Source: a virus. Taken from it: a stretch of DNA of 64,000 bases. The notes beneath the pieces were generated by a model that saw nothing but the letters and a program-made list of their open reading frames with translations, was not told the DNA's origin and made no database searches. Below are positions 1 to 64,000 of this stretch, one piece after another. The translations under genes and the position numbers were made by a program. The stretch covers positions 1 through 64,000 of the IMG/VR virus record IMGVR_UViG_3300009593_000010; one strand, given 5' to 3'. How positions within the stretch are numbered: the first letter of the stretch is position 1; each line of letters opens with the position of its first letter.

Positions 1-861
1 GTCCTACATGACCCAGACTTTGAACCCAAACCAATTCTTGGTGGAAAATCAGCACACCAAAAGATCACATCATATATCGATGAAGTAGTTGTTAAGATTC
101 AAAAGAAAATAGACAAGAAAGAAAAGAAGAAAGATGCAAAACCTGTTGTCACTATTCAACAGAGAATTCAAAACAAAGCAGATGAACTTAGTAGTGAGAT
201 TGATTTTGCTATAGATAACTTTATAGATAAAAACGAAAAGGATTTTAATGTATTTGAATATCTGAACAATGAAAATGTCTCAGGCCCTGTTGCATTAAAG
301 ATTGCAGATATTTTTAGACCTACTCATGAAGAATTAGTAGAAGCAATAGAAGGATCAGACCCACAACTCAAAGAAGGATATTCATTCCTTACTAAACCAA
401 AACTTAAAAAGTATTCTGAGTTTGTATCAAACATCATAGGTTCTATCGAGAAATATGCAGAGGGCAAATCGAAGAGAAAACCTAGAAGGAAAAAGATTTA
501 TTCTGCACAAGAACAAATTAAGAATCTAAAGTACAACATTGTGGATACAGAGTACCACTTAACATCAATCTATGCAGAAGAAATTGTTGGTGCTATGGAA
601 CTCTGGACATTCAATACCAAGACAAAAGAAATCACTAGATTCATTGCATTGGATAGAGGTGGTCTTTCTGTTAAAGGAACCACATTAAAGAATTTTAAAG
701 GAACCACTAAGAAGATAGGAAATAAGACAAAATATTTCCTTGACAAAATCCAGAATGGTGGTAAAATAGTATTAAGTCGAGTAATTGATGAAATTAATAC
801 AAAATCATCAATACCAACTGGAAGAATTAATCAAAACATGGTACTACTAAAAGTTATATAA
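1..861 (+). CDS. Hypothetical protein, C-terminal part (5' end outside window)
   Basis: Frame 1 is open from the first base to the stop at 859-861, so this is the last 286 residues of a longer protein whose start lies upstream. The fragment is rich in Lys and Glu, with a basic stretch around residues 156-163 and a likely helical middle. The C-terminal 100 residues look globular. I do not recognise the family. The stop overlaps the ATG of the RNase H gene (taATG), so the two are probably translated together, which suggests a nucleic-acid role by position only. The GTG at 541 is in frame but is unlikely to be the true start because the frame is open far upstream. Confidence 0.75.
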   Translation, partial: VLHDPDFEPKPILGGKSAHQKITSYIDEVVVKIQKKIDKKEKKKDAKPVVTIQQRIQNKADELSSEIDFAIDNFIDKNEKDFNVFEYLNNENVSGPVALKIADIFRPTHEELVEAIEGSDPQLKEGYSFLTKPKLKKYSEFVSNIIGSIEKYAEGKSKRKPRRKKIYSAQEQIKNLKYNIVDTEYHLTSIYAEEIVGAMELWTFNTKTKEITRFIALDRGGLSVKGTTLKNFKGTTKKIGNKTKYFLDKIQNGGKIVLSRVIDEINTKSSIPTGRINQNMVLLKVI

Positions 862-1703
862 TGATATTAATAGATTTAAGTCAAGTGATGATTGCATCAC
901 TAATGGCACAAACGAGGGGCGGTAAAGACCCTATCTCAGAAGAACTAGTAAGACACATATGTCTTTCATCAATTGCAAAATATAGGAAACAATACCATAG
1001 AAAATTTGGTGAAGTAGTTCTATGCGTTGATTCAATGCATTACTGGAGAAAGGATTTCTTTCCTCAGTATAAAGGTTTAAGGAAGAAAGGTAGGGATGAT
1101 TCAGATATGGATTGGAACCTTATCTTTGAATGTCTTAATAAGGTCAGAGACGAGTTAAGAGACAACTTCCCATACAAGTTTATTAATGTATATGGATGTG
1201 AAGCAGATGATGTTATAGGTGTCTTATGTGAAACCTATACAGATGAAAAGATTATGATTATTAGTGGTGATAAGGACTTTCAACAACTACAAAAGTATAA
1301 GAATGTTTCACAATACTCACCAATAACTCGTAAGACAATCACACTAAATACTAATGAAGCAAAAGAATATCTTGCAAACCACATTATAAGTGGGGACAAA
1401 GGGGATGGAATTCCTAATGTTTTAAGTCAAGATGATTGCATAATGGAAGGTATAAGACAAAGACCAGTATCAAAGAAAAAGAGGGCAAATTTATTAGACC
1501 CTTTAGTTTTTCATGATAATGAGGTTGAAAGAAATTTCCAGAGGAATAGAACCCTCATAGATTTGACCTATATACCTACTGAATATAAAGAAGCAGTCCT
1601 TGAAGAATATGAGAATGTGAAAGTTTCTCCTAGAAGTGGATTATTAAACTACTTCATTAAGAACAGACTCATGGACTTGCAAACCCATATTGGAGATTTT
1701 TAG
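861..1703 (+). CDS. rnh: T4-type RNase H, 5'-3' exonuclease / flap endonuclease
   Basis: This enzyme removes RNA primers and flaps from Okazaki fragments on the lagging strand. Acidic metal-binding motifs of the FEN/5'-exonuclease family are visible: an early Asp (LIDLSQ, residues 3-8), CVDS near 55, EADD at 114-117, SGDKD at 135-139 and SGDKGDGIPN at 177-186, the last being the family's helix-hairpin-helix-type DNA-binding turn. The length (280 aa) is close to T4 RNase H (305 aa). The ATG overlaps the upstream stop by one base. It acts with gp59 and gp32, both encoded a few kilobases downstream. Confidence 0.9.
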   Translation: MILIDLSQVMIASLMAQTRGGKDPISEELVRHICLSSIAKYRKQYHRKFGEVVLCVDSMHYWRKDFFPQYKGLRKKGRDDSDMDWNLIFECLNKVRDELRDNFPYKFINVYGCEADDVIGVLCETYTDEKIMIISGDKDFQQLQKYKNVSQYSPITRKTITLNTNEAKEYLANHIISGDKGDGIPNVLSQDDCIMEGIRQRPVSKKKRANLLDPLVFHDNEVERNFQRNRTLIDLTYIPTEYKEAVLEEYENVKVSPRSGLLNYFIKNRLMDLQTHIGDF

Positions 1704-1705
1704 TT

Positions 1706-2521
1706 ATGGCAGATACAGAGAAGAAAAGAGGTCGAGGCAGACCAGCTGGTGCAAAGAATAAAAAGACTATTGCACAAGAAAAGAAAGTTGAAGAGATCAA
1801 AGAAATGTTGAAAGGAACTAATGGTATTAGTGACGAGGACATGAAACGAGCTGCTGATCTTGTTATTGAAGAAGAAGGTATTCCAGCAAATACTGTTGTT
1901 GATGATGAAAGGGATGAATACTCCAGATCATTTGAACCAGTAGGGACTGAAAAACGAGACGATAGTGCAACTTTCAAACCAGTTGAAAAAGGTTCAGTTA
2001 AAGAGAAAGTTTTAGATGGGCCTGACTATGTTAAGAAAACAGGTAGACCAGTCACTGCTTGGAGTAAACCAAATTTACCAAGAACACCAAGTATTATAGA
2101 GATACTTGAATCAGTCGATAAAGCACCTAAGACAAAAAGAGTTGAATTACTCTCAGAGTATAACAAAAGACAAGATGTTATCTATTGTCTAAAGGCTGCA
2201 TTTGATGAAAGAGTCCAATTTACTTTACCAGATGGTTTACCAGATAACTTTGTTATCGGAGACGACACTACACCAGATCGTGCATACGATATGGCACCAG
2301 AAAGACTTATAAGAGTGTATAAAAGAATGCAGTATTGGGTTGAGGGTGGTAGTGGCCAAGCAAAACCTCAGAAGAGAGAAGAAATTTTCTTGGATACTCT
2401 TAGATCATTAGAGAAAACAGAAGCAACCTTCTTAAACGAAATTCGTATGAAGAAGATGCCATTTAAGAACATCACTAAGGAACTATGTGAGGAAGCAGGA
2501 TTCGTTCTAAGTCCTCAGTAG
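1706..2521 (+). CDS. AT-hook-bearing phage protein, DUF6433-like
   Basis: The N-terminus is strongly basic and contains an AT-hook-like core (RGRGRPAGAKNKK, residues 8-20), a motif known to bind the minor groove of AT-rich DNA. A charged, low-complexity linker to about residue 125 follows. The C-terminal half (about 130-271) is globular, with a conserved-looking segment around FTLPDGLPDNF, and resembles the DUF6433 family of T4-type marine phages as far as I can recall it. It starts 3 bp after rnh, so it probably belongs to that replication operon. DNA binding is inferred from the AT-hook; the function of the C-terminal domain is unknown. Confidence 0.6.
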   Translation: MADTEKKRGRGRPAGAKNKKTIAQEKKVEEIKEMLKGTNGISDEDMKRAADLVIEEEGIPANTVVDDERDEYSRSFEPVGTEKRDDSATFKPVEKGSVKEKVLDGPDYVKKTGRPVTAWSKPNLPRTPSIIEILESVDKAPKTKRVELLSEYNKRQDVIYCLKAAFDERVQFTLPDGLPDNFVIGDDTTPDRAYDMAPERLIRVYKRMQYWVEGGSGQAKPQKREEIFLDTLRSLEKTEATFLNEIRMKKMPFKNITKELCEEAGFVLSPQ

Positions 2522-2529
2522 TATAAATA
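2522..2529 (+). promoter_or_regulatory. T4-type late promoter (TATAAATA)
   Basis: A perfect TATAAATA is followed by GAAGT and then the ATG of the next gene. In T4 late promoters this octamer spans -13 to -6, which places +1 at 2535, exactly the A of that ATG. No clear Shine-Dalgarno sequence precedes the gene, which fits a leaderless message. Confidence 0.6.
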
Positions 2530-2534
2530 GAAGT

Positions 2535-2837
2535 ATGGGTGCAACAAACAAATTAGGACTAACGGACATTGAACGAAGTGTATTTTACACTCGTAATGGT
2601 GTTAATTGCATCGCAGAAATTAGACATTATGATCCAGTAATGGGTCTTATGAAATTACTTGATCCTACTAGGGATGAAGTAATTGAGTTCCTATATAATA
2701 GGAGTTCATCTACTTGGACAGTTCCAGGCTTAGATTACACTTGTAATGTAGACTGGGAAGTTCCAGTAGTTAAGAAAACGGATACTGGGAGTACGGCTCC
2801 CAATCCAGTAAGTAGATTTCCTTCAAGTCCTTTATAG
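2535..2837 (+). CDS. Hypothetical protein, 100 aa
   Basis: I do not recognise this small protein. It is mainly beta-like and acidic in the middle, with one Cys near residue 25 and one near 70, and a Pro/Ser-rich tail. The ATG lies five bases after a perfect late-promoter octamer with no visible ribosome binding site, so expression late and from a leaderless message is plausible. No membrane segment is seen. Confidence 0.6.
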   Translation: MGATNKLGLTDIERSVFYTRNGVNCIAEIRHYDPVMGLMKLLDPTRDEVIEFLYNRSSSTWTVPGLDYTCNVDWEVPVVKKTDTGSTAPNPVSRFPSSPL

Positions 2838-2855
2838 GATATGAGGGATTAAATT

Positions 2856-2996
2856 ATGAATGAAGTGATTTTTCAACAAACCAATAAGGGGGTGATCCAA
2901 CATTTGATTATGGGGTTTTATCCATTAACTGTTTGGGTTGGTAAGGAGAAGTCAAATTTTTCAAAGGTAGGAACGCCAGTCCACCTACCACTTTAA
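2856..2996 (+). CDS. Small hypothetical ORF, 46 aa
   Basis: An ATG at 2856 opens 46 codons ending TAA at 2994-2996. A GAGGG-type ribosome binding site lies about 8 bp upstream. The peptide has a hydrophobic centre (around residues 16-29) and a polar C-terminus. It fills most of the only gap between two neighbouring genes, which supports it, but there is no homology argument. Confidence 0.4.
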   Translation: MNEVIFQQTNKGVIQHLIMGFYPLTVWVGKEKSNFSKVGTPVHLPL

Positions 2997-3011
2997 TATT
3001 ATGGAGTTATT

Positions 3012-3323
3012 ATGGCAAATGAACAAGTAGAACAACCAGCAATCCAATTGAGGTTTATATCCTTACAGGATTTAACATCACTGATTGCAGTTATAGATAC
3101 TGTTGCACAAAGAAGTGCATTTAAGGGTGAAGAGTTTTCAACAGTAGGTAGATTAAGAGACTTATTGATTGCAGAGACCCAAGAACAGGGTAGAATTCTT
3201 CAAGAAGCAAAGGGTGAATTCGGTGGAGCATCGATGGAACCTTCTGCACCAAACTTAGAAGACATCTCTGAATCTGATACAGATGAAGAAGATGTTCCAA
3301 AAGCAAACAGGAAAAAGAAATAA
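3012..3323 (+). CDS. Hypothetical protein, 103 aa
   Basis: The N-terminal 70 residues look helical (ISLQDLTSLIAVIDTVAQR, then a second amphipathic helix). The last 30 are acidic and end in a basic cluster (ANRKKK). I do not recognise a family; similar small helical proteins occur in T4-type marine phages. The gene starts 15 bp after the preceding small ORF and is separated by 3 bp from the next gene, so it is part of a tight rightward operon. Confidence 0.6.
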   Translation: MANEQVEQPAIQLRFISLQDLTSLIAVIDTVAQRSAFKGEEFSTVGRLRDLLIAETQEQGRILQEAKGEFGGASMEPSAPNLEDISESDTDEEDVPKANRKKK

Positions 3324-3326
3324 GAA

Positions 3327-3749
3327 ATGGCAAAAGAAACATTAGATTTCGGTTTTACCGCGGTTGATCAAGATGAACTTGTAACCAAGACTGGAGAGTC
3401 TGCAGCTCTCAATGAGAAGATTGCAGATGATCTAAAAAAGGTTGCAGAGAGTTCTGCTGGATCAGTTAGAGGTGAACAGATAGAAGTGTTAGATGGTAAG
3501 ATCGATGTATTAACTAAGGTCGTATCAAATGCACTGGATGAATTGGAAGAAGCAAAAGTATCTTCTGGTTCTTCTACTGATGTTGCAGTTTCTAAACTAA
3601 AGTCCTCTCTTGCAGAGGCAGAAGAACTTATCCTACCACTTCTCTACAAACTAATGGAGAATGAGGATAAGGAATACATCTATTGGCCAAATCGTACTGC
3701 AATAATTACAGGTCATATAGAAAGAGTCAAAAAGGTAACAAGGGGTTAA
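3327..3749 (+). CDS. Conserved T4-type phage hypothetical protein, 140 aa
   Basis: A helical protein with heptad-like hydrophobic spacing from about residue 25 to 110 and a distinctive C-terminus, YIYWPNRTAIITGHIERV. That tail resembles a motif I recall from small T4-type cyanophage and marine phage proteins of unknown function. The gene follows its neighbour by 3 bp. The role is unknown; the C-terminal motif is the part most worth searching. Confidence 0.65.
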   Translation: MAKETLDFGFTAVDQDELVTKTGESAALNEKIADDLKKVAESSAGSVRGEQIEVLDGKIDVLTKVVSNALDELEEAKVSSGSSTDVAVSKLKSSLAEAEELILPLLYKLMENEDKEYIYWPNRTAIITGHIERVKKVTRG

Positions 3750-3755
3750 CAGACA

Positions 3756-4391
3756 ATGGGTATATCGTCAGCACCATCATGGGAAGGCACAGGAGAGGTA
3801 AAATACTCCAAACACATAAAATTACAGAGTGGTTCAGACTACACTGTATTAGATAAGTTTATGAACAAGAGAGCAGCCGATGATGCAAAAGCACCAGGCG
3901 GAACATATCATACTGATGCAAATGCAGATGATGAAATAACACTTACAGACACTAGAAAAGATTCATCTGATCCAGACTACACGCAAACATTTAAAGATGA
4001 TCTTATTAGTGCCGTCAACTGGTCTCAAAGGAAGGGTGTTGAATTATCATATGTGACTTATGATAAACAAGGTGATGGATCATGGTTATGCACTGCTGAG
4101 TGGGAAAAATCATTAGACTACCTAACAGAATTTGAAGGTGGTATATTAACTAGAGATCAATCATGTACTGATGGGTGGTTAATAGGAGTATTTGGTATGC
4201 AAATCAAATACGAAATGTTAAGGGGTGAGAATGACCCTAATGTAATCAAACTGGAAAAATTCTGGGATAGGGAAGACTTTGGACACCTAAAAAGAAATGG
4301 ACAATGGAACTCAACAGTCTATACTACTAGACAGGATGGAAAAGTTCCTGGCTCTACAGAATATCCAGCAGGTCATCCACTTGCAAGTTAA
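3756..4391 (+). CDS. Hypothetical protein, 211 aa
   Basis: I do not recognise this protein. It is soluble, rich in Asp, Trp and Thr, has no signal peptide or membrane segment, and carries one Cys near residue 114 and one near 129. The start is supported by a GGGG-type site six bases upstream of the previous stop, and the stop overlaps the next ATG (taATG at 4391), so the two genes are probably translationally coupled. Confidence 0.65.
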   Translation: MGISSAPSWEGTGEVKYSKHIKLQSGSDYTVLDKFMNKRAADDAKAPGGTYHTDANADDEITLTDTRKDSSDPDYTQTFKDDLISAVNWSQRKGVELSYVTYDKQGDGSWLCTAEWEKSLDYLTEFEGGILTRDQSCTDGWLIGVFGMQIKYEMLRGENDPNVIKLEKFWDREDFGHLKRNGQWNSTVYTTRQDGKVPGSTEYPAGHPLAS

Positions 4392-4822
4392 TGACAGATA
4401 AACCAGAACACTTATTAAAAATGGACGAGGGTGATATTGCTCTTGTCATCAACCAAGACAAAGGTTGGTTCAAGAAAGTATCTATTGCATTTGCAGAGAA
4501 CCCAAACATAGACCCAACAACTGTTGATTTAAATTGGTTGGGGTTATATCGTGCATGTACACACTTATCATTAATAGCAGACACATATTTAAGAACAAGA
4601 CAAGGAATCATTCAAGAAAATGGAGAAGACATCCTTAAAGAAGGATGGTATGATGCATCTTCTGATTACGGAATAACCGATCCAGAAGAAATTAAAGATG
4701 TATTATTGTCGATGGGTTATCCAGTCCCAGCAGAATTAGAAGAAGACTTAGAAGAAATTGAAAAGGCTGAAAAAGCAATAAAAGGAAATGTTATAGACTT
4801 TCCTTTGAATCTTATCAATTGA
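4391..4822 (+). CDS. Hypothetical acidic protein, 143 aa
   Basis: A largely helical, acidic protein with an Asp/Glu-rich C-terminal third and no recognised domain. The start codon overlaps the upstream stop. Its last codons contain the -35 box of the next promoter (4819-4824), so the operon appears to end here and a new transcription unit begins. Confidence 0.65.
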   Translation: MTDKPEHLLKMDEGDIALVINQDKGWFKKVSIAFAENPNIDPTTVDLNWLGLYRACTHLSLIADTYLRTRQGIIQENGEDILKEGWYDASSDYGITDPEEIKDVLLSMGYPVPAELEEDLEEIEKAEKAIKGNVIDFPLNLIN

Positions 4823-4848
4823 CACTAGGGTACATCTTTGTGTATAAT
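4819..4848 (+). promoter_or_regulatory. Strong sigma70-type promoter (early-promoter family)
   Basis: A consensus TTGACA (4819-4824) and a consensus TATAAT (4843-4848) are separated by 18 bp. The spacer contains AGGGTACAT and ends in GTG, and GTAC follows the -10 box. The same arrangement recurs on the other strand at 26967-26996. A perfect host-type promoter suggests early transcription by the unmodified host polymerase. Confidence 0.85.
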
Positions 4849-4886
4849 GTACACTAAGATTTTTATAATTAAAACAAGGATAAAAA

Positions 4887-5231
4887 ATGGGTTATTATGA
4901 TATAAGTGAAGGTGAGTTAAAACTTGCTGAAATTGGAAGAGAATTATCTGCATTCGCAGAAGATCACAAGACCAAATCGTTGAGGTTTAGTCGTAAGTTA
5001 TTTGAAAAAGACAGGAAGGGATGTCCAGAGGATGATGTCTGGAATAACATGATGTCTGCTTCTGATAAACTTACAAGGTTTGGTACTTTATGGGGGCCTA
5101 AGACTATTGATGTATTCTCTGAGAAAGAAAAAGTTCTTATCAAAGCAATACTCAGACATAGAGAAAAACGACATGAAAGAGAGCAAAAGCATCTCAATGC
5201 AAAGGGAACGGGCGAAAAGAAGACAGCCTAA
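4887..5231 (+). CDS. Hypothetical protein, 114 aa
   Basis: The first gene after the strong promoter at 4819-4848, with an AAGGA-type ribosome binding site before the ATG. It is a charged, mainly helical protein with a basic C-terminus rich in His, Arg and Lys. No family is recognised. Its position makes it a good candidate for an early host-takeover protein, but that is inference from the promoter alone. Confidence 0.65.
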   Translation: MGYYDISEGELKLAEIGRELSAFAEDHKTKSLRFSRKLFEKDRKGCPEDDVWNNMMSASDKLTRFGTLWGPKTIDVFSEKEKVLIKAILRHREKRHEREQKHLNAKGTGEKKTA

Positions 5232-5355
5232 TTTGGAATCTGAGATAACTCAATTGAAACAAAATGTATATGATTTACAATTACAGAATAGAGACTTGAT
5301 GATTCGAGTTGGTCAATTAGTAAATGAGAATGCACAATTGAAAATACTTACTTAG
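5173..5355 (+). CDS. Small leucine-zipper-like protein, about 60 aa
   Basis: This frame overlaps the end of the preceding gene by 59 bp and then continues alone. The C-terminal part (LKQNVYDLQLQNRDLMI and onward) is a clear coiled coil with Leu, Val or Ile at heptad spacing and Asn at core positions, preceded by a basic segment, like a minimal bZIP layout. The start is uncertain: 5173 has a GAGA-type site at good spacing, and an in-frame ATG at 5197 is the alternative. DNA binding is speculative. Confidence 0.55.
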   Translation: MKESKSISMQRERAKRRQPNLESEITQLKQNVYDLQLQNRDLMIRVGQLVNENAQLKILT

Positions 5356-5387
5356 AATTAATTATTATATTATGAGAAAATTACAAA

Positions 5388-6334
5388 ATGACTAAAGGTG
5401 GTGTCCATCCGATGTTTGGTACGCCTCTATATGAAGGTGAATTTGAATATACAGATTCCGATAGAGATTTTGTTGAGTCAGTTCAATTTACTCTTAATAA
5501 AGATCAAGCAAAAGAACATATGCCTACCTTAAAGGATGCAAAAGGTTCACTTAGATACGAGGGTAGTTACAAGGAAGCGGGAGCAGATACAATAAAAGGG
5601 GTAGTGAATCCTGCTACTGATGAACAATCCTATAGTGATTTTGTCATGACTCATAAACTCATGAACATCCTTGCAAACAATCCACAACTTTCCCACCTAA
5701 AAAAGATTGCATTAGAACATGCAAGATCATTTATACTTAATCATATTGAATATGATATGCCAGATCACACTGATTTAGTTATATCAGATTCTTGGGCGGG
5801 AATGAGTTTAAACAATGCACCACAGGCAATCATGCAACATGATCATAATATTGTATGTTATCTGGTATATTCTATTTTTCTGATGGAAATCCATTAAGAC
5901 TTTCTGCAAAGGAAGCTTGGGATTCAAGAACACCATTCATCTGGCCACATAGTAGTCCAAATATGTATAATCAAAGTGACTTTATTATTTTTCCCAAGAA
6001 AGGAATGATATTATTATGGCCTGCACATGTCACTCATGAAGTGATAGAGAGTGATGATAAGTTTGAAGATGAATTTAGAACTACATTAGTATTTAATGTT
6101 ATGCCCAGTGGATTGATGACTAGGAAAACAGGTTCATACGGAAAATGGGATGTTAAAGAAGGTGAGGAGAATGAACTTGATTATGTTCTTGCTTCCCATG
6201 AATTTGGAAAATGGGATGTTGAAGAAGATGTATCAAAAGAAGATTACGAAAAAACCGATGGTGGACATATATCTGCTGATGGAACAGAAGGAAAAGGGGC
6301 ATATCTAAAGATAAATGTCCAAGAGAAAGATTAA
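5388..6334 (+). pseudogene. 2OG-Fe(II) oxygenase, interrupted by a frameshift
   Basis: The first frame (5388-5897) ends with HDHN at 5838-5849, the iron-binding strand of this enzyme family. The expected continuation, LSGIFYFSDGN, appears immediately in the -1 frame (in-frame ATG 5855, stop 6334) and goes on to FPKKGMILLWPAHVTHEV with the distal His, and then RTTLVFN with the 2-oxoglutarate-binding Arg. Restoring one A within aataTT near 5850 would give an uninterrupted protein of about 315 residues like the TIGR02466-type oxygenases. No slippery heptamer lies at the junction, so a one-base deletion (true mutation or sequencing error) is the simplest reading. Such enzymes hydroxylate proteins or small molecules; the substrate is unknown. 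Confidence 0.75.
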
Positions 6335-6489
6335 TGAGAAAATTTAGCCATACAGGTGGAAGAAAAGGAAGAAGAGAAAGAGCATTAGAAAGACTTTTAA
6401 AAGTTAAGGAACCTAATGCACGACAACTTAACGAGATTTCTAATTTAAAAGGTAATACTGTTACTGTAACAGATTTAATGAAGGACTAA
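6334..6489 (+). CDS. Small basic protein, 51 aa
   Basis: The ATG overlaps the stop of the oxygenase frame by one base (taATG). The first 25 residues are very basic (KGRRERALERLLK) and probably form a helix; the rest is neutral. Short length and coupling to both neighbours support it as a real gene. A nucleic-acid-binding role is possible but not shown. Confidence 0.5.
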   Translation: MRKFSHTGGRKGRRERALERLLKVKEPNARQLNEISNLKGNTVTVTDLMKD

Positions 6490-6498
6490 GGGTAAATA

Positions 6499-6579
6499 AT
6501 GAACATAGAACGACTTCCTATCATTAGAACTATCTGGATACTCTTCTGGAGTATATTCAGTAAAGAGGATAGAGACTAA
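6499..6579 (+). CDS. Tiny membrane peptide, 26 aa
   Basis: The frame 6499-6579 encodes a short hydrophobic helix (IIRTIWILFWSIF) followed by an acidic-basic tail. An AAGGGT-like site precedes the ATG, and the stop overlaps the next ATG. The size makes it uncertain, but the overlap pattern is the same as at neighbouring genes. Confidence 0.4.
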   Translation: MNIERLPIIRTIWILFWSIFSKEDRD

Positions 6580-6887
6580 TGCCAACATATGAATTTGAAA
6601 ATACCGAGACTGGAGAACAATTTGAAATATTTTGTTCTTGGAAAGAACGAGAAGGATTTCTTAAAGACAATCCTCATGTTAGAGGAGTCATCATTACTGC
6701 ACCTACAAAAGTATCCACTGTTGGAGAAAGAACTGGTTTAGGTAATAGTGGTGGGTTTAATGAAGTATTAAGTAAGGTAGGAGAGAAGTTTCCCAACTCT
6801 CCATTAGATCGTCAAACGAGAAGACGAACTGCCACAGAAGTAAAAAGGGATAATGTGATCAAGAAACATGGACTTGATAAACTTTAA
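6579..6887 (+). CDS. FmdB-like small protein without zinc cysteines
   Basis: The N-terminus MPTYEFENTETGEQFE resembles the first strand pair of the FmdB/CxxC-SSSS zinc-ribbon family, but the paired cysteines are missing; only Cys19 is present. Similar proteins, with FLKDNPH and a C-terminal basic tail, are common in T4-type marine phages as far as I recall. The function is unknown. The start overlaps the upstream tiny ORF and the next gene begins 2 bp after the stop. Confidence 0.6.
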   Translation: MPTYEFENTETGEQFEIFCSWKEREGFLKDNPHVRGVIITAPTKVSTVGERTGLGNSGGFNEVLSKVGEKFPNSPLDRQTRRRTATEVKRDNVIKKHGLDKL

Positions 6888-6889
6888 TT

Positions 6890-7222
6890 ATGAAATTTGG
6901 AACACACCACTATCGTCCATTAACAGATGGACTCACTATCGATCACTCTGAAATTAATGGACTGGGACTATTTGCAACAACCGATTTTAAAGCAGGAATC
7001 TATCTTGGTGAATCTCACATATGGGAAGCAAAAAGATGGGACTGGATTAGAACCCCTCTTGGTGGTTTTATAAACCATTCAGACAACCCAAACTGTTTTA
7101 TCAATACGAATATACATTACCATGAAGGACAACAAAGGGAATTGTATACAATTAAACCAATTAAATCTGGAGAAGAAATAACAGTATTCTACACTGTAGG
7201 ATACGATGATATAGACCTATGA
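6890..7222 (+). CDS. SET-domain protein (putative protein-lysine methyltransferase)
   Basis: The 110-residue protein is a minimal SET domain. GLGLFAT at 24-30 is the cofactor-binding N-terminal motif, GGFINHSDNPNC at 58-69 is the signature NHS motif of the pseudoknot that binds S-adenosylmethionine and the target lysine, and GEEITVFY at 94-101 is the C-terminal motif with the catalytic Tyr. SET enzymes methylate lysines of proteins. Both pre- and post-SET cysteine clusters are absent, as in other small bacterial or viral SET proteins. The gene overlaps the exonuclease downstream by four bases (ATGA). The target could be a host or virion protein; nothing in the sequence decides. Confidence 0.8.
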   Translation: MKFGTHHYRPLTDGLTIDHSEINGLGLFATTDFKAGIYLGESHIWEAKRWDWIRTPLGGFINHSDNPNCFINTNIHYHEGQQRELYTIKPIKSGEEITVFYTVGYDDIDL

Positions 7223-7911
7223 ACAATTTAAAAGAAGTAAAAGAATTTACAATACTCGAAGATACCTTTGATAAACTACCAACAACTAACATTGATGGTA
7301 AGAGATATTATACGACTCCAGACGGAAATAACTATCCATCTGTTACCTCAGTGACAGGTCTTGCAAGTAAGAAAGGTATTGTGGAATGGAGAAAACGAGT
7401 AGGTGAGAAGACGGCCAATAAGATATCCACTCAAGCAAGTGGACATGGGACTAAGGTTCACCATTTAATAGAAGATTATATCAATAACGATGACTTCAAT
7501 TCAAAGTATATTAAGTCAATGCCTACTACTCAGTATGCATTTAATACCATCCGACCATTACTCAACCAGATAGGAACTGTTCATGCATTAGAGGCATCAC
7601 TCTATAGTGATGAACTACAACTTGCTGGTAGGGTAGACTGTATTGCAGACTGGCATGGTAAACTTGCAGTCATCGATTTTAAGACAAGTGCAAAACCTAA
7701 GAAACCAGAATACATAACAAATTACTTTATGCAGACAACTGCATATGCAAAGATGTTTGAAGAGCGCACAGGGAAACCTGTAGATCAAGTGGTTATCTTG
7801 ATTGCAGTAGCGGATGGGAATTCTCAGTTGTTTATTGAAACACCTAATGAAAAATGGGTGCAGAAATTACAATCTTATAGACAAGAATATCGAGAATTAT
7901 ATGGTAAATAG
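7219..7911 (+). CDS. PD-(D/E)XK exonuclease (RecB/Cas4-like)
   Basis: The nuclease core is visible as GTKVHHLIEDYI (helix, residues 77-88), the glutamate in LEASLY (residue 125), GRVDCIAD with the metal-binding Asp140, and AVIDFKTS with Asp153 and Lys155. This order of His, Glu, Asp and Asp-x-Lys is that of RecB-family nucleases. T4-type marine phages carry a similar exonuclease, thought to work in host-DNA breakdown or recombination. The gene overlaps the SET gene by four bases and ends the rightward operon, since a leftward gene follows. Confidence 0.8.
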   Translation: MNNLKEVKEFTILEDTFDKLPTTNIDGKRYYTTPDGNNYPSVTSVTGLASKKGIVEWRKRVGEKTANKISTQASGHGTKVHHLIEDYINNDDFNSKYIKSMPTTQYAFNTIRPLLNQIGTVHALEASLYSDELQLAGRVDCIADWHGKLAVIDFKTSAKPKKPEYITNYFMQTTAYAKMFEERTGKPVDQVVILIAVADGNSQLFIETPNEKWVQKLQSYRQEYRELYGK

Positions 7912-7914
7912 TTG

Positions 7915-8043
7915 TTAGCTAAACATTATGACGAATACTGGGAATGCTAAAGGTGCAGTTAAAAAAAATATAAACTCTGCAACATCAATAATCTTATCTA
8001 TCTCGTTTTCATGTTGGGCCACCAGTTGTTTAAGGTGACTCAT
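7915..8043 (-). CDS. Small membrane protein on the opposite strand, 42 aa
   Basis: On the minus strand an AGGAG ribosome binding site (8053-8057) lies nine bases before an ATG (8041-8043) that opens 42 codons. The first half is polar and acidic, and the second half is a single membrane helix (FIFFLTAPLAFPVFVIMF). A TATAAATA late promoter on the same strand at 8132-8139 lies upstream. It is the only gene in the 247 bp between two rightward operons. I do not recognise a family; a lysis or membrane role is a guess. Confidence 0.65.
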   Translation of the reverse strand: MSHLKQLVAQHENEIDKIIDVAEFIFFLTAPLAFPVFVIMFS

Positions 8044-8081
8044 TTTATTATTCTCCTAAATAATAGTAGGTTAAACATCAA

Positions 8082-8099
8082 ATTGAATAAAAATTCAAT
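8082..8099. repeat. AT-rich inverted repeat in a divergent intergenic region
   Basis: ATTGAAT and ATTCAAT flank four A residues, giving a perfect 7-bp stem. It lies between the leftward small gene and the rightward iscU gene and could be an operator or a weak hairpin. The low GC content makes a terminator unlikely. Confidence 0.4.
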
Positions 8100-8131
8100 C
8101 ATAAATGATATCAATGGATTTGTATCACTCT

Positions 8132-8139
8132 TATTTATA
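8132..8139 (-). promoter_or_regulatory. T4-type late promoter, leftward
   Basis: TATTTATA on the plus strand reads TATAAATA leftward. Predicted +1 is near 8126, giving a leader of about 80 bases before the small membrane gene at 8043. Confidence 0.45.
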
Positions 8140-8158
8140 AGTAATAATTCTTTGACTG

Positions 8159-8587
8159 ATGGCATATAGTAAACAAGTAGTAGAAAGATTCGAGGATGTC
8201 TTAAACAATCCAGTTAAACATGGAGTAGGACGATTCGACCCTAATGACCCTAATGTGGTTAGTGGTATGGTAGGAGCTCCATCTTGTGGTGATGTCATGA
8301 AACTTGATCTAAAACTAACAGATGAAAATGTTATCGAAGATGTTAAGTTTAAAACTTACGGATGTGGTTCAGCAATTGCATCATCCAGTTTGTTTGTAGA
8401 TATGTTAATAGGTAAAACTATTCAAGAAGCAAAAGAGATAACAGATAAACAAATTGCAACTGTATTAGAACTACCACCTATCAAGATACATTGTAGTGTG
8501 CTTGCAGAAGAAGCCATTGTAAAGGCAATTCAAGAGTGGGATGATAGAATACATCAAAGAAATCAAAATAAAACACTTGACAGATGA
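8159..8587 (+). CDS. iscU: IscU-like iron-sulfur cluster scaffold
   Basis: IscU assembles iron-sulfur clusters and hands them to target proteins. All functional residues are in place: Cys43 and Asp45 in GAPSCGD, Cys69 in TYGCGSAIA, Cys112 in KIHCSVLAEEA, and the chaperone-recognition motif LPPIK (LPPVK in bacteria) just before the last cysteine. At 142 aa it is slightly longer than bacterial IscU (about 128), with a short N-terminal VVERFEDV segment as in the family. It is therefore probably functional and was acquired from a bacterium. The gene is followed directly by the late-transcription protein gp33, with a promoter over its 3' end. It may support host iron-sulfur enzymes during infection. 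Confidence 0.93.
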   Translation: MAYSKQVVERFEDVLNNPVKHGVGRFDPNDPNVVSGMVGAPSCGDVMKLDLKLTDENVIEDVKFKTYGCGSAIASSSLFVDMLIGKTIQEAKEITDKQIATVLELPPIKIHCSVLAEEAIVKAIQEWDDRIHQRNQNKTLDR

Positions 8588-8604
8588 GGATTCTGTAGTA
8601 TACT
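8577..8604 (+). promoter_or_regulatory. Sigma70-type promoter before gp33
   Basis: TTGACA (8577-8582) lies inside the last codons of iscU and TATACT (8599-8604) follows after 16 bp. It would give gp33 and the genes after it their own early or middle expression. It does not share the spacer of the promoter at 4819. Confidence 0.65.
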
Positions 8605-8634
8605 AGTATAGTAAGTTTAAAAAATAGTGATAGA

Positions 8635-8862
8635 ATGATACTAACCAAAAAACGATTCTCTACTGCAATAGAAGAGATGGTTCTCGACAAAAATATGAAT
8701 TACATAGATGCTATAGTTGCATTTTGTGAGAAACAACATTTAGACCCAGAGTCAGTCAAACACTTAATCACTCCACCTCTCAAGGCAAAGATTGAGGCAG
8801 ACGCACTAGACTTAAACTTCATTAAGAATAACAAAAAAGGTAAGGGGAAACTACCAGTATAA
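8635..8862 (+). CDS. gp33: gp33, late promoter transcription accessory protein
   Basis: In T4, gp33 bridges the sliding clamp (gp45) and RNA polymerase so that late genes are transcribed with the gp55 sigma factor. The 75-residue protein aligns by eye with the core of T4 gp33: IEEMV, then MNYIDAIVAFCE against MSYLEATTAFLE, then LITPPLKAKIEADALDLN against FIPSGIIEKIQSEAIDEN. It lacks the N- and C-terminal extensions of T4 gp33 (112 aa). Its presence matches the TATAAATA late promoters in this window. It follows a sigma70-type promoter and leads the operon of small basic proteins, bS21 and gp59. Confidence 0.85.
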   Translation: MILTKKRFSTAIEEMVLDKNMNYIDAIVAFCEKQHLDPESVKHLITPPLKAKIEADALDLNFIKNNKKGKGKLPV

Positions 8863-8865
8863 GAA

Positions 8866-8994
8866 ATGGCAATAACACACAAAAGATTCAATAAAGATTT
8901 TAAAAAGAAAAGAATACATCATTCTAATCACATTAAAAGAATGGAAGCAATGAAGAATAATTCATTATACATTCAACAGAAGGAGTCAAACTAA
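8866..8994 (+). CDS. Small basic protein, 42 aa
   Basis: The frame starts with ATG at 8866, three bases after the gp33 stop, and its own stop overlaps the next ATG (taATG). The product is strongly basic (ten Lys or Arg in the first 25 residues, RFNKDFKKKRIHHS) and predicted helical. Many T4-type phages have short basic proteins here; nucleic-acid or ribosome binding is possible but unproven. Confidence 0.55.
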   Translation: MAITHKRFNKDFKKKRIHHSNHIKRMEAMKNNSLYIQQKESN

Positions 8995-9152
8995 TGAAGA
9001 GAAGTGGATTTGGATTTACTGCAATTTCTCCAACCAAGAAATCTTCATCAATTGGTCAAGGTGGAAGAGGTAGAAAAGTTAAGATTGCAACTTCCAGCAT
9101 GAACAAGAACAAAAAAAGATCACATAAGCCATATCGCGGACAAGGAAGATAA
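8994..9152 (+). CDS. Small Gly/Lys/Arg-rich basic protein, 52 aa
   Basis: It begins on the overlap with the preceding gene and ends on an overlap with the bS21 gene (taATG), so the three are coupled. The sequence is Gly-, Ser- and Lys-rich without hydrophobic core (GFGFTAISP near the start, KPYRGQGR at the end). This composition fits an unstructured RNA- or DNA-binding peptide. I recall similar peptides ending in YRGQGR in T4-type marine phages; their function is unknown. Confidence 0.55.
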
Positions 9153-9445
9153 TGAAACCTAATAGAAGACCCCAACAACAAAAAGGATACGACAGGAATA
9201 AGAACTTTAAGAAGAAGAAGTTCGATAAACCAAAAGGCCCACCACCTTTTGATGTATTACTTAGACAATTCAAAAAGAAAGTAGAAAGAGCTGGAACCAT
9301 CCAAGAGGTTCGTGATCGTCAATATTATATTAAACCTTCTGAGAAAAGACAAAAGAAGATTAATGCAAGAAAAAGATTAAATGAAAGAAGAATAAGATTG
9401 GAGAAAGAAGTTTGGGAGGCTAGGAAAAGGTCATCCCATTGGTAG
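9152..9445 (+). CDS. rpsU: Ribosomal protein bS21 homologue with basic N-terminal extension
   Basis: Residues 31-75 match bS21: [16 protein letters not shown], then [15 protein letters not shown], as in the bacterial pattern FDxALRRFKRxxEKAG and EVRRREFYEKPTxxR. bS21 sits on the small ribosomal subunit next to the anti-Shine-Dalgarno region and helps mRNA binding. A 30-residue Lys/Arg/Gln-rich N-terminal extension and a longer basic C-terminus are not found in ordinary bS21. Phage-encoded bS21 is known from several marine phages and is thought to replace host bS21 and favour phage mRNAs. The gene is coupled to the basic peptides before it and overlaps gp59 after it. Confidence 0.88.
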
Positions 9446-10029
9446 ACTCAAGAACAGGTTATAATGCATTTGAATTATATCTAGGATTGAAACTACACTT
9501 TAATTCTGATTACGACTTCGTAAAATATAATGGTAAGGTTAAAACAAATTTTGATTCATATCTCAAGAGATCAGACAAGTTCCATTTTGGAAAACTTGCA
9601 AAGAATCATGGTAAGGAACTCAAAGATTTTCTTATTGCAAACTTTATCATTGAAGACTATTGGGCTGGAGACCTATTAACACAAGATTGTGAAAATAACT
9701 ACACTACTTACAAAAAATATATGCAATCCCTTTCATATTCTTTTGAACAAGATTGCAGAACTTTACAAGCATCTACAGATGTTTTGGATAATTTATTTTG
9801 CACTGATAATACTACTCATCCCATTATTGTCAGCAATCTTTTATCCAGAACTATTAATCCCATCACATTTGGAATCATTGAATCAAGACTTAAATTTATT
9901 GATGGGGTTTCTATAAAAGAAACTTATGTCTGGCCAGAAGTGAAGAATAGAATGAAAAAATTAATACCATTTTTACCTTATGATGAAAAGAAGATTACGG
10001 ATATATTATTAAAGGTTTGGAGTGAATAG
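9439..10029 (+). CDS. gp59: gp59, helicase loader
   Basis: gp59 loads the gp41 helicase onto gp32-coated DNA at forks and recombination intermediates. The 196-residue protein shows the T4 gp59 pattern: a start with [21 protein letters not shown] against YKLYLMIKQHMNGKYDVIKYN, then [23 protein letters not shown] and EDYWAGD against NQDAWIGD. The only upstream start in frame is TTG at 9439, overlapping the bS21 stop by seven bases. The C-terminal half is more divergent. Nearby gp32 and RNase H fit the same fork machinery. Confidence 0.85.
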
Positions 10030-10252
10030 AAGGCAGAAACAGGCAATGAGGGAAACTCTTATAACTGTTCTAAGTGGAACATTTGTCAACTGGCCTGTAT
10101 CACTTGCATTTCTTTATATATGTTTAGACCTATTAGAATTATCCACATTCTGGACATCGATAGTAGTGACTGGTGCAGTGATGATGGTATCTTTAGTAAG
10201 AGTTTTTACAATTAGAATGTACTATATTAAAGAAGAAGAAAGAAGATTATGA
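10022..10252 (+). CDS. Small two-helix membrane protein, DUF7220-like
   Basis: It starts with GTG at 10022, overlapping the gp59 stop, and overlaps the next gene by four bases. A basic N-terminus (RRQKQAMR) is followed by two membrane helices at about 13-35 and 42-63. A FVNWPVS turn in the first is typical of a small phage and bacterial membrane family that I associate with DUF7220. The function is unknown. Confidence 0.6.
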   Translation: MNRRQKQAMRETLITVLSGTFVNWPVSLAFLYICLDLLELSTFWTSIVVTGAVMMVSLVRVFTIRMYYIKEEERRL

Positions 10253-11058
10253 TGTTTGAAGGAACTGCAACAGAAATATTGAATAGAAATTTCCCATCTA
10301 GTTCATACCTATCATTAGATGGAACTAGAACTGCATATATCATAGGCAATGGTCAGTCTAGGATAGGATTAGATTTAAATGTCCTTGGCGGGGACATATG
10401 GGGTTGTAATGCACTGTTTAGAGACTATGAACCAGACTACTTAACCATCCTAGATGTATCTATCATGTCTGAATGTATCATGACTGATTACCCAATATAT
10501 CATCAATGTTATTTTAGTGGATGGAGTCAAGGGATAGTTAGAGAGATGTATGAACTTCATTTAAAACCATCACTAGAACAAGAGAATGAAGTAAAAGAAT
10601 TTATAAATGATGGTCACACACATGTGACTGTTCATGGTGGTCATGGAATTATCAGTGCGATAGGAACCAGACCAGAATATAGAATTAAGAGTATAACTGG
10701 AACAGATGATGAACCAGATTTATTCACCAATTTCTTCTGTGGAACCAGTGCAGCTGCAATGGCTTCAAAGACGAATGAGTATGATAATATAGTTTTTGTT
10801 GGGTTTGACTCAATCTGGAATTATGATCGTACTAAATATAATAACATCTATGCTGGAAGTGAATGTTATGATGATGTTGATGCACCAGAGAACGAAAGAT
10901 TGAAGGGAGACCCAATGGTGAATCCCAACGATAATTTTAAAGGTAATCAAACTGCACAACTGAAATTATTACTTGACACATTCCAAAACATAGATTATTA
11001 TATAATGAAGGATGAACTTAGTGTGAGTCCTTTAACTTATGATGTAATAAACGATTAA
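10249..11058 (+). CDS. Rossmann-like phage protein (DUF115/sialyltransferase-like N-terminus)
   Basis: Residues 30-40 read YIIGNGQSRIG, a glycine-rich nucleotide-binding turn like the IIGNGPS motif of the MptE/DUF115 and CST-I sialyltransferase-type folds. They are followed by GDIWGCNALFRDYEPDYLTILD, a pattern common to marine-phage proteins of this kind. The second half contains CGTSAAAMASK and VFVGFDSIW. A sugar-nucleotide or other nucleotide substrate is plausible but unproven. It lies just before gp32, ending 33 bp upstream, and overlaps the preceding membrane protein by four bases. Confidence 0.6.
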   Translation: MMFEGTATEILNRNFPSSSYLSLDGTRTAYIIGNGQSRIGLDLNVLGGDIWGCNALFRDYEPDYLTILDVSIMSECIMTDYPIYHQCYFSGWSQGIVREMYELHLKPSLEQENEVKEFINDGHTHVTVHGGHGIISAIGTRPEYRIKSITGTDDEPDLFTNFFCGTSAAAMASKTNEYDNIVFVGFDSIWNYDRTKYNNIYAGSECYDDVDAPENERLKGDPMVNPNDNFKGNQTAQLKLLLDTFQNIDYYIMKDELSVSPLTYDVIND

Positions 11059-11070
11059 TACATTTAACAC

Positions 11071-11078
11071 GATAAATA
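11071..11078 (+). promoter_or_regulatory. Possible late-promoter variant (GATAAATA) before gp32
   Basis: GATAAATAC lies 14 bp before the gp32 start. Predicted +1 at 11084 would fall within the GAGGA ribosome binding site (11080-11084), so the match may be coincidental. Confidence 0.3.
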
Positions 11079-11091
11079 CGAGGAAAATATT

Positions 11092-11988
11092 ATGTCTTTT
11101 CAAGACTTAAAAAGAAACCGCAGTGGGTTCGATACACTGCAAAAATCACTAGAAACCTCTAGTGGAAATAATACCCAAAAATCATTTGCTGATGATCGTT
11201 TCTGGAAAATAGAAATGGATAAATCTGGTAATGGATATGCAGAACTAAGGTTCTTGCCTGCACCTAATGGTGAAGACATGCCTTGGGTTCAGTATTGGGA
11301 TCATGGATTTCAAGGGCCAGGTGGTTGGTATATTGAAAAGAGTTTAACGACTCTTGGAAATTCCGACCCAGTTTCAGATTACAACTCTGAACTATGGAAC
11401 TCTGGAATCGAAGCAAATAAAGATATTGCAAGGAAACAGAAACGAAGATTACATTATGTATCTAATGTTTATGTTGTCTCAGACCCAGCACATCCAGAGA
11501 ACGAAGGTAAAGTTATGCTTTATCGTTTCGGTAAGAAAATCTTTGAGATGTTAAAGGATAAAATGCAACCTCAGTTTGAGGATGAACAAGCAGTTAATCC
11601 TTTTGACTTATGGGAAGGTGCAAACTTTAAAGTTAAGGTAAGGAAAGTAGATGGATTCTGGAACTATGATAAGTCTGAATTCACTGCACCAAGACCTTTG
11701 TTTGATGATGATGAAAAATTGGAAGCAACTTGGAATTCTCAACACTCTCTTGCTGGTGTAATTGCACCAGATCAATTCAAATCTTTTGATGAATTGAAAG
11801 AGAAGTTGGATAGAGTTCTAGGACTTGCTGTTGGATCCGCAACTGCACAATCAGTTAGTCAAGACAACTCTGATGTTGCACATCCATCACCAATGCCTGT
11901 TGCATCTGAACCAGTGACACCAGTAGTTAACGACTCGGCCGAGACAGAATCAATGTCTTACTTTGAGAAGTTAGCAAATGATGTTTAA
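11092..11988 (+). CDS. gp32: gp32, single-stranded DNA-binding protein
   Basis: gp32 coats single-stranded DNA during replication and recombination. The basic N-terminal segment (FQDLKRNRSGFDTL) for cooperative binding, the OB-fold core (FWKIEMDKSGNGYAELRFLP, WVQYWDHGFQGPGGWYIE, LHYVSNVYVVSDP) and the acidic C-terminal tail for partner binding are all present. At 298 aa it is the size of T4 gp32 (301 aa). The protein contains no cysteine. The T4 zinc-knuckle segment with CPVC is here SDPVSDY (residues 91-97), so the zinc site is lost. A GAGGA ribosome binding site precedes the ATG. Confidence 0.95.
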   Translation: MSFQDLKRNRSGFDTLQKSLETSSGNNTQKSFADDRFWKIEMDKSGNGYAELRFLPAPNGEDMPWVQYWDHGFQGPGGWYIEKSLTTLGNSDPVSDYNSELWNSGIEANKDIARKQKRRLHYVSNVYVVSDPAHPENEGKVMLYRFGKKIFEMLKDKMQPQFEDEQAVNPFDLWEGANFKVKVRKVDGFWNYDKSEFTAPRPLFDDDEKLEATWNSQHSLAGVIAPDQFKSFDELKEKLDRVLGLAVGSATAQSVSQDNSDVAHPSPMPVASEPVTPVVNDSAETESMSYFEKLANDV

Positions 11989-12004
11989 GATTCTTTAGAC
12001 AAGT

Positions 12005-12034
12005 TTGTAAATGTGAATTTTATAAATATATAAT
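12005..12034 (+). promoter_or_regulatory. Overlapping late (TATAAATA) and sigma70-type promoter after gp32
   Basis: TATAAATA lies at 12021-12028 and TATAAT at 12029-12034, with a weak -35 (TTGTAA, 12005-12010) 18 bp upstream of the latter. They point into the non-coding, hairpin-rich stretch that follows, with +1 near 12034-12041. Confidence 0.5.
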
Positions 12035-12181
12035 GCACAAACACTAAAGAAGTAGGGGACTAGTTTTCGAGTGCTAGTCAGATTGAGGACAGACGGATGG
12101 GGTCACTCAATTCGAGGAAAGATATCAAGCGGCAGAGGATATCGGATTAACGGCGGGAGAAGGGGCCAGTTCAATCACTTC
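12034..12181 (+). ncRNA. Candidate structured RNA downstream of gp32
   Basis: About 145 bases without a convincing gene are clearly GC-richer (28 of 60 and 31 of 60 bases in 12061-12180) than the surrounding DNA. Three perfect stems follow one another: GACTAG/CTAGTC (12058-12063 with 12074-12079, ten-base loop); ATTGAGGAC paired with GTC and CTCAAT around one bulged A (12082-12090 with 12102-12111); and GATATC/GATATC (12121-12126 with 12138-12143). GAAGT (12049-12053) can close the whole with ACTTC (12177-12181). A promoter lies just upstream. The strand is inferred from that promoter. I do not recognise a known RNA family or a tRNA. It could instead be the 3' UTR of gp32 or a convergent-terminator element. 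Confidence 0.55.
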
Positions 12182-12563
12182 AAAATTTTCTATACCAATA
12201 GATTCCATTATGCATAACGACTACTCCTTGAACTCCATTTAACCATCTGAGTGCTTTCTCTCTATCGTTCACTTGTTCATCAAGTATATTATAGATAAGA
12301 ATATTACCAAAAAGTTTTAGAGTAACCAGTTGACCCTTTGTAGGTCTCTCTCCTAATATTGGGTTCCTTTCAACGATAGGACAATATGGTTGTTTCTGAC
12401 AATCTATCATTGAAAATGTTTGGTATGTATCAAGAACAGAAAGTGCTACATAAGACTTCCAGAGTTTTTGTTCCTTCTCAGACCAATCTGAGGGTTTTGC
12501 TTGCAAAGGTTCGCAACTACCCGCTGCAGATATGAGAAGTATAATTGTAAATATCCATTTCAC
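12180..12563 (-). CDS. Exported protein with signal peptide (possible lipoprotein)
   Basis: The N-terminus is a signal sequence (MKWIFTIILLISAAG) followed by Cys17. AGSC is a weak lipobox, so cleavage by signal peptidase I after LQA (residue 22) is the alternative. The mature part has the pattern LSVLDTYQTF, then PYCPIVERNPILGERPTKGQL, resembling a widespread phage protein with DWxQT and ETNPILGxxPS motifs and probable further hydrophobic helices. Function is unknown; the outer envelope location suggests lysis or superinfection control. A GGAGG site precedes the ATG on the minus strand. It lies downstream of the tape-measure gene in the leftward island. Confidence 0.65.
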   Translation of the reverse strand: MKWIFTIILLISAAGSCEPLQAKPSDWSEKEQKLWKSYVALSVLDTYQTFSMIDCQKQPYCPIVERNPILGERPTKGQLVTLKLFGNILIYNILDEQVNDREKALRWLNGVQGVVVMHNGIYWYRKF

Positions 12564-12587
12564 TCACTCACACGCCTCCATCACGCA

Positions 12588-14726
12588 CTATAGTTGTTGG
12601 GAAACTCCCTTCTCTTCGTTTAATGCTTCAACTATCTGAATATTCTTAGTTATATTATTAACTGGATTAGTTGAAGATAATACTTGGTTTATATTTGCAC
12701 CACCACCTTGTTGCATTGATCTACCATCTGCAATCGTTCTTGCAGATTCAGTTAGTGTTGAACCAGATGTTGAAGGAACTATAACTGTTCCCATTGTTGC
12801 AACATTCATTGATGGTGTAATAACAAGACCATCTATTGAACCCAAAGTCTCTAGTCCAGACCTAAAGTTTGCAAGTGCATCCTTATCAAATCCGTCTAAT
12901 GATTTCTTGAGTATATCAAAACTATCTGCAACTGCCTTAACTGAATTTGCCTTACCTTCAAAGTTATCTGGAAGATCACCAACTTCTCTTAATAGGTCAA
13001 TTGGTGAATTACCTGTTAGATTATCCCACCAACCTATATCTGCACCTTTTATCCCAGAGAACATACCAAATCCTTTTGCAACACTTTCAATTGCAGGGCC
13101 CATTTTTACTAATTTTTCACTCTTAATATCTTGTAATCTAATTAGATTATCAACCATACCATCTAATGGAGAATGTCTATCAAAGAATGTTGTTGGAACA
13201 GAGGAGACTAGTTTTGTTATTTCTGCACTGACACCAGCAAGATTTTTGATATTGTTCTTTATTATATCGGTGTCTAATTCTGCAAAGGGTTTAACATCCT
13301 TTGCAAATCTACCTAAAGATGCACCTAATGCTAACAACATAACAGATAATGTTGCAATCCCAGCAGCTGCAACCAATGCTCCTACACCACTAGAAACTAA
13401 CATCCCAACTACAGCTACTAGTGCAGTTAGTCCTGTCATTGATGCAAGTATATCCAACATGGGTAAGTCTGCAAATGATTGCATTCCATCGAATGCTCCC
13501 ATTTTTTCACCAAGTGCAAATGCACCAAAGATTGCAAGGAGACCTAATCCGAGTGCAGCTCCACCAGCAATAATACCTATTGCACCTCTCGTCATTGCAG
13601 CGGAAAATGCAACTAGACCTTTTGCTGCAACCATAAGTCCTGCCCCAGCAGGCCCTGCAGAGACGGCTGCAACACCTAAGAATGCAGCTATACCCAACAA
13701 TCCTTTTTCTTTGATTGTTAGATCACTATCTTCATCAACTTCTAAAGATTTACCTTCTTCCTTCTTCCTACCTTCTTTTAATTTTGACCTAGCATTCTTC
13801 TCTCTCTGAGATGCATCTGCCTTTAACTTCTTCTTATCTAAAACATTTCCTTCTTTTTGAAGTTTTGCCATTGTGTCGAGAGCTCTCTTTTGAGCTCTTG
13901 CACCTTTCAATCTTACATATGTTTCTGCAATAAACTTTTTCAATAAGTTTCCAACAAAACTAGATATAGTACCAAGAAATGGTATGTTATTAACAACCAT
14001 ACCTATACCACCAGAGATTCTCATCATGTCTCCTTTAAGACCAGATGCTAAATCTGATCCTATGGAACCCATTGTTATATCTTTTTGCCAACCTTCAATT
14101 GTCCCACCTAGTTTTTCCATGTATGCTGTAAAATTTTTATAAGAGGGTGTCATATCTCTCAATATCTCTTTCATAGGTTTATGATACTGTTTACCAGTTA
14201 ATACTTCCTGTTGAAGTACCTTCTCTCTTAACAAGAGGTCTTTGAAGTTTGAATCTTCGATCTTACCACCAGTGACCTCAAGATTTTCAGAAATTAATTT
14301 TATAGCATCTTGAGTCTCAACTAATGCAAATTTACTCTCTCTTTGGATTGCTCTTTCTTCGTCAGTTTTACCATCAAGTTTATTGATTAGATCGGTGACT
14401 CTTGCTTTTTCTCCCTCTTCGGTTAAGTGACTTCCACCAGTAAATCTACCTTTTTTATCACGATTCATCTTGCTGTTATTAATATCCATTCCAGATCGTG
14501 TTTTAGCAGACTCCTCACTATTGTCTTTAATAATCTTACCCAACTCAGCAAAGTTTTGTGCAGTTGCAAGTTTCTTTTGAAGTGCAAGGTCTTCTTTATC
14601 AAGTGCTAACCTTTCCTTCTGAACAATTAAATCTTCATTGGACTGTTGTTGTTCTAGTTTTTGATATTTACTATCTGCTGCAGCCTGTTTCTTCTGTTGG
14701 TCTTTAATGTGTTGGTCAGATGACAT
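12588..14726 (-). CDS. Tail tape-measure protein candidate (gp29 position)
   Basis: A 712-residue protein with a long N-terminal coiled coil (about 1-75, Lys/Gln/Glu-rich), a basic middle, a very hydrophobic Ala/Gly-rich region at about 340-480 and a helical C-terminal part. This layout, with membrane-active hydrophobic helices in the middle, is typical of tape-measure proteins, which set tail length and are ejected into the cell envelope. Gene order supports it: it comes after the gp26/gp51 chaperone pair, as tape measures generally follow their frameshifted chaperones. Length is near T4 gp29 (590 aa). I see no sequence motif that proves it. Confidence 0.65.
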   Translation of the reverse strand: MSSDQHIKDQQKKQAAADSKYQKLEQQQSNEDLIVQKERLALDKEDLALQKKLATAQNFAELGKIIKDNSEESAKTRSGMDINNSKMNRDKKGRFTGGSHLTEEGEKARVTDLINKLDGKTDEERAIQRESKFALVETQDAIKLISENLEVTGGKIEDSNFKDLLLREKVLQQEVLTGKQYHKPMKEILRDMTPSYKNFTAYMEKLGGTIEGWQKDITMGSIGSDLASGLKGDMMRISGGIGMVVNNIPFLGTISSFVGNLLKKFIAETYVRLKGARAQKRALDTMAKLQKEGNVLDKKKLKADASQREKNARSKLKEGRKKEEGKSLEVDEDSDLTIKEKGLLGIAAFLGVAAVSAGPAGAGLMVAAKGLVAFSAAMTRGAIGIIAGGAALGLGLLAIFGAFALGEKMGAFDGMQSFADLPMLDILASMTGLTALVAVVGMLVSSGVGALVAAAGIATLSVMLLALGASLGRFAKDVKPFAELDTDIIKNNIKNLAGVSAEITKLVSSVPTTFFDRHSPLDGMVDNLIRLQDIKSEKLVKMGPAIESVAKGFGMFSGIKGADIGWWDNLTGNSPIDLLREVGDLPDNFEGKANSVKAVADSFDILKKSLDGFDKDALANFRSGLETLGSIDGLVITPSMNVATMGTVIVPSTSGSTLTESARTIADGRSMQQGGGANINQVLSSTNPVNNITKNIQIVEALNEEKGVSQQL

Positions 14727-14736
14727 TTCTTATTTC

Positions 14737-15123
14737 CTAATTTGGGTTGTTGTCGCCGTGTTCTTTTGCAGCCGAGTTGACATAAAGTCCAAACCATGCA
14801 GCTCCAGCACCTACCAATATGGATATCAGTCCAGATTGTTCTAATGTAGGGGCCTCTAATTCCATGAACCAGAATGTTGAAAAATAGAGTAGGTACATAT
14901 ATACACCTAAGAATAATCTTGGTATGATTCTCCATGCATCCATAGTCTTAGCTGCATGAATCCACTTCTGCCATGGATTTCTTTTATCCTCTAATTCTGG
15001 GTCTGTTGCTTCCCTTAGTTTATCTTTTAAGTCAGATATCTCTGCTGACATGCTCATGAACTTATCCAGATCAATCTGGACTTCGTTTCTAGTCATGTCT
15101 CCTACAATTCTATCATCACTCAT
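14737..15123 (-). CDS. Holin-like membrane protein
   Basis: A hydrophilic, coiled-coil-prone N-terminal half with DPELEDKRNPWQKW is followed by two membrane helices at about 66-86 and 97-115 (the second is GLISILVGAGAAWFGLYV) and a short polar tail. I recall the DAWRIxPRLFLxVY and GAGAAWFGLYV patterns from T4-type marine phages, where the protein is often labelled holin or left unnamed. The AGGAG site before the ATG is strong. Its place between gp51 and the tape measure is also consistent with a tail-assembly or membrane-anchor role. Confidence 0.6.
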   Translation of the reverse strand: MSDDRIVGDMTRNEVQIDLDKFMSMSAEISDLKDKLREATDPELEDKRNPWQKWIHAAKTMDAWRIIPRLFLGVYMYLLYFSTFWFMELEAPTLEQSGLISILVGAGAAWFGLYVNSAAKEHGDNNPN

Positions 15124-15155
15124 AATACTCTCCTATTATAATCTATGAATGGAGT

Positions 15156-15355
15156 TTATCTCGCATTCTTCTGTTGTTTGAGTCTCATCTCTTCCTCTTC
15201 TAACCATTGAGTGAGAAGAGTTATGTATAACTCCCTTTCCCAAGGCTCCATTCCTTCTAATTCATTCAGACTGTATTTGTGATGTTGTATCATCGCAAAG
15301 TTTGTCTGCATATAATTAGCTAATGTTTCATGAGAAAGGGTTATCCGAAAAAATT
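15156..15355 (-). CDS. gp51: gp51-like extension reached by -1 frameshift from gp26
   Basis: This frame is open across the gp26 stop codon. It encodes RITLSHETLANYMQ, then IQHHKYSLNELEGMEPWERE and a charged helix, ending at 15156. The sequence resembles gp51 (hub assembly catalyst) of T4-type marine phages as I recall it. An ATG at 15311 gives a 51-residue stand-alone product but has no ribosome binding site, and the residues before it look like real protein. A -1 slip in gp26 would give a fusion of about 298 residues. The last helices would be the tape-measure-binding part if this pair acts like the lambda G and GT chaperones. Confidence 0.75.
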
Positions 15356-16051
15356 TTGAAGTCCCTCAACCTCTATGCTATTTTCGTATCCACACTTCTC
15401 GTCTTTACAAACAAATTTAATATCATATCCAAGTCTGGGTAAATTTTCAAAGAATTTTGACATCTTCTCAAATTGTTCCCCAGTTAACCCATCCATGAAT
15501 TGACCTAACTCTTCAATATCAAAATCATCTCTTGTATGAACCTCTTCTTTATCGAAGATATTAACAATACACATTTCAACCATTTTAAATAGTATCTCAG
15601 TATTCAACTCTGGGGATACTTCCATCAGAGATTCAACTGCACCAAAGACTGGTGGTTGCATTGTCACACCAATGTCATCAGTTAATTGGACAACTGTTTG
15701 TCCATTACCTTCTGCATTCTTCATAACAACTTCTTCTAGGTTAACTGTCACTGCATTGGGTGTTTCACAAATATCACATGGATAACTGATAACACTCGTC
15801 TCACCAACAGACTTCATTCTTATCTGTATAAACAGATATTCTACATCAGGGCCTGGCAGAAATTTTATATCAACATCTGAACAAGACTGTGTAATATTAA
15901 ACAATGAACTTGCAATAACTTTTGCACTTCCATCCTCTAATGCTTGTAATAGAACCTTTTGTTCTTTTACTGTAAAGGGATGGATTTTAACCTTCTCTTT
16001 ACTTACTGGTAGTTCAACTTCATATTGAACTTTGTTTACTTGTGGTAACAT
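15341..16051 (-). CDS. gp26: gp26, baseplate hub / tail assembly chaperone
   Basis: The 236-residue protein matches T4-type gp26 in length (208 in T4), in its N-terminal start (VELPVSKEKVKIHPFTVKEQK) and in a zinc-ribbon-like pair of cysteine pairs: Cys92 and Cys95 in PCDIC, and a C-terminal CKDEKCG. gp26 is needed for assembly of the baseplate hub. Its last codons carry a slippery run that leads into the gp51-like frame, the layout of a tail assembly chaperone. A GGAG site precedes the ATG. Confidence 0.85.
   Translation of the reverse strand: MLPQVNKVQYEVELPVSKEKVKIHPFTVKEQKVLLQALEDGSAKVIASSLFNITQSCSDVDIKFLPGPDVEYLFIQIRMKSVGETSVISYPCDICETPNAVTVNLEEVVMKNAEGNGQTVVQLTDDIGVTMQPPVFGAVESLMEVSPELNTEILFKMVEMCIVNIFDKEEVHTRDDFDIEELGQFMDGLTGEQFEKMSKFFENLPRLGYDIKFVCKDEKCGYENSIEVEGLQNFFG
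15347..15356 (-). promoter_or_regulatory. Programmed -1 frameshift site at the end of gp26
   Basis: Leftward the sequence reads A AAT TTT TTC in the gp26 frame, containing two overlapping X XXY YYZ heptamers (A AAT TTT and T TTT TTC). It sits two codons before the gp26 stop. A one-base backward slip enters the gp51-like frame without interruption. Confidence 0.7.
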
Positions 16052-16084
16052 CTTTTCATTTCTCCATCATATAGTTGGTTGTTA

Positions 16085-16693
16085 CTAACCAAACAATTCG
16101 TTATTTAATTTCTCTTGAACTTTTCTTCCAAGTTTCTTTCCTACTTTACTAAGGAATCCACCAATAAGACTACTAGAGCCTGCATTGGGGTATTCTGAAT
16201 AGAAGTTTCTATACATAAATTGACAACTAACTTTTTGAATAGAACTATCATCTTGACTGAATGCCATTGAACTTATTTGCATAGGAAATGCCTCAACCAT
16301 TACAGTTCTCATAATACATTGACCATAATGGTCTAGTTGTTCTAAATATATTGTACCTTGATAATCATCATGGTATCTATTCATAAATTCTGGGAATGGA
16401 CTAAATATTTGTTCTTGCCAAAGATCAATTATCCTTCTATCTTCCATTCTATTATCTAATCTAAAGACACAATCAAATGGATCATACTGAGGTGCAAGGG
16501 GAACTGTTCTTCTTGGGCCATGATCTGCTGGTGTTGCAGTCATAAATCCACGGCCTGGATGAGATGCACTCTCACATCTAATTCCTCTTAATTTTAGTCC
16601 CTTTACCTTATTTCCAACACCAAAGATTGCAACATTAAACCTGTTAGGTCTTGCCATCGAGTCATATTGTGATTTAAATTGGTCTATCTTCAT
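16085..16693 (-). CDS. gp54: Tail-tube-fold baseplate protein (gp54-like)
   Basis: The 202-residue protein has the look of the gp19/gp48/gp54 tail-tube family: MARPNRFNVAIFG at the start, then YDPFDCVFRLDNRMEDRRIIDLW, then strands ending in KVSCQFMYRNFYSE, and a basic C-terminus. The tube gp19 is usually next to the sheath gp18, which would lie beyond gp17, and gp48 is found nearby at 17765, so gp54 (tube initiator on the baseplate) is the best fit. Its ATG overlaps the stop of the gene upstream. If gp19 were absent elsewhere in the genome, this would be the tube protein instead. Confidence 0.6.
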   Translation of the reverse strand: MKIDQFKSQYDSMARPNRFNVAIFGVGNKVKGLKLRGIRCESASHPGRGFMTATPADHGPRRTVPLAPQYDPFDCVFRLDNRMEDRRIIDLWQEQIFSPFPEFMNRYHDDYQGTIYLEQLDHYGQCIMRTVMVEAFPMQISSMAFSQDDSSIQKVSCQFMYRNFYSEYPNAGSSSLIGGFLSKVGKKLGRKVQEKLNNELFG

Positions 16694-17274
16694 CTCATTG
16701 CTTTCCTACTATCTGAGTATACTTGTTTAATACCAGCTTTCTTAAATTGTTCTACTGGTAAGAATATTGCAATTTCCCAGTCTGCTGAATCGACTAGTGC
16801 AATCTTACTTCTTATATGTTTAGTAAGATAATGTTTTACAGTTGCTTTATAGAAAGGTTTTTGTGCAACGGACTTAATAAGGTTGTAGTTTATCATCATC
16901 TTAGTTGTATCATCATATTTGGTATTATTAACAGTATCATACAATGCATCTAGGAATTGTGCCCTCATTGTGTGTGGTAGATAGTGTAGATTCATCCCTA
17001 AGAACCCATCTTTTGCCTTCTGGAAAGGAATCACTAATGGAAACCTATCGTAATAAGGTAATGTCTTCTTATGTTTTGGATCATAAAACATCATTGCCAT
17101 ACTACCAAAAATTGGTGTTGCTCTTTGTCGTTGATCTGTAATCAGACCTTTACGACTAGGAGTCCTCATCTGAGACACACGAGTTCTGAACCATTGCATA
17201 GACTTCTTCGTCCTTGCAGTGATACCACCACGAAATGCCTCTCGTTCTAACCTGTCAAATAGTTTACCTGCCAT
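16690..17274 (-). CDS. Conserved T4-type phage protein of unknown function, 194 aa
   Basis: A basic protein with a conserved-looking core, FYDPKHKKTLPYYDRFPLVI, followed by GFLGMNLHYLPHTMRAQFLD. I recall this pattern from many T4-type phages where it is listed as a hypothetical structural protein; I cannot name a function. It lies between gp4 and the gp54-like gene. The start codon has no ribosome binding site but lies exactly at the predicted +1 of a CATAAATA late promoter at 17280-17287. Confidence 0.65.
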   Translation of the reverse strand: MAGKLFDRLEREAFRGGITARTKKSMQWFRTRVSQMRTPSRKGLITDQRQRATPIFGSMAMMFYDPKHKKTLPYYDRFPLVIPFQKAKDGFLGMNLHYLPHTMRAQFLDALYDTVNNTKYDDTTKMMINYNLIKSVAQKPFYKATVKHYLTKHIRSKIALVDSADWEIAIFLPVEQFKKAGIKQVYSDSRKAMR

Positions 17275-17279
17275 ACATG

Positions 17280-17287
17280 TATTTATG
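17280..17287 (-). promoter_or_regulatory. Late promoter variant (CATAAATA), leaderless geometry, leftward
   Basis: Leftward the sequence is CATAAATA, then five bases (CATGT), then the ATG whose A is at 17274. That is the expected transcription start. Confidence 0.5.
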
Positions 17288-17719
17288 TCATTTGACTAAG
17301 TGATCTTCTGTTAATATACGAAATTTATATCCACGATCTAAACAATATTCACGAGCTGCATCCCATTTGAGTTCATTGATTGCATATCTTTTTCCCTCTG
17401 CAATGAAACGACCAGTAGATTTACGACCTTTCTTGGGTGGTGAACATTGTGCTTTAGGTTTAACCTCTATTATCTCTTGGATGACTTGACCAGATGTATT
17501 CTGGTATTTTATCCAGAAATCTGGGAAATAACGATGTACTTTACCATCTATACTACGATATGGTATCATTATCTCTTCACTATTCCACTCAAGTATCTGA
17601 GATGTTCTATCACAATACTTCATAAAGGTTAATTCCCATAGAGAACGATAGATGATCTTTGTTGAATCACCTTTATACTTTTTATAGTTAATTGGTTTGA
17701 ACCTACCCTTATAACTCAT
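17288..17719 (-). CDS. gp4: gp4, head completion protein (TnsA-like nuclease fold)
   Basis: gp4 (also called gp50/65) completes the filled head so that a tail can join. The 143-residue protein has the family pattern: RFKPINYKKYKGD, then IIYRSLWELTFMKYCD, then EEIMIPYRSIDGKVHRYFPDFWIK, then EIIEVKPK and FRILTEDHL. The Glu, Asp (YFPDFW) and E-x-K residues correspond to the catalytic positions of the TnsA/PD-(D/E)XK fold. Length is close to T4 gp4 (150 aa). It is the first gene of the leftward island, divergent from gp48, with a CATAAATA late promoter at 17760-17767. Confidence 0.9.
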   Translation of the reverse strand: MSYKGRFKPINYKKYKGDSTKIIYRSLWELTFMKYCDRTSQILEWNSEEIMIPYRSIDGKVHRYFPDFWIKYQNTSGQVIQEIIEVKPKAQCSPPKKGRKSTGRFIAEGKRYAINELKWDAAREYCLDRGYKFRILTEDHLVK

Positions 17720-17726
17720 ATAAATA
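17719..17726 (+). promoter_or_regulatory. T4-type late promoter (TATAAATACT) for gp48
   Basis: A perfect octamer followed by CT. Predicted +1 near 17732 gives a leader of about 33 bases before gp48. It overlaps the gp4 start codon on the other strand. Confidence 0.65.
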
Positions 17727-17759
17727 CTCTATAGAAACTAATAACATTCACTTAACAGG

Positions 17760-17767
17760 TATTTATG
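17760..17767 (-). promoter_or_regulatory. Late promoter variant (CATAAATAC) for gp4, leftward
   Basis: Reads CATAAATAC leftward and overlaps the gp48 ATG. Predicted +1 near 17754 gives a leader of about 35 bases before gp4. The two divergent late promoters face each other, so the leaders overlap by roughly 20 bases. Confidence 0.45.
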
Positions 17768-19282
17768 TCACTATTCAGTAAACTAAAAAGTTCCCTAATG
17801 GGGTCAATCAAGGCAGATTTAAATTCTGCACTTAGTGGGCATCGTGCTCTATTCAATTCTAATATTGCAAATTCATTAGATGATTTAGTTGCATCTGCAA
17901 CAGGTATAAAGTTATCCAATGTTCCAAAAGAGATTCAATCACATGCAGCCCAAATGAAAGCAACTGCAAGTGCAGCCGAAAAGAAAGCAGAAAGAAAGGC
18001 AGACGGAAAAGAAACACCACCAAAGAAAGCTGAACAACTACAATTCCCTTCTGATGCGATGAAAGGACTTGTCAAAAATTGGATAAGTTTAAAAACTATA
18101 GAAGACCCAAACTTAGACGACCCAGTAAACATATGGCTTCCTATGCCTAAATATACAGATGATGTTTCAATTGGATATTCAACTAAAGAGGTTGGTCTGG
18201 CAAACGAAGAGATCAACAGGATTTTAGAGGGTGATTGGAGCAGTCTTGGTGGATCACTTGCAAAAGGACTTGATGAGGGGTGGACTCAAGCAAAAGAAGG
18301 AATGACTTCTGGATTACAAGCATTAGCACATGGTGCAGTAATAAACCCAGTTAAATTCCAACTATTTGAGGGTGTTTCCTTTAGAACACATAGTTATACA
18401 TGGGACTTACATCCATTCAACGCAAAAGATTCTGCAAATATAGAAAAAATAATATATTTGTTGAAGATGGCATCTCTTCCAAAAGTTGAACCAGGCGATC
18501 TCAGAACATATAAACTACCTGCTGCCTTTATGATTGATTTTCATAATCCAGATGGTGCTGACATGAGTACCTATGAAGAACCTTTATTATCCTGTTTAAC
18601 TAAAGTTGCAGTTGATTATTCTGGTGGACATGATATGGGATTTATCAAGATAGATGAAGAAAAAGATGACGATTATGTAGCTGGTGCGTCTACTCCAGAA
18701 GGCGAATCATTAAATCGTCAGTTGGATTCTGAACAACAAAAAGGTAAAGTGACAGTAGCTTCAAAAATATATCCTAATGGAGTTCAATTATCATTAGAAT
18801 TTACTGAAATATCAACTCTGGATAGAGTAAGATACAAGAACCAAGTTAGTTATACAGCATACCAGAAAAATTTAATCAAAACTGGAACTCTTGCTGGTGG
18901 TGGAACACTGACTATGGCGGGTCAGGTATTAGATGTTGACTTAGAGCATATAGGTGAAGATAATCCCAATGTCTCTAAAGTAGCTACCGATGATATGGGC
19001 CCACCTCGGCCAGACCAGAACACAACAGTTGAACAGGCCTTCCCACATGGAATGGTATCGACACGAGGAGAAGATGGTGAGTGGGTCATCTCAGAGGGAA
19101 CCGCAGATAGACCAATAGAAATGCATCCAGCACCAATGACTTGGAACCAAATGAGTTGGAAACAAAGAATAGGAAAAATAGGACTACAGATGCAAGGGTA
19201 TCATCAAAACTCAAGTGGAGAATGGTTCTCACCACAGGGACAATCAGTCGGACGACTAGATGACTTTGGAGATGACGGATAA
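17765..19282 (+). CDS. gp48: gp48-like baseplate tail-tube cap
   Basis: The 505-residue protein carries the tube-cap features of T4-type phages: a helical, Ala/Lys-rich N-terminus, then VNIWLPMPKYTDD, then NPVKFQLFEGVSFRTHSYTW followed by an HPFNAKDSANIEKIIYLLK helix, the tail-tube-fold pattern in which strands are joined by one long helix. It is longer than T4 gp48 (364 aa), with a Gly/Pro-rich C-terminal extension of about 100 residues. gp48 caps the baseplate hub and starts the tail tube with gp54. gp53 overlaps its stop by one base. Confidence 0.8.
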   Translation: MSLFSKLKSSLMGSIKADLNSALSGHRALFNSNIANSLDDLVASATGIKLSNVPKEIQSHAAQMKATASAAEKKAERKADGKETPPKKAEQLQFPSDAMKGLVKNWISLKTIEDPNLDDPVNIWLPMPKYTDDVSIGYSTKEVGLANEEINRILEGDWSSLGGSLAKGLDEGWTQAKEGMTSGLQALAHGAVINPVKFQLFEGVSFRTHSYTWDLHPFNAKDSANIEKIIYLLKMASLPKVEPGDLRTYKLPAAFMIDFHNPDGADMSTYEEPLLSCLTKVAVDYSGGHDMGFIKIDEEKDDDYVAGASTPEGESLNRQLDSEQQKGKVTVASKIYPNGVQLSLEFTEISTLDRVRYKNQVSYTAYQKNLIKTGTLAGGGTLTMAGQVLDVDLEHIGEDNPNVSKVATDDMGPPRPDQNTTVEQAFPHGMVSTRGEDGEWVISEGTADRPIEMHPAPMTWNQMSWKQRIGKIGLQMQGYHQNSSGEWFSPQGQSVGRLDDFGDDG

Positions 19283-20016
19283 TGGCATTAACTAAATATT
19301 TTAAACACTTTCCTAATATTGATTACGACATCAAGAATGATGGTAATCTAGTAAAGGCAAAAGATATATTCAGACAAATAAGAGTATTCGATGATGCAGA
19401 CGAAGGTATCACTGGATATAATTATATGCACATTGAAGATACTGATAGACCAGATGTACTTGCAACTAAAATGTATGGAGATTCAACTCTTTATTGGTTA
19501 TTCTGGTTGGTTAATGATGAATTAACTGTCCATGCAGATTGGCCAAAGAGCACTTCACTCATGGAAAAATACATTAATCGTAAGTATGCTGGAAAGTCAT
19601 TAGTTGCAGACTTATCTACATCTATAGTGTCATCTGCAAGTAGTAAGTTCACTATGGGTGAAAAAGTTATAGGTGGAACATCTGGTGCATTCGGATATGC
19701 GATTAATATTGATCCAACATTTGACCATATCGTAGTTAACGATGTTGTAGGAGTGTTCCAAGTAAACGAAACAGTCACAGGGTCTAAGTCTGGTAAGGCA
19801 TTTAATGTCACATCAGTAGTAGACTATAAAGATAGACCACATCATTATATTGATGATGATGGTAATAAAACAACACAATATAATGAAACATATACAGTCA
19901 AAACTAATGCAGAACATGAAAGGGAACAAAATGATGCACGAAGATTCATTAGGTATATTCCAAAAGGATACGCACATCAAGTAGTTAAAGAATTTAAAGA
20001 CTTAATAAGAGATTAA
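19282..20016 (+). CDS. gp53: gp53, baseplate wedge protein
   Basis: The 244-residue protein starts with KYFKHFPNIDYDI and has DIFRQIRVFDD and YGDSTLYWLFWLVND, all typical of gp53, which joins neighbouring wedges around the hub. Between about 115 and 180 it carries an insert, FTMGEKVIGGTSGAFGYAIN then FQVNETVTGSKSGKAFNV, not present in T4 gp53. The same kind of FxxGExVxGxxSGA module recurs in gp7, the DUF4815 protein and gp14 of this phage. The start overlaps the gp48 stop. Confidence 0.88.
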   Translation: MALTKYFKHFPNIDYDIKNDGNLVKAKDIFRQIRVFDDADEGITGYNYMHIEDTDRPDVLATKMYGDSTLYWLFWLVNDELTVHADWPKSTSLMEKYINRKYAGKSLVADLSTSIVSSASSKFTMGEKVIGGTSGAFGYAINIDPTFDHIVVNDVVGVFQVNETVTGSKSGKAFNVTSVVDYKDRPHHYIDDDGNKTTQYNETYTVKTNAEHEREQNDARRFIRYIPKGYAHQVVKEFKDLIRD

Positions 20017-20022
20017 TATATT

Positions 20023-21645
20023 ATGATAGCATTTGGTCAAAATACCCCAAATAGATACTTCATCAACGCACTAACCATCTCCAATTCTCAAGGATTGCAG
20101 AGAGATGTCACTGGTATCTTTAACGAATTTCAAATAACAGAATCTATCTATAACAATTTCCTTACTGGAACCATACAGATTGCTGATGGTGTTAACTTGT
20201 TTGAGCAAATGGGTTTTTCTGGACAAGAGTTTATTCGTATCAGTTTTTCTGGTACAAAGCTTGAAGATGAGCAAGAAGATTATGATCATTATATTGACCA
20301 AATATTTAGAATATACAAGATAAGTGATGTGGTTGTAAGAGGTAGTATACAAACATATACATTACATTTCTGTTCACAAGAGTGGTTAGAGTCAAAAAGA
20401 AAAAGAGTTTCACGAGCTTATCAAGGGTCTTTATCTGATATTTTAGTCAAAGTATGTGAAGAGTATTTAAAACTGGACTATGAGGCAGAGAAAAATGACT
20501 CTGGAAAATATTGGACTGTTAGACTACAATCAAAACCAGAAAACTATTCAGTAGTCATTCCCAATTGGACTGTTCAAGACACCATACGATGGTTGACTAG
20601 TAAAATGTCAGCCGGTGAAGGTGAAGAAGGATCAAGTGTGTCCTCAACACCTAATTCATACTATTTCTATCAGACTGCAAGAGGTGGATACTTTTTGAAT
20701 ACCATAAGTGATATGTATAATGTGAAGTATGATAAAGAGGGTAAATTAAAATGGAGTAAACCTCTGTCTGGAACTGGTGCAGTATTACCATCAGAACATT
20801 ATGATTATATGCCAAAACCACAAGAATCCCCTACAATGGAAATTGTCACAAGAGATGGGGTGATGGACAGACAAGGGCCTGGATATGACATCTATGAATC
20901 AAAGAAACCTGTACTATTTGATATTTCAGAAGCAACCTCAAAGGGAGTATATTCTGGTAAAAGAATTACATTTAATAATGTATCCCAAATATATACAGAA
21001 TTAAATTATAGACTGATCGATGATAGCAACTGGGATATTGATCCAAAAACTGGTAAGTATAAGAAACAAAACATGCATTTATCTGAGGGACTACCTATTA
21101 GAACAGCACCAGAGGCAGTAATGAAGGTATCATCAGATGGTAATGCAGTTGGGCCCGAAGGGTTTAAGGTAGCAGGCCCATTAGAGACATTGGAAAGTAT
21201 TCATGACTATACAGATGCAGTAATAGATTTTGGATATGAATCCCCTCTACATATAAATGGAATAAATGACACCACTACTAATGTTCACCATAATACTAAA
21301 TTATCTAATTTTCATAGAGATAAGGTAAGAAATATATTAGATGCAAACACGATGAGGGTGATAGTCTCTGGACGAACTAATATTAATTGTGGTTTAGTAG
21401 TAGAGACAGATATAAAAATTCCAATGGCACAATCTGGTGATGTAGAGGTAGTGGAAGAATCAATGATTAATGGAAAATTCCTAGTCACTAAATGTACATT
21501 TATAGGTGATAAGAAGGGATTAACCTGTCAATTAGACTTAGCAAAAGATGGTAGACATAAAGGTTCTCCAGATAACTTTGAATATTATGAACCATCATGG
21601 ACGATAGAAAACCCAGACGAGCCAGCAACACCAGCAGAGGAATAA
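20023..21645 (+). CDS. gp27: Baseplate hub protein (gp27-like)
   Basis: The 540-residue protein has the gp27/VgrG-type hub pattern: FNEFQITESIYNNFLTGTI near the start, then FIRISFSGTKLED, YTLHFCSQEWLES, and a second tube-like domain around VVIPNWTVQDTIRWLTSKM. It is followed by the gp5 spike gene, which it would bind. It is longer than T4 gp27 (391 aa). Marine T4-type phages often list it only as a structural protein, so the number is by analogy of position and fold. Confidence 0.75.
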   Translation: MIAFGQNTPNRYFINALTISNSQGLQRDVTGIFNEFQITESIYNNFLTGTIQIADGVNLFEQMGFSGQEFIRISFSGTKLEDEQEDYDHYIDQIFRIYKISDVVVRGSIQTYTLHFCSQEWLESKRKRVSRAYQGSLSDILVKVCEEYLKLDYEAEKNDSGKYWTVRLQSKPENYSVVIPNWTVQDTIRWLTSKMSAGEGEEGSSVSSTPNSYYFYQTARGGYFLNTISDMYNVKYDKEGKLKWSKPLSGTGAVLPSEHYDYMPKPQESPTMEIVTRDGVMDRQGPGYDIYESKKPVLFDISEATSKGVYSGKRITFNNVSQIYTELNYRLIDDSNWDIDPKTGKYKKQNMHLSEGLPIRTAPEAVMKVSSDGNAVGPEGFKVAGPLETLESIHDYTDAVIDFGYESPLHINGINDTTTNVHHNTKLSNFHRDKVRNILDANTMRVIVSGRTNINCGLVVETDIKIPMAQSGDVEVVEESMINGKFLVTKCTFIGDKKGLTCQLDLAKDGRHKGSPDNFEYYEPSWTIENPDEPATPAEE

Positions 21646-21646
21646 C

Positions 21647-21862
21647 ATGAAACAACTAAATGAAGAACTATTAAACCTAAATCACGATGGAGAATTCTCC
21701 AGAGAAGAACTATTTACTCAATATAAGAGACGAATGTGGTTGGATAATTGTGATGAGAATAAAGACCCTCTAGCAACTACCTATACTTACGAAGAATATA
21801 CCAGTAGATATAATAATTGGTTAAGAGAACAGTTTAATAAACAACAACTGTTAACGGAATAA
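21647..21862 (+). CDS. Small hypothetical protein between hub and spike, 71 aa
   Basis: An acidic, helical protein with many aromatic residues (YTYEEYTSRYNNWLREQF). It starts directly after the hub gene and ends 3 bp before the spike gene, so it is made in step with them and may be an assembly factor or small hub part. No family is recognised. Confidence 0.6.
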   Translation: MKQLNEELLNLNHDGEFSREELFTQYKRRMWLDNCDENKDPLATTYTYEEYTSRYNNWLREQFNKQQLLTE

Positions 21863-21865
21863 AAC

Positions 21866-22972
21866 ATGATCAAATTTGAAGGTAAAAACAATTATATCTT
21901 CTTTACAGGAGTAATAGAAGATAGATTTGACCCAGCAACACTAGGAAGAGTGAGAGTTAGGTGTTATGGGGTGCATACTGATAATAAAGAACATATTGCA
22001 ACACCAGATTTACCTTGGGCCCAAGTATTAATGCCTACAACCTCATCTGCAACTAGTGGATTAGGACAATCACCACATGGACTAGTAGAAGGTGCTACTG
22101 TAATGGGTTTCTTTAGGGATGGAAACGACATGCAAGACCCAGTTGTAATAGGGTCATTATTTGGACAACCCACAAAACACTATAAAATAGATCAATCAGA
22201 CGATAAATTAATTGAAAGAAAACCTACTCTGGGATTCAATGACCCTAGAAGGGAGTCATATGACGAGTATGATGGTAAGAATCCACAAGAAAATAGTTCA
22301 AGAACACATGGATTGACAAATAAACTATCAGATGCCCCTTCTCCACCAGAGTCAGTAGAGATGAAATTGGATGGTTCTGGTACTAAAATAGGTGATAGAA
22401 AACCAGTCAATTACCCTAAAGAGAAGTATTTTGAACAGTCAGATGTTAACCCATCTGCAAGGGGAGACTATAAGCAATATCCTAATGACATGATTGAAGT
22501 TCATGAGGGGAGTATTGTAAAGGAACCACCAAGAGAACGAGAGACATTCGTTAATAATACAATTGGGTATTATAACCCAACCTACCCATATAATCATGTA
22601 TTTGAGAGTGAATCTGGACACTTAGTAGAGATAGATGATACTCCAGATGCAGAAAGAATGCATCTATATCATCGATCTGGTAGTAGAATAGAGATCACAC
22701 CAGTAGGTGATAGAGTCACCAAGATAGTCAACGATGACTACGAGATTATATTAAAAGACAAGAAAATCCTCATAGCAGGGAGTGCCGATATTGAATTAAA
22801 TAACGGAAACTACAACTTATCGACCAAAGGAACGACCAATATAACTGCAACAGACAGTATCAATATCACCTCTACTGAGGGAGATATAAATATGACTGCA
22901 AAGGGAAATGTTAATTTATCTGGAGATAAAGTTAATTTAAATTCAACAGGTAGTATATTTGACATATTTTAA
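21866..22972 (+). CDS. gp5: gp5-like central spike without lysozyme domain
   Basis: Residues 10-100 form the OB-fold of the gp5/VgrG spike: FFTGVIEDRFDPATLGRVRVR, PWAQVLMPTTS, and VMGFFRDGNDMQDPVVIGSLFG. The C-terminal 120 residues are a repetitive beta-helix needle with alternating hydrophobic residues (SINITSTEGDINMTAKGNV). T4 gp5 has a lysozyme domain between these parts; here it is replaced by about 130 residues rich in Pro, Asp and Lys with no catalytic residues, as in marine T4-type phages. The spike pierces the outer membrane. Confidence 0.88.
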   Translation: MIKFEGKNNYIFFTGVIEDRFDPATLGRVRVRCYGVHTDNKEHIATPDLPWAQVLMPTTSSATSGLGQSPHGLVEGATVMGFFRDGNDMQDPVVIGSLFGQPTKHYKIDQSDDKLIERKPTLGFNDPRRESYDEYDGKNPQENSSRTHGLTNKLSDAPSPPESVEMKLDGSGTKIGDRKPVNYPKEKYFEQSDVNPSARGDYKQYPNDMIEVHEGSIVKEPPRERETFVNNTIGYYNPTYPYNHVFESESGHLVEIDDTPDAERMHLYHRSGSRIEITPVGDRVTKIVNDDYEIILKDKKILIAGSADIELNNGNYNLSTKGTTNITATDSINITSTEGDINMTAKGNVNLSGDKVNLNSTGSIFDIF

Positions 22973-22992
22973 TTAAATGATTGAGGAATAAA

Positions 22993-23217
22993 ATGAAAGA
23001 CCAAGTAATCAATGTAATCGCAAGGGGAATTGGAATAGATTCAAGCGATATAACTGAAAAGCATTCAATAATGAATGACTTAGGGGCAGATTCTCTAACA
23101 ATAGTAGAGATTGTCCTAGAACTAGAGGATGAATTTGAGGTAGATATACCAGATGAGGATGCAGAAAACTTCAAAACTATAGGTGATGTAGTCAAATTCA
23201 TAGAAGATAATGCATAA
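22993..23217 (+). CDS. acpP: Acyl carrier protein
   Basis: The 74-residue protein has the complete acyl-carrier pattern: an acidic four-helix protein with NDLGADSLTIVEIVLELEDE, Ser34 being the site for the 4'-phosphopantetheine arm, followed by FEVDIPDEDAENFKTIGDVV. It is close to bacterial AcpP (77 aa). GAGG eight bases upstream decides for ATG 22993 over the TTG at 22981. No other fatty-acid gene is in the window, so it would work with host enzymes, perhaps diverting acyl chains or acting as a carrier for a modification. It follows the spike gene and starts the small-gene chain. Confidence 0.9.
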   Translation: MKDQVINVIARGIGIDSSDITEKHSIMNDLGADSLTIVEIVLELEDEFEVDIPDEDAENFKTIGDVVKFIEDNA

Positions 23218-23374
23218 ATTGTGGTGGATGATGTATAGACACCATGTAGGAATGGGTTCATTTGCAGTGCTTATGCTCCTATTCAACTGGCATACAGTCC
23301 TATTTGGACTACTTTCATGTGGTTTCGTATACAATCTAGTGATGTGGATGAAGGGATTAGGAGACTACAAATAG
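23210..23374 (+). CDS. Small membrane protein, 54 aa
   Basis: The ATG at 23210 lies inside the end of the acyl carrier gene (overlap of eight bases). The product has a His/Met/Trp-rich start and one or two membrane helices (FAVLMLLFNW, then VLFGLLSCGFVYNLV). It ends ten bases before the lipoprotein start. No family is recognised. Confidence 0.55.
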   Translation: MHKLWWMMYRHHVGMGSFAVLMLLFNWHTVLFGLLSCGFVYNLVMWMKGLGDYK

Positions 23375-23383
23375 GACAAGATA

Positions 23384-23677
23384 GTGAAGACTCTAACATT
23401 AATCATGATACTACTCATCATCTCTGCATGTTCATCCATAGAGATACTCGATGGACTTTGCTACAACGACCACGAGGGGACACATATTTGTCCGAAGGAC
23501 TCTGACTCGGATTTTTTTCCAGAGGGAGAAGAGGACGGAATTAATATAGACCCTATTCCCAACCCATCACCACATAAAGAACTATGGGATAGTTGCTCAG
23601 AATGGATGACCTTTGACCAAGAGGCATGGATAAACTGTATTACTAGACCTATGGATCACGATGAGAGGATTGCTTAG
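23384..23677 (+). CDS. Phage lipoprotein
   Basis: The GTG start gives a signal sequence ending in a good lipobox, IISAC, with Cys16 as the lipid-bearing residue. The mature part of about 80 residues is acidic with five further cysteines, so disulfides are possible. An AGGA site lies 11 bases upstream. Phage lipoproteins on the host surface often block adsorption by other phages or act as outer-membrane spanins; the lack of a neighbouring inner-membrane spanin gene leaves this open. Confidence 0.65.
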   Translation: MKTLTLIMILLIISACSSIEILDGLCYNDHEGTHICPKDSDSDFFPEGEEDGINIDPIPNPSPHKELWDSCSEWMTFDQEAWINCITRPMDHDERIA

Positions 23678-23730
23678 CATGATGATAAAAGAATATTTAG
23701 ACTATATTGGACTACAACTGAGGTGGTATT

Positions 23731-23937
23731 ATGGGTAAAAAATGGTATCATATACTCTGGGGTAGTCCAGAAGAGACAGAAGAACTGGTAGAAGCAACTC
23801 CAGACCCTGCTGAATTAACAATAGAGAATGCATATAAGACACGATGGATATGGTATCACACGATACTCGCAGGTCTAATGTTCCTTGTATGCATCATACA
23901 AATAGGTATATTCATACTACTTGCAGTAAAACTATGA
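23731..23937 (+). CDS. Small membrane protein, 68 aa
   Basis: A polar, acidic N-terminal 40 residues (EETEELVEATPDPAELT) is followed by a single membrane helix at about 43-66 (ILAGLMFLVCIIQIGIFILL). GAGG lies eight bases before the ATG. The stop overlaps the next ATG. The function is unknown. Confidence 0.6.
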   Translation: MGKKWYHILWGSPEETEELVEATPDPAELTIENAYKTRWIWYHTILAGLMFLVCIIQIGIFILLAVKL

Positions 23938-24068
23938 TAGAATGGCATGAACAACTAGCAATGAGGTTTAAGACCCATTATGGACTCTCTGAGTACACCA
24001 TGTATTGGATATCATGGGTAGAAGGGGTAGTGTTCGGAATCGTCTTAGGGGTGTGCTTATGGACTTAG
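23934..24068 (+). CDS. Small membrane protein, 44 aa
   Basis: The ATG overlaps the upstream stop (ATGA). The first half is amphipathic with His and Arg, and the second half is one membrane helix (GVVFGIVLGVCLW). A longer frame reaching upstream to 23844 is only an overlap with the previous gene. The function is unknown. Confidence 0.55.
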   Translation: MIEWHEQLAMRFKTHYGLSEYTMYWISWVEGVVFGIVLGVCLWT

Positions 24069-24304
24069 CAGTGGTATTAAGAGGTCTTACAGACCTTACC
24101 TATAAAGGGATACGGAATATACTCGGATTTATATTGGTGTGTATTTGTGGACTTTTGTGGTACAATGTGTACTATTTGGAAGGACAAAATAAAACTGAAA
24201 ACATCGTGATAGAGAGGAGAGGTATGATGACGGATGAGGAGAGTCTCGGAGACTGTTCAAAGAGTTATCATGGACATCTAATATGCACTGAGGTGGTAGA
24301 ATGA
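24059..24304 (+). CDS. Small membrane protein, 81 aa
   Basis: The ATG at 24059 overlaps the preceding stop by ten bases. A membrane helix spans about 20-37 (ILGFILVCICGLLWY). The C-terminal 45 residues are polar with two Cys near the end, suggesting an exported or cytoplasmic tail. The stop overlaps the next ATG (ATGAG). The function is unknown. Confidence 0.55.
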   Translation: MDLAVVLRGLTDLTYKGIRNILGFILVCICGLLWYNVYYLEGQNKTENIVIERRGMMTDEESLGDCSKSYHGHLICTEVVE

Positions 24305-25479
24305 GTACCATAGTGTTAGATTGTCCAGCAACTTTGTTGCCTACTCCGAAGCAACTCTCAGAAATGTTGGGTCAACTGGCTGCAGTACCCGGCGAACTTG
24401 CAAGACAAGCCAAATTAGAACTAAGTGGAGAGCTCGCAGAGATTGCTGGTACTGTTCAAGAGGTAGTAGACCTTATTCCGAAGGTATTAGGGAACTTTCC
24501 TATGGGTTATATACCAGATGGGAGTGTAAAGATACCAGAATGGGCCTTTCAGAGGTTAGGACAGTCGATTCATAACGAATGGAAGTTCATTACCCAGATA
24601 AAAATTGCAGATATCATCACAAAGGTCATTCCATTGGAGTTAGAGATACCTACTCCTATAGGAATTAGTATAGATGTGGTTAAATTGTTCAAAGACCCAG
24701 AGTATAAGGCCGAGTTAATTGCAGAAATCACTAAGATGTGGCAAGATGAGAAGGAAGCACTCATGGCGATGTTGCCCCCATCACTTACTGAGGTGTGGGA
24801 GAACATGGGAATTGGTCATGATGAGATGAATATTGCAAAACTATGGCAATGGTTAGTCAATAAACTCTCTAATGCGATGAATGAGATCATCAATATGGCC
24901 CTAGAGGCAGCTGCAAAGTTGATTAAACTCGCATCTCTTGGTACTGTTGACATAGCAGCACTCCTAACACTGGACATAGAAGCCCTGCTCACAGGTGCTA
25001 TAGAGAGTGCTAAGGAACAAGCAAAGACTTTAGGTACTGATGTTGCAACTATGGTTAAAGATCAACTGCTAAGCATCTCTATCTTTGGGTTTACTATAGA
25101 GGATATCATGGGTGGTGCTATACAAGAGAAGGTAAAGGCATCATGGAAAGATGTAGAGGTAATGATGGAGAACATGAGAACCTTTGCTGTTAATTGGCCA
25201 ATGTATAATATAGAATTAATAATAGAAAAGATCATGTCTCTACTAGAGAAGGTAGGTATATCATTACCATTCATACCATTTACATTCTGTGATTGTCTCA
25301 AGCTTATCGGCATGCCACTGAGTATCCCTCTTCCTGCTGGATGTCCGCCCGATCTGGTTGATGGTATAATAGAGAACGCTGCAAAGGCAGGTGGTAGTTT
25401 AGACAAGGTAGTTGCAGAGAAGGTTGCAGATGGCACTGCCCAGACCCAGAGTGTTAGTACGACGCCCCCAGAAGAGTAG
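24301..25479 (+). CDS. Large helical hypothetical protein, 392 aa
   Basis: A Leu/Ile/Ala-rich, almost entirely helical protein with several strongly hydrophobic amphipathic stretches (for example IADIITKVIPLELEIPTPIG, and LLTLDIEALLTGAIESAKEQ) and a Cys-x-Cys near residue 339 (FTFCDCLKL). No signal peptide is seen. I do not recognise the family. Position after the spike and the amphipathic character would fit a virion protein that enters the membrane, but this is inference. It overlaps the previous gene by four bases. Confidence 0.65.
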   Translation: MSTIVLDCPATLLPTPKQLSEMLGQLAAVPGELARQAKLELSGELAEIAGTVQEVVDLIPKVLGNFPMGYIPDGSVKIPEWAFQRLGQSIHNEWKFITQIKIADIITKVIPLELEIPTPIGISIDVVKLFKDPEYKAELIAEITKMWQDEKEALMAMLPPSLTEVWENMGIGHDEMNIAKLWQWLVNKLSNAMNEIINMALEAAAKLIKLASLGTVDIAALLTLDIEALLTGAIESAKEQAKTLGTDVATMVKDQLLSISIFGFTIEDIMGGAIQEKVKASWKDVEVMMENMRTFAVNWPMYNIELIIEKIMSLLEKVGISLPFIPFTFCDCLKLIGMPLSIPLPAGCPPDLVDGIIENAAKAGGSLDKVVAEKVADGTAQTQSVSTTPPEE

Positions 25480-25584
25480 CCCCGTTTTACTATTTTGGGA
25501 CTCCAAGAGAAAGGGTAAAGGGGTATGGATACCTTATCGATTTAATATATCTTGGTAATAAATTTTTTTTTTGGGGTAAAAAAA

Positions 25585-25592
25585 CCTAAATA
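25585..25592 (+). promoter_or_regulatory. Possible late-promoter variant (CCTAAATA)
   Basis: CCTAAATAC lies six bases before the ATG at 25599, again with predicted +1 at or next to the start codon. A run of ten T residues lies just upstream. The first two bases differ from consensus. Confidence 0.35.
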
Positions 25593-25598
25593 CCCTTT

Positions 25599-25874
25599 AT
25601 GTCAAACGAAGTTGGATGCCCAGAAGATAATATATGTTTCACTGAACAACAGTGGAATGATTTTCTTGTTGAATATGAATTAGATATAGTCAATGAAGTT
25701 GGTAGTATATCAACTACTCAAGGTGATGTAGAAGCTGCATCAAACTTTGTCTGGGAAATACTCTTTCTGTCTCCAGTAGAACTCTTCTACATTGGCATAA
25801 CCATGACAGTTCTTGCGACCTATGGTCTATCTATATACTATATGTTTAAGAAGATAGGGAAGAAATTCCAATGA
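25599..25874 (+). CDS. Membrane protein, 91 aa
   Basis: An acidic N-terminal half with two Cys is followed by a membrane helix at about 58-82 (VELFYIGITMTVLATYGLSI) and a basic end (FKKIGKKFQ), which suggests the N-terminus outside and the C-terminus inside. No clear ribosome binding site precedes the ATG. It overlaps the next small frame by four bases. Confidence 0.6.
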   Translation: MSNEVGCPEDNICFTEQQWNDFLVEYELDIVNEVGSISTTQGDVEAASNFVWEILFLSPVELFYIGITMTVLATYGLSIYYMFKKIGKKFQ

Positions 25875-25945
25875 ATCTCAGAGCAAAATTAATAAGGGTT
25901 CTTGAATACCTTTTAATTAAATTAACCAACCAACGAAAGAAATGA
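25871..25945 (+). CDS. Tiny basic amphipathic peptide, 24 aa
   Basis: The ATG overlaps the previous stop and the stop overlaps the next ATG. The peptide is a basic amphipathic helix (LRAKLIRVLEYLLIKL). It may serve mainly for coupling, or be a small membrane-active peptide. Confidence 0.35.
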   Translation: MNLRAKLIRVLEYLLIKLTNQRKK

Positions 25946-26028
25946 ATAAAATCCCAATGTGGTTAATATCACTAGCAGTTTATACGATTGGTGGTGGTCT
26001 TATGTTTTTAATATTATTCTATGGATAA
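25942..26028 (+). CDS. Tiny membrane peptide, 28 aa
   Basis: The ATGA overlap with the preceding frame and an eight-base overlap with the next support it. Nearly the whole peptide is one membrane helix (MWLISLAVYTIGGGLMFLI). The function is unknown. Confidence 0.4.
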   Translation: MNKIPMWLISLAVYTIGGGLMFLILFYG

Positions 26029-26188
26029 GATAGCAGAGTGGACTGCACAACCTGCTATGTTTATCTTTGATATAACTTTTGTCTTTCTGTTTATCTGCCT
26101 TGCAGTATACTGGAAAGAACAAAGATTGGGACTCCTATCTGTATCTGCACTCTATCTAACCTTTTCTCTTCTTTGGCATTTATTATAA
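26021..26188 (+). CDS. Small membrane protein with two helices, 55 aa
   Basis: The ATG lies inside the preceding frame. Helices at about 13-30 (MFIFDITFVFLFICLAVY) and 37-54 (GLLSVSALYLTFSLLW) are joined by a basic loop (WKEQR). The stop overlaps the next ATG. The function is unknown; holin-like topology is possible. Confidence 0.5.
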   Translation: MDKIAEWTAQPAMFIFDITFVFLFICLAVYWKEQRLGLLSVSALYLTFSLLWHLL

Positions 26189-26412
26189 TGATACCTTTAT
26201 ACATTAAAATAATACTTGCATTCTTTTTGATATGTGGTACACTTCTTTTGTATTCTGCATCTTCGTCAGAATTTCTAAATAGAGATTATGAAAAAATCCT
26301 AAAATCGTCTCCTTCGGAATATGCGTCTGGGTGTCCCTATGGGAAGAGTTCAATTGAATTGGGATTATGTCTGGATAAAAAAAAGTCCCTTAAACGAAGG
26401 GACTCATTCTAA
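26188..26412 (+). CDS. Small membrane-anchored protein, 74 aa
   Basis: The ATG at 26188 overlaps the previous stop. An upstream start at 26173 would overlap further and is less likely. A membrane helix covers about 5-24, followed by a polar tail with two Cys. The last 12 codons overlap a rho-independent terminator read on the opposite strand, which explains its Lys/Arg-rich end. Confidence 0.55.
   Translation: MIPLYIKIILAFFLICGTLLLYSASSSEFLNRDYEKILKSSPSEYASGCPYGKSSIELGLCLDKKKSLKRRDSF
26377..26404 (-). terminator. Rho-independent terminator for the leftward operon
   Basis: Leftward, AGTCCCTT, a five-base loop, AAGGGACT and then a run of eight T residues form a classic terminator. It ends the leftward pair of genes 26928-26463 and lies within the 3' end of a rightward gene. 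Confidence 0.85.
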
Positions 26413-26462
26413 CCCATCCTATACGGCGTGGGTATACTAATTGTGATTACCAGTTCTTCATA

Positions 26463-26696
26463 CTATACTCCTCTCTGTTTATCTAATGCCTTAAGAAGGT
26501 CTCTCATCTGTGGCATATACCAATGACCTTTACAATCTCCGCCTGGATTACAAGTCCACTTTGTATGAGCCCATCTGCATTTTGGTAGGTAGACTTTATA
26601 ATCTATCATTGCTTGAGCCCAATCCCATGCTTTAATATTATATCCATTAACCGAAGAAATTTTATAAATTACTTGATCGTCAGTCAATCTAGCCAT
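26463..26696 (-). CDS. Hypothetical protein, 77 aa (leftward)
   Basis: A basic protein with three Cys in the middle (PKCRWAHTKWTCNPGGDCKG), which could hold a metal together with His43. It starts with YKISSVNGYNIKAWDWAQAM. The gene is one base away from the end of its leftward partner and ends before a strong terminator. The function is unknown. Confidence 0.65.
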   Translation of the reverse strand: MARLTDDQVIYKISSVNGYNIKAWDWAQAMIDYKVYLPKCRWAHTKWTCNPGGDCKGHWYMPQMRDLLKALDKQRGV

Positions 26697-26697
26697 C

Positions 26698-26928
26698 TTA
26701 TGTTATTCCATCTGGAAATGCACCACCAATTGTATCGTGGAACATTTGATCAATTAAAACTGTTCTGGCAAAGTCTATGATGTTTGCACCATGTGCTTTG
26801 TCTCCTGTGAATTTTGAAACCATTGTCATGTTGACTGGATTCAGTGCTTTAACAACATCGATGTCAGACATGTTCATTACATCTGTTGTGATGTTATCAG
26901 CAATTATATCGTTTGAAGGGTGACTCAT
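26698..26928 (-). CDS. Hypothetical protein, 76 aa (leftward)
   Basis: A small soluble helical protein with Met- and Asp-rich segments (NMSDIDVVKALNPVNMT) and no membrane helix. An AAGGAG site precedes the ATG. It is the first gene of a two-gene leftward operon under a perfect sigma70-type promoter, so early expression is likely. The function is unknown. Confidence 0.65.
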   Translation of the reverse strand: MSHPSNDIIADNITTDVMNMSDIDVVKALNPVNMTMVSKFTGDKAHGANIIDFARTVLIDQMFHDTIGGAFPDGIT

Positions 26929-26966
26929 TTCTTTCTCCTTATTTTTATTATTACTCCCATGTACCT

Positions 26967-26996
26967 ATTATACACTTTTATGTACCCTTATGTCAA
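26967..26996 (-). promoter_or_regulatory. Strong sigma70-type promoter, leftward (early-promoter family)
   Basis: Leftward TTGACA (26996-26991), an 18-bp spacer and TATAAT (26972-26967). The spacer shares AGGGTACAT and the final GTG with the promoter at 4819-4848, and GTAC follows the -10 box in both. Confidence 0.85.
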
Positions 26997-27014
26997 TTCC
27001 TTATAAGTTTGGTG

Positions 27015-27022
27015 CATAAATA
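27015..27022 (+). promoter_or_regulatory. Late promoter variant (CATAAATA) for gp25, leaderless geometry
   Basis: CATAAATA, five bases (ATAGT), then the gp25 ATG at 27028, which is exactly the predicted +1. No Shine-Dalgarno sequence is visible. The leftward sigma70-type promoter lies back to back with it. Confidence 0.55.
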
Positions 27023-27027
27023 ATAGT

Positions 27028-27450
27028 ATGGCACAAATGAATGTAACACCGAATAAGGGTAAAAATGTAGCACGAAAGTGGTATACTGATATCGATATTA
27101 ATTTAACTCCGCATCCATCTAATAATGACTTAGTATTAAAGTACGATAAAGAAGCAGTTAAACGATCCCTTAAAAACATACTACTAACTAATCATTACGA
27201 GAGACCCTTTAAACCTTCTTTGGGTGCAAACCTACAAGGAAGATTATTCCAGATGGACGATGAGTTTACTCGACAGGATATTGGTGATGACATTGCTAAG
27301 ACTATTCAGAAGTTTGAACCTCGTGTTAGATTATTTGAAATAGCATTTGGAGAAGTTGGAAGAAACGATTTAAATATTACTATTCATTATGAAGTTCAAG
27401 GAACTCCACAACCACAAGAATTAACAGTCCTATTAAAAAGAGTGAGATAA
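27028..27450 (+). CDS. gp25: gp25, baseplate wedge protein
   Basis: gp25 is the small wedge protein that starts sheath assembly. The 140-residue sequence shows the family pattern: YTDIDINLTPHPSNNDLVL at the start, then AVKRSLKNILLTNHYERPF, then GANLQGRLF and the EPRV motif (KFEPRVRL), with beta-strands at the end. Length matches T4 gp25 (132 aa). gp6 follows after five bases and is its partner in the wedge. Confidence 0.93.
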   Translation: MAQMNVTPNKGKNVARKWYTDIDINLTPHPSNNDLVLKYDKEAVKRSLKNILLTNHYERPFKPSLGANLQGRLFQMDDEFTRQDIGDDIAKTIQKFEPRVRLFEIAFGEVGRNDLNITIHYEVQGTPQPQELTVLLKRVR

Positions 27451-27454
27451 TCAA

Positions 27455-29320
27455 ATGGCAATTAAAAGTAATCAAGTAAATATTACCGAATTAGATTTCG
27501 ATAATATATCAGCAAACCTTAAAGAATATCTTAAAGGACAAACTACATTAAAAGACTACGACTTTGAAGGAAGTAATCTAAGTATGTTATTAGACCTTCT
27601 AGCATACTCTTCACACCAATCAGCATTTAATGCTAACATGGTTGCATCCGAAATGTTTTTGGATACTGCACAAATCAGAAAGAATGTAGTTTCTCGTGCA
27701 AAGGAAATAGGGTATGTTCCGACCAGTGCATCTGCTAGTACAGCAGTCATTGATCTGCAAGTTAATAGTCCAAGTATAGGTGGGTCAACTCCTACCTCTT
27801 TAACTCTAAGTAGGGGTCATAAATTTACTACTAGTTTTGATGGAATCACATATCCATTTGTTGTATTAGACACACAAACAATCGGCCCTTCTAATGGAAT
27901 ATTTAAGTTCTCTAACCTAGAGATTCATCAAGGGTCTATGAACACCGATCTCTATAAGTACAATTCTCAGATACAGAACCAAAGATTTCCGATGACTGAG
28001 AGTGGTGTGGATACCACATCCGTCTCGATTACTGTGACTTCTGGGGAGAAGACTACTGCGTGGACTCAATCAAAAGACCTCAGTTCAGTTAACTCTAAGT
28101 CTACAGTTTGGTATGCCCAAGAAAATGATGAAGGATTCTTTGAAGTATATTTTGGAGATGGTAATGTCAGTGCAGAACCTTTAGATGGAGATACGATTAC
28201 TATATCATATTTGGTCACTAACGATAGTCATGCAAATGGTGCTAAGACCTTTTCCATGTCCGATAATATTTCTGGTAATTCAGATGTCACTATTACAGTA
28301 GGAATACCATCTACTGGTGGAAAGGGAAAGGAATCAATCGAGTCAATTAAATTTGCAGCCTCTAAGTTTTATACTTCTCAAAATAGATTAGTGACTGTAG
28401 ATGATTATAAAGCAAAACTCCAAACATTATATCCTGGCGCAGATTCAATTGCAGTCTGGGGTGGAGAAGATAATAATCCACCACAATATGGAAAGGTGTA
28501 TATTTCCATTAAACCTTCTCAGACAGTAAACACATTAACAACTACTGAGAAACAGAATTTAAAAACTGGTCTTAAAGCATTAAACATGTTAACAGTTAGA
28601 CCAGAGATTATAGATGCAGAGGTTATTGACATTGTAGTTAATTGTACATTTAAGTACAACCCTCGTGCAACTACTAAAACAAAAGGTGAATTAGAAACCA
28701 TTGCAAAGGCTGCTATTATTAATCACGATAGTACCTATTTGTCTGGGTTCGATTCAATATTCAGAATGTCTGTATTGCAATACGATATAGATAACTCTGA
28801 ATCAAGTATACTAAGTAATATAACAAACACCAAGTTAAGGAAATCCTTAACTCCAACATTGGGTACTTCTAAAGGGTACACAATAGAGTATGGTTCTGGT
28901 AATGGGTTCTACAATCCAAATACAGGATACAATAAAGATGGTGGTGGTATATTAGTCACTACAGGATTTGTCAACTCTGGAGATGCTTATACATCTTACT
29001 TTGATGATGATGGTAGTGGAAACCTCAGACGATATTATATGTCTGGGTCAACAAGAATTTATGCTGATTCCGAAGCAGGAACAGTTGACTACAGTAATGG
29101 TAAGATATCATTAAATGGTATCAATGTTGTAAGTACGGAAAATACTAACAACACAATTTACTTTACAGTAGTTCCGAATTCATATGATGCAGTTGCATTT
29201 AGAAGAAACCTTCTGGATATAAACACATCATTGATAAGTGTGACTGGAGTTTCAGACTCCATCGCATCTGGTGATACGAGTGCTGGAGTTGGGTACACCT
29301 CAACAAGTAGTCACTCCTAA
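27455..29320 (+). CDS. gp6: gp6, baseplate wedge protein
   Basis: gp6 (gpJ-like) forms the ring that holds the wedges together. The 621 residues (T4: 660) start with the typical FDNISANLKEYLKGQTTLKD and LLDLLAYSSHQSAFNANM, AQIRKNVVSRAKEIGYVPTS pattern of this family, then SVDDYK-like TVDDYKAKLQTLYPG and VRPEIIDAEVIDIVVN later. The C-terminal 100 residues are Gly/Ser-rich. It lies between gp25 and a structural gene, in the usual order. Confidence 0.92.
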   Translation: MAIKSNQVNITELDFDNISANLKEYLKGQTTLKDYDFEGSNLSMLLDLLAYSSHQSAFNANMVASEMFLDTAQIRKNVVSRAKEIGYVPTSASASTAVIDLQVNSPSIGGSTPTSLTLSRGHKFTTSFDGITYPFVVLDTQTIGPSNGIFKFSNLEIHQGSMNTDLYKYNSQIQNQRFPMTESGVDTTSVSITVTSGEKTTAWTQSKDLSSVNSKSTVWYAQENDEGFFEVYFGDGNVSAEPLDGDTITISYLVTNDSHANGAKTFSMSDNISGNSDVTITVGIPSTGGKGKESIESIKFAASKFYTSQNRLVTVDDYKAKLQTLYPGADSIAVWGGEDNNPPQYGKVYISIKPSQTVNTLTTTEKQNLKTGLKALNMLTVRPEIIDAEVIDIVVNCTFKYNPRATTKTKGELETIAKAAIINHDSTYLSGFDSIFRMSVLQYDIDNSESSILSNITNTKLRKSLTPTLGTSKGYTIEYGSGNGFYNPNTGYNKDGGGILVTTGFVNSGDAYTSYFDDDGSGNLRRYYMSGSTRIYADSEAGTVDYSNGKISLNGINVVSTENTNNTIYFTVVPNSYDAVAFRRNLLDINTSLISVTGVSDSIASGDTSAGVGYTSTSSHS

Positions 29321-29327
29321 ACTATGA

Positions 29328-29370
29328 TTCATGTATATGCATGAAGTAAAATTCCCTTTACAGGGTTTAT
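29328..29370 (+). terminator. Weak hairpin pair after gp6, possible terminator
   Basis: TTCATG/CATGAA (29328-29345) and a short CCCT/AGGG hairpin followed by TTTAT (29354-29370) fill the 79-bp gap. Stems are short, so termination would be partial at best. Confidence 0.3.
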
Positions 29371-29399
29371 ATTAATGTCAATTTAGAGAGGACAAAAAA

Positions 29400-29870
29400 A
29401 TGGCAGATAAAAAAGTAACCGCCCTAACGGATTTAGGAACAGGGGTAGCGGGTGAAGACCTTCTACATGTAATAGACGACCCTTCTGGAACTCCAGTAAA
29501 CAAGAAAGTATCTATGAGTAATGTTTTAAATAATCTTCCAGATTATTTGGGTTTTAGTGCTAGTGCAGAAGCAGTTTCATTCACATCGAATGCAGCTACT
29601 GCTACAGCAGGTAAGTTTGCACACTATTTAACAATCAGTGGCTCAGGTACTGATGTGTTAACACTTCCAAATGGATCAACAGGACAAGTTAAGTTCATCG
29701 TTGTTGCAGTTGATGGTGGTGGTACAGGTGTTGAAGTAACACCTAATGGTACATTCACTGGTGGATCAAAGATCACATTTGCTGATGCTGGTGATTCATG
29801 TATAATGTTATACACTGGTGCAACTTATGGTTGGGTAGTATTATCTAACAATGGTGGAACAATCGCTTAA
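29400..29870 (+). CDS. Virion structural protein, 156 aa
   Basis: The N-terminus (DKKVTALTDLGTGVAGEDLL) is a motif widespread at the start of marine-phage structural and fibre proteins, followed by a Gly/Thr/Val-rich beta domain. The position between gp6 and gp7 suggests a baseplate-attached decoration or short fibre. AGAGAGGA lies before the ATG. The exact role is unknown. Confidence 0.65.
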   Translation: MADKKVTALTDLGTGVAGEDLLHVIDDPSGTPVNKKVSMSNVLNNLPDYLGFSASAEAVSFTSNAATATAGKFAHYLTISGSGTDVLTLPNGSTGQVKFIVVAVDGGGTGVEVTPNGTFTGGSKITFADAGDSCIMLYTGATYGWVVLSNNGGTIA

Positions 29871-29872
29871 TT

Positions 29873-32800
29873 ATGCCAATTCTTCACGACAGGATTAAAG
29901 ACCAACTACAGGAATTACTGCCAAACTTTATGGCAGAGGATGGTAGTGGGTTTACCACTTTCATGGAAGCCTATTTTGACTTCCTTGAAAAAGGTATTCT
30001 TGTCTATAAGGATGGTACAGTTTTAGAGACTGTTGGACTAGAGACTGGTGAGGGAAGTGTTATCCAAGAGGAAGGCACTTACTCACCTTCTCCAGTCGTC
30101 ACTACAAAATTCGTTTTAGAACGAAACTCTTCTACCGACATTGCTCAGACTGGTTCATTCGAGCCTGGGGAATATGTCGTTGGAAATACATCTGGTTCGA
30201 CTGCAAGAATCGATGTTATAGGAAATAATAATTCTAAACTCTACATTGAGTTATTTACTGAAGCACATTTCCTTCCAGATGAAACAGTTGTTGGTCAGAA
30301 CAGTGGATACACTGCAAAGGTTGACAACTTTAAGGGTAATGCCCTTATGGCTGCAAACAATCTACTCTCATATGCAGATGTAGATAAGACAACAGGATCA
30401 TTCTTAGATTTCTTTAGAGAGGACTTTATGCCCTCTATCGATTCTACAGTCCTTGCAGATAAAAGAATTCTTGCAAAACACATAAACGAGATATACTCTA
30501 CTAAAGGTAATCTCGCATCTTATTCTTTTCTTTTCCGAATACTATACGGAGAAGATATTACAATTGCATATCCAAGAGATAATGTAATTACTTCTTCTAA
30601 TTCTGGATGGAGTGAAACCGAACTTATACATTTATATTCTACTAAGAATCTATTGGATTATCCATTAGGTAGAGTCATAAAAAGAAATACAGCTTCCGAA
30701 ATAGTTACTGATATTCAAGTAGATAAAATGACTGGGGTGGACTCTGGTGAAGGAACAAATGTTTATGCCATTAGAATAGAGACTCCTTTTATTGGAACAC
30801 TATCCATAGGGGATGAAGTTGAAGTTCAATCAAGAGAGAATCCAGCAAAGTTCCACCTTGCAACAGTTCGTGGTGTTGTTGGAGATATCGATACATCTGA
30901 GGGTTCACTTTATATTAAACAAGAAAGTGGAACAGATGTTATTGCATCTGAGTCAGATAACACCGAAGGATTCTTATTAGAATCTGGTTCTCAATCAAGT
31001 AATAGAACAGACAACATATTATTACTAGAAGAAGGAACACAATCAAACAATACCATAAACGAAGTTCATGGTAAGACTCCAATTATGGTTAGGGAAACAG
31101 TCAACACTGTTAATACTGAAGCTGTAGTTGGTGGTGGTATGTATACAGAGGATGTAGATAAAGGTTCTTTGTATTCAGTATCAGATCAAGTCACAATTAA
31201 TTTACCATCCTCAGAACTTGGGGTTGGACTTCGTTCCAAAGCATTAGTTGGTTCCATAGAAGATGGTTCTTTAGATCAAATAATAGTTGATCCTTCTAAT
31301 AGAGGAGTGGGGTATTCTAATGGAGACCTTATTGTATTCGACAATAGAGATACAGGTGGTACTCTTGCATATGGTCATATAACATCTACCTCTGGTAATG
31401 TTATGTTAGAGGCTGGAACTACTTTTGGTGCATTGGAATATGTTGCAACTGCTGGTCAAGTAATATTTGATGGAGTAGATAGACATAACCATATGATGGT
31501 TTACGATCCAGAGAAGGTACAAGTATTTGTTAAACGATCAGACCAAACCGATTCAAACAATGGTGAAGTTTTCTCTTACTTTGAGGAAGTCACTGGACAA
31601 AATAATATTATACTTACTGGAACCAAAGTAACCTTTACAGGAACCTATGCACAAAGTGGACATGCAAATTATGTTGGTGGTGCTGGAACTGTAGTTCATA
31701 TCTATGCACAACCAGATGAAACCAATCTTACATTAGAAGATGGTGGTGCATTAATTTATGATCAATCTGGTGCTGATCCAACAGGTGCAATTGCAAAAGC
31801 AACAATATTCTCTGGTGGTGTTGGATATACAAGTCTACCTAAAGCATATGTTGGTGGAGAGATATTCTATACTGGGACTGCAACTACTCCAGACTTTCTT
31901 GTTGGGGAAAGTTTAGTAAATGCTGGTGGTGGAACTATTTGGGGTACTATCCTAGACCATGATGTAGAAGTTAGAAAACTAGTCGTTGCAAAAGAATCAA
32001 CCTCTTCTGTTAACACACAACCTTCTGTTGGTGACACAATTAAAGTAGTAAGGTCAACAGGTGATATAACTGCGATAGTTAAAAACTCAAATCTTACATT
32101 AGGTACATCTGCACAGGTAATGTCATTTGGTAAAGACATTGGAACCATTGGTAAGTTAAGAGTACAGGAAGAAGGAAACCACTTTAATAAATCTGGTGGT
32201 ATTCCAGACTATCCACATAAGATGATTATCTCTGCACCGAGTTCATCTCTAGTTGTTGCAACAACAGTGACAGGTGCTTTCTCTGGTGCAACAGGAACAA
32301 TCAAATCATACGATGGTGATCGACATCTACTAACACTAACAGGTGTTGTGGGTATGTTTAAAGAGGGAGAAATAGTAACAACCTCAGACAATAAAACCTA
32401 TACAGTATTAAGATCAAATCCAGCAACTGCAAGAGCAACTAATGTAGTTGTTGCAAAACTAGATGGAAACTATACAGACGATAAGGGATTCCCTTCTGTA
32501 ACATCTCAAAGAATTCATGACTCTCACTACTACCAAGACTTCTCATATGTCATTAAGGTAGGTGAGAGTATAAACAAATATCGTTCAATTGTCAAACAGT
32601 TATTGAACCCAGCAGGAACAATCTTCTTTGGAGAAGTGGCAGTTACTGCTAATATAGATTCTCGTGCAGACATCTATAATGCAAACTTTGACGGAACAAA
32701 AACTACAAGATCATTTATTCCAATTTTATATATTGGTTCTAAGATTGACCCAGTTAAAATTATACTGGAAGATGCAACAATAGATGGAAGTGCAGAAGAT

Positions 32801-34894
32801 ACATTCTATGGAACAAGTGATAATCTTGTTTTGGAGAATGGAGAAGGTATAATAACTTCTGAAAGATTCCTTGTTAATGATAGAATGAAATTAACATTAG
32901 AATTAGATTCAATGAGTCCTGCTGGTGCAAGAGATTTCACTATAGGTGAAACAGTATACCAGAATCAATTTAAAACTGAAAGTGGTGATTTAAGTACATT
33001 GAAGATGAAGGTTGTAGATAGAGAAAGAGATGGTGGTGGTAATTTAATTGCAGACCCATCATTTATAATTGTTGAAAACTTAATAACAGACAACACTGCA
33101 ATCAAACAATACTTATCAGAAGACCCAGTTAATCATTTATATCTTGATGGTAGTTATAATCATTATTCTGGTTGGGGTCTTCCAGTACCAAGTAAAGAGG
33201 CATGGCAGTCTAACCAAACATCTGAAAATGCATTACACTTGCCTTGGGGTATCGTAGGAGAATCTTCTGGTAAGAAAGCAGAGGTTAACTCAGTTGTAGC
33301 TGAAAATACTAAAACAGATCAAGGTTCTGGTCAAGGATTTATTGCTGGAACAGATGTTGTTGAGAGTGATGTAGGATTATACGACAGAATCATTCGTGCA
33401 AATGTGCAAGCAGGTGGACATAAGGTCTACAAACATTTAGATATCATGCCACACTATGCACACCATAGATTATATTATACCACATTAGATAATGCTTTGT
33501 CCATAGGAACATATGTAACTGGTGGAACTACGAATGTAACTGGTAGGGTAATGGAACATAATACCACTTCCAAGTATTTTGTGTTGTATACTGGTGACGA
33601 TAAGACAAGAGGTCAGGCAGGACTATTTACAACAGAAGCAATAAAGGTTGGTTCTACAACTCATTTCACTGCAACAAAAGTAGAAAGTCATTATCCATTT
33701 GAAGAAGACCCAATAGAAAGAGTACAAACCTCTGAACCAACTGCCGTTTCTGGTGCAACTGCATCCGAAGGTGGTGGTCAGACATTCTTACATGCAAATG
33801 TAATAGGTGGGTTTCATGGTAGAGGTAAAACATTATCTACTGCCGAAGGTAATGAGTTCTACGACACTGCAACAAAACAAAGAACTAAGAATGTTATTGT
33901 GACTCAAACCTTTGCAAGTGCAAACACTAAATCTGGTAGAACTTTGCTACCAGTCCCATCAAGTAAAGAAGATACAAACCAACAAGGGTTAAGAGGGCAG
34001 AGTGCATTCACAACCCTTCTAAGAACAGGTGGTTTGGAATGGGGTGAAACAATAAAGAGTGCTGGTAGAGATTCTATTATAAACAATCATAATGTTGATT
34101 CGTTTAGAAGTGTTTCAGATAATAGTAATTGGAACAGTTATGACCATCATGGTTTACAATCTGGAATAGGACATTTACCAATTCCATCTGATGCGAAAAG
34201 GATTAACTCTGTCATCATAGGGAAAGAAGAAACTTTGATTGCAGAAAATGGGGATAGGTTGGTTATGGAACCAGATCAAGGATACTTGATGATAGAACCA
34301 CAACCAGAACAATACAACTCAACCATAACAACCGATGGAAAACAATATTGGGGTAATGGTTGGACTGTAGACCCAACAGAAGAATTAACAATGGAAGATG
34401 GAAGTAAAATCCATCTTGAGGATGCTACAGAGGCGGAAGTCGTTGGAGTATTCGTGACAGAAAGAACACCGAACTTTGCATCTATGTTTATCAACCATGA
34501 AGATCATGGTAGGATAATATATGAAGATGGTAGTTCATTAGTACAGGAAGAAGCTGAAAGTGTAGTAGGTGTAGAACATCAAGGTCTAGGCACAACACTT
34601 GGAGACCTTTCTAAAATAGGATTTTCTTCAACTTTACAGTTTGAAGAAAGGATAAGACAAGAATCTGGAAATGCAGCTAGTTATACAGGTGGTATTAATA
34701 CTGAATCTGGTAAGGGTGATAATATCCTTATGGAACATGTTGCTGGCAGACTCTTGGAAGAGGCTCCATATAATGGGGTCTCAATTAGTGATATAAGTAA
34801 TCTATATGGTAGTTTACCTATATCTGAATTAGATAAAATGAGTGGTATTCAAACGAACTTAACTTTTTCTGCGTCAATTCAATCTGGTGCATAG
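29873..34894 (+). CDS. gp7: gp7-like large baseplate wedge protein
   Basis: The 1673-residue protein lies between gp6 and gp8, the place of gp7, the long wedge arm (1032 aa in T4). The first 250 residues are conserved-looking (HDRIKDQLQELLPNFM, then FMEAYFDFLEKG, KRILAKHINEIYSTKGN, FRILYGEDI). The rest is mosaic, with FxPGExVxGxxSG modules near 95-150 and many copies of a short EDGxxLxxE-type motif, for example LTMEDGSKIHLED and IIYEDGSSLVQEE near the end. The extra length is likely due to those repeats. Number by position; only the N-terminus supports it by sequence. Confidence 0.75.
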   Translation: MPILHDRIKDQLQELLPNFMAEDGSGFTTFMEAYFDFLEKGILVYKDGTVLETVGLETGEGSVIQEEGTYSPSPVVTTKFVLERNSSTDIAQTGSFEPGEYVVGNTSGSTARIDVIGNNNSKLYIELFTEAHFLPDETVVGQNSGYTAKVDNFKGNALMAANNLLSYADVDKTTGSFLDFFREDFMPSIDSTVLADKRILAKHINEIYSTKGNLASYSFLFRILYGEDITIAYPRDNVITSSNSGWSETELIHLYSTKNLLDYPLGRVIKRNTASEIVTDIQVDKMTGVDSGEGTNVYAIRIETPFIGTLSIGDEVEVQSRENPAKFHLATVRGVVGDIDTSEGSLYIKQESGTDVIASESDNTEGFLLESGSQSSNRTDNILLLEEGTQSNNTINEVHGKTPIMVRETVNTVNTEAVVGGGMYTEDVDKGSLYSVSDQVTINLPSSELGVGLRSKALVGSIEDGSLDQIIVDPSNRGVGYSNGDLIVFDNRDTGGTLAYGHITSTSGNVMLEAGTTFGALEYVATAGQVIFDGVDRHNHMMVYDPEKVQVFVKRSDQTDSNNGEVFSYFEEVTGQNNIILTGTKVTFTGTYAQSGHANYVGGAGTVVHIYAQPDETNLTLEDGGALIYDQSGADPTGAIAKATIFSGGVGYTSLPKAYVGGEIFYTGTATTPDFLVGESLVNAGGGTIWGTILDHDVEVRKLVVAKESTSSVNTQPSVGDTIKVVRSTGDITAIVKNSNLTLGTSAQVMSFGKDIGTIGKLRVQEEGNHFNKSGGIPDYPHKMIISAPSSSLVVATTVTGAFSGATGTIKSYDGDRHLLTLTGVVGMFKEGEIVTTSDNKTYTVLRSNPATARATNVVVAKLDGNYTDDKGFPSVTSQRIHDSHYYQDFSYVIKVGESINKYRSIVKQLLNPAGTIFFGEVAVTANIDSRADIYNANFDGTKTTRSFIPILYIGSKIDPVKIILEDATIDGSAEDTFYGTSDNLVLENGEGIITSERFLVNDRMKLTLELDSMSPAGARDFTIGETVYQNQFKTESGDLSTLKMKVVDRERDGGGNLIADPSFIIVENLITDNTAIKQYLSEDPVNHLYLDGSYNHYSGWGLPVPSKEAWQSNQTSENALHLPWGIVGESSGKKAEVNSVVAENTKTDQGSGQGFIAGTDVVESDVGLYDRIIRANVQAGGHKVYKHLDIMPHYAHHRLYYTTLDNALSIGTYVTGGTTNVTGRVMEHNTTSKYFVLYTGDDKTRGQAGLFTTEAIKVGSTTHFTATKVESHYPFEEDPIERVQTSEPTAVSGATASEGGGQTFLHANVIGGFHGRGKTLSTAEGNEFYDTATKQRTKNVIVTQTFASANTKSGRTLLPVPSSKEDTNQQGLRGQSAFTTLLRTGGLEWGETIKSAGRDSIINNHNVDSFRSVSDNSNWNSYDHHGLQSGIGHLPIPSDAKRINSVIIGKEETLIAENGDRLVMEPDQGYLMIEPQPEQYNSTITTDGKQYWGNGWTVDPTEELTMEDGSKIHLEDATEAEVVGVFVTERTPNFASMFINHEDHGRIIYEDGSSLVQEEAESVVGVEHQGLGTTLGDLSKIGFSSTLQFEERIRQESGNAASYTGGINTESGKGDNILMEHVAGRLLEEAPYNGVSISDISNLYGSLPISELDKMSGIQTNLTFSASIQSGA

Positions 34895-34900
34895 AAGTCG

Positions 34901-34908
34901 TATAAATA
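34901..34908 (+). promoter_or_regulatory. T4-type late promoter (TATAAATACT) for gp8
   Basis: A perfect octamer followed by CT. Predicted +1 near 34914 gives a leader of about 43 bases containing a CGAGGAA ribosome binding site before the gp8 ATG at 34957. Confidence 0.75.
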
Positions 34909-34956
34909 CTATTAGAGTAAATTAAAATAACCAATTTTATAACGAGGAATTAAAAA

Positions 34957-36393
34957 ATGGCAGCGATTATTACAGAAAAATTTCGTTTGCACAATGCAAA
35001 GCAATTTCGTGAAGTTGCTGGGGATGCTGGGGAAGACATGTACATGTTCATTGGTAGACCATCTGCATGGACAGACGACACAAACCCAGACACACCAGTC
35101 GATTCGTTAAAGGACGAATACGATGCATATGCGAACATGGTAGCTCTCAAAAAGATTGCGAGTACCGATGTAAGTCATGCCATAGTCAGACGAGACTGGA
35201 CAAGTGGAACAGTATATGATGAGTATAGACATAATTATACTTCATCTAACACATCTAATAGTGGTGCATCAACTTTATGGGCATCTACTTTCTATGTGTT
35301 AACAGACGACTATAATGTCTATAAGTGTATATCAAATAACAATGGTGGTACATCTACACAGAAACCAACTCACACTACAGTTGCAATAGTAACTGAATCA
35401 GATTCATACAAGTGGAAATACATGTATTCTATATCTGCATCAGAAGTTATTAAATTTGTAACATCAGATTTTATCCCAGTAAAAACACTAGGTGCTTTAG
35501 AAGCAGTTGCTGGTGACTTGGGTGGTTTGACTGTAGCAGGTGCTGACGACAACTCTGCACAATGGGATGTTGAAGCAGGTGCAGTACATGGAAGAATTGA
35601 ACATATCAGAATGACTGCTGGTGGTTCTGGATATTCAACTCCTGGCTCATACACAGTTGCAATAGGTGGAGACGGAAGTAGTGCAACAGCAACTATAGTA
35701 GTATCTGGTGGTGCAGTAACTTCTGCAACACTACTTGCACAAGGAACTGGATATACTACTGGTGCAATTGACAATACAGTATTACAAGCACAGGCAGGAA
35801 GTGGAACAGGTGCAACATTTGATGTTGTAATAAGTCCTATGAATGGACATGGTGCAGACCCAGTTGAAGAACTAGGTGGAAACTATATTATAGTAAACTC
35901 AAGACTTGAGTATGCTGAAGGTTCTGGTGACTTCCCAACTGATAACGATTTTAGGCAAATAGGTCTTATTGTAAACCCAACAAATAAAGGAACTAACACT
36001 TTATCATCTGCAGCCACATTGAGTGCAACAAATGCGTTCACAATGGCAAGTGGTGCAACTATGCCTGCAATAGATGATAAGATTAGAAACACTGCATCTC
36101 TAACAGCAAGTTCTGCTGCTGGAATAGTAGTTTCTGTAGACTCAACAAACAGAATAATCTCTTACCTACCATCAACTGGTAGTACAGGACTTTATGCTGA
36201 TTTTGCAAATGCAGATACAATCAGAAGTTCAGCTGGAACATCGTTAGGAACTATTACTGCTGGTACAGGGATTGATACTACTAGACCAGAGGTTGCTAGA
36301 AATTCTGGGGATATTGTTTACCTAGAAAATCGTGGTGCAGTTGCTAGGGCAGCTGACCAGATCGAGGATATCAAATTAATCATAGAAATGTAG
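34957..36393 (+). CDS. gp8: gp8, baseplate wedge protein
   Basis: The N-terminal 180 residues match T4 gp8 by pattern: TEKFRLHNAKQF, then MYMFIGRPSAWTDD, HAIVRRDWTSGTVYDEY, then YVLTDDYNVYKCISNNNGG and SYKWKYMYSISASE. gp8 joins gp7 and gp10 in the wedge. At 478 residues it is longer than T4 gp8 (334 aa) owing to an inserted Gly/Thr/Ala-rich region (about 210-300) with repeats of the GSGYxxxxxVxIxG type. A late promoter precedes it. Confidence 0.88.
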   Translation: MAAIITEKFRLHNAKQFREVAGDAGEDMYMFIGRPSAWTDDTNPDTPVDSLKDEYDAYANMVALKKIASTDVSHAIVRRDWTSGTVYDEYRHNYTSSNTSNSGASTLWASTFYVLTDDYNVYKCISNNNGGTSTQKPTHTTVAIVTESDSYKWKYMYSISASEVIKFVTSDFIPVKTLGALEAVAGDLGGLTVAGADDNSAQWDVEAGAVHGRIEHIRMTAGGSGYSTPGSYTVAIGGDGSSATATIVVSGGAVTSATLLAQGTGYTTGAIDNTVLQAQAGSGTGATFDVVISPMNGHGADPVEELGGNYIIVNSRLEYAEGSGDFPTDNDFRQIGLIVNPTNKGTNTLSSAATLSATNAFTMASGATMPAIDDKIRNTASLTASSAAGIVVSVDSTNRIISYLPSTGSTGLYADFANADTIRSSAGTSLGTITAGTGIDTTRPEVARNSGDIVYLENRGAVARAADQIEDIKLIIEM

Positions 36394-36404
36394 GATAACT
36401 AACA

Positions 36405-39400
36405 GTGGCTCAGAAAACAGACCTAAATGTTAGTCCTTATTATGATGACTTTACGGAGAGCAAGAACTTTCATCGTGTTCTCTTTAAACCATCAGTTGCC
36501 ATACAGGCGAGGGAACTAACACAATTACAATCGATACTGCAAAACCAGATTGAGAGATTTGGTAATCACATCTTTAAAGAAGGTTCTCTTGTACTAGGTG
36601 CAAGAACTAACTTTGATAATCAATACTTTGCAGTAAAGGTTACGGACACAAATCCAAATGGGAGTGGTACAACTGCCACTGAGTCTTTTCGTGCAGATGC
36701 ATTAGATAAGTTTTATCAAGGTGAAACTTCTGGGGTAGTTGCAAAGGTAATTAATACTACTGCAAAGACATCCGATGATCCACTAACACTACATATTAAA
36801 TATCAGGCAACTGGTAATTCTGGTTCAACCTATTATAACGAGTTTATTGATGGAGAGGAAATCCATCGAGTAACTCAAAATTCAAATGGTACATGGACAG
36901 ATGCATCTGATAACAATGAGTTTAAAGTATTCTCTCAAACAGGTGTTTCTGATGTAGGTTCTGTTCAAGGTTCAGCTGCAAGTATATCCGAAGGTGTTAT
37001 ATACACTCGTGGTAATTTTGTCAAGGTTGCAAAACAAACAGTCATCCTAGAAAAATATTCTTCAACTCCATCCTACAAGATAGGACTAGATGTTGGAGAG
37101 ACACTTATATCCTCAACAGAAGATGATAGTCTATTAGATAATGCGTCTGGTTCAACAAACGAAAATGCTCCAGGCTCTGATAGATTAAAAATATCTCTAA
37201 CTCTAGCAAAGAAATCTCTTACTGCAACAGACTCAACTAACTTCATCGAATTGATGAGAGTTGAGGCAGGTGTTGTAACTAAGAGAGTAGAGATAACAGA
37301 ATACTCAAGAATTCAAGACACTCTTGCAAGACGAACATATGACGAGAGTGGAGACTATATGTTGCAGCCCTTTACTGTGTCATTTCGAGAACATAAGAAT
37401 GACTTAAATAACAATGGGGTATACAAGTCAACAGACACACCAGTAGGGGACACAAGTAAATTTATTGCTGTTATTTCTGCTGGTAAAGCATATGTAAGAG
37501 GTTATGAAGTTGATAGACAAACCAACACCTTCCTTACACTGGATAAAGCAAGAGAAGTAAACTCTGTAAGTAATGCTTCTTCACCATTTAGAATAGGGAA
37601 CTATGTTAAATGTAAATTCATGTATGGAACTCCAGACATTGGAGATGAAGGAACAATTGCACCATTCTCAACAGTAGCAATTTACGATACTGCAAAAGGA
37701 AGTTCTGCAAGTGATACTGCAAGTGGTACACAAATTGGTACTGCAAGAGTTCGTGCTATAGAGTATGACTCAACTGGAGTTTATCAAGTATACCTTTTTG
37801 ATATGCAGATGTATACTAATTTAACAGTAGCATCTGGTGCAATCAACAGGGGTCAAAAATATAAAGGTGTGACTTCTGGTGCGACAGGTATTTCCGATAC
37901 TAACGGAACAGTCACCTCAGTTAACTTAATCAATGTCACTGGAACATTCCAAACTGGTGAGACACTTAGACCAATAGAAGATTCAACTGGTGGTGTAGCA
38001 ATTGGTTCAAGTAATGGTGATGTAAGAACATACAATGCTAGACGAGCAAGACGACTTCATCAATCTGGTGGAAGTGGTGTTAACTTTGCAGCTGACTTGG
38101 TACTAGAAGATAACTTTACATTAACTGGAACAGGTTATGTTGATATAAGTGCAGATGCAGATTTAGTAAATGGTGTTGCATCTAAGTATAGTTCTGAAAT
38201 AGAACTAGGGGATCAACTCTTATTCCCAAATGGATCAACAGGAATTGTTGATGTAGTAACAAGTGATACTAGTATTTCAGTTGCAACCGATTTAACTGCG
38301 GATACTAATGGTAAGATAATAAGACAAAGAGCAAAAGTTTATAAAGGAGACCAAACAGTCGCAATCTCTGGACTACCACATGATGGTATTAAGACCATTA
38401 CAGTAGACAGTGAAGTAGTAAGACGACAACAATTGGTTACTGTTGCAAGTAACAGAATAACAATGAGTGCTGGAAGTGGAGAAAGTTTCGATGCATATAG
38501 TGCTGATAATTATGTTGCATCAAACGAATCAACTGGTGCAGCGATAGATTTATCTACTGCAACTTTTGTTGGTGCGGGAACGACAACAGCATATTTCACT
38601 GGTGGTAATGTACCAGCAAATGGTGTAGTGGTTAAAATAACTTCTACTATTACAAGAGGTTCTACAACTGCAGCTACCAAAACGATTACTAAATCTGCTG
38701 CAGCCACAGTTGATGACGCAAACCCAACAATATATGGAGTAGGATATCAACATCAAGACATCACACTAGGTGTTCCAGATGTTTATAAAGTTCGTGCAGT
38801 TTATGAGGGTGGAAACTCGATTACATATGGTGCGTCTGATACAGTAACAACAAACCCTATGCCACCTTCATTTGTTTATACTGCCGACTCTGGAAACTCA
38901 GTTGCAATCTCAGATGCTGGAACACTTATAACAGGTAGTGTTTCTAATGCAAGAGGATTCTTAATAGAAAATGATAGTGGAAACTGTCATGTCTATTACG
39001 GAAAAGGAAGTCCTCAGTTTTCAAATAATGAAGCAGTCACAACAGAAGCGGGTGCATCTGGTGTAATCACAAAACTTACACATGGTTCACAAGACATTAC
39101 AGAAAGATATATTTTAGATGATGGACAAAGAGATGGATATTATGGTCTTGGAAAAATAACAAGGAAAGCAGGGACACCTGTACCAGTAGGAAAATTATTA
39201 GTAATATTTGATTACTTCTCACATGGTTCTGGAAACTATTTTACCTCTGCATCTTATCCAATAGAATATACAGAAATTAAAAATTATGTTGCAGACAGGG
39301 TAGATGTTGCTGCAACTATGGAACCAGATGGAAGTTTCGAGTTAGGAGACTCTATCGATTACAGACCATCTGTTGCAGACCTATGGGGAACTGCACCAAG

Positions 39401-42400
39401 TAATGATATAACAAGTGGAACTCCAGTAGATATATCTGATATATCTTCTTACCCTTTCTCATATGCATCTAGTTCATTTGGAACTGGAGCTCATACTTGT
39501 GATGTTCCGAAAATAGGTTCTAACATTACAGTAGATTACGATCATTATCTTGGAAGAAAAGATAGACTATACCTTACTAGTAAAGGACAATTTGAAATTG
39601 TTAAAGGTGAGAGTTCACTAAACCCAATTGCTGGTAATACAATACAGAATGCAATTGAGATTGGTACAATAGATATACCACCTTATACTACTAATGCATC
39701 AGAAGTTTCTATAAAACTATTATCACATAGACGATATACAATGAAAGACTTGGAGAAAATGGGTAAGAGGTTACAGAACCTTGAGACCGCAGTTTCTCTT
39801 TCTATGTTAGAAACAACTGCTGAAGGAATGCAGATTTTAGATGATGATGGATTTGATAAATATAAATCTGGATTCGTAGTAGATTCATTTAGAGGTCACT
39901 CTATTGCTGATGTTTTACATCCAGACTATGGGATTGCAATAGATCAGGCAACTCAACTTGCACGACCAGACCATCATACTGATTTCTTTGACATAGGTAT
40001 GAATAGTGATAAATCTTCTAATGTTACTAAATCTGGTAATGCAGAAATTGGTTATGTAGTCACTTTACCATTCTCCGAAGAGGTGTTCTTATCGGCTGAT
40101 AAAGCATCAAGAGAATTGAATGTAAACCCATACGACATTGCAACCTTTATAGGTAGACTTGATTTAAGTCCAGATAGAGATTTGTGGCATGATAGAGAAG
40201 CACTACCTAATATTTCAACCAGTTCAGAAGGAAACTTCGATGCAATTGTTGCTGGATTACCAAATGGTGTAGGAACTGTTTGGAACGAGTGGCAACAAAC
40301 TTGGGCGGGTGAACCAGATATAACTTCAACCAGTTCAACAGTTTTTGATCCAATCGTGACTCAAACCCAAAGGGGGTTTGGTGGTAGACAAAATAGAGGT
40401 TGGGATGAGGCAGTCGGAAACTTATGGAACAGAGGAAATAGAGGAAACTGGAGAGGAGAAAGAGCAAGGGATTGGGATGTGCCAGCTGCAATTGCTGGAA
40501 CTGCATCCAGTACCACAACAACAGTATCGAGAAGTGTAACTCCTACAAGAGAAGGTAGAAGTGGTATTCAAACATCAGTTGTTGAAGATATTGTAAACAC
40601 AACTAATGACAGAGTAGTTAGTGTTAATGCTATACCTTTCATGAGAAGTATTCCAGTAACAATCTCTGGATCATTACTTAAACCAAACACAAGTTTGAAT
40701 GTATTCTTTGATGGTATTGATGTTACATCACATTGTAGTCCAACACCAGTCACAACTAGTCAAGGAAAACTATCCACAGTATTCACAATACCAAACACTG
40801 ATACACTAAGATTCCCAACAGGTGTTAGAACACTTAAAGTTACTAATGCATCAACTGTAAACGGAACTAGTCAGACAAGTGCAATTGCAAACTTCATGGC
40901 AAATGGTTCTCTTACTACCACACAATCAGAAACTATATCTACAAGAAATGGTAGAATAGTTCAAACTAATGTTTCTGGACAAAGGCCAGGTGAACTTGTA
41001 ACTACAGATGAGTCAATAGAATTTACGCCAGGAACACCTAGAGTTATTTGGGAAGACCCACTTGCACAATCGTTTCTTGCATCATCCGAAGAAGGTGCAT
41101 TCATTAGTTCAGTAGAAGTATATCTATCTACTAAAGATTCTGGTGGACTTCCAATTACAGCTTCTATCCGAGAAATGAGTAATGGATATCCAACACAACA
41201 GATTTTACCTAGTGCAGAAGCAGACATGTATCCAAGTGATATAACAACATCAAGTGATGGTTCTGTTGCAACTAAATTTACATTCCCACATCCAATATAT
41301 GTAAGACCATTTAGAGAATATTGTATTGTGTTGATGTCTAACTCTAATGCATACAATGTGTGGGTTGGTCAGATGGGTGACTTTGATGTTAAAACAAAAG
41401 AACCTATAGACAAACAACCATTTGCTGGGGTATTATTTAAGTCTCAGAATAGTTCTACATGGACTACTGAACAAATGCAAGACATGAAGTTCAAGATTAA
41501 TCGTGCTAAGTTTACAGAACTTACAGGTAAGTTGACAATGGAAAATATTCAGCACGACATGAATAAGAAACTAACTACTAACCCAATAGAAATTATTGGA
41601 ACAGGTGCAGCTGCTAAATTCAAAGTTTATCAAAGATCACATGGAATGTATGACACCGATTCAAATGTAACGATTGCTGGTGTCACAGGAAACCGAACAA
41701 ATTCAATATTATCATTAGAGACACCATCTGTAAGTGGAACAGGTGGAATAGGATCGTATACCGATGTTCAATTATTCTCTTCTGGTACTAGTGCAAACTA
41801 TGCTGCTGGTGCAAATACAGGTGCAACTTGTAATGTAAGTTTAAGTGGTACTGGTACTGTTAGTGCAATTACAGTTAACAATCCTGGCTCTGCATTTGCA
41901 ACTACCGATACTTTATTAATTAAACAGAATGAAGTTGGTGGTACTGGTGCTACAACATTTGCCACAATAGGAGTTGGAACTGTAGGTGACACATTAGGTG
42001 GTATTTCGATTGCACAAATTAATAAAACACATACTAATATTGCATCTTACGATCTGGACTCATATGAGATCAGCACAACTATTACTGGAACAGAGGGTGG
42101 AATAGAAAATATTAGGGGTGGTGGAATTAGCACTAAACAGAGTGGGCCGACAGCAACCAAGAACTTATACTTTGATTTAATACATACTCTAATTCCAAAT
42201 ACACAACTACCTAATACTGGAATATTACCATCAGTTATAACTACAAGTACAAATACTCCACAAGGTATAACTCAGTCATATACTAGAGAAACAGTTAGTC
42301 AAACTATCGCGTTGAATGATAACAACACATTAAACCAATCTGGTATTGTTGCATCTTCAATTAACGAAACAAATGAGATGTCTAATGTAAGATCATTCCA

Positions 42401-42947
42401 AATTGATATGCAAATGACTTCTAATAATGATTGGGTCAGTCCAGTAATTGATATAGGTAATGGTGAGTCTCAAATGGGGGTATTAAACCCAACTCTTGGT
42501 GTCATTGGAATTATGAATAGAATTAATGATGTTGATTCGGCAAGTGATATTGCAGATAACTCAACATATGTCACATCTACCGAAGCAGATGGTGATAGTA
42601 ATAATTGTATTTACTTTACTAAGAAGATAGACATAGAGAATCCAGCATCAGAATTAAGAGTTCTATTTGAAGGATATAAACCTACTGCACCTCTTGGTGA
42701 TACTAAAATAGAAACATATTATAAGATACAAAAACAAGATGACAACACACCATTTGAAGAAAAGGGATGGACTCAATTCTCAACTACAAACGAACCAGAT
42801 GCAGATGCAACTAGATTTAGAACTTATGATTATACTGCATCGAACTTGGATGAGTTTGTAGGATTTGCAGTTAAGATTGTGATGAAATCTAAAGATACTG
42901 GGATAGTTCCTGCTATCAAAGCATTTAGAGGACTAGCACTTGCGTAA
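36405..42947 (+). CDS. Giant DUF4815 virion protein (gp10-like position)
   Basis: The 2180-residue product starts with LNVSPYYDDFTESKNFHRVL and QARELTQLQSILQNQIERFG, the signature of DUF4815 proteins of T4-type marine phages. The long middle is beta-rich and Thr/Ser/Gly-rich with FYQGETSG and FQTGETL modules. Residues around 1300-1450 are Trp/Arg/Gly-rich. The last 700 residues look like several beta-sandwich domains (SIPVTISGSLLKPNTSLNVF). The start is GTG at 36405 with AGGATAA before it. Its position after gp8 fits a gp10-type wedge or fibre-anchor protein. Confidence 0.75.
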   Translation: MAQKTDLNVSPYYDDFTESKNFHRVLFKPSVAIQARELTQLQSILQNQIERFGNHIFKEGSLVLGARTNFDNQYFAVKVTDTNPNGSGTTATESFRADALDKFYQGETSGVVAKVINTTAKTSDDPLTLHIKYQATGNSGSTYYNEFIDGEEIHRVTQNSNGTWTDASDNNEFKVFSQTGVSDVGSVQGSAASISEGVIYTRGNFVKVAKQTVILEKYSSTPSYKIGLDVGETLISSTEDDSLLDNASGSTNENAPGSDRLKISLTLAKKSLTATDSTNFIELMRVEAGVVTKRVEITEYSRIQDTLARRTYDESGDYMLQPFTVSFREHKNDLNNNGVYKSTDTPVGDTSKFIAVISAGKAYVRGYEVDRQTNTFLTLDKAREVNSVSNASSPFRIGNYVKCKFMYGTPDIGDEGTIAPFSTVAIYDTAKGSSASDTASGTQIGTARVRAIEYDSTGVYQVYLFDMQMYTNLTVASGAINRGQKYKGVTSGATGISDTNGTVTSVNLINVTGTFQTGETLRPIEDSTGGVAIGSSNGDVRTYNARRARRLHQSGGSGVNFAADLVLEDNFTLTGTGYVDISADADLVNGVASKYSSEIELGDQLLFPNGSTGIVDVVTSDTSISVATDLTADTNGKIIRQRAKVYKGDQTVAISGLPHDGIKTITVDSEVVRRQQLVTVASNRITMSAGSGESFDAYSADNYVASNESTGAAIDLSTATFVGAGTTTAYFTGGNVPANGVVVKITSTITRGSTTAATKTITKSAAATVDDANPTIYGVGYQHQDITLGVPDVYKVRAVYEGGNSITYGASDTVTTNPMPPSFVYTADSGNSVAISDAGTLITGSVSNARGFLIENDSGNCHVYYGKGSPQFSNNEAVTTEAGASGVITKLTHGSQDITERYILDDGQRDGYYGLGKITRKAGTPVPVGKLLVIFDYFSHGSGNYFTSASYPIEYTEIKNYVADRVDVAATMEPDGSFELGDSIDYRPSVADLWGTAPSNDITSGTPVDISDISSYPFSYASSSFGTGAHTCDVPKIGSNITVDYDHYLGRKDRLYLTSKGQFEIVKGESSLNPIAGNTIQNAIEIGTIDIPPYTTNASEVSIKLLSHRRYTMKDLEKMGKRLQNLETAVSLSMLETTAEGMQILDDDGFDKYKSGFVVDSFRGHSIADVLHPDYGIAIDQATQLARPDHHTDFFDIGMNSDKSSNVTKSGNAEIGYVVTLPFSEEVFLSADKASRELNVNPYDIATFIGRLDLSPDRDLWHDREALPNISTSSEGNFDAIVAGLPNGVGTVWNEWQQTWAGEPDITSTSSTVFDPIVTQTQRGFGGRQNRGWDEAVGNLWNRGNRGNWRGERARDWDVPAAIAGTASSTTTTVSRSVTPTREGRSGIQTSVVEDIVNTTNDRVVSVNAIPFMRSIPVTISGSLLKPNTSLNVFFDGIDVTSHCSPTPVTTSQGKLSTVFTIPNTDTLRFPTGVRTLKVTNASTVNGTSQTSAIANFMANGSLTTTQSETISTRNGRIVQTNVSGQRPGELVTTDESIEFTPGTPRVIWEDPLAQSFLASSEEGAFISSVEVYLSTKDSGGLPITASIREMSNGYPTQQILPSAEADMYPSDITTSSDGSVATKFTFPHPIYVRPFREYCIVLMSNSNAYNVWVGQMGDFDVKTKEPIDKQPFAGVLFKSQNSSTWTTEQMQDMKFKINRAKFTELTGKLTMENIQHDMNKKLTTNPIEIIGTGAAAKFKVYQRSHGMYDTDSNVTIAGVTGNRTNSILSLETPSVSGTGGIGSYTDVQLFSSGTSANYAAGANTGATCNVSLSGTGTVSAITVNNPGSAFATTDTLLIKQNEVGGTGATTFATIGVGTVGDTLGGISIAQINKTHTNIASYDLDSYEISTTITGTEGGIENIRGGGISTKQSGPTATKNLYFDLIHTLIPNTQLPNTGILPSVITTSTNTPQGITQSYTRETVSQTIALNDNNTLNQSGIVASSINETNEMSNVRSFQIDMQMTSNNDWVSPVIDIGNGESQMGVLNPTLGVIGIMNRINDVDSASDIADNSTYVTSTEADGDSNNCIYFTKKIDIENPASELRVLFEGYKPTAPLGDTKIETYYKIQKQDDNTPFEEKGWTQFSTTNEPDADATRFRTYDYTASNLDEFVGFAVKIVMKSKDTGIVPAIKAFRGLALA

Positions 42948-43143
42948 TAAAGTAGAAGGTAAAGATCACCTTATCAAAGATGAGGTTACTGGTGCAGTTA
43001 TAAATACTGATAGGAGTGGATATGTTGCTGTTAAAAGGAGAAGAGCAATATCCAGAGAACAGACAGTAGAAATACAAACTCTTAAAAGTGAAGTATTAGA
43101 ATTGAAAAGCATGGTAACAGAATTAATAGGGAATAGAAACTAA
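42940..43143 (+). CDS. Small coiled-coil protein, 67 aa
   Basis: The only start in frame is TTG at 42940, overlapping the end of the DUF4815 gene. The N-terminal part (LIKDEVTGAVINTDRSGYVAV) resembles a motif I recall from small T4-type cyanophage proteins, with the C-terminal 30 residues forming a coiled coil (IQTLKSEVLELKSMVTELI). It is probably a real, small virion or assembly protein. A TATAAATACT box lies within it. Confidence 0.6.
   Translation: MRNKVEGKDHLIKDEVTGAVINTDRSGYVAVKRRRAISREQTVEIQTLKSEVLELKSMVTELIGNRN
42999..43006 (+). promoter_or_regulatory. Possible internal late promoter (TATAAATACT)
   Basis: A perfect octamer followed by CT inside the small coiled-coil gene, about 140 bp before the fibre gene at 43145. 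It could raise expression of that fibre but may be chance in coding DNA. Confidence 0.35.
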
Positions 43144-43144
43144 A

Positions 43145-45697
43145 ATGGCACTAACAGTAAGTAATAACCAAACACTAGAAGATTTACGAGTCAGTCATAA
43201 TGACCTCGTAGATGATGTTGGTGGTATTGGAAGTTTAAGAACAGGTCAAAAATCATCAGTTGTAGATGCTGTTAATTCAATTATTGATGAATACTTTTAT
43301 TTCCAAGACTATGAGTTTACTGCATCTGGTGGAAGTAACGAAACTTTCTCTGGTAATGATAGCAGTGGAAACCCATTAGTCTATTCAAAGTCAAGAGTAT
43401 TAGTATTTAAGAATGGTTCTCTATTACGAAACGGAACACAATACTCTGCAACAAACGGAACATCTGTTCAGATGGTTGGTTCTACTTCTTCTGGTGACAT
43501 TATTAGAATAACTTCTTTTACAGGGTCATATGAAGGAACTGCAGCTGCAACTCAACAAACAACTTATTGGTCTCCATCTGGTGGTTCGATTTATAACACG
43601 AACACTGATGGGATCGTCATAAACTCAAATGATACAAGTGTAGTTACAAGTCCAGCAAGTGGATATGGAATGCAACTTGAAGCAAGTGGTGACGATATTT
43701 ATGTTAACACTGGTGGAAGTAATAAAGTACAATTTACTGGTAATATAGATGTCGATGGTACATCTACATTAGATGGTGCTGTAACTGGTGGGGTGAGTGT
43801 CACTGCACCATTAATCGAAGCATCAACCTCAGTACAAACTCCTTTAATAGAATATAGTGATGGTGATGATGCAATCACAATTGCAGATGGTGGTGGTGTA
43901 ACCTTTGGTTCAACTATCAATGCAAGTGCAGCTCATGTATCGACTTCTACAATTCAAGGAACAACAATAACTGCAACAACAGGATTTACTGGAGATGTTA
44001 CTGGAACAGTTTCAGATATCTCTAATCATAATACAGGGGCCCTAACAGAAGGGTCAAATCTATATTATACAAATGCAAGAGCAGATGCAAGAATTGCTGC
44101 TGCAAGTATCGATGATGTATCTGATGTAACAATCACTTCACCAGCAACTGGACATCATTTAACATGGAGTGGTTCTGCATGGACTAACTCAGCTGCTGAA
44201 TCTTCTGATGGTATCACCGAAGGTTCATCAAACTTATTCCATACTACAGAAAGAGTACAGGATGTCGTTGGTGCATTTGTAAGTGGTACTGGATCAACAA
44301 GTGTCACTTATGATGATGCTGCTGGTACACTGGTTATATCTTCTGCTGGTAAAACACAAGAAGAAATAGAAGACATTGTAGGAGCAATGGTAACTGGAAA
44401 TACCGAAACTGGTATTGGAGTTACCTATGAAGACTCTACAGGAACTTTAGACTTCGTTCTTAACGACAACTATCTCCAAGATAAAGTTGGAGAGATGGTA
44501 GCAGGAAACACTGAAACGAATATGACAGTGACTTATGATACTTCCGATAATACCATTGACTTCTCAGTTGCAGATGCTACAACCTCTGCAAAGGGTGTTG
44601 CACAATTTAGTTCAGATAACTTTGGAGTATCATCTGGTGTAGTATCTATTAAAAACGATGGTGTCACATTAGGAACAGAAACAACAGGAAACTATGTTGC
44701 AACACTTAGTGGTGGAACTGGTATAACTGCTAGTGGTTCTAGTGAAGGTTCAACACCTACAATTTCGATTACTAATACTGCTGTTACAGCAGGTACATAT
44801 GGATCAGCAACGGCAATACCAGCAGTAACAGTTAATGCACAAGGTCAAATAACATCTGCAACTACACATGCCATATCTGGATATTCTGGATTTACTTGGG
44901 GAATAGTTGGTGGTTCTAGTGCTGGAGTAATAGGTAGTGGTGAAACAGTTAGACTTGATGCTGGAACAGGTATATCTTTAACATTAAGTGGTAACGATAT
45001 TGAAGTTGCTTCCTCACTCTCAGTAGGAGATGGTGGACTAACACAAAAGAATTTTACAACAGCATTAAATACTAAATTAACTGGAATAGAAGCTAGTGCT
45101 ACAGCAGACCAGACAAATGCAGAAATAAGAGCAGCTGTTGAAGCAGCTACTGATTCAAATGTATTTAATGACGCAGACCATACTAAATTAAATGGTATTG
45201 CGGCCGGTGCAACAACAAATACTGGTACAGTTACTTCTGTTTCTGCTTCAAATGGGTTGGTTATTAGTGGTACAGCATCTACTACACCAACAGTAAGTCT
45301 AAACACAGTTACAGGTGGTCAAATCCATAGTTTGGGTGTAAACACTGCAACCTCTGGTACTGCTGGTGAGATTCGTGCAACAAGTAATATTACTGCATAC
45401 TACTCAGATGAAAGATTAAAAGATTTTGATGGTACTATTGAAAATGCACTTGATAAAGTGTGTTCATTAGGTGGTTATTACTTCCATGAGAATGCCCTTG
45501 CAAAAGAACTTGGTTATGAAAATGAACGAAGACAGGTTGGTGTATCTGCACAGGAAATTCAAAAAGTTCTTCCAGAGGTCGTTACAACAGCACCAATCGA
45601 TGATCAATACCTAACTGTATGGTATGAAAAACTAATTCCACTCCTAATTGAGTCCATAAAAGAACTCAAATCTCAAGTAGACGAATTAAAAAAATAA
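43145..45697 (+). CDS. Tail fibre with C-terminal S74 intramolecular chaperone
   Basis: The 850-residue fibre starts with SNNQTLEDLRVSHNDLVDDV and continues with repetitive beta modules containing ERVQDVVG and GAMVTGNTETGIGVTYED units that also occur in the two other fibres. The last 97 residues are an S74 chaperone (Ser754 in SDERLKD, then RRQVGVSAQEIQKVLPEVV, then LIPLLIESIKELKSQV). Such domains fold the trimer and then cut themselves off before the Ser-Asp pair. It is a likely receptor-binding fibre. Its gene follows the DUF4815 operon with three bases between. Confidence 0.85.
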   Translation: MALTVSNNQTLEDLRVSHNDLVDDVGGIGSLRTGQKSSVVDAVNSIIDEYFYFQDYEFTASGGSNETFSGNDSSGNPLVYSKSRVLVFKNGSLLRNGTQYSATNGTSVQMVGSTSSGDIIRITSFTGSYEGTAAATQQTTYWSPSGGSIYNTNTDGIVINSNDTSVVTSPASGYGMQLEASGDDIYVNTGGSNKVQFTGNIDVDGTSTLDGAVTGGVSVTAPLIEASTSVQTPLIEYSDGDDAITIADGGGVTFGSTINASAAHVSTSTIQGTTITATTGFTGDVTGTVSDISNHNTGALTEGSNLYYTNARADARIAAASIDDVSDVTITSPATGHHLTWSGSAWTNSAAESSDGITEGSSNLFHTTERVQDVVGAFVSGTGSTSVTYDDAAGTLVISSAGKTQEEIEDIVGAMVTGNTETGIGVTYEDSTGTLDFVLNDNYLQDKVGEMVAGNTETNMTVTYDTSDNTIDFSVADATTSAKGVAQFSSDNFGVSSGVVSIKNDGVTLGTETTGNYVATLSGGTGITASGSSEGSTPTISITNTAVTAGTYGSATAIPAVTVNAQGQITSATTHAISGYSGFTWGIVGGSSAGVIGSGETVRLDAGTGISLTLSGNDIEVASSLSVGDGGLTQKNFTTALNTKLTGIEASATADQTNAEIRAAVEAATDSNVFNDADHTKLNGIAAGATTNTGTVTSVSASNGLVISGTASTTPTVSLNTVTGGQIHSLGVNTATSGTAGEIRATSNITAYYSDERLKDFDGTIENALDKVCSLGGYYFHENALAKELGYENERRQVGVSAQEIQKVLPEVVTTAPIDDQYLTVWYEKLIPLLIESIKELKSQVDELKK

Positions 45698-45722
45698 AAT
45701 AACGATTCAAAATCCTTAATAG

Positions 45723-45730
45723 TATAAATA
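45723..45730 (+). promoter_or_regulatory. T4-type late promoter (TATAAATACT)
   Basis: A perfect octamer followed by CT in the 68-bp gap after the S74 fibre. Predicted +1 near 45736 gives a 30-base leader before the gene at 45766. Confidence 0.7.
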
Positions 45731-45765
45731 CTACTTGATAACAATAACATTAGGTAGTAATTACT

Positions 45766-46101
45766 ATGGCAGCGATAAGTAACCTTTATATCGATCAAGG
45801 AGCAGATTTTTCAATAGCTGTTACCATGACCGATGCAACAGGTAATGCATTAAATTTGACAGGTGCTTCTTTCTTAGGACAATTAAGAAAGACTCATGCA
45901 AGTTCTAGTTTAAAAGCAACTTTTGGAACGACACATGATAGTGCTGGTGGAACCCTTACTCTTACATTAACTGATACCATAACCGCTGCATTAGACAGTG
46001 GAAGGTATGTGTATGATGTGGTGATGACAGGTTCCGATGCATCTAAGACAAGAGTATTAGAGGGTCAAGCAGTAATTACACCAGGCGTGAGTAGAAGTTA
46101 A
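45766..46101 (+). CDS. Beta-sandwich virion protein, 111 aa
   Basis: The sequence has the look of a small beta-sandwich: LYIDQGADFSIAVTMTDATG at the start, GASFLGQLRKTHAS, then YVYDVVMTGSDASKTRVLEG. The pattern is common in marine phages just before fibre genes and resembles the upper-baseplate BppU N-terminal fold. It is probably a fibre-attachment or cap protein. A late promoter precedes it. Confidence 0.65.
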   Translation: MAAISNLYIDQGADFSIAVTMTDATGNALNLTGASFLGQLRKTHASSSLKATFGTTHDSAGGTLTLTLTDTITAALDSGRYVYDVVMTGSDASKTRVLEGQAVITPGVSRS

Positions 46102-46115
46102 TTTAAGGAGAAGAT

Positions 46116-46328
46116 ATGGCAGATATCAAGGTACAGATTGCAAATCCAACAGCCAGACAGGTTAAACAGATTTCAGTAGGTAAACTAGATGCATCAACCA
46201 CATCAATTAATGGACTTATGGATGTAGATACCACTACTGCAACTTTGCAGAATGGAACTACTCTAGTATATGATGCAAGTGCAAACAAGTTTGAAGCAAC
46301 CAACGCAATAGATGGTGGCACTTACTAA
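46116..46328 (+). CDS. Small virion protein ending in AIDGGTY, 70 aa
   Basis: A small beta-type protein (VQIANPTARQVKQISVG at the start). Its last residues, AIDGGTY, are nearly the same as those of the following fibre (AIDGGSY), suggesting a shared assembly signal or a common origin. AAGGAGAAG lies before the ATG. The function is unknown. Confidence 0.6.
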   Translation: MADIKVQIANPTARQVKQISVGKLDASTTSINGLMDVDTTTATLQNGTTLVYDASANKFEATNAIDGGTY

Positions 46329-46356
46329 TTAGTTTATTTAATAGGAGAGGACAAAA

Positions 46357-47808
46357 ATGTCAACAGTAATTCAGATTAAGCGGTCTACAGGTTCCGCTGC
46401 CCCTACAACTTCTGAACTGGCTCAAGGTGAATTAGCATATTCAATGGATGCTTCCAATTCTGGAAGTGGTGCCATATTATATGTCGAATCTCAAGACAGT
46501 GGTGGTAGTGCGGTCATACAAAAACTTGGTGGAAAATATTATACAGAAATTCTCGATGGTTCAACACCTACCCCAGCAAATCTAATCGTAGGGAACGGAG
46601 CAACTGCTGGTGCAAGTATTCAACTAAGAGAAGACTCAGACAATGGTTCCAATTATACTGCATTAAAAGCTGCAGATACAATTGCAGCCAATGTAACATA
46701 CACATTACCAGCTGCGGATGGTTCTAGTGGTCAGTTCTTAAAAACTGATGGTTCTGGAGCATTATCATTTGGAACAGTAGTATCAACATTATCTCTTGCA
46801 GCGGACAGTGGTTCAAATGACTCACTATCTACTGGAGAGACAATTACATTCACAGGTGGTGAAGGTATCGATACAACAGTAGGTGATAATGTTATTACAG
46901 TTGCAGCTGAAGATGCTACATCAGCAAACAAAGGTGTTGCATCATTTAGTTCTTCACACTTTGATGTTTCCAGTGGTGCAGTCAGTCTTGCTGCTGCATT
47001 CATGGTCACAGAAGGTGAAGGAATTGGTTCTAACGATAACGACACAACTATTCCAACATCAGCTGCAGTAAAAGACTATGTAGATACAAATGTAACTGCA
47101 CAAGACTTAGATACTGCTGGTGATTCTGGAACAGGTGCAATAGATTTAGATTCTCAATCTCTAACAATTGCTGGTACGGCAAATGAGATTGAAACGGCTG
47201 CAAGTGGTCAAACAATAACAGTTGGATTACCATCTAATGTAACAGTAGGGAACAACCTTACAGTTACAGGTAACTTAACAGTTAATGGTACACAAACTAC
47301 AGTCAATAGTACAACAGTAACAGTAGATGACCCAATCTTTACAGTAGGTGGAGACAGTGCTCCAGGCTCTGATGACAACCTTGATAGAGGTATGGAATTC
47401 AGATGGCATAATGGAAGTGCTGCAAAATTAGGGTTCTTTGGTTATGATGACTCTACTGGTAAATTTACTTTTATTCCAGATGCAACAGACACAGGTGGTG
47501 TCATCACTGGTACTAAAGGTAACTTAGACATTGGTGGATTAGACCTTGCTGGTTCAATCACGAGTGTTGATGGTTCTGCACCAACTGCTGGTCAATTATT
47601 AATTGGTCATGGTGGTAATGGAGACATGGTTCTTGCAACTTTGTCTACTGGAGAGGGTGTAGATGTAACAAATGCAAATGGTAGTATTACCATTTCTGGT
47701 GAAGATGCAAGTACGAGCAATAAAGGTATTGCATCGTTTAACTCTAGTGAGTTTACTGTCTCATCTGGTGCAGTATCAATTACTGCGATAGATGGTGGTT
47801 CTTACTAA
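46357..47808 (+). CDS. Tail fibre protein, 483 aa
   Basis: The N-terminus (VIQIKRSTGSAAPTTSELAQGELAYS) is a phage fibre-head motif that attaches to the baseplate side. It is followed by repetitive beta modules: GNNLTVTGNLTVNGTQTTVN then a DDPIFTVGG unit with RGMEFRWHNGSAAKLGFFG, and GVASFSSSHFDVSSGAV. It has no chaperone domain and ends in AIDGGSY. The same modules occur in the fibres at 43145 and 49640. Confidence 0.75.
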   Translation: MSTVIQIKRSTGSAAPTTSELAQGELAYSMDASNSGSGAILYVESQDSGGSAVIQKLGGKYYTEILDGSTPTPANLIVGNGATAGASIQLREDSDNGSNYTALKAADTIAANVTYTLPAADGSSGQFLKTDGSGALSFGTVVSTLSLAADSGSNDSLSTGETITFTGGEGIDTTVGDNVITVAAEDATSANKGVASFSSSHFDVSSGAVSLAAAFMVTEGEGIGSNDNDTTIPTSAAVKDYVDTNVTAQDLDTAGDSGTGAIDLDSQSLTIAGTANEIETAASGQTITVGLPSNVTVGNNLTVTGNLTVNGTQTTVNSTTVTVDDPIFTVGGDSAPGSDDNLDRGMEFRWHNGSAAKLGFFGYDDSTGKFTFIPDATDTGGVITGTKGNLDIGGLDLAGSITSVDGSAPTAGQLLIGHGGNGDMVLATLSTGEGVDVTNANGSITISGEDASTSNKGIASFNSSEFTVSSGAVSITAIDGGSY

Positions 47809-47823
47809 GGGTAGGATAAAATT

Positions 47824-48237
47824 ATGGCATATTATGATGGAGAAGTCAATTACAATGTCGATGAGAATTCAGTTGTAATAGATAGGGACTTCACTCTACA
47901 GATTCCGCCAGAAGTGTTGGATGATCTCTATATGGGGACGACAGCAACATGGTGGGTAGGAAAAACAGGTGATGAGGTTAGAGTAGAAATAGTAAATACT
48001 AGTGGATACTCTCAAATCTCATCAAATGAATTCCGAAAGGAACCGAAGCTTGCACATAAAAGAGCTGAGGGGACTTATAATGTCGGCAAAGAAACTTATA
48101 TCCATAGGGGTGCAAGTTTAAGAGTTGGCAAGGATATTATTAATGCATTAAGTATTAATAGTCCAGAAACAAACAATGTCAGATGGACAGTAGATACTAC
48201 CAACTGGCGTTGTGTACTAACAACAGTCGTTAAATAA
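47824..48237 (+). CDS. Hypothetical virion protein, 137 aa
   Basis: A beta-rich protein of the fibre cluster with DGEVNYNVDENSVVIDRDFT at the start and a Trp-rich middle (ATWWVGKTGDE). It lies 15 bp after the fibre, preceded by GGGTAGGATAAA. I do not recognise a family; by place it could be a fibre adaptor or chaperone. Confidence 0.6.
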   Translation: MAYYDGEVNYNVDENSVVIDRDFTLQIPPEVLDDLYMGTTATWWVGKTGDEVRVEIVNTSGYSQISSNEFRKEPKLAHKRAEGTYNVGKETYIHRGASLRVGKDIINALSINSPETNNVRWTVDTTNWRCVLTTVVK

Positions 48238-48247
48238 CGATAAAATT

Positions 48248-48263
48248 TTGGGTATATACCCAA
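48248..48263. repeat. Perfect 16-bp palindrome between fibre genes
   Basis: TTGGGTATATACCCAA has six paired bases around a TATA centre and follows a TTTT run. As RNA it forms a short hairpin. It may be a weak terminator or an operator in the 49-bp gap. Confidence 0.4.
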
Positions 48264-48286
48264 TGGATAAAGTGAGTTAATAAAAT

Positions 48287-49603
48287 ATGACACAAACAGT
48301 TCAACTCAGAAGGAGTTCGACTGATGGTGCTAAGCCTACAACTGCTCAGTTAGAACTGGGTGAAATGGCAATCAATACTTACGATGGTAAAGTTTACATT
48401 AAGAAAAGTGTAAGCGGAGTCGAGAGTATCGTTCAAGTTGGAGAAGCATCAACCAGTCAATTTACTTCATATCAACATTGCAAGTTCTCAAACGCAGGTG
48501 GGACACTTTCTGCTGGTCAGACATCTTTTAGTGGAACAGATGATAATTCTGCTTCATTAGGATACACTGCTGGAAACTTAATTGTTTTCTTAAATGGTGT
48601 TGCACTAGACCCAGATGATTTTACTGCAACAAATGGAACAACAATAGTATTAGACAATGCAGTTGCTGGTTCTGATACATTAGAAACAGTTTCAATGGGT
48701 GGGGATAGTGGTTCTGCATTAACCTCAGTTGCAATATATGAATACACTGCAACAGCAAACCAAACTGCATTTACAGGTGCAGATGATAACTCAAGAACTT
48801 TATCTTATGACTCTGGAGAAGAATTAGTATTCTTAAATGGGGTTCTATTAGACCCTAGAACGAGTCAAGATTATACAAGAACATCAAGTTCTACCATAAC
48901 ACTTAATGCTGGTGCTCAAGTAAATGACACTCTAGTCATTAAGACTTATGGTGGTTCAAACCCATTTAACAGATTTACATTTGATGTCACTGCAGCTTCA
49001 ACAACTAGTATTACTGGTACAGATGCAAACTCAGTAACATTATCCTTCCATCCAGACTATTCAGAAGTTTTTGTGAATGGTATATTAATGCAAAAGGGTC
49101 AATGGACTGGGGGAGATGGAAAGACCATCTCATTTACTGATGCATTAGTAGACCCAAACTACATCATCGATGTAATTGATTACCAAATTACTGCACCTCA
49201 AGTTAGGTTGTTTAAAGATGAAGCACCATTCTTGGGTGGACATTTAAATACGAATGGTAAAGAAATTGTGGGTTCTTCTGGACAGAACATAACATTTACT
49301 CCAGCATCATCTCAATATGTAGATATAAAAGATGGGCCGTTGAGAATGGACATACTATCGAGTGATCCGTCTACTGTGACAGATCGTGCATCGTTGTATT
49401 CAAAGGAAATTTCTAGTATGGCAGAATTGTTTGTTCAAGATGAAGCGGGTAATGTCACTCAAATTTCTCCTCACCAAGATGGAGAGTGGGTGTATTATTC
49501 TGAAAATATAAAAACAGGAAAAAGATTTAAAGTGAATATGGAGAGAATGATTAGAAAACTTCAAGATATCACTGGAGAAAGATTCATCGAAATAGATGAA
49601 TAA
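48287..49603 (+). CDS. Tail fibre/structural protein with tandem beta domains, 438 aa
   Basis: The start (VQLRRSSTDGAKPTTAQLELGEMAIN) is again a fibre-head motif. Three tandem domains of about 80 residues follow, each with the pattern FxGxDxNSxxLxYxxGxxxVFLNGVxLDP, ending in a linker and a charged C-terminus (MERMIRKLQDITGERFIEID). This repeat is common in short tail fibres of marine phages. Its role is probably baseplate-to-fibre connection. Confidence 0.7.
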   Translation: MTQTVQLRRSSTDGAKPTTAQLELGEMAINTYDGKVYIKKSVSGVESIVQVGEASTSQFTSYQHCKFSNAGGTLSAGQTSFSGTDDNSASLGYTAGNLIVFLNGVALDPDDFTATNGTTIVLDNAVAGSDTLETVSMGGDSGSALTSVAIYEYTATANQTAFTGADDNSRTLSYDSGEELVFLNGVLLDPRTSQDYTRTSSSTITLNAGAQVNDTLVIKTYGGSNPFNRFTFDVTAASTTSITGTDANSVTLSFHPDYSEVFVNGILMQKGQWTGGDGKTISFTDALVDPNYIIDVIDYQITAPQVRLFKDEAPFLGGHLNTNGKEIVGSSGQNITFTPASSQYVDIKDGPLRMDILSSDPSTVTDRASLYSKEISSMAELFVQDEAGNVTQISPHQDGEWVYYSENIKTGKRFKVNMERMIRKLQDITGERFIEIDE

Positions 49604-49611
49604 CATAAATA
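49604..49611 (+). promoter_or_regulatory. Late promoter variant (CATAAATACT) for the large fibre
   Basis: CATAAATA followed by CT overlaps the end of the previous gene. Predicted +1 near 49617 gives a leader of about 23 bases with an AAGGGGA ribosome binding site before ATG 49640. Confidence 0.6.
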
Positions 49612-49639
49612 CTAATATTAATTAAGGGGAATATTAAAA

Positions 49640-52600
49640 ATGGCAACAAAAGCAAGATATCTTGCAGACTTATTAAATGCATCTGGGGAGTTAGACTCTA
49701 CTGGTGCAGTTGAGAGTATTCAAGATAACATATCAACATTATTTGCAGCTGGATCACATACAGGTATAGCATTTACCTATGATGATTCAAATGCAACATT
49801 CAGTGCAGCGGTCACACAAGATGCTCAGTCTGCTGGTTTCTATCACAAAGTAACAGTAACAGTTTCTGGCGGAAACTATTTAATGGACGGAACTGCGAAC
49901 GCATCCGTTGTATTATCCCCAAGTGTAACATATAGATTCGATCTATCAGATTCTAGTTGTGCGAATCATCCCCTTAGATTCTCAACAACTTCTGATGGAA
50001 CCCACAACTCTGGTGCAGAAATTTCAGCAGGTTATACAACATACTCTAAGACTGGAACACCAGGCTCAGCAGGTGCATACACACAAGTTTGTTTTGAACA
50101 AGATCAAACAAACCCACTATACTACTATTGTTCTGCACATAGTGGAATGGGTGGAACTGCATTGTTGGGTGTTCATCCAAATACAGACACAATAACAGAA
50201 GGTTCTACAAACCAATATCATACCTCAGAAAGAGTACAAGATATCACTGGTGCCCAGTTGGCAACCAATGGTTCTCATACAGGTATCACAGCAACATATG
50301 ATGATGCTGGTGATGGTGCAATTGACCTTGCACTAGTAACCGAAAATGTAGAAGATATCGTTGGGGCAATGTTCTCATCAAATACCGAAAGCGGTATTAG
50401 TGTCACCTATGAAGATGGTGACGGAACGATTGACCTAGATGTTAATGACCCTACCATTTCCTTAACTGGAGATGTAACTGGTTCTGCAACAATGACCAAT
50501 TTAGGAAACACATCTATTGCTGCCACAATTGCAGCCAATAGTGTTGCAATGGGAACAGACACAACAGGAAATTATGTTGCAACAGTTGCTGGAACAACAA
50601 ACGAGATAACTGTCTCTGGTTCTGGTTCAGAAACTGCAGCCGTAACAGTTTCCCTACCAGATGATGTCACTATAGGTAATGACTTAACAGTAACAGGTGA
50701 GATGGGTTCTGCAACAATTGCTACATCTGGTAATGCAGTAATTGGTGGAAACTTAACAGTTAGTGGTACAACTACTACAGTTTCTTCCTCAACAGTTGCT
50801 ATTACAGATAACAACATGAAGGTTGCAAAAGATAACTCTGCCAACACAACCGACTTTGGTGTCTATGGTGTTTATAACGATGGTTCAACAAGATATGCTG
50901 GTATTAACTGGGATGGAAGTGAATCAGATAAGTTTAGACTCTATCATGGAACAACAACCGAACCAACTACAGTAGTAGACCCTACTGCAACTGGTTGGAC
51001 AAAAGGAACATTAATTGCAGACCTAGAAGGTAATTCTTCAACTGCATCTGCACTTGCAACTGCAAGAACGATAGCAGTAAGTGGGGATGTTGTAGGTTCT
51101 GCATCATTTGATGGTTCTGGTAATATAGATTTATCTACAGTTATTCAAGCAAACTCAGTTGCATTAGGAACTGATACTACTGGAAACTACATGACAGATT
51201 TATCTGCTGGTGAAGGTATAGATATAACTCACACTGCAGCGGAAGGTTCAACTGCAACAATTACAGCAGAGATTGCAACAGACTCAAATAAAGGTGTTGC
51301 CCAATTTAACACAACAGACTTTACAGTAACTTCTGGTGAAGTTGCTATAAACGCAGAAAGAATTCAAGATACTGCTGGAGCAATGTTCACTGGTAATACT
51401 GAGACAGGTATTACAGCAACATATCAAGATGGAGATGGAACTGTAGATTTAGTTGTTAGTGGAACACTTGCAACAATAGTTTCCGATGGTACTGAAGCAG
51501 TACAAGACATTGCTGGTGCAATGTTTACATCTAATACAGAAACAGGTATAACGGCCACATATGATGACAGTGATGGAACGATTGATCTAGTTGTTAGTGG
51601 AACACTTGCAACAATAGTGTCAGACGGAACCGAAGCAGTACAAGATATTGCTGGTGCTCAACTTGCAACTAATGGTTCACACACTGGTATTACTGCAACA
51701 TATGATGATTCAAATGATGGTGCAATTGATCTTGCATTAGTATCAGAAAATGTACAAGATATTGTAGGAGCAATGTTCAGTTCCAATACTGAAACTGGAA
51801 TTGCAGCCACCTATGAAGATGGTGATGGAACTATAGACCTTGTAGTTAGTGGTGCTGCAGCAACAATCGTATCAGACTTCACAGAAGCAGTTCAAGATGT
51901 AGTTGGTGCAATGGTATCATCCAACACAGAAAGTGGTATAGGAGTGACATATGAGGATGGAGATGGTACTTTAGACTTTAATGTATCAGACCCAACATTA
52001 TCTTACACAGGAGATGTAACTGGTTCTGGAACAATGACTGATTTAGGTAATACTAGTATTGCATTAACAATAGCTGCAACATCTGTAGAAAACAGTATGT
52101 TAGCAGGTTCGATTGCAAACAGTAAACTTTCAAACTCAAGTATAACAGTTTCAGATGGTTCTAACTCAACTGCAACTTCATTGGGTGGAACAATAACATT
52201 TGCTGGTACTTCAAACGAAGTAGATGTTGCAGAAAGTTCTGGAACAATTACATATGGACTACCATCTGATGTAACAATATCAAACGACTTAACAGTTAGT
52301 GGAGACTTAACAGTTACAGGTTCAACAACACAAACTGGTTCAATAGTTTCAGATTCAAACTTTACAGGTTTAACAGATGCAAACTCTGGAAATTCAACAG
52401 ACTTTGGTTTCTATGGTAAGTATGTAGAATCATCCACTACAAAATATGGTGGTATATTCTACGATGCATCAACAGATAATACATTTAGATTATTCTCAGA
52501 TACACAAACAGTACCTTCAACTACAGTAAATACAGGTGCAACAGGTTATACTGCTGCTAACTTAGTAGTTGGTACATTAACTGGTAATGTTACAGGTAAT

Positions 52601-53584
52601 GTGACAGGTTCTTTAACTGGTAATGCAACAACAGCGACAACACTTGCAACTTCAAGAAATATAAGTGGTGTAGCATTTGATGGTTCTGCAAATATTACTT
52701 TAGACACAGACGACATTGGTGAAGGTTCAAGTAACCTCTATCATACATCAGAAAGAGTTGCAGATGTTGTGGGTGCGATGGTTAGTTCAAATACCGAGAG
52801 CGGTATTTCTGTAACCTATGACGATTCAGATAATACATTAGACTTTAATGTTGCTGATCCAACAATTGCATTGACAGGAGATGTAACTGGTTCTGCAACA
52901 ATGACTGACTTAGGTAATGTTAGTATTTCCACTTCTCAAGCAGCTGATTCAGTTGATCTAGGTACTCATACAACAGGTAACTATGTTGACAATGTTACTG
53001 GTGGAACTGGTGTTACTGTAACAGGTAGTGCTGGTGAAGGATGGGAACCAGCAATTAGTATTGGACAGGCAGTTGCAACTTCAAGTAATGTGACTTTTGC
53101 AGATGTTGCTGCAACAGGAAATGTAACAATTACTGGTAATTTAACTGTTAATGGTTCTCAGACAACTGTTAACTCAAGTACCCTTTCAGTAACCGACCTA
53201 AATATAATCGTAGGAAAGGATGCATCTACATTGGCTGCAACTGATGGTGCTGGATTAACATTTGGTGCTCATGGTTCTGCACCTACATTTACTTGGGATA
53301 ATGGAAACGCTAGACTAAGTGCAAACAAACAGATTTATTCTTCTGGTGGATTTGTAGGTAATGTAACAGGTAATGCAAGTGGAACCGCTGCTACAGTAAC
53401 AGGTGCAGCTCAAACTGCAATTACAAGTGTAGGAACATTGACTGGACTAGCAGTAAGTGGTGCAGCTACAACCAGTTATACAACGATTGGTTCTAGTGCA
53501 AAAGCATTTAGAAATATCTACATGCATTCATCTGCACCGAGTGGGGGAGATGGGGCCGTAGGTGATCTCTGGATAACATATTAA
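49640..53584 (+). CDS. Large tail fibre with embedded cupredoxin-like domain, 1314 aa
   Basis: The head (ARYLADLLNASGELDSTGAV) is a fibre-attachment motif. At about 65-178 a separate beta domain shows a blue-copper-like ligand set: His110 in ANHPLRFS, then Cys164, His167 and Met170 in YYYCSAHSGMGG. From 180 on, at least six copies of a unit with VQDIVGAMFSSNTETGI and TYEDGDGTIDL alternate with DVTGSATMTDLGNTSI and NDLTVSG modules. The C-terminus contains the sequence FRNIYMHSSAPSGGDGAVGD, close to a common fibre-tip motif, and it ends in DLWITY. It is probably a long receptor-binding fibre. Confidence 0.8.
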   Translation: MATKARYLADLLNASGELDSTGAVESIQDNISTLFAAGSHTGIAFTYDDSNATFSAAVTQDAQSAGFYHKVTVTVSGGNYLMDGTANASVVLSPSVTYRFDLSDSSCANHPLRFSTTSDGTHNSGAEISAGYTTYSKTGTPGSAGAYTQVCFEQDQTNPLYYYCSAHSGMGGTALLGVHPNTDTITEGSTNQYHTSERVQDITGAQLATNGSHTGITATYDDAGDGAIDLALVTENVEDIVGAMFSSNTESGISVTYEDGDGTIDLDVNDPTISLTGDVTGSATMTNLGNTSIAATIAANSVAMGTDTTGNYVATVAGTTNEITVSGSGSETAAVTVSLPDDVTIGNDLTVTGEMGSATIATSGNAVIGGNLTVSGTTTTVSSSTVAITDNNMKVAKDNSANTTDFGVYGVYNDGSTRYAGINWDGSESDKFRLYHGTTTEPTTVVDPTATGWTKGTLIADLEGNSSTASALATARTIAVSGDVVGSASFDGSGNIDLSTVIQANSVALGTDTTGNYMTDLSAGEGIDITHTAAEGSTATITAEIATDSNKGVAQFNTTDFTVTSGEVAINAERIQDTAGAMFTGNTETGITATYQDGDGTVDLVVSGTLATIVSDGTEAVQDIAGAMFTSNTETGITATYDDSDGTIDLVVSGTLATIVSDGTEAVQDIAGAQLATNGSHTGITATYDDSNDGAIDLALVSENVQDIVGAMFSSNTETGIAATYEDGDGTIDLVVSGAAATIVSDFTEAVQDVVGAMVSSNTESGIGVTYEDGDGTLDFNVSDPTLSYTGDVTGSGTMTDLGNTSIALTIAATSVENSMLAGSIANSKLSNSSITVSDGSNSTATSLGGTITFAGTSNEVDVAESSGTITYGLPSDVTISNDLTVSGDLTVTGSTTQTGSIVSDSNFTGLTDANSGNSTDFGFYGKYVESSTTKYGGIFYDASTDNTFRLFSDTQTVPSTTVNTGATGYTAANLVVGTLTGNVTGNVTGSLTGNATTATTLATSRNISGVAFDGSANITLDTDDIGEGSSNLYHTSERVADVVGAMVSSNTESGISVTYDDSDNTLDFNVADPTIALTGDVTGSATMTDLGNVSISTSQAADSVDLGTHTTGNYVDNVTGGTGVTVTGSAGEGWEPAISIGQAVATSSNVTFADVAATGNVTITGNLTVNGSQTTVNSSTLSVTDLNIIVGKDASTLAATDGAGLTFGAHGSAPTFTWDNGNARLSANKQIYSSGGFVGNVTGNASGTAATVTGAAQTAITSVGTLTGLAVSGAATTSYTTIGSSAKAFRNIYMHSSAPSGGDGAVGDLWITY

Positions 53585-53615
53585 TTTATATAATGTATAG
53601 GAGTGGAGTGAGGAT

Positions 53616-55190
53616 ATGACTTCAAAGATAAAAACACCAAGTGGATGGGTCGATACCTATGGTATGCGTGTCAAGACGCCTGGTGGTTGGAATAAAGTAG
53701 TTGATGTAAAAAGAAAGACACCTACAGGATGGGTGTTTCAAACTGGTACTATACAGGTTACTCAACCTTATCAACAAACATATCAGCAAGGATATCAACA
53801 ACCATTTCAACAAGGATATCAACAACCTTACCAAGCACAAAATAGTAGACCTTCTAATTATGAACAAACAATTAATAGACCTTCAAGTTATGAGGTAACT
53901 ATTAATAGACCTTCTAGTTATGAGGTGACAATTAATAGACCTTCTAGTTATGAGGTGACAATTAATAGACCTAGTTCTTACGAACAAACTATACCTAGGC
54001 CTGGTTCTTATGAACAAACTATACCTAGACCTGCTAACTACGAACAAACTATACCTAGGCCTGGTTCTTATGAACAAACTATACCTAGACCCACAACCTA
54101 TCAGACACAAAATTATCGTCCACCTACTTATGAACAGACGATACCTAGACCCACAACCTATCAGACTCAAGGCACTAGACCAACATTCTATCAGACTCAA
54201 GGAACAAACTATCGTCCAGCATTCTATCAGACTCAAGGTCAGACCTTCTATCAGACTCAAGGTCAAACATTTTATCAGTCACAGGGTACTAACTATAGAC
54301 CAGCATTCTATCAAACACAGGGTACTAACTATAGACCAGCATTCTATCAGACTCAAGGACAAACATTCTACCAAACACAGGGTACTAACTATCGTCCTAC
54401 AGGTTATCAACAACAGGCTGGAAACTTCTTCTTCCAAATTGGTAAGGGTCAACCAGTCTATGTTCCGTTTTTACAAGTACCAGCAACAAGGCCAAGTATT
54501 TCTGGATTCTATCAAATACAGAATGCACAATTTTATCAGATTCAAAATTCAAGACCTACTGTTCAAGGGTTCTATCAGATTCAAAATGCAAGACCTACTG
54601 TTCAAGGGTTCTATCAAATTCAGAATGCTCAATTCTATCAGATTCAGAATGCTCAATTCTATCAGATTCAAAATTCAAGACCTACTGTACAGGGATTCTA
54701 CCAGATTCAAAATGCAAGACCTACATTCTATCAAATACAGAATTCAAGGCCTGCAAACTATGAAGTAACTATCAGTAGACCTCAGTATTATCAAACTCAG
54801 AATTCAAGGCCTGCAAACTATGAAGTAACTATTAACAGACCTACATCTTATGAGGTAACTATTAACAGACCTACATCTTATGAGGTCACAATTAACAGAC
54901 CGACTTCATATGAGGTAACTATTAATAGACCTACAAACTATGAACAAACAATTAATAGACCTACAAACTACGAACAAACAATTAATAGACCTACTAATTA
55001 TGAACAAACAATTAACAGACCGACTTCATATGAGGTAACTATTAACAGACCTACAACTTATCAGACACCTGCTACAAGACCTGCCACAAGACCTAGTACG
55101 AGACCAGCAACAAGACCTAGTACGAGACCTTCTACTAGACCAGTTGCAACATGGGATGGAGATATCAACAAACCTTGGCCTGCAGATTAG
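53616..55190 (+). CDS. Tyr/Gln/Arg/Pro repeat protein of the fibre cluster, 524 aa
   Basis: The first 40 residues carry three KTPxGW motifs. The rest is almost pure tandem repeat with Arg-Pro and Tyr at regular spacing: NRPSSYEVTI and PRPGSYEQTI decamers, TYQTQN and FYQTQG units, FYQIQNARPTVQG units, and again NRPTSYEVTI and NRPTNYEQTI decamers, ending with TRP-based triplets (ATRPSTRP). A single non-repeat insert (about 265-290) contains GNFFFQIGKGQPVYVPFLQV. Such a Tyr- and Gln-rich sequence is likely to be extended or phase-separating and could form an adhesive or flexible fibre. The GGAGTGAGGA site and its place after the large fibre support a virion role; it has no recognised family. Confidence 0.75.
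   Translation: MTSKIKTPSGWVDTYGMRVKTPGGWNKVVDVKRKTPTGWVFQTGTIQVTQPYQQTYQQGYQQPFQQGYQQPYQAQNSRPSNYEQTINRPSSYEVTINRPSSYEVTINRPSSYEVTINRPSSYEQTIPRPGSYEQTIPRPANYEQTIPRPGSYEQTIPRPTTYQTQNYRPPTYEQTIPRPTTYQTQGTRPTFYQTQGTNYRPAFYQTQGQTFYQTQGQTFYQSQGTNYRPAFYQTQGTNYRPAFYQTQGQTFYQTQGTNYRPTGYQQQAGNFFFQIGKGQPVYVPFLQVPATRPSISGFYQIQNAQFYQIQNSRPTVQGFYQIQNARPTVQGFYQIQNAQFYQIQNAQFYQIQNSRPTVQGFYQIQNARPTFYQIQNSRPANYEVTISRPQYYQTQNSRPANYEVTINRPTSYEVTINRPTSYEVTINRPTSYEVTINRPTNYEQTINRPTNYEQTINRPTNYEQTINRPTSYEVTINRPTTYQTPATRPATRPSTRPATRPSTRPSTRPVATWDGDINKPWPAD
53835..55095 (+). repeat. Tandem DNA repeats inside the Tyr/Arg/Pro repeat gene
   Basis: Runs of 30-bp units (for example TAGACCTTCTAGTTATGAGG) recur at 53850-54000 and again at 54780-55050, with 33-39 bp units between. 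Some neighbouring copies are identical at the DNA level, which suggests recent expansion or contraction by slippage or recombination. Confidence 0.8.
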
Positions 55191-55201
55191 TGATTTGAGA
55201 A

Positions 55202-55221
55202 CTCTATATACTAATATAGAG
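55202..55221 (+). terminator. Hairpin after the fibre cluster, possible terminator
   Basis: CTCTATAT and ATATAGAG with a four-base loop form a perfect 8-bp stem, followed by an AT-rich stretch (AATTAACTTTATT). The GC content is low, so termination strength is uncertain. Confidence 0.45.
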
Positions 55222-55247
55222 AATTAACTTTATTATGGAGATATATT

Positions 55248-55871
55248 ATGTTATTAGTATACGATAACGACAACCAATTACATTTAATCAACAGTACAGG
55301 ATTACGATGGAATTATGAGCGTGCAGACAAACCAGACTTAGGTTTCGATTACGATTACCTATTTTATAACCCAACCGAAGATGAAACTTTTGAAATTCAA
55401 GGAAATGTATTTCCATTGAGTCAAGAGCAAATTGATAGTATTGAAGAATATATTAATCTTGCAGAACCACCAGACATCTGTAATCTACAAAATCAATTTA
55501 CAGATGATTTAAAACATCATATTTTTGAACAGTTTGAAAATGGATTCTTTGGTGACTTGGGATATAATGGATGGGGTGATCTTCTTATCACTGCGAGAGA
55601 GGGCTCTAACGACCCATATCGTGCAGAGGCAAGACGATGTTTAGAGTTTAGGGACTTTGTTATGCAATCTTATTATAGATTAAGAGAAGAGATTCTTGCA
55701 TCTGAGGATGCAGACTTACTGCCATTTGAGGATTACATAGGTAAACTACCTATAGTTCCACAGTCAGATTGGTTCTCAAGAGGTGATAGACCTATCGCAG
55801 AACGACTTCAACTACTTGCCGATAGTGATACTTTAGATATCAATGGTGGGGAAGATAGTAGGAGATTCTAA
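55248..55871 (+). CDS. Hypothetical protein, 207 aa
   Basis: An acidic protein without recognised domains; it has YDNDNQLHLINSTGLRWNYE at the start, and a helical second half with Cys-containing DICNLQNQF. Position directly after the fibres and the GGAG site before the ATG would fit a fibre-assembly (chaperone) protein, but I see no sequence support for that. The next gene starts three bases after the stop. Confidence 0.6.
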   Translation: MLLVYDNDNQLHLINSTGLRWNYERADKPDLGFDYDYLFYNPTEDETFEIQGNVFPLSQEQIDSIEEYINLAEPPDICNLQNQFTDDLKHHIFEQFENGFFGDLGYNGWGDLLITAREGSNDPYRAEARRCLEFRDFVMQSYYRLREEILASEDADLLPFEDYIGKLPIVPQSDWFSRGDRPIAERLQLLADSDTLDINGGEDSRRF

Positions 55872-55874
55872 ATA

Positions 55875-56789
55875 ATGGATATCCATTCATGGATGGACGA
55901 CCCTTTAGACATCGTATATCTTGACAAATCAAAACCATTAGACGAGTTACCCCACAAACAAGCTTGGGTAATCGACAATTTTCTAACTCCAGCAGAGTTC
56001 GCTGCGTGGACGGAGTGGAGAATAGTTCATTCAGACTACAAACTTTCAAATAGAGTTATGCGTGAAGGGGAGATGCAACATCTCTACTTTGGTCAGTCTT
56101 GTTATTTTGCTTATGACCAATTCTTTGAGAGACCAGATGAGGGGTTTCATGAGAGTGTCGAACAAGGAACTAAGGGACAACTTGCAAAGAGACATTGGAG
56201 AAGGATTCAACCAGACTGGAAAAAAAGAGTAATCTCAAGGCCAAATGTTGGACATTGCCACCCAATGTTAGATACTTTTGGTTGGAAACTACAACAACAG
56301 TTTAGATTTGATTGGGTAAGATTCCAGTATTGTGGATTCAATGGTCAGATAACAGGACAAGATGGAACAGTCCATGAGGATACACACAAAGATGGTAGGA
56401 GTGAAAACAACCTTACATTCTTATTCTATGATCAAGAACACTGGGAAGATGACTGGGGTGGAGATTTAATATTTTTTAATTCCGAGTTTCATAATCCAGA
56501 ATTGGGTATAGGAATACCAGAAAACGAGAAGGATTATGAGATAGGACGGATAAAATATAAACCTAATCGTCTTATAGTAGTAAATGGTATGATATCTCAT
56601 AGACATCCAGGCCCTGCAATACCATACGATAAACCAAACTTTCCCTTTAGAACAAGTATGGTCATGAGGGGTGATGAAATTAAACTATGGAAAAGGGGTC
56701 TATATAAACATATAGAATATGATAATGGTAAGTGGGAAACCCTACCAACCCTAAAGGAAGAGTATAAACTATGGACAGAAGAACAGTAA
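55875..56789 (+). CDS. 2OG-Fe(II) oxygenase
   Basis: The 304-residue enzyme has the iron triad as HED (His167, Asp169 in GTVHEDTHKDG) and His242 or His244 in NGMISHRHPGP, with Arg259 (FPFRTSMVM) for 2-oxoglutarate. LTFLFYDQ and DWGGDLIFF are the usual strands between them. This is a prolyl-hydroxylase-like (PKHD) oxygenase; the substrate is unknown. It lies in a block with a second oxygenase, a nucleotide-activating fusion and a DUF6065-like protein. Its 3' end overlaps the next gene by 19 bases. Confidence 0.85.
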   Translation: MDIHSWMDDPLDIVYLDKSKPLDELPHKQAWVIDNFLTPAEFAAWTEWRIVHSDYKLSNRVMREGEMQHLYFGQSCYFAYDQFFERPDEGFHESVEQGTKGQLAKRHWRRIQPDWKKRVISRPNVGHCHPMLDTFGWKLQQQFRFDWVRFQYCGFNGQITGQDGTVHEDTHKDGRSENNLTFLFYDQEHWEDDWGGDLIFFNSEFHNPELGIGIPENEKDYEIGRIKYKPNRLIVVNGMISHRHPGPAIPYDKPNFPFRTSMVMRGDEIKLWKRGLYKHIEYDNGKWETLPTLKEEYKLWTEEQ

Positions 56790-57574
56790 TATTAGTCATG
56801 GGATTGCCTGGCTCAGGTAAAACAACCATGTCTGAACAACTAAAGTACCACCTTGATGCAGAACATTTTGAAGCAGATGTGGTTAGAAAGGTCGAAGATG
56901 ACTGGGACTTTAGTGAAAAAGGAAGAATGAAGCAGGTAACTAGAATGAAGAAACTTGCTAAACAGAGTGAAAGTAATTATGTAATATGTGATTTTGTGTG
57001 TCCTTATGTTGAAGGAAGGAAGATTTTAAAACCAGATTACATTGTATTCATGGATACTATTGAGAAAGGAAGGTGGAAGGATACTAATAAACTGTTCCAG
57101 AGACCTAGTAAATCAGAGGTAGATTACATTGTAGAGGACTTTAATGCAGAGTTACATGCAGAAATTATATCCAGAAGTATACTTGCAGACCAGAAATTCT
57201 TTGATGAGAGAGAACCAACAGTACAAATGTTAGGTAGATTTCAACCATTTCATGATGGTCATCTTGAGTTGTTTAAAAGAGCAATCGAGAAAACTGGACA
57301 AGTAAGTATCATGGTGAGGGAAATGCATAGAGCTCAATCAGACCCTTTTGACTTTAAAACAGTCAAACAGAACATAAAAATGTTCTTATTGGGTGATGGG
57401 TACGAAGAAAACAAAGATTATATTATACAGAAAGTGCCAAATATAGTTAACATAACCTACGGAAGAAGAGTAGGGTATGATATAGAAGAAGAAAAATTTA
57501 ATCAAGAGATAGAGGAAGTAAGTTCTACAGAACTGAGAAGACAACTTGGAGTCACGAAGGAAAAGTTTATATAA
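56771..57574 (+). CDS. Fusion of P-loop kinase (APS-kinase-like) and nucleotidyltransferase
   Basis: Residues 5-140 are a P-loop kinase: GLPGSGKTT at 11-19, with ADVVRK and ICDFVCP, like adenylylsulfate (APS) kinase. Residues 150-260 are a HIGH-type nucleotidyltransferase: GRFQPFHDGHLELFKRA with HDGH at 161-164 and SSTELRRQL near 250, as in NMN and cytidylyl transferases. NadR has the same two activities in the opposite order. The kinase could phosphorylate a nucleoside or sulfate ester and the transferase could load a nucleotide. The start overlaps the oxygenase gene. The substrate is unknown. Confidence 0.82.
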   Translation: MDRRTVILVMGLPGSGKTTMSEQLKYHLDAEHFEADVVRKVEDDWDFSEKGRMKQVTRMKKLAKQSESNYVICDFVCPYVEGRKILKPDYIVFMDTIEKGRWKDTNKLFQRPSKSEVDYIVEDFNAELHAEIISRSILADQKFFDEREPTVQMLGRFQPFHDGHLELFKRAIEKTGQVSIMVREMHRAQSDPFDFKTVKQNIKMFLLGDGYEENKDYIIQKVPNIVNITYGRRVGYDIEEEKFNQEIEEVSSTELRRQLGVTKEKFI

Positions 57575-57800
57575 GGCTATTACTTACAGAATTTTATCTG
57601 TAATTGCAACTGGATGTATAAGTTATGCTATAACTGGTTCAGTTCAAGTGGCTGGTGCCATAATGTATTTTGATACTATAATAAAACTCTTCTTATTTTA
57701 CTTTCACGAAAGAGCATGGGAACAAGGTATTGCCAAGAAAAGTAAAAACCCTAAAGGGCAAGAATGGAGAAAGGGAACTCTCTGGGATAAAGATTTATGA
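57546..57800 (+). CDS. DUF2061 membrane protein
   Basis: The sequence SLYKAITYRILSVIATGCISYAITGS, with two membrane helices at about 12-29 and 37-53 and the FYFHERAWE turn, is the DUF2061 pattern. No ATG exists upstream of the membrane helices, so the TTG at 57546, overlapping the fusion gene by 29 bases, is chosen. DUF2061 proteins are often seen near APS kinase genes in bacteria, as far as I recall, so the pairing with the kinase fusion here is notable. The function is unknown. Confidence 0.78.
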   Translation: MESRRKSLYKAITYRILSVIATGCISYAITGSVQVAGAIMYFDTIIKLFLFYFHERAWEQGIAKKSKNPKGQEWRKGTLWDKDL

Positions 57801-58768
57801 CTACAGAAAATAAGTGTCCAGTTGAACACAAGGTAAATAAAATAAAGTTTCGCACAGCAGACGAAGATGCCTATCGTGATGGAGTCTTTCAACCAGTTCC
57901 AGCATCCAAAGCAAAACCAGAGTGGTATAATAATTTAAGAATCTATAGAGATAACAGTGATAAAAGCTTTGGTAACATGTCTGCAAAGGCATGTCCATCT
58001 ATACATGATTGGTTTCAGAGTGGTTATATCATTAGAACAAACAAGACTATTTTAGTATTACAAGAGTTTGGCCCTCAGATTCTTGAACGAATGCATGAAG
58101 ATGAACTCGCAGAGAAGGCTAGACAGGGTGAAAAAGCAGATCAAAGGGGTTGTGCATTTGTATTAAAGGATGATATCAACACCTTTGAAGAAGCAGAAAA
58201 ATTAAAAGAAAGGTTCTTTGAAACAAAGGAGTTGACACCAAACGATAACTACGATGATTCAGAGATACATCTTCATATTAAGATAGATGCAAGATATAAT
58301 ATCACTGGTGGACATAATGGTGGTCAGTTGTTAGGTTCTCATATGGAAGATAAGATGTCCATTAAGTTTAGAACGCCGTGGACTGTATCAACACCAGAAG
58401 GATACTCTTGTTATTGGTTAGACCCATTCATGCATTATAACCCATATTTCATGACATGGCAAGGGATAATGGATACTGATAAGTGGAATCAAGTTGATAC
58501 TAACTGCATTACTATACTATATCCTAAAATAAAAGGCAACTTTATTATACCAAAAGGAACTCCAATTGTCCAGATAGTTCCTTTCCGAAGGGAACATTGG
58601 GAACATGAACTTGTTTTTGAAGAAGATGGTGTGTTAGATTATATGGACGATCCCATGATAAAAGCAATGGACAGAAGAACCAGATCAAATGAACAAATCA
58701 TTGGTACTGGAGATAACAAAGTAAACCTATATCGAAAGGAGGCTTGGACGCCCAAGAAATTTAAATAA
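57797..58768 (+). CDS. DUF6065-like protein, 323 aa
   Basis: The order PASKAKPEWYNNL, ACPSIHDWFQSGYII, FRTPWTVSTPEGYSCYW, and IIPKGTPIVQIVPFRREHW is close to the DUF6065 pattern as I recall it, a probable beta-jellyroll family of unknown function often found with oxygenases. His residues in IHLHIKID and EHWEHE could bind metal. It overlaps the DUF2061 gene by four bases and the next oxygenase by one base, so the block is one operon. Confidence 0.65.
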   Translation: MTTENKCPVEHKVNKIKFRTADEDAYRDGVFQPVPASKAKPEWYNNLRIYRDNSDKSFGNMSAKACPSIHDWFQSGYIIRTNKTILVLQEFGPQILERMHEDELAEKARQGEKADQRGCAFVLKDDINTFEEAEKLKERFFETKELTPNDNYDDSEIHLHIKIDARYNITGGHNGGQLLGSHMEDKMSIKFRTPWTVSTPEGYSCYWLDPFMHYNPYFMTWQGIMDTDKWNQVDTNCITILYPKIKGNFIIPKGTPIVQIVPFRREHWEHELVFEEDGVLDYMDDPMIKAMDRRTRSNEQIIGTGDNKVNLYRKEAWTPKKFK

Positions 58769-59514
58769 TGTATCATCCCCTATTTCCAACAAACTGTTTC
58801 ACCTTTGATATGTGTGGAGACGACCCAGAAACACAAATTAATGAAGATGGTTTTGCAAACCTATCTAAAGAAATTTATAGAATGAGAAAGAAAGACCCTA
58901 TTGGTCGTGCAAGATCAAATGCAGATAGTGGGTGGCAGTCCAATGATGGTATAAAAGAAAATCCACTCTTTCAAGGAATGGTTAATCGAATAGGTAGATT
59001 CTTTGAGAGGGAGATATTTCCTTTTCATGGTGATGTGGATCACCACCTAAAAGTATTGCATGGAAATTATTGGGCAAACATTAATAACATTGGTGGGTAT
59101 AACAATACACATACACATCCAGGCTGTTGGTATTCTGGTGTTATCTATATTGATCTACCATCTAATATGAAAGGTGGTAATTTACAGTTAATAGATGGTG
59201 TTGCAAAACATTATAGTATGTTTCCTACCATGTCAAACAGATCAATGGCTTGGCAAAACTTTGAACCGAAGGTTGGTAAGTTAATATTATTTCCTTCAAC
59301 AACTTTACACTTTGTAGAACCTAATCAAACGGATGGAGATAGAATCTCAATTGCATTTAACAACTCCTTTACTGAAAGAAGAATCAATATGGAGAACCAA
59401 GATGACATGCCGTTTGGTATAGTAAATAGTCATAATGAGGATTTAGGATTCTATGATCATGGTACTCCATCCTATGAAGTAGACTCTGATGGAAATCTTC
59501 ACTTTCCTAAATAG
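58768..59514 (+). CDS. 2OG-Fe(II) oxygenase, TIGR02466-like
   Basis: The 248-residue enzyme has the family pattern NYWANINNIGGYNNTHTHPG (His115/His117), WYSGVIYIDLPS, LILFPSTTLHFVEPN (His181) and RISIAFN (Arg192), giving the iron and 2-oxoglutarate ligands. It resembles the broken oxygenase at 5388-6334 and is intact. The N-terminus (SGWQSND) also fits the family. The substrate may be a host or phage protein or a small molecule. It is the last gene before a 53-bp gap. Confidence 0.85.
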   Translation: MYHPLFPTNCFTFDMCGDDPETQINEDGFANLSKEIYRMRKKDPIGRARSNADSGWQSNDGIKENPLFQGMVNRIGRFFEREIFPFHGDVDHHLKVLHGNYWANINNIGGYNNTHTHPGCWYSGVIYIDLPSNMKGGNLQLIDGVAKHYSMFPTMSNRSMAWQNFEPKVGKLILFPSTTLHFVEPNQTDGDRISIAFNNSFTERRINMENQDDMPFGIVNSHNEDLGFYDHGTPSYEVDSDGNLHFPK

Positions 59515-59567
59515 TAGGATAGAGTGTCTTTCTGATACTCTTTCTCTGAAAATAATAGGATAGCAGT

Positions 59568-59819
59568 ATGGAACTGGAGATGACACATATAATTTGGAAC
59601 TTTTTATTGACGATTGGGGCTGCAGGCGTTGGTTGGTGGGTAATCAATCAGGCAAACGAACTTAAAAGAATCGAAATTCTACTAAACAGAACCAGAGAAG
59701 AAGTTGCAAGAGACTACATCCAGAAGGATGATTTAGAAAGAGCAATGAGACCAATAGTAGAATCTATCGAAAAAATTGACTCTAAATTAGACGATTTTCT
59801 AATCTCAAATCAAAAATAA
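59568..59819 (+). CDS. Membrane-anchored coiled-coil protein, 83 aa
   Basis: One membrane helix at about 7-26 (IIWNFLLTIGAAGVGWWVI) is followed by a 50-residue charged coiled coil (ELKRIEILLNRTREEVARDY and on). This layout is seen in small phage holin-associated and spanin-like inner-membrane proteins; the lipoprotein at 23384 is a possible but distant partner. An alternative start at 59580 has no well-spaced ribosome binding site. Function unproven. Confidence 0.6.
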   Translation: MELEMTHIIWNFLLTIGAAGVGWWVINQANELKRIEILLNRTREEVARDYIQKDDLERAMRPIVESIEKIDSKLDDFLISNQK

Positions 59820-59827
59820 CCTAAATA
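59820..59827 (+). promoter_or_regulatory. Possible late-promoter variant (CCTAAATACT) for the neck genes
   Basis: CCTAAATA followed by CT lies 38 bp before gp13. Predicted +1 near 59833. The first two bases differ from consensus, as at 25585. Confidence 0.45.
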
Positions 59828-59865
59828 CTGTTAGACGATTATAAATTCTAACAGGGTAATATGTT

Positions 59866-60681
59866 ATGGCATCTCCAAACTCAACGGCGACACTAAAAGA
59901 ATATGCACTACGAAGACTGGGTAAACCAGTTATAGAGATTAATGTCGATGATGACCAGATTGATGATATCATTGACGATGCATTACAATACTATAAAGAG
60001 TACCACTACGATGGTACAATAAGAACCTATCTTAAACATCAAATCAATGATAATGATTTGGTTAATCAAAAGACAGATGCCTCTATGGCACAGTCTACTA
60101 CTGGAACACATATATCAAACTCTATGACCTATAAAGAGGGTCAAGGGTATATTGTTCTTCCAGAATCAGTAATGTCAGTATTAAGAATCTTCCCATTCAC
60201 TGATAAATCTGGAATGAATATGTTTGATATGAGATATCAATTGAGGTTAAACGATCTTTATGATTTATCTCACACATCAATTCTTCAATATGAGATGGTA
60301 CAAAACCAAGTGCAACTATTGGATGAATTGTTGGTAGGTGAAGTACCTATTAGATTTAACAAAGCACAAAACAGGTTATACCTAGATATGGACTGGACAA
60401 ATGCTGTCACAGCAAGTGATTGGGTTATTATTGATTGCTATCGTGCAATTAATCCTACCCAGTTTACCGATGTCTTTAATGATGTCTGGTTAAAAAAATA
60501 TGTGACTGCAAGGATCAAAGAACAATGGGGTGCAAATATGTCCAAGTTCGAGGGAATCCAATTACCAGGCGGTGTGACAATGAATGGACGACAAATATTA
60601 GAAGATGCAAAAGAAGAAATTGTGAAACTTGAGGAAGAGAGTACATTACAACAGACTGAGAATGCCATCTTCATAGGATAA
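59866..60681 (+). CDS. gp13: gp13, neck protein
   Basis: gp13 with gp14 closes the head portal and joins head to tail. The 271-residue protein shows the family start (TLKEYALRRLGKPVIEINVDDDQIDDIIDDALQY split over two helices), then GYIVLPESVMSVLRIFP, DMRYQLRLNDLYDL, and DVWLKKYVTARIKEQWGAN. Length is near T4 gp13 (309 aa). gp14 follows after four bases. Confidence 0.9.
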   Translation: MASPNSTATLKEYALRRLGKPVIEINVDDDQIDDIIDDALQYYKEYHYDGTIRTYLKHQINDNDLVNQKTDASMAQSTTGTHISNSMTYKEGQGYIVLPESVMSVLRIFPFTDKSGMNMFDMRYQLRLNDLYDLSHTSILQYEMVQNQVQLLDELLVGEVPIRFNKAQNRLYLDMDWTNAVTASDWVIIDCYRAINPTQFTDVFNDVWLKKYVTARIKEQWGANMSKFEGIQLPGGVTMNGRQILEDAKEEIVKLEEESTLQQTENAIFIG

Positions 60682-60685
60682 TAAC

Positions 60686-61597
60686 ATGCCTACGAATGTA
60701 TTCTTTAATCATGCAGTTGGGAGTGAACAAAACCTAGTAGAAGACCTAGTGGTCGAATCACTTAGACTCTACGGACATGAAGTATATTATCTTCCACGAA
60801 AAATCGTGGATGAGGATTCTTTGTTGGGTGAAGACCCATCCAGTAAGTTTGATGATGCATATATGGTTGAGATGTACATCGAAAACACCGAAGGTTTTGA
60901 AGGGGAAGGAGATTTATTAAGTAAGTTTGGTGTTGAAGTACGAGACCAATGTACTTTTGTTCTTGCAAAAAGAACATGGGATAGATTTATATCCTTAGAT
61001 CATAACCTTGTTACCACATTCAGACCACAAGAGGGAGACCTCGTTTACTTCCCATTAGGGAATCAAGTCTTTGAAATTAGATTCGTAGAGCATGAAAACC
61101 CATTCTACCAGTTGGGTAAAATCTTTGTATTTAAACTTTCATGTGAAACATTCGAGTATTCACATGAAGAGATCGATGTTGGTATTGCAGAACTTGATAA
61201 TATTGAAGATCAATTCTCATATCAAGTTCAAATGACATTGACAGATGGTGGTACTGGAACATTCCAAGTTGGAGAGACAGTTACCCAAACAGTTGCAACA
61301 GGATACACTGTAACAGGTAATGTAGTTAAATGGGAAGGAAATACAAGGAAACTATATATTAATAACATTAAATATAGTGACACTGGAGTTCCAACAACAT
61401 ATAATATGTTTAAAAAGACTGAGGGTAATGCTGGGAATGTAGTAGGTGGCACAAGTAATGCAAATTGGAGTGTGCAGATAGCACCAGACCCAATTGCAAT
61501 GACACAAGACCCTTCAGCAGATAATGCAGATTTTGAAACTGCTGGAGATAATATAATAGACTTTAGTGAGTCAAACCCATTTGGAACAGTAACATAG
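60686..61597 (+). CDS. gp14: gp14, neck protein
   Basis: The 303-residue protein starts with the gp14 pattern VGSEQNLVEDLVVESLRLYG and HEVYYLPRKIVDEDSLLGED, then VEMYIENTEGFEGEGDLLS, FVLAKRTWDRF and LVYFPLGNQVFEIRFVEHE. Near the C-terminus it carries GTFQVGETVTQTVATGYTV, the same FxxGExV-type module seen in gp53 and gp7, making it longer than T4 gp14 (256 aa). gp15 follows after one base. Confidence 0.9.
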   Translation: MPTNVFFNHAVGSEQNLVEDLVVESLRLYGHEVYYLPRKIVDEDSLLGEDPSSKFDDAYMVEMYIENTEGFEGEGDLLSKFGVEVRDQCTFVLAKRTWDRFISLDHNLVTTFRPQEGDLVYFPLGNQVFEIRFVEHENPFYQLGKIFVFKLSCETFEYSHEEIDVGIAELDNIEDQFSYQVQMTLTDGGTGTFQVGETVTQTVATGYTVTGNVVKWEGNTRKLYINNIKYSDTGVPTTYNMFKKTEGNAGNVVGGTSNANWSVQIAPDPIAMTQDPSADNADFETAGDNIIDFSESNPFGTVT

Positions 61598-61598
61598 C

Positions 61599-62417
61599 AT
61601 GTTAGGTAAATCACACTTCTATCACGAGGCAATTAAAAGATCAGTATCAGTATTTGGTACGATGTTTAATGACATATCTATTGTTAGATATGATGCAGCT
61701 GGAGCACACAATACTTTAACTGTTCCTATTGCATACGGCCCAAAACAAAAGTGGATACAGAGATTAGATTCTTATACTGGTGAGGCAGGAGCTTCAAGAG
61801 TTGCAGTCACCTTACCTAGACTTGCATTTGAAATTACTGGACTTACTTATGATGCAGAAAGAAAGTTAGGTAAGTTAAAACAATATAAACTTGCAGATGG
61901 GAGTGATACTTCTATACTTAAAACACAATTTGCACCAGTACCTTATAATATTACTTTTGATTTGGTTGCAATTGCAAAGAACACAGAAGATAATTTACAA
62001 ATAGTAGAACAAATTTTACCATTCTTTACTCCAGACTTTACTGTTACAATAACAACAGTTCCTAATACTCTGGAAAAAAGAGATGTTCCTATCATACTAG
62101 ACTCAGTGACATATGCTGATGAGTATGAAGGAGACTTCCAGTCCAGAAGGGTTATAACTTGGACGATGAGTTTTACAATGAAAACTTATCTATATGGTAG
62201 TATATCTAAATCCGAAGTCATCAGAGATGTTCGTGCAAGAACCTATATATCTGATGATGGTAAGATGGATGGTAATGCTGGTAGAACAATAGAACAGAAA
62301 ATAGTACCCAATCCTACATCAGCAAATGTTGATGCGTCTCCATTAAGTTATACTGAGACGATGAACTTTTTTGATGATGGGTCATTTACATATAGTGATG
62401 ATGACACAACAATTTAA
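61599..62417 (+). CDS. gp15: gp15, tail terminator / sheath stabiliser
   Basis: gp15 caps the finished tail and binds the neck. The 272-residue protein shows YHEAIKRSVSVFGTMFNDI, then VPIAYGPKQKWIQRL, LPRLAFEITGLTYD, and YNITFDLVAIAKNTEDNLQI, LPFFTPDFTVT, all typical of gp15. Length matches T4 gp15 (272 aa). It lies between gp14 and gp16 as in T4. Confidence 0.93.
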   Translation: MLGKSHFYHEAIKRSVSVFGTMFNDISIVRYDAAGAHNTLTVPIAYGPKQKWIQRLDSYTGEAGASRVAVTLPRLAFEITGLTYDAERKLGKLKQYKLADGSDTSILKTQFAPVPYNITFDLVAIAKNTEDNLQIVEQILPFFTPDFTVTITTVPNTLEKRDVPIILDSVTYADEYEGDFQSRRVITWTMSFTMKTYLYGSISKSEVIRDVRARTYISDDGKMDGNAGRTIEQKIVPNPTSANVDASPLSYTETMNFFDDGSFTYSDDDTTI

Positions 62418-62419
62418 TT

Positions 62420-62866
62420 ATGAAAACCAAAGACACAGTAGATCAGAAGTTAGATCAACTTCTTGATGTTCAGAGGGAAGCCACTCAAGTAATTGAGACA
62501 ATTCCTTCCGACAAAAAAACCACAAACCAATCATTGGTTAAAGGAAACTCAATAGTTCGTTCAGATGAACGAAACATCGATTACAAATACACTCGTAATA
62601 CCCTCTATAACCTCGTAGAACGAGGACAGGATGCAGTGGAAGGAATCTTAGACCTTGCTAAAGAGGGTGAACATCCTCGTGCCTATGAGGTTGCAGGGCA
62701 GTTAATTAAGACAGTTGCAGACACATCTGAGAAACTACTTTACATCCAACAACAAATGCAGAAGATGGATGACCACGAAGGAATAAACACAAAAACTACA
62801 AACAATCTTTTTGTTGGTAGTACAGCAGAGTTACAAAAACTACTAAAGAAATCTAATGACGGATAG
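62420..62866 (+). CDS. gp16: gp16, terminase small subunit
   Basis: The 148-residue, mostly helical protein has the gp16 features: a charged N-terminus, IDYKYTRNTLYNLVERGQDA, GILDLAKEGEHPRAYEVAGQ, and a coiled-coil end with NNLFVGSTAELQKLL. gp16 recognises DNA and regulates the large subunit. Length is near T4 gp16 (164 aa). The large-subunit gene overlaps its end by 11 bases. Confidence 0.9.
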   Translation: MKTKDTVDQKLDQLLDVQREATQVIETIPSDKKTTNQSLVKGNSIVRSDERNIDYKYTRNTLYNLVERGQDAVEGILDLAKEGEHPRAYEVAGQLIKTVADTSEKLLYIQQQMQKMDDHEGINTKTTNNLFVGSTAELQKLLKKSNDG

Positions 62867-64000
62867 AAGAAACGAAGGATACTTGGGGAACATTAATGTC
62901 AAGAGGGCGGGTGTTCAACAGGAGTGGTCAGAAGAAGAGGTTAAGGAATATGTTAAATGTTCCCAAGAACCTGCTTACTTCATCCAGAATTATGTTCAAA
63001 TCATATCACTAGATGAGGGGTTAGTACCCTTTGCTCTTTACAACTACCAAGAAGAATTAATAAGTCACTTTGATGAGAACAGGTTTTCTATCTGTTTAGC
63101 ATGTCGTCAAAGTGGAAAATCAATAACAGTATGTGCATACCTAGTTTGGTATCTCATGTTCCATCCAGAACAAACAGTAGCAATCCTTGCAAACAAGGGT
63201 GCAACTGCAAGAGAAATGTTAGCTCGTATAACGACAATGTTAGAACACATACCTTTTTTCCTACAGCCTGGGACTAAAGTATTAAATAAAGGGAGTATAG
63301 AGTTTGAAAACGATTCGAGAATTATTGCCAGTGCTACTTCTACCTCTTCAATTAGGGGCCTTTCTGTCAATCTTTTGTATCTTGACGAGTTTGCATTTGT
63401 CGAAAACGCAGAAGTGTTTTACACAGGAACCTATCCAGTAATTACATCTGGTTCTAAATCTAAGGTTATTGTTACCTCAACTGCAAATGGTGTAGGTAAT
63501 ATGTTCCATAAACTTTGGGAAGGTGCAACAACCGACTCAAATGAGTTTAAAAATTTCCAAGTAAACTGGTATGATGTACCAGGCCGTGACACGAAGTGGA
63601 AGAAACAGACCATTGCAAATACATCAGAGTTGCAGTTTGAACAAGAGTTTGGTAATAGTTTCTTAGGAACTGGTAGAACTTTAATTGCAGCTGACTGTCT
63701 GTTGGGTCTCACATCACTAAACCCAGAGGAGATGTATGGACAAGTTAAGGTCTACAAACGACCAGAAGAGAACCATTCCTATGTAATGACAGTCGATGTT
63801 GCAGAAGGTAAGGGGTTAGACTACTCTACCTTTAGTGTATTCGATGTCACTGATAGTGAAAGATTTGAACAGGTATGTGTTATGAGAGACAATACACTCT
63901 CTCCTATGTTACTTCCAGACATATGTTCTAAGTTTGGTAAGTTATATAATACTGCATTAATCATTGTAGAGAATAATAATCAAGGTTCTATGGTATGTAA
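62856..64000 (+). CDS. gp17: gp17, terminase large subunit (5' part, continues past window)
   Basis: The ATG at 62856 overlaps the end of gp16, and the frame is open to the last base, giving the first 381 residues. The packaging ATPase motifs are present: Walker A CRQSGKS at 83-89, Walker B LLYLDEF at 173-179 and the coupling motif VIVTSTANG. The nuclease domain begins with MTVDVAEGKGLDYSTFSVFD, containing the first catalytic Asp. T4 gp17 has 610 residues, so about 200 residues lie beyond the window. Confidence 0.95.
   Translation, partial: MTDRRNEGYLGNINVKRAGVQQEWSEEEVKEYVKCSQEPAYFIQNYVQIISLDEGLVPFALYNYQEELISHFDENRFSICLACRQSGKSITVCAYLVWYLMFHPEQTVAILANKGATAREMLARITTMLEHIPFFLQPGTKVLNKGSIEFENDSRIIASATSTSSIRGLSVNLLYLDEFAFVENAEVFYTGTYPVITSGSKSKVIVTSTANGVGNMFHKLWEGATTDSNEFKNFQVNWYDVPGRDTKWKKQTIANTSELQFEQEFGNSFLGTGRTLIAADCLLGLTSLNPEEMYGQVKVYKRPEENHSYVMTVDVAEGKGLDYSTFSVFDVTDSERFEQVCVMRDNTLSPMLLPDICSKFGKLYNTALIIVENNNQGSMVC

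Follow-up and report, generated by a model that had tools for sequence, protein, structure and literature searches.

The window, by which we mean the whole stretch of DNA that was analysed, comprises the first 64 kb (64,000 nucleotides) of a virus record (IMG/VR record IMGVR_UViG_3300009593_000010) that has 129,558 bases and a GC content of 36.2%. The record is akin to marine T4-like phages. The capsid proteins of Methylophilales phage Melnitz and Pelagibacter phage HTVC008M are 67% and 65% identical to its own, respectively. In the window, the gene of gp32 is followed by a gap carrying the late promoter box TATAAATA (12021-12028), then by the element studied here, and then by a minus-strand ORF whose stop codon is at 12180 (Table 1).

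A sequence-only reading had described the stretch 12034-12181 after gp32 as a GC-rich candidate for a new phage RNA with three consecutive stems. These coordinates hold, with gp32 recognised by PF08804 and ending at 11988. The GC content, which had been put near 50%, is 50% over positions 12051-12180 compared with a genome mean of 36.2% (sd 4.2), and equally high values are found in 0.23% of genome windows. The mean G4Hunter score of the element is 0.59 versus a genome mean of 0.10, with 0.03% of windows as high. All three stems exist (H1, H2 with one bulge, and H3), and a fourth one, H4, had been left unlisted. The proposed closing ends GAAGT and ACTTC (12049-12053/12177-12181) are present in the window but are not conserved in relatives.

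Table 1. Features of gp32 and the region downstream of it in the window
Feature	Position	Strand	Remarks
gp32, single-stranded DNA-binding protein	11092..11988	+	PF08804, E 6.5e-41; phrog_224
H0, inverted repeat around the late promoter	11991..12051	+	TTCTTTAG 11991-11998 with CTAAAGAA 12044-12051
H0, inner pairing	12003-12008 with 12037-12042	+	GTTTGT with ACAAAC
TATAAATA, T4-type late promoter box	12021..12028	+	putative transcription start near 12034
Structured RNA, whole	~12034..12181	+	about 148 nt; conservation and covariation; 3' end without a defining terminator
H1 hairpin	12058..12079 (12058-12064 with 12073-12079)	+	variable sequence; GGGG run just before
H2 hairpin	12081..12112 (12081-12090/12102-12112)	+	one bulge; G-rich loop GGATGGGG
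J2/3, conserved single strand	12114..12120	+	GAGGAAA; G.GG.AA invariant in alignment A1
H3 stem	12121-12126/12138-12143	+	GATATC/GATATC; loop holds invariant GCGGCAG (12129-12135)
H4, 10-pair stem with bulges	12145-12154/12165-12176	+	loop bounded by GCGGG 12153-12157 and GGGGC 12162-12166

The minus-strand gene block at 12180-17719 is the only sizeable one in the record. It holds a T4 baseplate protein (PF12322, 15341-16051), and no TATAAATA box lies upstream of it on its own strand. A 127-aa ORF of this block (12180-12563) has a lipoprotein-like signal sequence, and a 712-aa protein (12588-14726, minus strand) has Gly/Ala-rich hydrophobic stretches; neither has a Pfam or PHROG match. Elsewhere in the window, an auxiliary metabolic gene on the plus strand (8159-8587) encodes a NifU-like protein of iron-sulphur assembly (PF01592, phrog_8429). 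The record has only two tRNAs (Asp and Ala, at L360:2874-2950 and L361:15989-16064) and no tmRNA.

Relatives of the element

Relatives were collected starting from 80 IMG/VR loci that encode gp32 relatives. The element was found directly after gp32 at the loci whose gp32 has at least 64% amino-acid identity and which have enough downstream sequence, and it is absent from the distant gp32 loci (L063-L080). Three scans for sequence motifs, covering 2.9 million viral contigs, added further members; the matches listed from the third scan are a lower bound. The scans used the motifs GCGGCAG and GCGGG, both of which are also present in the gp32-based set, gathered without them. The AT-rich motif matches represent the same element behind TATAAATA, except for two whose contigs end too soon to show the box. 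The remaining ones are GC-rich, have no late box and were discarded as chance matches. The parsed set includes 68 distinct members, and the total in IMG/VR is at least 68.

Every member that could be checked lies directly 3' of gp32, which is the upstream neighbour in all cases where the contig reaches that far. The element occurs in a single copy in each record that was searched whole, with no credible copy elsewhere, although virus contigs may be incomplete. The covariance model R1 matches the window at 12108-12186 with 76.1 bits and found no credible second copy in the window's own record; a match at position 29091 (13.8 bits, E 0.73) was attributed to chance. The model found none in HTVC008M, P-SSM2 and the single-cell viruses AG-345-L05, AG-345-O18 and AG-345-E15. 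Two matches of about 20 bits, one where gp22 borders gp23 in Melnitz (127619) and one within a gene of P-HM2 (142936), were judged to be chance. In Melnitz, gp32 is followed by a purine-rich stretch (L261, 3407-3560) and then by a terminator; the stretch has no R1 match and may be an analogue. A blastn search of the element against 50,697 phage records gave short chance matches only. A scan of genome contigs for the core motif resulted in 24 matches in bacterial genomes; none of the six scored by the covariance model matched, and no host was indicated.

In a tree of 51 gp32 proteins, a single branch with SH-aLRT 97 has all 32 RNA-bearing ones on one side, and HTVC008M and Melnitz fall outside that side. 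This comparison shows that the RNA has been inherited together with gp32.

Conservation of the fold

The single-sequence folding energy of the element is not unusual (z -1.28) and is thus uninformative, so the evidence for a real fold is comparative. The alignment of group C (30 distinct sequences) supports six helices with 36 base pairs, in which 94.9% of cells are paired. Double changes affect 21 of these pairs in 162 cells, versus 55.7 cells in shuffles. In slid controls, where pairing partners were moved by one to three columns, 8-25 compensated cells were obtained; the slid control removes sequence relatedness, which the shuffle control leaves in. The element therefore has helices kept by compensatory changes, as expected of a structured non-coding RNA. 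The lack of such changes would have refuted the sequence-only reading of the candidate, and their abundance supports the proposal of a new phage RNA, either independent or forming the 3' end of the gp32 message.

Both 3' helices (H3 and H4) are kept in 68 of 68 parsed members. H3 is fully paired in each of them, and its stem is swapped as a unit (TGCACC/GGTGTA, TGCTCC/GGAGTA, GATACT/AGTATC). H4 retains, beyond its invariant GC pairs, 7-10 pairs of changing sequence in all 68 members; the pair beside the inner GC pairs occurs as GC, AU, UA and GU. In group C, H1 has double changes at five of its six pairs, and H2 (9 pairs, 99.3% paired) has four double-change pairs. A search for pseudoknots by covarying columns gave no convincing additional helix. 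In group C, 65 cells have G-U and 13 have A-C; for H3, counted over all members, the corresponding numbers are 24 and 0. This excess of G-U identifies plus-strand RNA as the molecule under selection.

The unpaired sequences of the core are conserved as well. GCGGCAG in the H3 loop and GCGGG and GGGGC around the H4 loop are invariant, and J2/3 is GAGGAAA or GTGGTAA depending on the group, or GCGGAAA (in L299, L320 and L322). The core in the window is 77-95% identical to that of eight relatives, compared with 73-85% for gp32 DNA, and is the more conserved of the two in seven of the eight. The 5' region varies: the sequence of H1 changes freely, group C has an extra hairpin, and in two members (L002 and L006) H1 and H2 are missing and the core alone is kept. 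These two members group in the gp32 tree with L001, L004 and L008, which have both H1 and H2, and loss is the simplest explanation of the short form. Since they retain the core alone yet group with full-length members, it is the core and not the 5' domain that appears to be essential. Taken together, comparative genomics demonstrates the existence and the fold of this RNA at the level of sequence.

Transcription and possible roles

The TATAAATA box precedes the element in 65 members whose contigs reach it, and also in L320 and L322. In every member with a contig reaching it, the late promoter lies about 30-120 nt ahead of the core; such a box marks the start of a T4-type late transcription unit. 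The late box had been pointed out by the sequence-only reading, and its occurrence is significant: in the whole record (129,558 bases) TATAAATA is found 20 times on the plus strand and once on the minus strand. The sigma70-type box claimed beside it does exist (TTGTAA-18-TATAAT, 12005-12034) but is at chance level, with 3 found versus 1.1 expected. We infer that the RNA is transcribed from the conserved late promoter.

The interpretation that we prefer, and consider somewhat probable, is that the element encodes a small structured late RNA that stands alone and acts in trans through its invariant G-rich loops. It would be a gene of a clade of uncultivated marine T4-like phages. Late in infection, gp55-type late transcription would produce an RNA of about 150-200 nt, whose fold has a variable 5' region (H1, H2 and, in group C, the extra hairpin) and a conserved 3' core (GAGGAAA, H3 with the GCGGCAG loop, and H4 with GCGGG...GGGGC). 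The unpaired loops would be presented to a protein partner, for which phage or host nucleic-acid machinery is the candidate, and the 5' hairpins may be expendable spacers. The invariant late promoter and the lack of a co-directional gene downstream in group C favour such an independent RNA; in that group the downstream neighbour is a convergent gene whose stop codon abuts the 3' end of the RNA.

The idea of protein binding has one basis, namely the invariant loops that have no base-pairing partners. The longest run of complementarity to the element's own 129.6-kb record is 13, compared with 13-18 in shuffles, which argues against a long antisense target in the same genome. CTGCCGC, the complement of GCGGCAG, has a single plus-strand occurrence in the 3' end of the gene that precedes gp23, which was judged to be chance. 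Some observations speak against the preferred reading. No terminator-like site was found within 11900-12300, so that without processing the late transcript would continue, in antisense, into the convergent gene. Additionally, the synteny with gp32 has no exception, and a trans-acting RNA would have no need of it.

A more specific scenario is offered tentatively, as possible rather than probable. A late trans-acting RNA may have replaced the gp32 terminator in one marine T4-like lineage and may bind core machinery of the phage or the host, with gp32, the late-transcription complex and host RNA polymerase as candidates, by its invariant G-rich loops, thereby controlling the switch to late infection or DNA metabolism. 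It would represent a new class of viral regulatory RNA.

The main rival assigns the element to the gp32 mRNA as its structured 3' untranslated region. The fold would protect or process the message or take part in gp32 autoregulation, and the promoter would merely add late transcription. We regard this as rather unlikely, although the position of the element directly after gp32 in all cases speaks for it. It also gains from H0, which encloses the promoter and thus can form only in gp32 read-through transcripts, not in the late transcript. The promoter-enclosing repeat has a different sequence in groups A, B and D and is still complementary; its covariation is modest in group A (10 compensated cells versus 2.3 shuffled) and weak in group C. 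The distribution of terminators points in the same direction. A script found an intrinsic terminator after gp32 in 12 of 20 loci without the RNA and in 6 of 57 RNA-bearing loci, four of the six being H1 itself. The terminators after gp32 in HTVC008M and Melnitz are visible by eye and were missed by the script, and in the window no G+C-rich hairpin with a T run was found as an intrinsic gp32 terminator. On the other hand, wherever the contig reaches far enough, a late promoter separates gp32 from the fold and would make the RNA without gp32, there is no downstream gene in group C for this promoter to serve, and invariant loop sequences are unnecessary for protection of an mRNA. The untranslated-region and stand-alone readings are compatible, since a gp32 read-through transcript would carry the same fold.

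It is improbable that the element acts at the level of DNA or as a primer, i.e., that a G-rich late transcript, by forming an R-loop, initiates or directs the late replication of DNA like RNA II at the ColE1 origin. The unusual clustering of G and the location at a convergent junction beside a replication gene would fit this role. However, the excess of G-U over A-C and the loop conservation show selection on a folded RNA, nothing marks the site as an origin, and T4 late promoters themselves depend on ongoing replication.

That the element regulates a downstream gene in cis, as a leader or riboswitch, is already disfavoured, and we consider it very improbable. An ORF on the same strand follows in group A (66-79 aa) and in group D (426 aa), and in these groups the element may also serve as a leader. 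However, the downstream gene is convergent in group C, the following gene differs among groups, so that there is no conserved co-directional gene downstream, and no riboswitch family matches. Nothing co-directional follows in about half of the members, which argues against a leader. The reading as a small-protein gene, likewise already disfavoured, has a negligible chance of being right: a 48-aa ORF (12071-12217) overlaps the element in the window, but at most 7 of 65 members have any given frame open along the whole element, element lengths spread across all three residues modulo 3, and the stems change by compensation. The element is thus non-coding, given that the 65 members share no open frame, and the ORF conserved at the protein level that would have spoken against the sequence-only reading was not found.

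Comparison with known RNAs

No known family had been recognised by the sequence-only reading, and Rfam 15 likewise gave no matches in the window at the gathering thresholds; with E values up to 10 allowed, 11950-12250 had no credible match either. Weak matches to snoR22, sn2524, SCARNA7 and mir-3047 are far under their cut-offs, are eukaryotic and were ascribed to chance. At six loci bearing relatives, searched at E up to 1, the sole match was to one microRNA model at half its cut-off. No description of this RNA was found in openly licensed literature.

The RNA is similar to the protein-sequestering RNAs CsrB and RsmZ in having several hairpins, G-rich unpaired motifs and a decoy-like architecture. 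In contrast to them, it has no conserved GGA loop motif: J2/3 is GAGGAAA or GTGGTAA by group, and GGA is not kept there in group A. It shares with the primer RNA II of ColE1 a folded structure, G-rich loops and proximity to a replication function, but it lies behind a late promoter and shows no evidence of an origin or a hybrid. The constant position after gp32 and behind a late promoter, together with the invariant loops, makes this RNA a concrete object for experiments, and the alignments and the R1 model are sufficient to find it in metatranscriptomes.

Several orphan RNA classes have been described from marine and phage sequences, including manA, wcaG, PhotoRC-II and Ocean-V (Weinberg et al. 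2010, PMC2864571). These classes and the present RNA are conserved, covarying and found mostly in marine metagenomes, and some of the classes occur in T4-like cyanophages. The classes that have an Rfam model (Ocean-VI has none) do not match this RNA, and manA, wcaG and PhotoRC-II differ in being linked to genes of metabolism or photosynthesis. Melnitz and pelagimyophages carry a permuted (two-piece) tmRNA and a glutamine riboswitch near gp33, gp59 and gp32 (PMC9004378). This is the same phage neighbourhood, but in the window's record neither a one-piece nor a two-piece tmRNA (ARAGORN, Rfam) nor a match to the Rfam models of the glutamine riboswitch (glnA / Downstream-peptide) was found. Another small phage RNA is the antisense RNA CfrI of cyanophages, located at the psbA 3' end (PMC5931967). 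The RNA described here differs from CfrI: within its own genome, no antisense target exceeds chance.

To our knowledge, few RNAs besides tRNAs are known from T4-like phages. The stable RNAs C and D of T4 are small phage RNAs without a protein product and are located in a tRNA cluster. The present RNA is like them in being a small phage RNA that does not encode a protein, and it differs from them in its location. With no relative found in Rfam 15, by ARAGORN or in the isolates tested, we rate it as new: a well-supported RNA family in an ocean-virus lineage related to phages of SAR11 and OM43 bacteria.

Follow-up and report, generated by a model that had tools for sequence, protein, structure and literature searches.

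A probable −1 frameshift joins gp26 and gp51 into one tail assembly chaperone gene in a divergent T4-like phage

Organization of the gp26–gp51 junction

The window, a 64,000-nucleotide stretch of a 129,558-base viral record, belongs to a phage with at most 38% identity to named phages. Its minus strand carries a gp26 homologue, the only PF12322 gene in the record, and an overlapping second frame that a gene finder calls gp51. The junction comprises the following features:

15341..16051, minus strand: gp26 homologue, short form (TAC-N, the lambda gpG equivalent), 236 aa; PF12322 E 1.6e-50, phrog_150 E 2e-52
15362..15367, minus strand: GAGGGA, Shine-Dalgarno-like, probable stimulator upstream of the slip site, at the peak of mean anti-Shine-Dalgarno pairing
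15350..15356, minus strand: A_AAT_TTT, overlapping heptamer, not conserved
15347..15353, minus strand: T_TTT_TTC, slippery heptamer, conserved shift site
15156..15347, minus strand: −1 frame extension, the gp51 domain, 63 aa plus stop; phrog_634 E 1e-24
15156..15311, minus strand: gp51 as called by the gene finder, 51 aa from its ATG, no ribosome binding site, probably not an independent gene

The last codons of gp26 read GAG GGA CTT CAA AAT TTT TTC GGA TAA. In the −1 frame, no stop occurs from 21 nt ahead of this stop codon until 15156-15158, where that frame terminates. A backward slip on T_TTT_TTC would continue the chain as FF|RITLSHE..., adding 63 residues and giving a predicted long form of 298 aa (TAC-NC, the gpG-T equivalent). 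Both parts are homologous to the T4 gp26/gp51 family (PF12322, phrog_150, phrog_634), and the extension's match to phrog_634, the baseplate hub assembly catalyst, starts upstream of the annotated gp51 ATG. A sequence-only reading of the window had proposed such a frameshift at two overlapping heptamers placed two codons before the gp26 stop. Both heptamers are present and lie close before that stop, but the slip site ends one codon (GGA) ahead of it.

The gp26 protein (15344-16051, minus strand) also contains CxxC-type motifs, PCDIC and CKDEKC, and several relatives score against zinc-ribbon models.

Conservation of the slippery heptamer

Relatives were collected by an IMG/VR scan keyed on a protein motif near the gp26 N-terminus rather than on the slip site. 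It yielded 80 loci, one of which (L012) is a near-copy of the window itself. All 80 have T_TTT_TTN in frame, 9-18 nt ahead of the stop, and a −1 frame that reads on into gp51 uninterrupted. Elsewhere in these genes the in-frame heptamer occurs 14 times in 18,560 codon positions, a chance rate of about 0.0045 per 6-codon window. The same site is found in S-WAM2, S-RIM8, Melnitz, HTVC008M, Cr30, Cronobacter S13 and Menderavirus BUCT608, as well as in Ceceduovirus and Schizotequatrovirus phages, with Kyanoviridae among the named carriers. A second, more distant scan recovered it in 30 of the 31 non-Ackermannviridae loci examined, the 31st being incomplete. Comparison with relatives, the check suggested for the proposed frameshift, thus bears out the core of the proposal: across the 80 loci, the named phages and 30 distant loci, both the slippery run and an open −1 frame are retained. 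Of the two heptamers, T_TTT_TTN is the conserved one, since A_AAT_TTT turns up in just about 9 of the 80 loci. In E. coli, U_UUU_UUY does not rank with the strongest shift sites.

Codon statistics were compiled over 81 loci, non-redundant at 70% and with a mean pairwise identity of 37%. The codon preceding the heptamer's Phe pair encodes varying residues (N/S/D/G/A/R) and is always NNT (log10 P −17, from pooled codon usage and ignoring phylogeny). The first Phe is TTT in all 81 loci (log10 P −11.5, phylogeny likewise ignored), although TTC makes up 28% of Phe codons. These patterns bear on whether the T run reflects nothing beyond protein conservation, namely a C-terminal FF motif in AT-rich genomes. 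FF is indeed conserved and the genomes are mostly AT-rich, yet this explanation is scarcely credible. It does not account for a preceding residue that changes while its codon always ends in T, or for the missing TTC at the first Phe. Moreover, the second position is Leu (TTA) in four loci, the site persists at 48% GC in S-CREM2, and T4-type gp26 has GLKEFFELL encoded with TTC TTT. A conserved frameshift site remains the preferred reading of the T run.

Coding evidence for the gp51 frame

GenBank records give gp51 as a separate short gene, and in a few phages its ATG overlaps or closely follows the gp26 stop (TAATGA in K475, L008; also Cr30, L006). It is nevertheless very unlikely that gp51 is an independent gene, whether initiated at an ATG of its own or translationally coupled to the stop of gp26. 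In the window, anti-Shine-Dalgarno pairing upstream of the first gp51 ATG (15311) is +0.4 kcal/mol, against −6.4 at the gp26 start. Averaged over loci, it is −0.60 kcal/mol at the gp51 ATG, compared with −6.17 at gp26 starts, −4.45 at the next genes and −1.47 at random internal ATGs, so the gp51 ATG is weaker even than the last. The earlier statement that gp51 lacks a ribosome binding site of its own therefore stands: none is seen in the frameshift group, every locus of which also keeps an unbroken frame from the gp26 stop to the gp51 ATG.

Additionally, the residues encoded between the slip site and the gp51 ATG are conserved (L 93%, N 92%, F 96%), and the conserved −1 residues (L..S-H..L..N-F) lie upstream of the first ATG in most loci, which also argues against initiation there. 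The −1 frame shows its lowest variability at codon position 2. Judged from these sequence comparisons, the second frame is conserved as protein without a start of its own. An independent gp51 would further leave unexplained both the T_TTT_TTN in every locus and the collinear match of T4 gp51 across the junction, described below, whereas translation of the −1 frame by ribosomal slippage accommodates them.

A likely stimulator upstream of the slip site

Averaged over loci, anti-Shine-Dalgarno pairing peaks once in the vicinity of the slip site, between about −15 and −8 counted from the heptamer, with a mean of −6.3 kcal/mol. The observed pairing is −6.38, against −5.16 ± 0.16 (sd) when synonymous codons are resampled. 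The Glu codon in the element is GAG rather than GAA in 26 of 51 cases, against a background of 23% (p 1.8e-5). Lying some 10 nt ahead of the slip site, such a GAGG-like element is likely to stimulate the −1 shift, and 5' Shine-Dalgarno stimulators are known for dnaX and many IS elements (PMC5009743). The distant environmental loci L142-L171 have the slip site without the Shine-Dalgarno-like element.

The downstream structure signal is weak, with a mean z of −1.31 versus −0.47 in the control (mononucleotide shuffles) and −0.76 for the window alone. Downstream RNA structure was set aside as the main stimulator on account of this weak signal.

Transcriptional slippage is possible on poly-T runs, and RNA polymerase slipping on this one would generate mixed messages, with the long form made from edited RNA. 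That origin is highly improbable here: the run is mostly just six T before a C (51 of 81 loci), and its phase is fixed (NNT TTT TTN), a requirement of slipping ribosomes but not of slipping polymerases. The anti-Shine-Dalgarno element near the slip site likewise speaks for the ribosome rather than the polymerase.

Ackermannviridae variant

In Ackermannviridae (L009, L095, L096, L097 and L116-L135), the −1 gp51-like domain is kept and no canonical X_XXY_YYZ heptamer is present. Their junction reads [A/G]TT TTC AT[T/C] followed by the stop. In Serratia phage 3M it reads G_GTT_TTC, which we take to resemble the T7 gene 10 shift site. Use of a T7 gene-10-like [G/A][G/A]TT_TTC site by this family would be a further split.

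Relation to T4 genes 26 and 51

PF12322 recognizes both T4 proteins, gp26 (208 aa) with E 9e-64 and gp51 (249 aa) with E 4e-52; an alignment between the two gives E 2e-6. A phrog_634 match covers 147-246 of gp51. In profile comparisons, T4-type gp51 matches the in-silico joined product of the marine phages from one end to the other, junction included (E 5e-26, 242 columns), and T4-type gp26 aligns with that product only as far as the junction. With the joined product collinear with T4 gp51, and T4 gp26 ending where the junction lies, genes 26 and 51 of T4 appear to be duplicates, one the short form and the other the long form. The FF-containing C-terminus of T4 gp26 is still there, but its codons are not slippery.

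In the phylogenetic tree, T4-type 26 and 51 group together (97/96), separate from the frameshift genes, and 51 forms a clade of its own (100/99). In AU tests, branching of either paralogue first was not rejected (p 0.14); the gp26 of RB43 is a long branch. On balance, we lean slightly towards the combined proposal that the conserved GAGG, ending about 8-10 nt before the site, stimulates the shift and that a single duplication of the frameshifting gene, accompanied by loss of its slip site, gave T4 its two genes.

RB43 (L099:3501-4794) has two tandem PF12322 genes on one strand, the short gp26-like gene directly after the long gp51-like gene and followed by gp25; in T4, genes 26 and 51 are divergent.

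Proposed mechanism and known systems

Taken as a whole, the sequence evidence makes it very probable that gp26 and gp51 form a single tail assembly chaperone gene, with a short and a long form produced from one message by a −1 slip. A single message could supply both forms because ribosomes would sometimes slip back one base before the stop of the short form. We infer that the shift occurs, and likewise its rate, the effect of the stimulator and the mode of chaperone action, along the following lines. The majority of ribosomes would terminate at the gp26 stop and release the 236-aa short form. A minority would be paused by anti-Shine-Dalgarno pairing with GAGGGA, about 10 nt upstream, and would move back one base on T_TTT_TTC, producing the 298-aa long form with its helical gp51 tail. 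If the pair works like lambda gpG/gpGT, the tape measure may be coated by the short form and connected to tube and hub assembly by the long one. In T4 and its nearest kin, which have lost the slippery site, each of the two proteins would come from a paralogous gene of its own, 26 for the short and 51 for the long.

The lambda gpG/gpGT system, located close to the tape measure gene, is alike in pairing a short form with a long one made by −1 frameshifting. It differs in slip site (G_GGA_AAG in lambda), sequence and apparently fold family, and the window has a 128-aa gene before its candidate tape measure. No connection between PF12322 and the lambda-type chaperone families emerged from sequence searches, and a sequence search for solved structures found none. 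E. coli dnaX has an A_AAA_AAG site and a strong downstream hairpin, unlike the window's family with its weak downstream structure signal. An upstream Shine-Dalgarno stimulator acts in dnaX (PMC5009743), at a spacing similar to that of the probable one here. In the TAC locus of Vandenendeviridae and Andersonviridae (Adele, PMC12846349), a −1 shift likewise takes place on poly-T, close to where the short form ends. The motif there is GTTTTT, unlike the window's, and the likeness noted is one of locus layout.

T4 gp26 and gp51 are listed as hub assembly chaperones, gp51 being needed for assembly and absent from the particle (PMC3004832). The chaperones of T4-like phages have already been identified (Vladimirov, Gautam and Davidson 2022, Virology 566:9-15, cited in PMC10885494 and PMC12846349). 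As the citing papers relate it, some T4-like phages have a short gene plus a fused long copy (PMC10885494), and polyT slippery signals are known in the short genes of T4-like phages (PMC12846349). The chaperone role assigned to the pair from sequence is thus supported both by homology with T4 gp26/gp51 and by this published work, to the extent that the citing papers convey it. Because those papers report fused copies and polyT signals, the core finding of a frameshift chaperone in T4-like phages is mostly known. The window contains the same protein families and represents a divergent new member from the environment that uses the frameshift form.

The frameshift reading would also explain two oddities. 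T4 is listed as an exception to the conserved G/GT frameshift of long-tailed phages (PMC5009743), and cyanophage gp51 is said to lack its first ~200 residues (PMC3037559); the missing residues would be gp26. If they are joined by frameshifting, the database starts of gp51 would be wrong in hundreds of marine phages. Much of this explanation is probably in the 2022 Virology paper already, judging from the papers that cite it. What is usefully added here is the likely stimulator upstream of the site and the wide occurrence of the site among environmental phages.

Neighbouring genes and the candidate tape measure

Three further genes flank the junction:

16085..16693, minus strand: gp54-like tail tube initiator or tube-fold protein, upstream of gp26; phrog_45 tail tube E 2.6e-21
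14737..15123, minus strand: 128-aa probable membrane protein, phrog_10198 (unknown function), with a good ribosome binding site of its own (−7.3 kcal/mol)
12588..14726, minus strand: 712-aa candidate tape measure, from its position, long size and hydrophobic middle

The chaperone pair had been placed just before the tape-measure gene. A 712-aa protein does lie downstream and fits by position and make-up, but the 128-aa gene sits between it and gp51. Profile comparison of the 712-aa protein with T4 gp29 found no homology, and tblastn among phages gave no match. With no gp29 homology and a gene in between, the tape-measure label follows from position and make-up. HTVC008M and Melnitz have short genes at the same spot as the 128-aa gene.

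The gene after gp26/gp51 encodes 1565 aa in S-CREM2, whose tail is 418 nm long, versus 812-855 aa in S-RIM8 and S-WAM2. The difference has the direction expected from tail length and falls below strict proportion. In S-CREM2 (L115:45484-49001), this 1565-aa gene, right after gp26/gp51 and in the tape-measure place, is annotated as an endolysin.

Follow-up and report, generated by a model that had tools for sequence, protein, structure and literature searches.

The distal needle of T4 gp37 is formed by two stems of equal length, residues 882-931 and 960-1009 (50 + 50 aa), which flank a 28-aa tip (932-959) with the receptor contacts (PMC6957217). This needle has been described as six-stranded and antiparallel (PMC7291167, PMC9659904) and measures about 150 by 25 Å by electron microscopy (PMC3004832). 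A second kind of fibre end is presumed for the gp38 adhesins of the T2/S16 type and the Gly-rich proteins of pelagimyophages, putative distal adhesins whose short genes follow the last large fibre gene and precede gp13. In cultured pelagimyophages, the corresponding position is taken by the following Gly-rich, gp38-adhesin-like proteins:

L030:11181-12074, HTVC008M gp065 (I899_gp065)
L032:8859-10409, Mosig_00062

The gene analysed here has the same placement as these gp38-type genes. It lies in a window of 64,000 nt (the whole stretch of DNA that was analysed), which is part of a 129,558-bp IMG/VR virus record, and it encodes a protein whose repeat units are arranged in mirror order on either side of a short insert.

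The repeat gene, its neighbours and its relatives

A 524-aa ORF with an ATG start was found at 53616-55190 on the plus strand, in exact agreement with the coordinates of the original prediction. Its parts and the neighbouring genes are:

53616..55190, +, whole ORF, putative mirror-repeat fibre-tip protein, 524 aa (ORF call; relatives)
53616..53759, +, head, aa 1-48, three KTPxGW beta-hairpins, proposed to dock to the preceding fibre (core invariant among relatives; AlphaFold2)
53763..53834, +, arm 1 base zone, aa 50-73, 4-residue xYQQ units
53835..54401, +, arm 1 (outgoing), aa 74-262, units of 10, 12 and 8 residues
54402..54506, +, tip, aa 263-297, aromatic non-repeat insert, proposed receptor-contacting turn (group-specific sequence)
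54507..55073, +, arm 2 (returning), aa 298-486, mirrored order, complementary unit types
55074..55142, +, arm 2 base zone, aa 487-509, six 4-residue TRPx units opposite the xYQQ units
55152..55187, +, C-terminal WDGDINKPW tail, aa 513-524 (counterpart RWDGxxxQQWPA in two-gene forms)
43145-45697, another fibre gene of the same cluster, with a Peptidase_S74 domain
49640-53584, +, preceding tail-fibre gene, 1314 aa, presumed carrier (PHROG tail-fibre matches; synteny)
53456..53581, +, "dock", conserved 42-aa C-terminal segment of the preceding fibre, with DGAVGD
55248..55871, +, orf207, conserved 207-aa neighbour, kept downstream of the repeat protein
55875..56789, +, 2OG-Fe(II) oxygenase-like neighbour, kept in most loci
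59866-60681, gp13, downstream of the repeat gene

The original description held for the reading frame, its tandem units, all three KTPxGW motifs and the one aromatic insert. The motifs lie at 53631, 53673 and 53715 and occur nowhere else in the window. About 440 residues of the protein are repeats, and Tandem Repeats Finder assigned nearly all of 53769-55143 to repeats with periods of 12, 24, 30, 36, 39, 60, 90 and 120 nt. Near-identity of neighbouring copies in DNA, as claimed before, applied to some neighbours only and not overall, as identity ranged from 71 to 95%. The body is rich in Q (15.8%), T (13.9%), P (11.1%), Y (10.5%) and R (8.0%), with 4.4% Gly, and a composition count found no Cys, His or Met in it. 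Searches of the repeat body against PHROGs, Pfam and NCBIfam returned compositional matches only. AlphaFold2 predicted six strands for the head (pLDDT about 64) and gave no usable model of the arms when run on the full protein (pLDDT <50 in the arms). An overlapping +1 ORF (54010-54768), only fragments of which are shared by relatives, was dismissed as a by-product of the repeats.

Relatives of the protein were identified in IMG/VR (L001-L010 and L012-L019) and on one GTDB contig (L029), whereas a tblastn search of 50,697 phage records with the whole protein and two heads found none; at this sensitivity, no cultured phage has the gene. The KTPxGW head, which had been suggested as a query against other phages, was recovered from IMG/VR relatives, and a single scan turned up no fewer than 201 stretches that encode it. 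Conservation is highest in the 48-aa head and the WDG tail, and the body between them diverges to entirely different repeats, such as RPATGTYPAQ and YGFQQPYNAP in L017 or YPANARQPFTYQ in L040. The tip sequence likewise changes from group to group (for example, SGFWQPSGGEKEGGGTFYPP in L002).

The genomic position is constant: wherever the contig was long enough, the order was fibre, repeat protein, orf207, 2OG oxygenase-like gene, more genes and gp13. In distant members, the upstream fibre shares chiefly its C-terminal ~42 aa, the dock. Searching IMG/VR with this segment, we could read the next gene in 78 of the best 80 loci, and in 77 of these 78 a member of the repeat family directly followed the dock-bearing fibre (67 KTPxGW head genes and 10 B genes of the two-gene form described below), a link between dock and head that is perhaps partly a selection effect of a query built from family members. 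The sole exception, L120, has an unrelated next gene; where B came first, the head gene lay behind it in the cases examined. Within the preceding fibre gene of the window, there is also a 138-bp tandem repeat of about two copies (51365-51657).

Further downstream, orf207 has a conserved GREGSNxPxR motif and always adjoins the repeat protein or lies one gene away. Its AlphaFold2 model reached a pLDDT of 85, and a fold search gave no structural match at E<=0.001, known fibre chaperones included; we regard it as a candidate assembly chaperone. A second 2OG-Fe(II) oxygenase-like gene is located at 58768-59514, and both of these genes lie between the fibre cluster and gp13 and are conserved with the repeat protein. 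Protein hydroxylation is a possible function of both. Hydroxylation of the repeat prolines in particular was rejected as a specific link, since HTVC008M and Mosig also carry such oxygenases upstream of gp13, beside Gly-rich genes. The closest matches of gp13 itself are in Pelagibacter, Methylophilales and cyanobacterial myoviruses, at about 45-55% identity.

Mirrored and complementary units in the one-gene form

The order of the repeat sub-families, overlooked in the original prediction, forms a mirror palindrome about the insert. The two arms of the window protein are nearly equal (223 and 214 aa, with a tip of 35 aa), and across 21 one-gene relatives the arms differ by 5-19 aa. Compared with shuffled unit order, unit sizes were mirrored at p<0.05 in 18 of 21 one-gene proteins. 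In the window protein, 16 of 19 units matched in size (p=0.001; 0.32 in the parallel orientation). This protein departs from strict size equality in units based on the 12-mer YQTQGTNYRPAF, which stand opposite 13-residue IQN units. When units were anchored at RP in 24 one-gene proteins, 417 of 423 opposed units had the same size; here as in the counts that follow, kin sequences are included and are not phylogenetically independent, so that the number of independent events is overstated.

Opposed units are not identical but complementary in type. YEQTI faced YEVTI in 194 of 209 cases, compared with 128 (maximum 150) upon shuffling within proteins, and all nine E units of the window protein form such Q:V pairs (9/9). 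The 12-mers YNxQIQNxRP (N) and YQTQGxxxRP (G) were opposed in 57 of 57 clear pairs, with one further pair ambiguous. Among the 10-mers, TQG stood opposite IQN (10G:10N) 60 times and 8 times when shuffled, while the 8-mers YQTxRP and VQNSRP gave 66 clear pairs and no pair of the same type. In the base zone, the 4-residue xYQQ units lie opposite six TRPx units in each one-gene relative of this type. In the close relatives L007 and L008, the N and G 12-mers sit in swapped arms, which indicates that both sides changed together. No inverted DNA repeats were found in the gene, so the mirror appears to be kept at the protein level and an origin at the DNA level is unlikely.

The two-gene form and variation in arm length

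In many phages, the system is split over two genes: gene A encodes the head, repeats and a C-terminal tip module, and gene B encodes repeats and the RWDG tail. The two genes adjoin, with B before A at some loci. In 71 A/B pairs, with arm ends set by a fixed rule, arm lengths ranged from 179 to 553 aa and were tightly correlated between partners (Pearson 0.965; Spearman 0.981, or 0.94 with an earlier, cruder definition of arm ends). The median difference was 7 aa (interquartile range 5-9.5), and 76% of the pairs fell within 15 aa of it, as compared to a mean of 11% and a maximum of 28% in 10,000 permutations; some of the outliers contain an additional domain whose start is misplaced by the arm-end rule.

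Statistics on prolines and unit pairs were obtained from 44 non-redundant A/B pairs with matched lengths. Reading A from the tip and B from the N-terminus, the ungapped correlation of the proline patterns over the full length was 0.857, whereas, under the same optimisation of the offset, it was 0.422 for the parallel orientation and 0.379 for non-cognate partners; 1,587 of about 1,800 prolines faced a proline, against a chance expectation of 253. Exactly one partner was of the aromatic P-x-T-Y type in 1149 of 1231 opposed units and in 693 (maximum 755) when units of the same length were shuffled within each pair. Such within-pair shuffles, like the within-protein shuffles and non-cognate controls above, guard against composition and periodicity and only partly against shared history. 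The usual A/B partners are PFTYNARY/PYIANARQ, PFTYRN/PVSAQE and PFTYNHRS/PNIRSAQE. Spacing between prolines is nearly always even, which fits extended strands in which successive side chains alternate.

The tip modules of the 71 A proteins comprise 29 Hint/intein-like domains, 33 short peptides, mostly Gly-rich or aromatic, and 9 other domains. One A protein ends in QPPGGEKE (L075), similar to the mid insert QPSGGEKEGGG of the one-gene protein of L002, and this likeness suggests that the window insert is the counterpart of the A/B junction. Examples of Hint-ended gene A are:

L072:4166-5431
L093:4112-5887

The Hint domains show a Gly-run, a CFxxG start, an HP block and usually VHN or AHN near the C-terminus, and that of L093 matched Pfam Intein_splicing at 5e-8, under the family cut-off. 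After HN, where classical intein splicing would call for Cys, Ser or Thr, the Hint domains of the A proteins mostly carry a non-nucleophilic residue (G, F, M, N or L), which makes classical splicing unlikely; self-cleavage or ligation by these domains at the fibre tip is possible. At two-gene loci, a gene of ~500 aa with a weak glycosyltransferase family 8 match (L072:6139-7659) lies between B and the orf207 homologue and might modify the fibre.

According to the original prediction, repeat number and unit order could change by recombination. Change does occur, under constraint: L004 is 80 aa longer, having gained about 40 aa in each arm, and the arms of two-gene systems co-vary; free variation is not what we see. 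In the proposed comparison between strains, an all but identical one (3 SNPs over 13,572 bp, ungapped) had the same repeat number. Differences in one arm were found between the close strains L014/L015, L076/L078 and L140/L142. In L076, A measures 263 and B 291 aa, and in L078, 299 and 273 aa, with flanks 99.5-99.8% identical, and the longer arms together give 299/291; the longer arm from each of L140 and L142 similarly gives a matched 530/523. Because swapping arms between assemblies restores the match, repeat collapse in short-read assembly is likely in both cases; each assembly seems to lack part of one arm, through collapse or a real deletion. The loci L105 and L121 are 99.9% identical, and a truncated gene A in L121 goes with a single-base gap.

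Proposed architecture, alternatives and known systems

From the sequence statistics, we put the chance at about three in four that the protein is a distal fibre extension of a T4-like marine phage, with arms zipped antiparallel and the insert as a host-contacting tip. In this architecture, the N-terminal head with its three KTPxGW hairpins would be seated on the C-terminus of the fibre whose gene lies just upstream. The chain would run out through arm 1, turn in the aromatic tip and return through arm 2, bringing the WDG tail beside the head. The arms would be antiparallel and in register, with complementary units of equal length opposed (YEQTI/YEVTI, TQG/IQN, YQT/VQN, YQQ/TRP), so that the unit sequence would set both register and rod length. 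Three chains could then form a six-stranded needle, as in the stem-tip-stem of T4 gp37, and scaling from the T4 needle suggests a length of about 60-70 nm for arms of ~220 residues. Mirror order and complementarity point to physical pairing of the arms, and we infer docking and trimer formation along with it; that the far-end tip contacts the host and binds the receptor is suggested by its position and exchangeability. The expectation of an extended, fibre-associated protein is supported by the two-arm architecture and by the gene's location, immediately behind a fibre gene on the stretch from the fibre cluster to gp13. An adhesive function, also suggested, is possible only for the tip.

With somewhat more reserve, we favour a new class of fibrous proteins with a pairing code, in which two antiparallel repeat strands, from one chain or from two separately encoded ones, would be matched through their units (opposed units equal in length and complementary in type, Pro facing Pro), allowing rod length to be set and tip modules, Hint domains included, to be exchanged with register kept. 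Should the arms pair in the way the statistics indicate, this would be a protein analogue of strand complementarity, and the register and length of a long fibre could be read from sequence. An unannotated and widespread marine phage gene family would become interpretable as fibre ends, with the host specificity of these phages probably located at the tip. The arm-matching rule also offers a check on short-read assemblies, as it flags probable repeat collapse.

Other readings explain parts of these data. A disordered chain that is adhesive or forms condensates, whether a virion protein or an effector, with Tyr/Arg stickers, Gln/Thr/Pro spacers and an incidental repeat order, would suit a body rich in Q, T, P, Y and R that lacks Cys, His and Met, as well as the low AlphaFold2 confidence throughout the arms. 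We consider it improbable, since mirror order, complementary opposed units and the matching of arm lengths within and between genes would serve no role in such a chain; the earlier suggestion of phase separation is poorly supported for the same reason, as a sticker-and-spacer chain needs neither mirror register nor matched arms nor complementary opposed units. Little credence is likewise due to a fibre component whose arms both lie along a third, constant scaffold, such as the preceding fibre. Such a common ruler would account for equal arm lengths by themselves, but not readily for their threefold range among phages, and both the complementary types that swap arms together in L007/L008 and the rule of one aromatic unit per opposed pair point to direct contact. 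That the mirror is a structurally meaningless by-product of gene growth through DNA duplication and inversion is very improbable and already largely contradicted. The gene is rich in repeats with recent duplicates, but inverted DNA repeats are absent, inversion would yield reverse complements and not a mirrored protein order, and the same matching is found elsewhere between two separate genes, even with their order reversed (L089, L092).

A narrower objection accepts the fibre extension and questions the tip, which could be structural with host binding located elsewhere, for instance in the fibre gene at 43145-45697. This second fibre of the same cluster carries the S74 chaperone, and the window tip is a short peptide of 35 aa, so that we regard the objection as unlikely yet worth real weight. 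Against it, no other part differs as much from group to group as the tip, and whole domains (Hint and others of about 110-140 aa) can take its place, as expected of a host-contact site.

The window protein fits the KTPxGW-head/WDG-tail family defined here in its head, mirror arms, WDG tail and location after a fibre with the DGAVGD dock. Its Pfam likeness to Extensin and high-sulfur keratin lies in short repeats with Pro and Tyr (Keratin_B2, 30.1 bits versus a cut-off of 28.7). These matches are compositional, however: the Extensin score is far under its cut-off, the window body has no Cys, and we know of no mirror order in Extensin, high-sulfur keratin or similar low-complexity families. Bacterial Hint domains have their likeness in 29 of the 71 two-gene A proteins, whereas the window protein has none. 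With the gp38-type adhesins it shares genomic placement and presumed role, but its body, at the low Gly content given above, has no Gly lattice and instead has Pro, Tyr, Gln, Arg and Thr in mirror order.

The closest parallel is T4 gp37 (PDB 2XGF; D10/D11), a fibre end in which equal stems run out and back round a short tip, an arrangement deduced for the window protein from sequence statistics. A search of profile A1 against all PDB chains gave no phage match at E<=10, and the protein could not be linked by sequence to gp37 or to another solved structure. For the dedicated folding chaperone encoded beside gp37, the candidate counterpart here would be orf207, conserved downstream but with no fold match at the threshold given above. 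The mirror-repeat arms are 4-10 times longer than the T4 stems and follow a complementary repeat code, and the family has a separate KTPxGW head, a WDG tail and, in many phages, a two-gene split. The axial His metal sites of gp37 are absent from the window body; among close relatives, only L002, L003, L004 and L012 have His motifs (HFHH/FHQHQN) that flank the tip at corresponding distances, which by analogy are possible metal sites as in gp37. In the libraries searched, nothing was found on mirror-symmetric or Pro/Tyr repeat phage fibres, nor on Hint domains in fibres, and there, as to our knowledge elsewhere, no described protein family has two arms in a mirrored complementary unit code, or such arms split over two genes. 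The proposed role at the fibre end is of a known kind, and gp37 shares the stem-tip-stem plan; what appears to be new is the mirrored, complementary two-arm code and its division between two genes.
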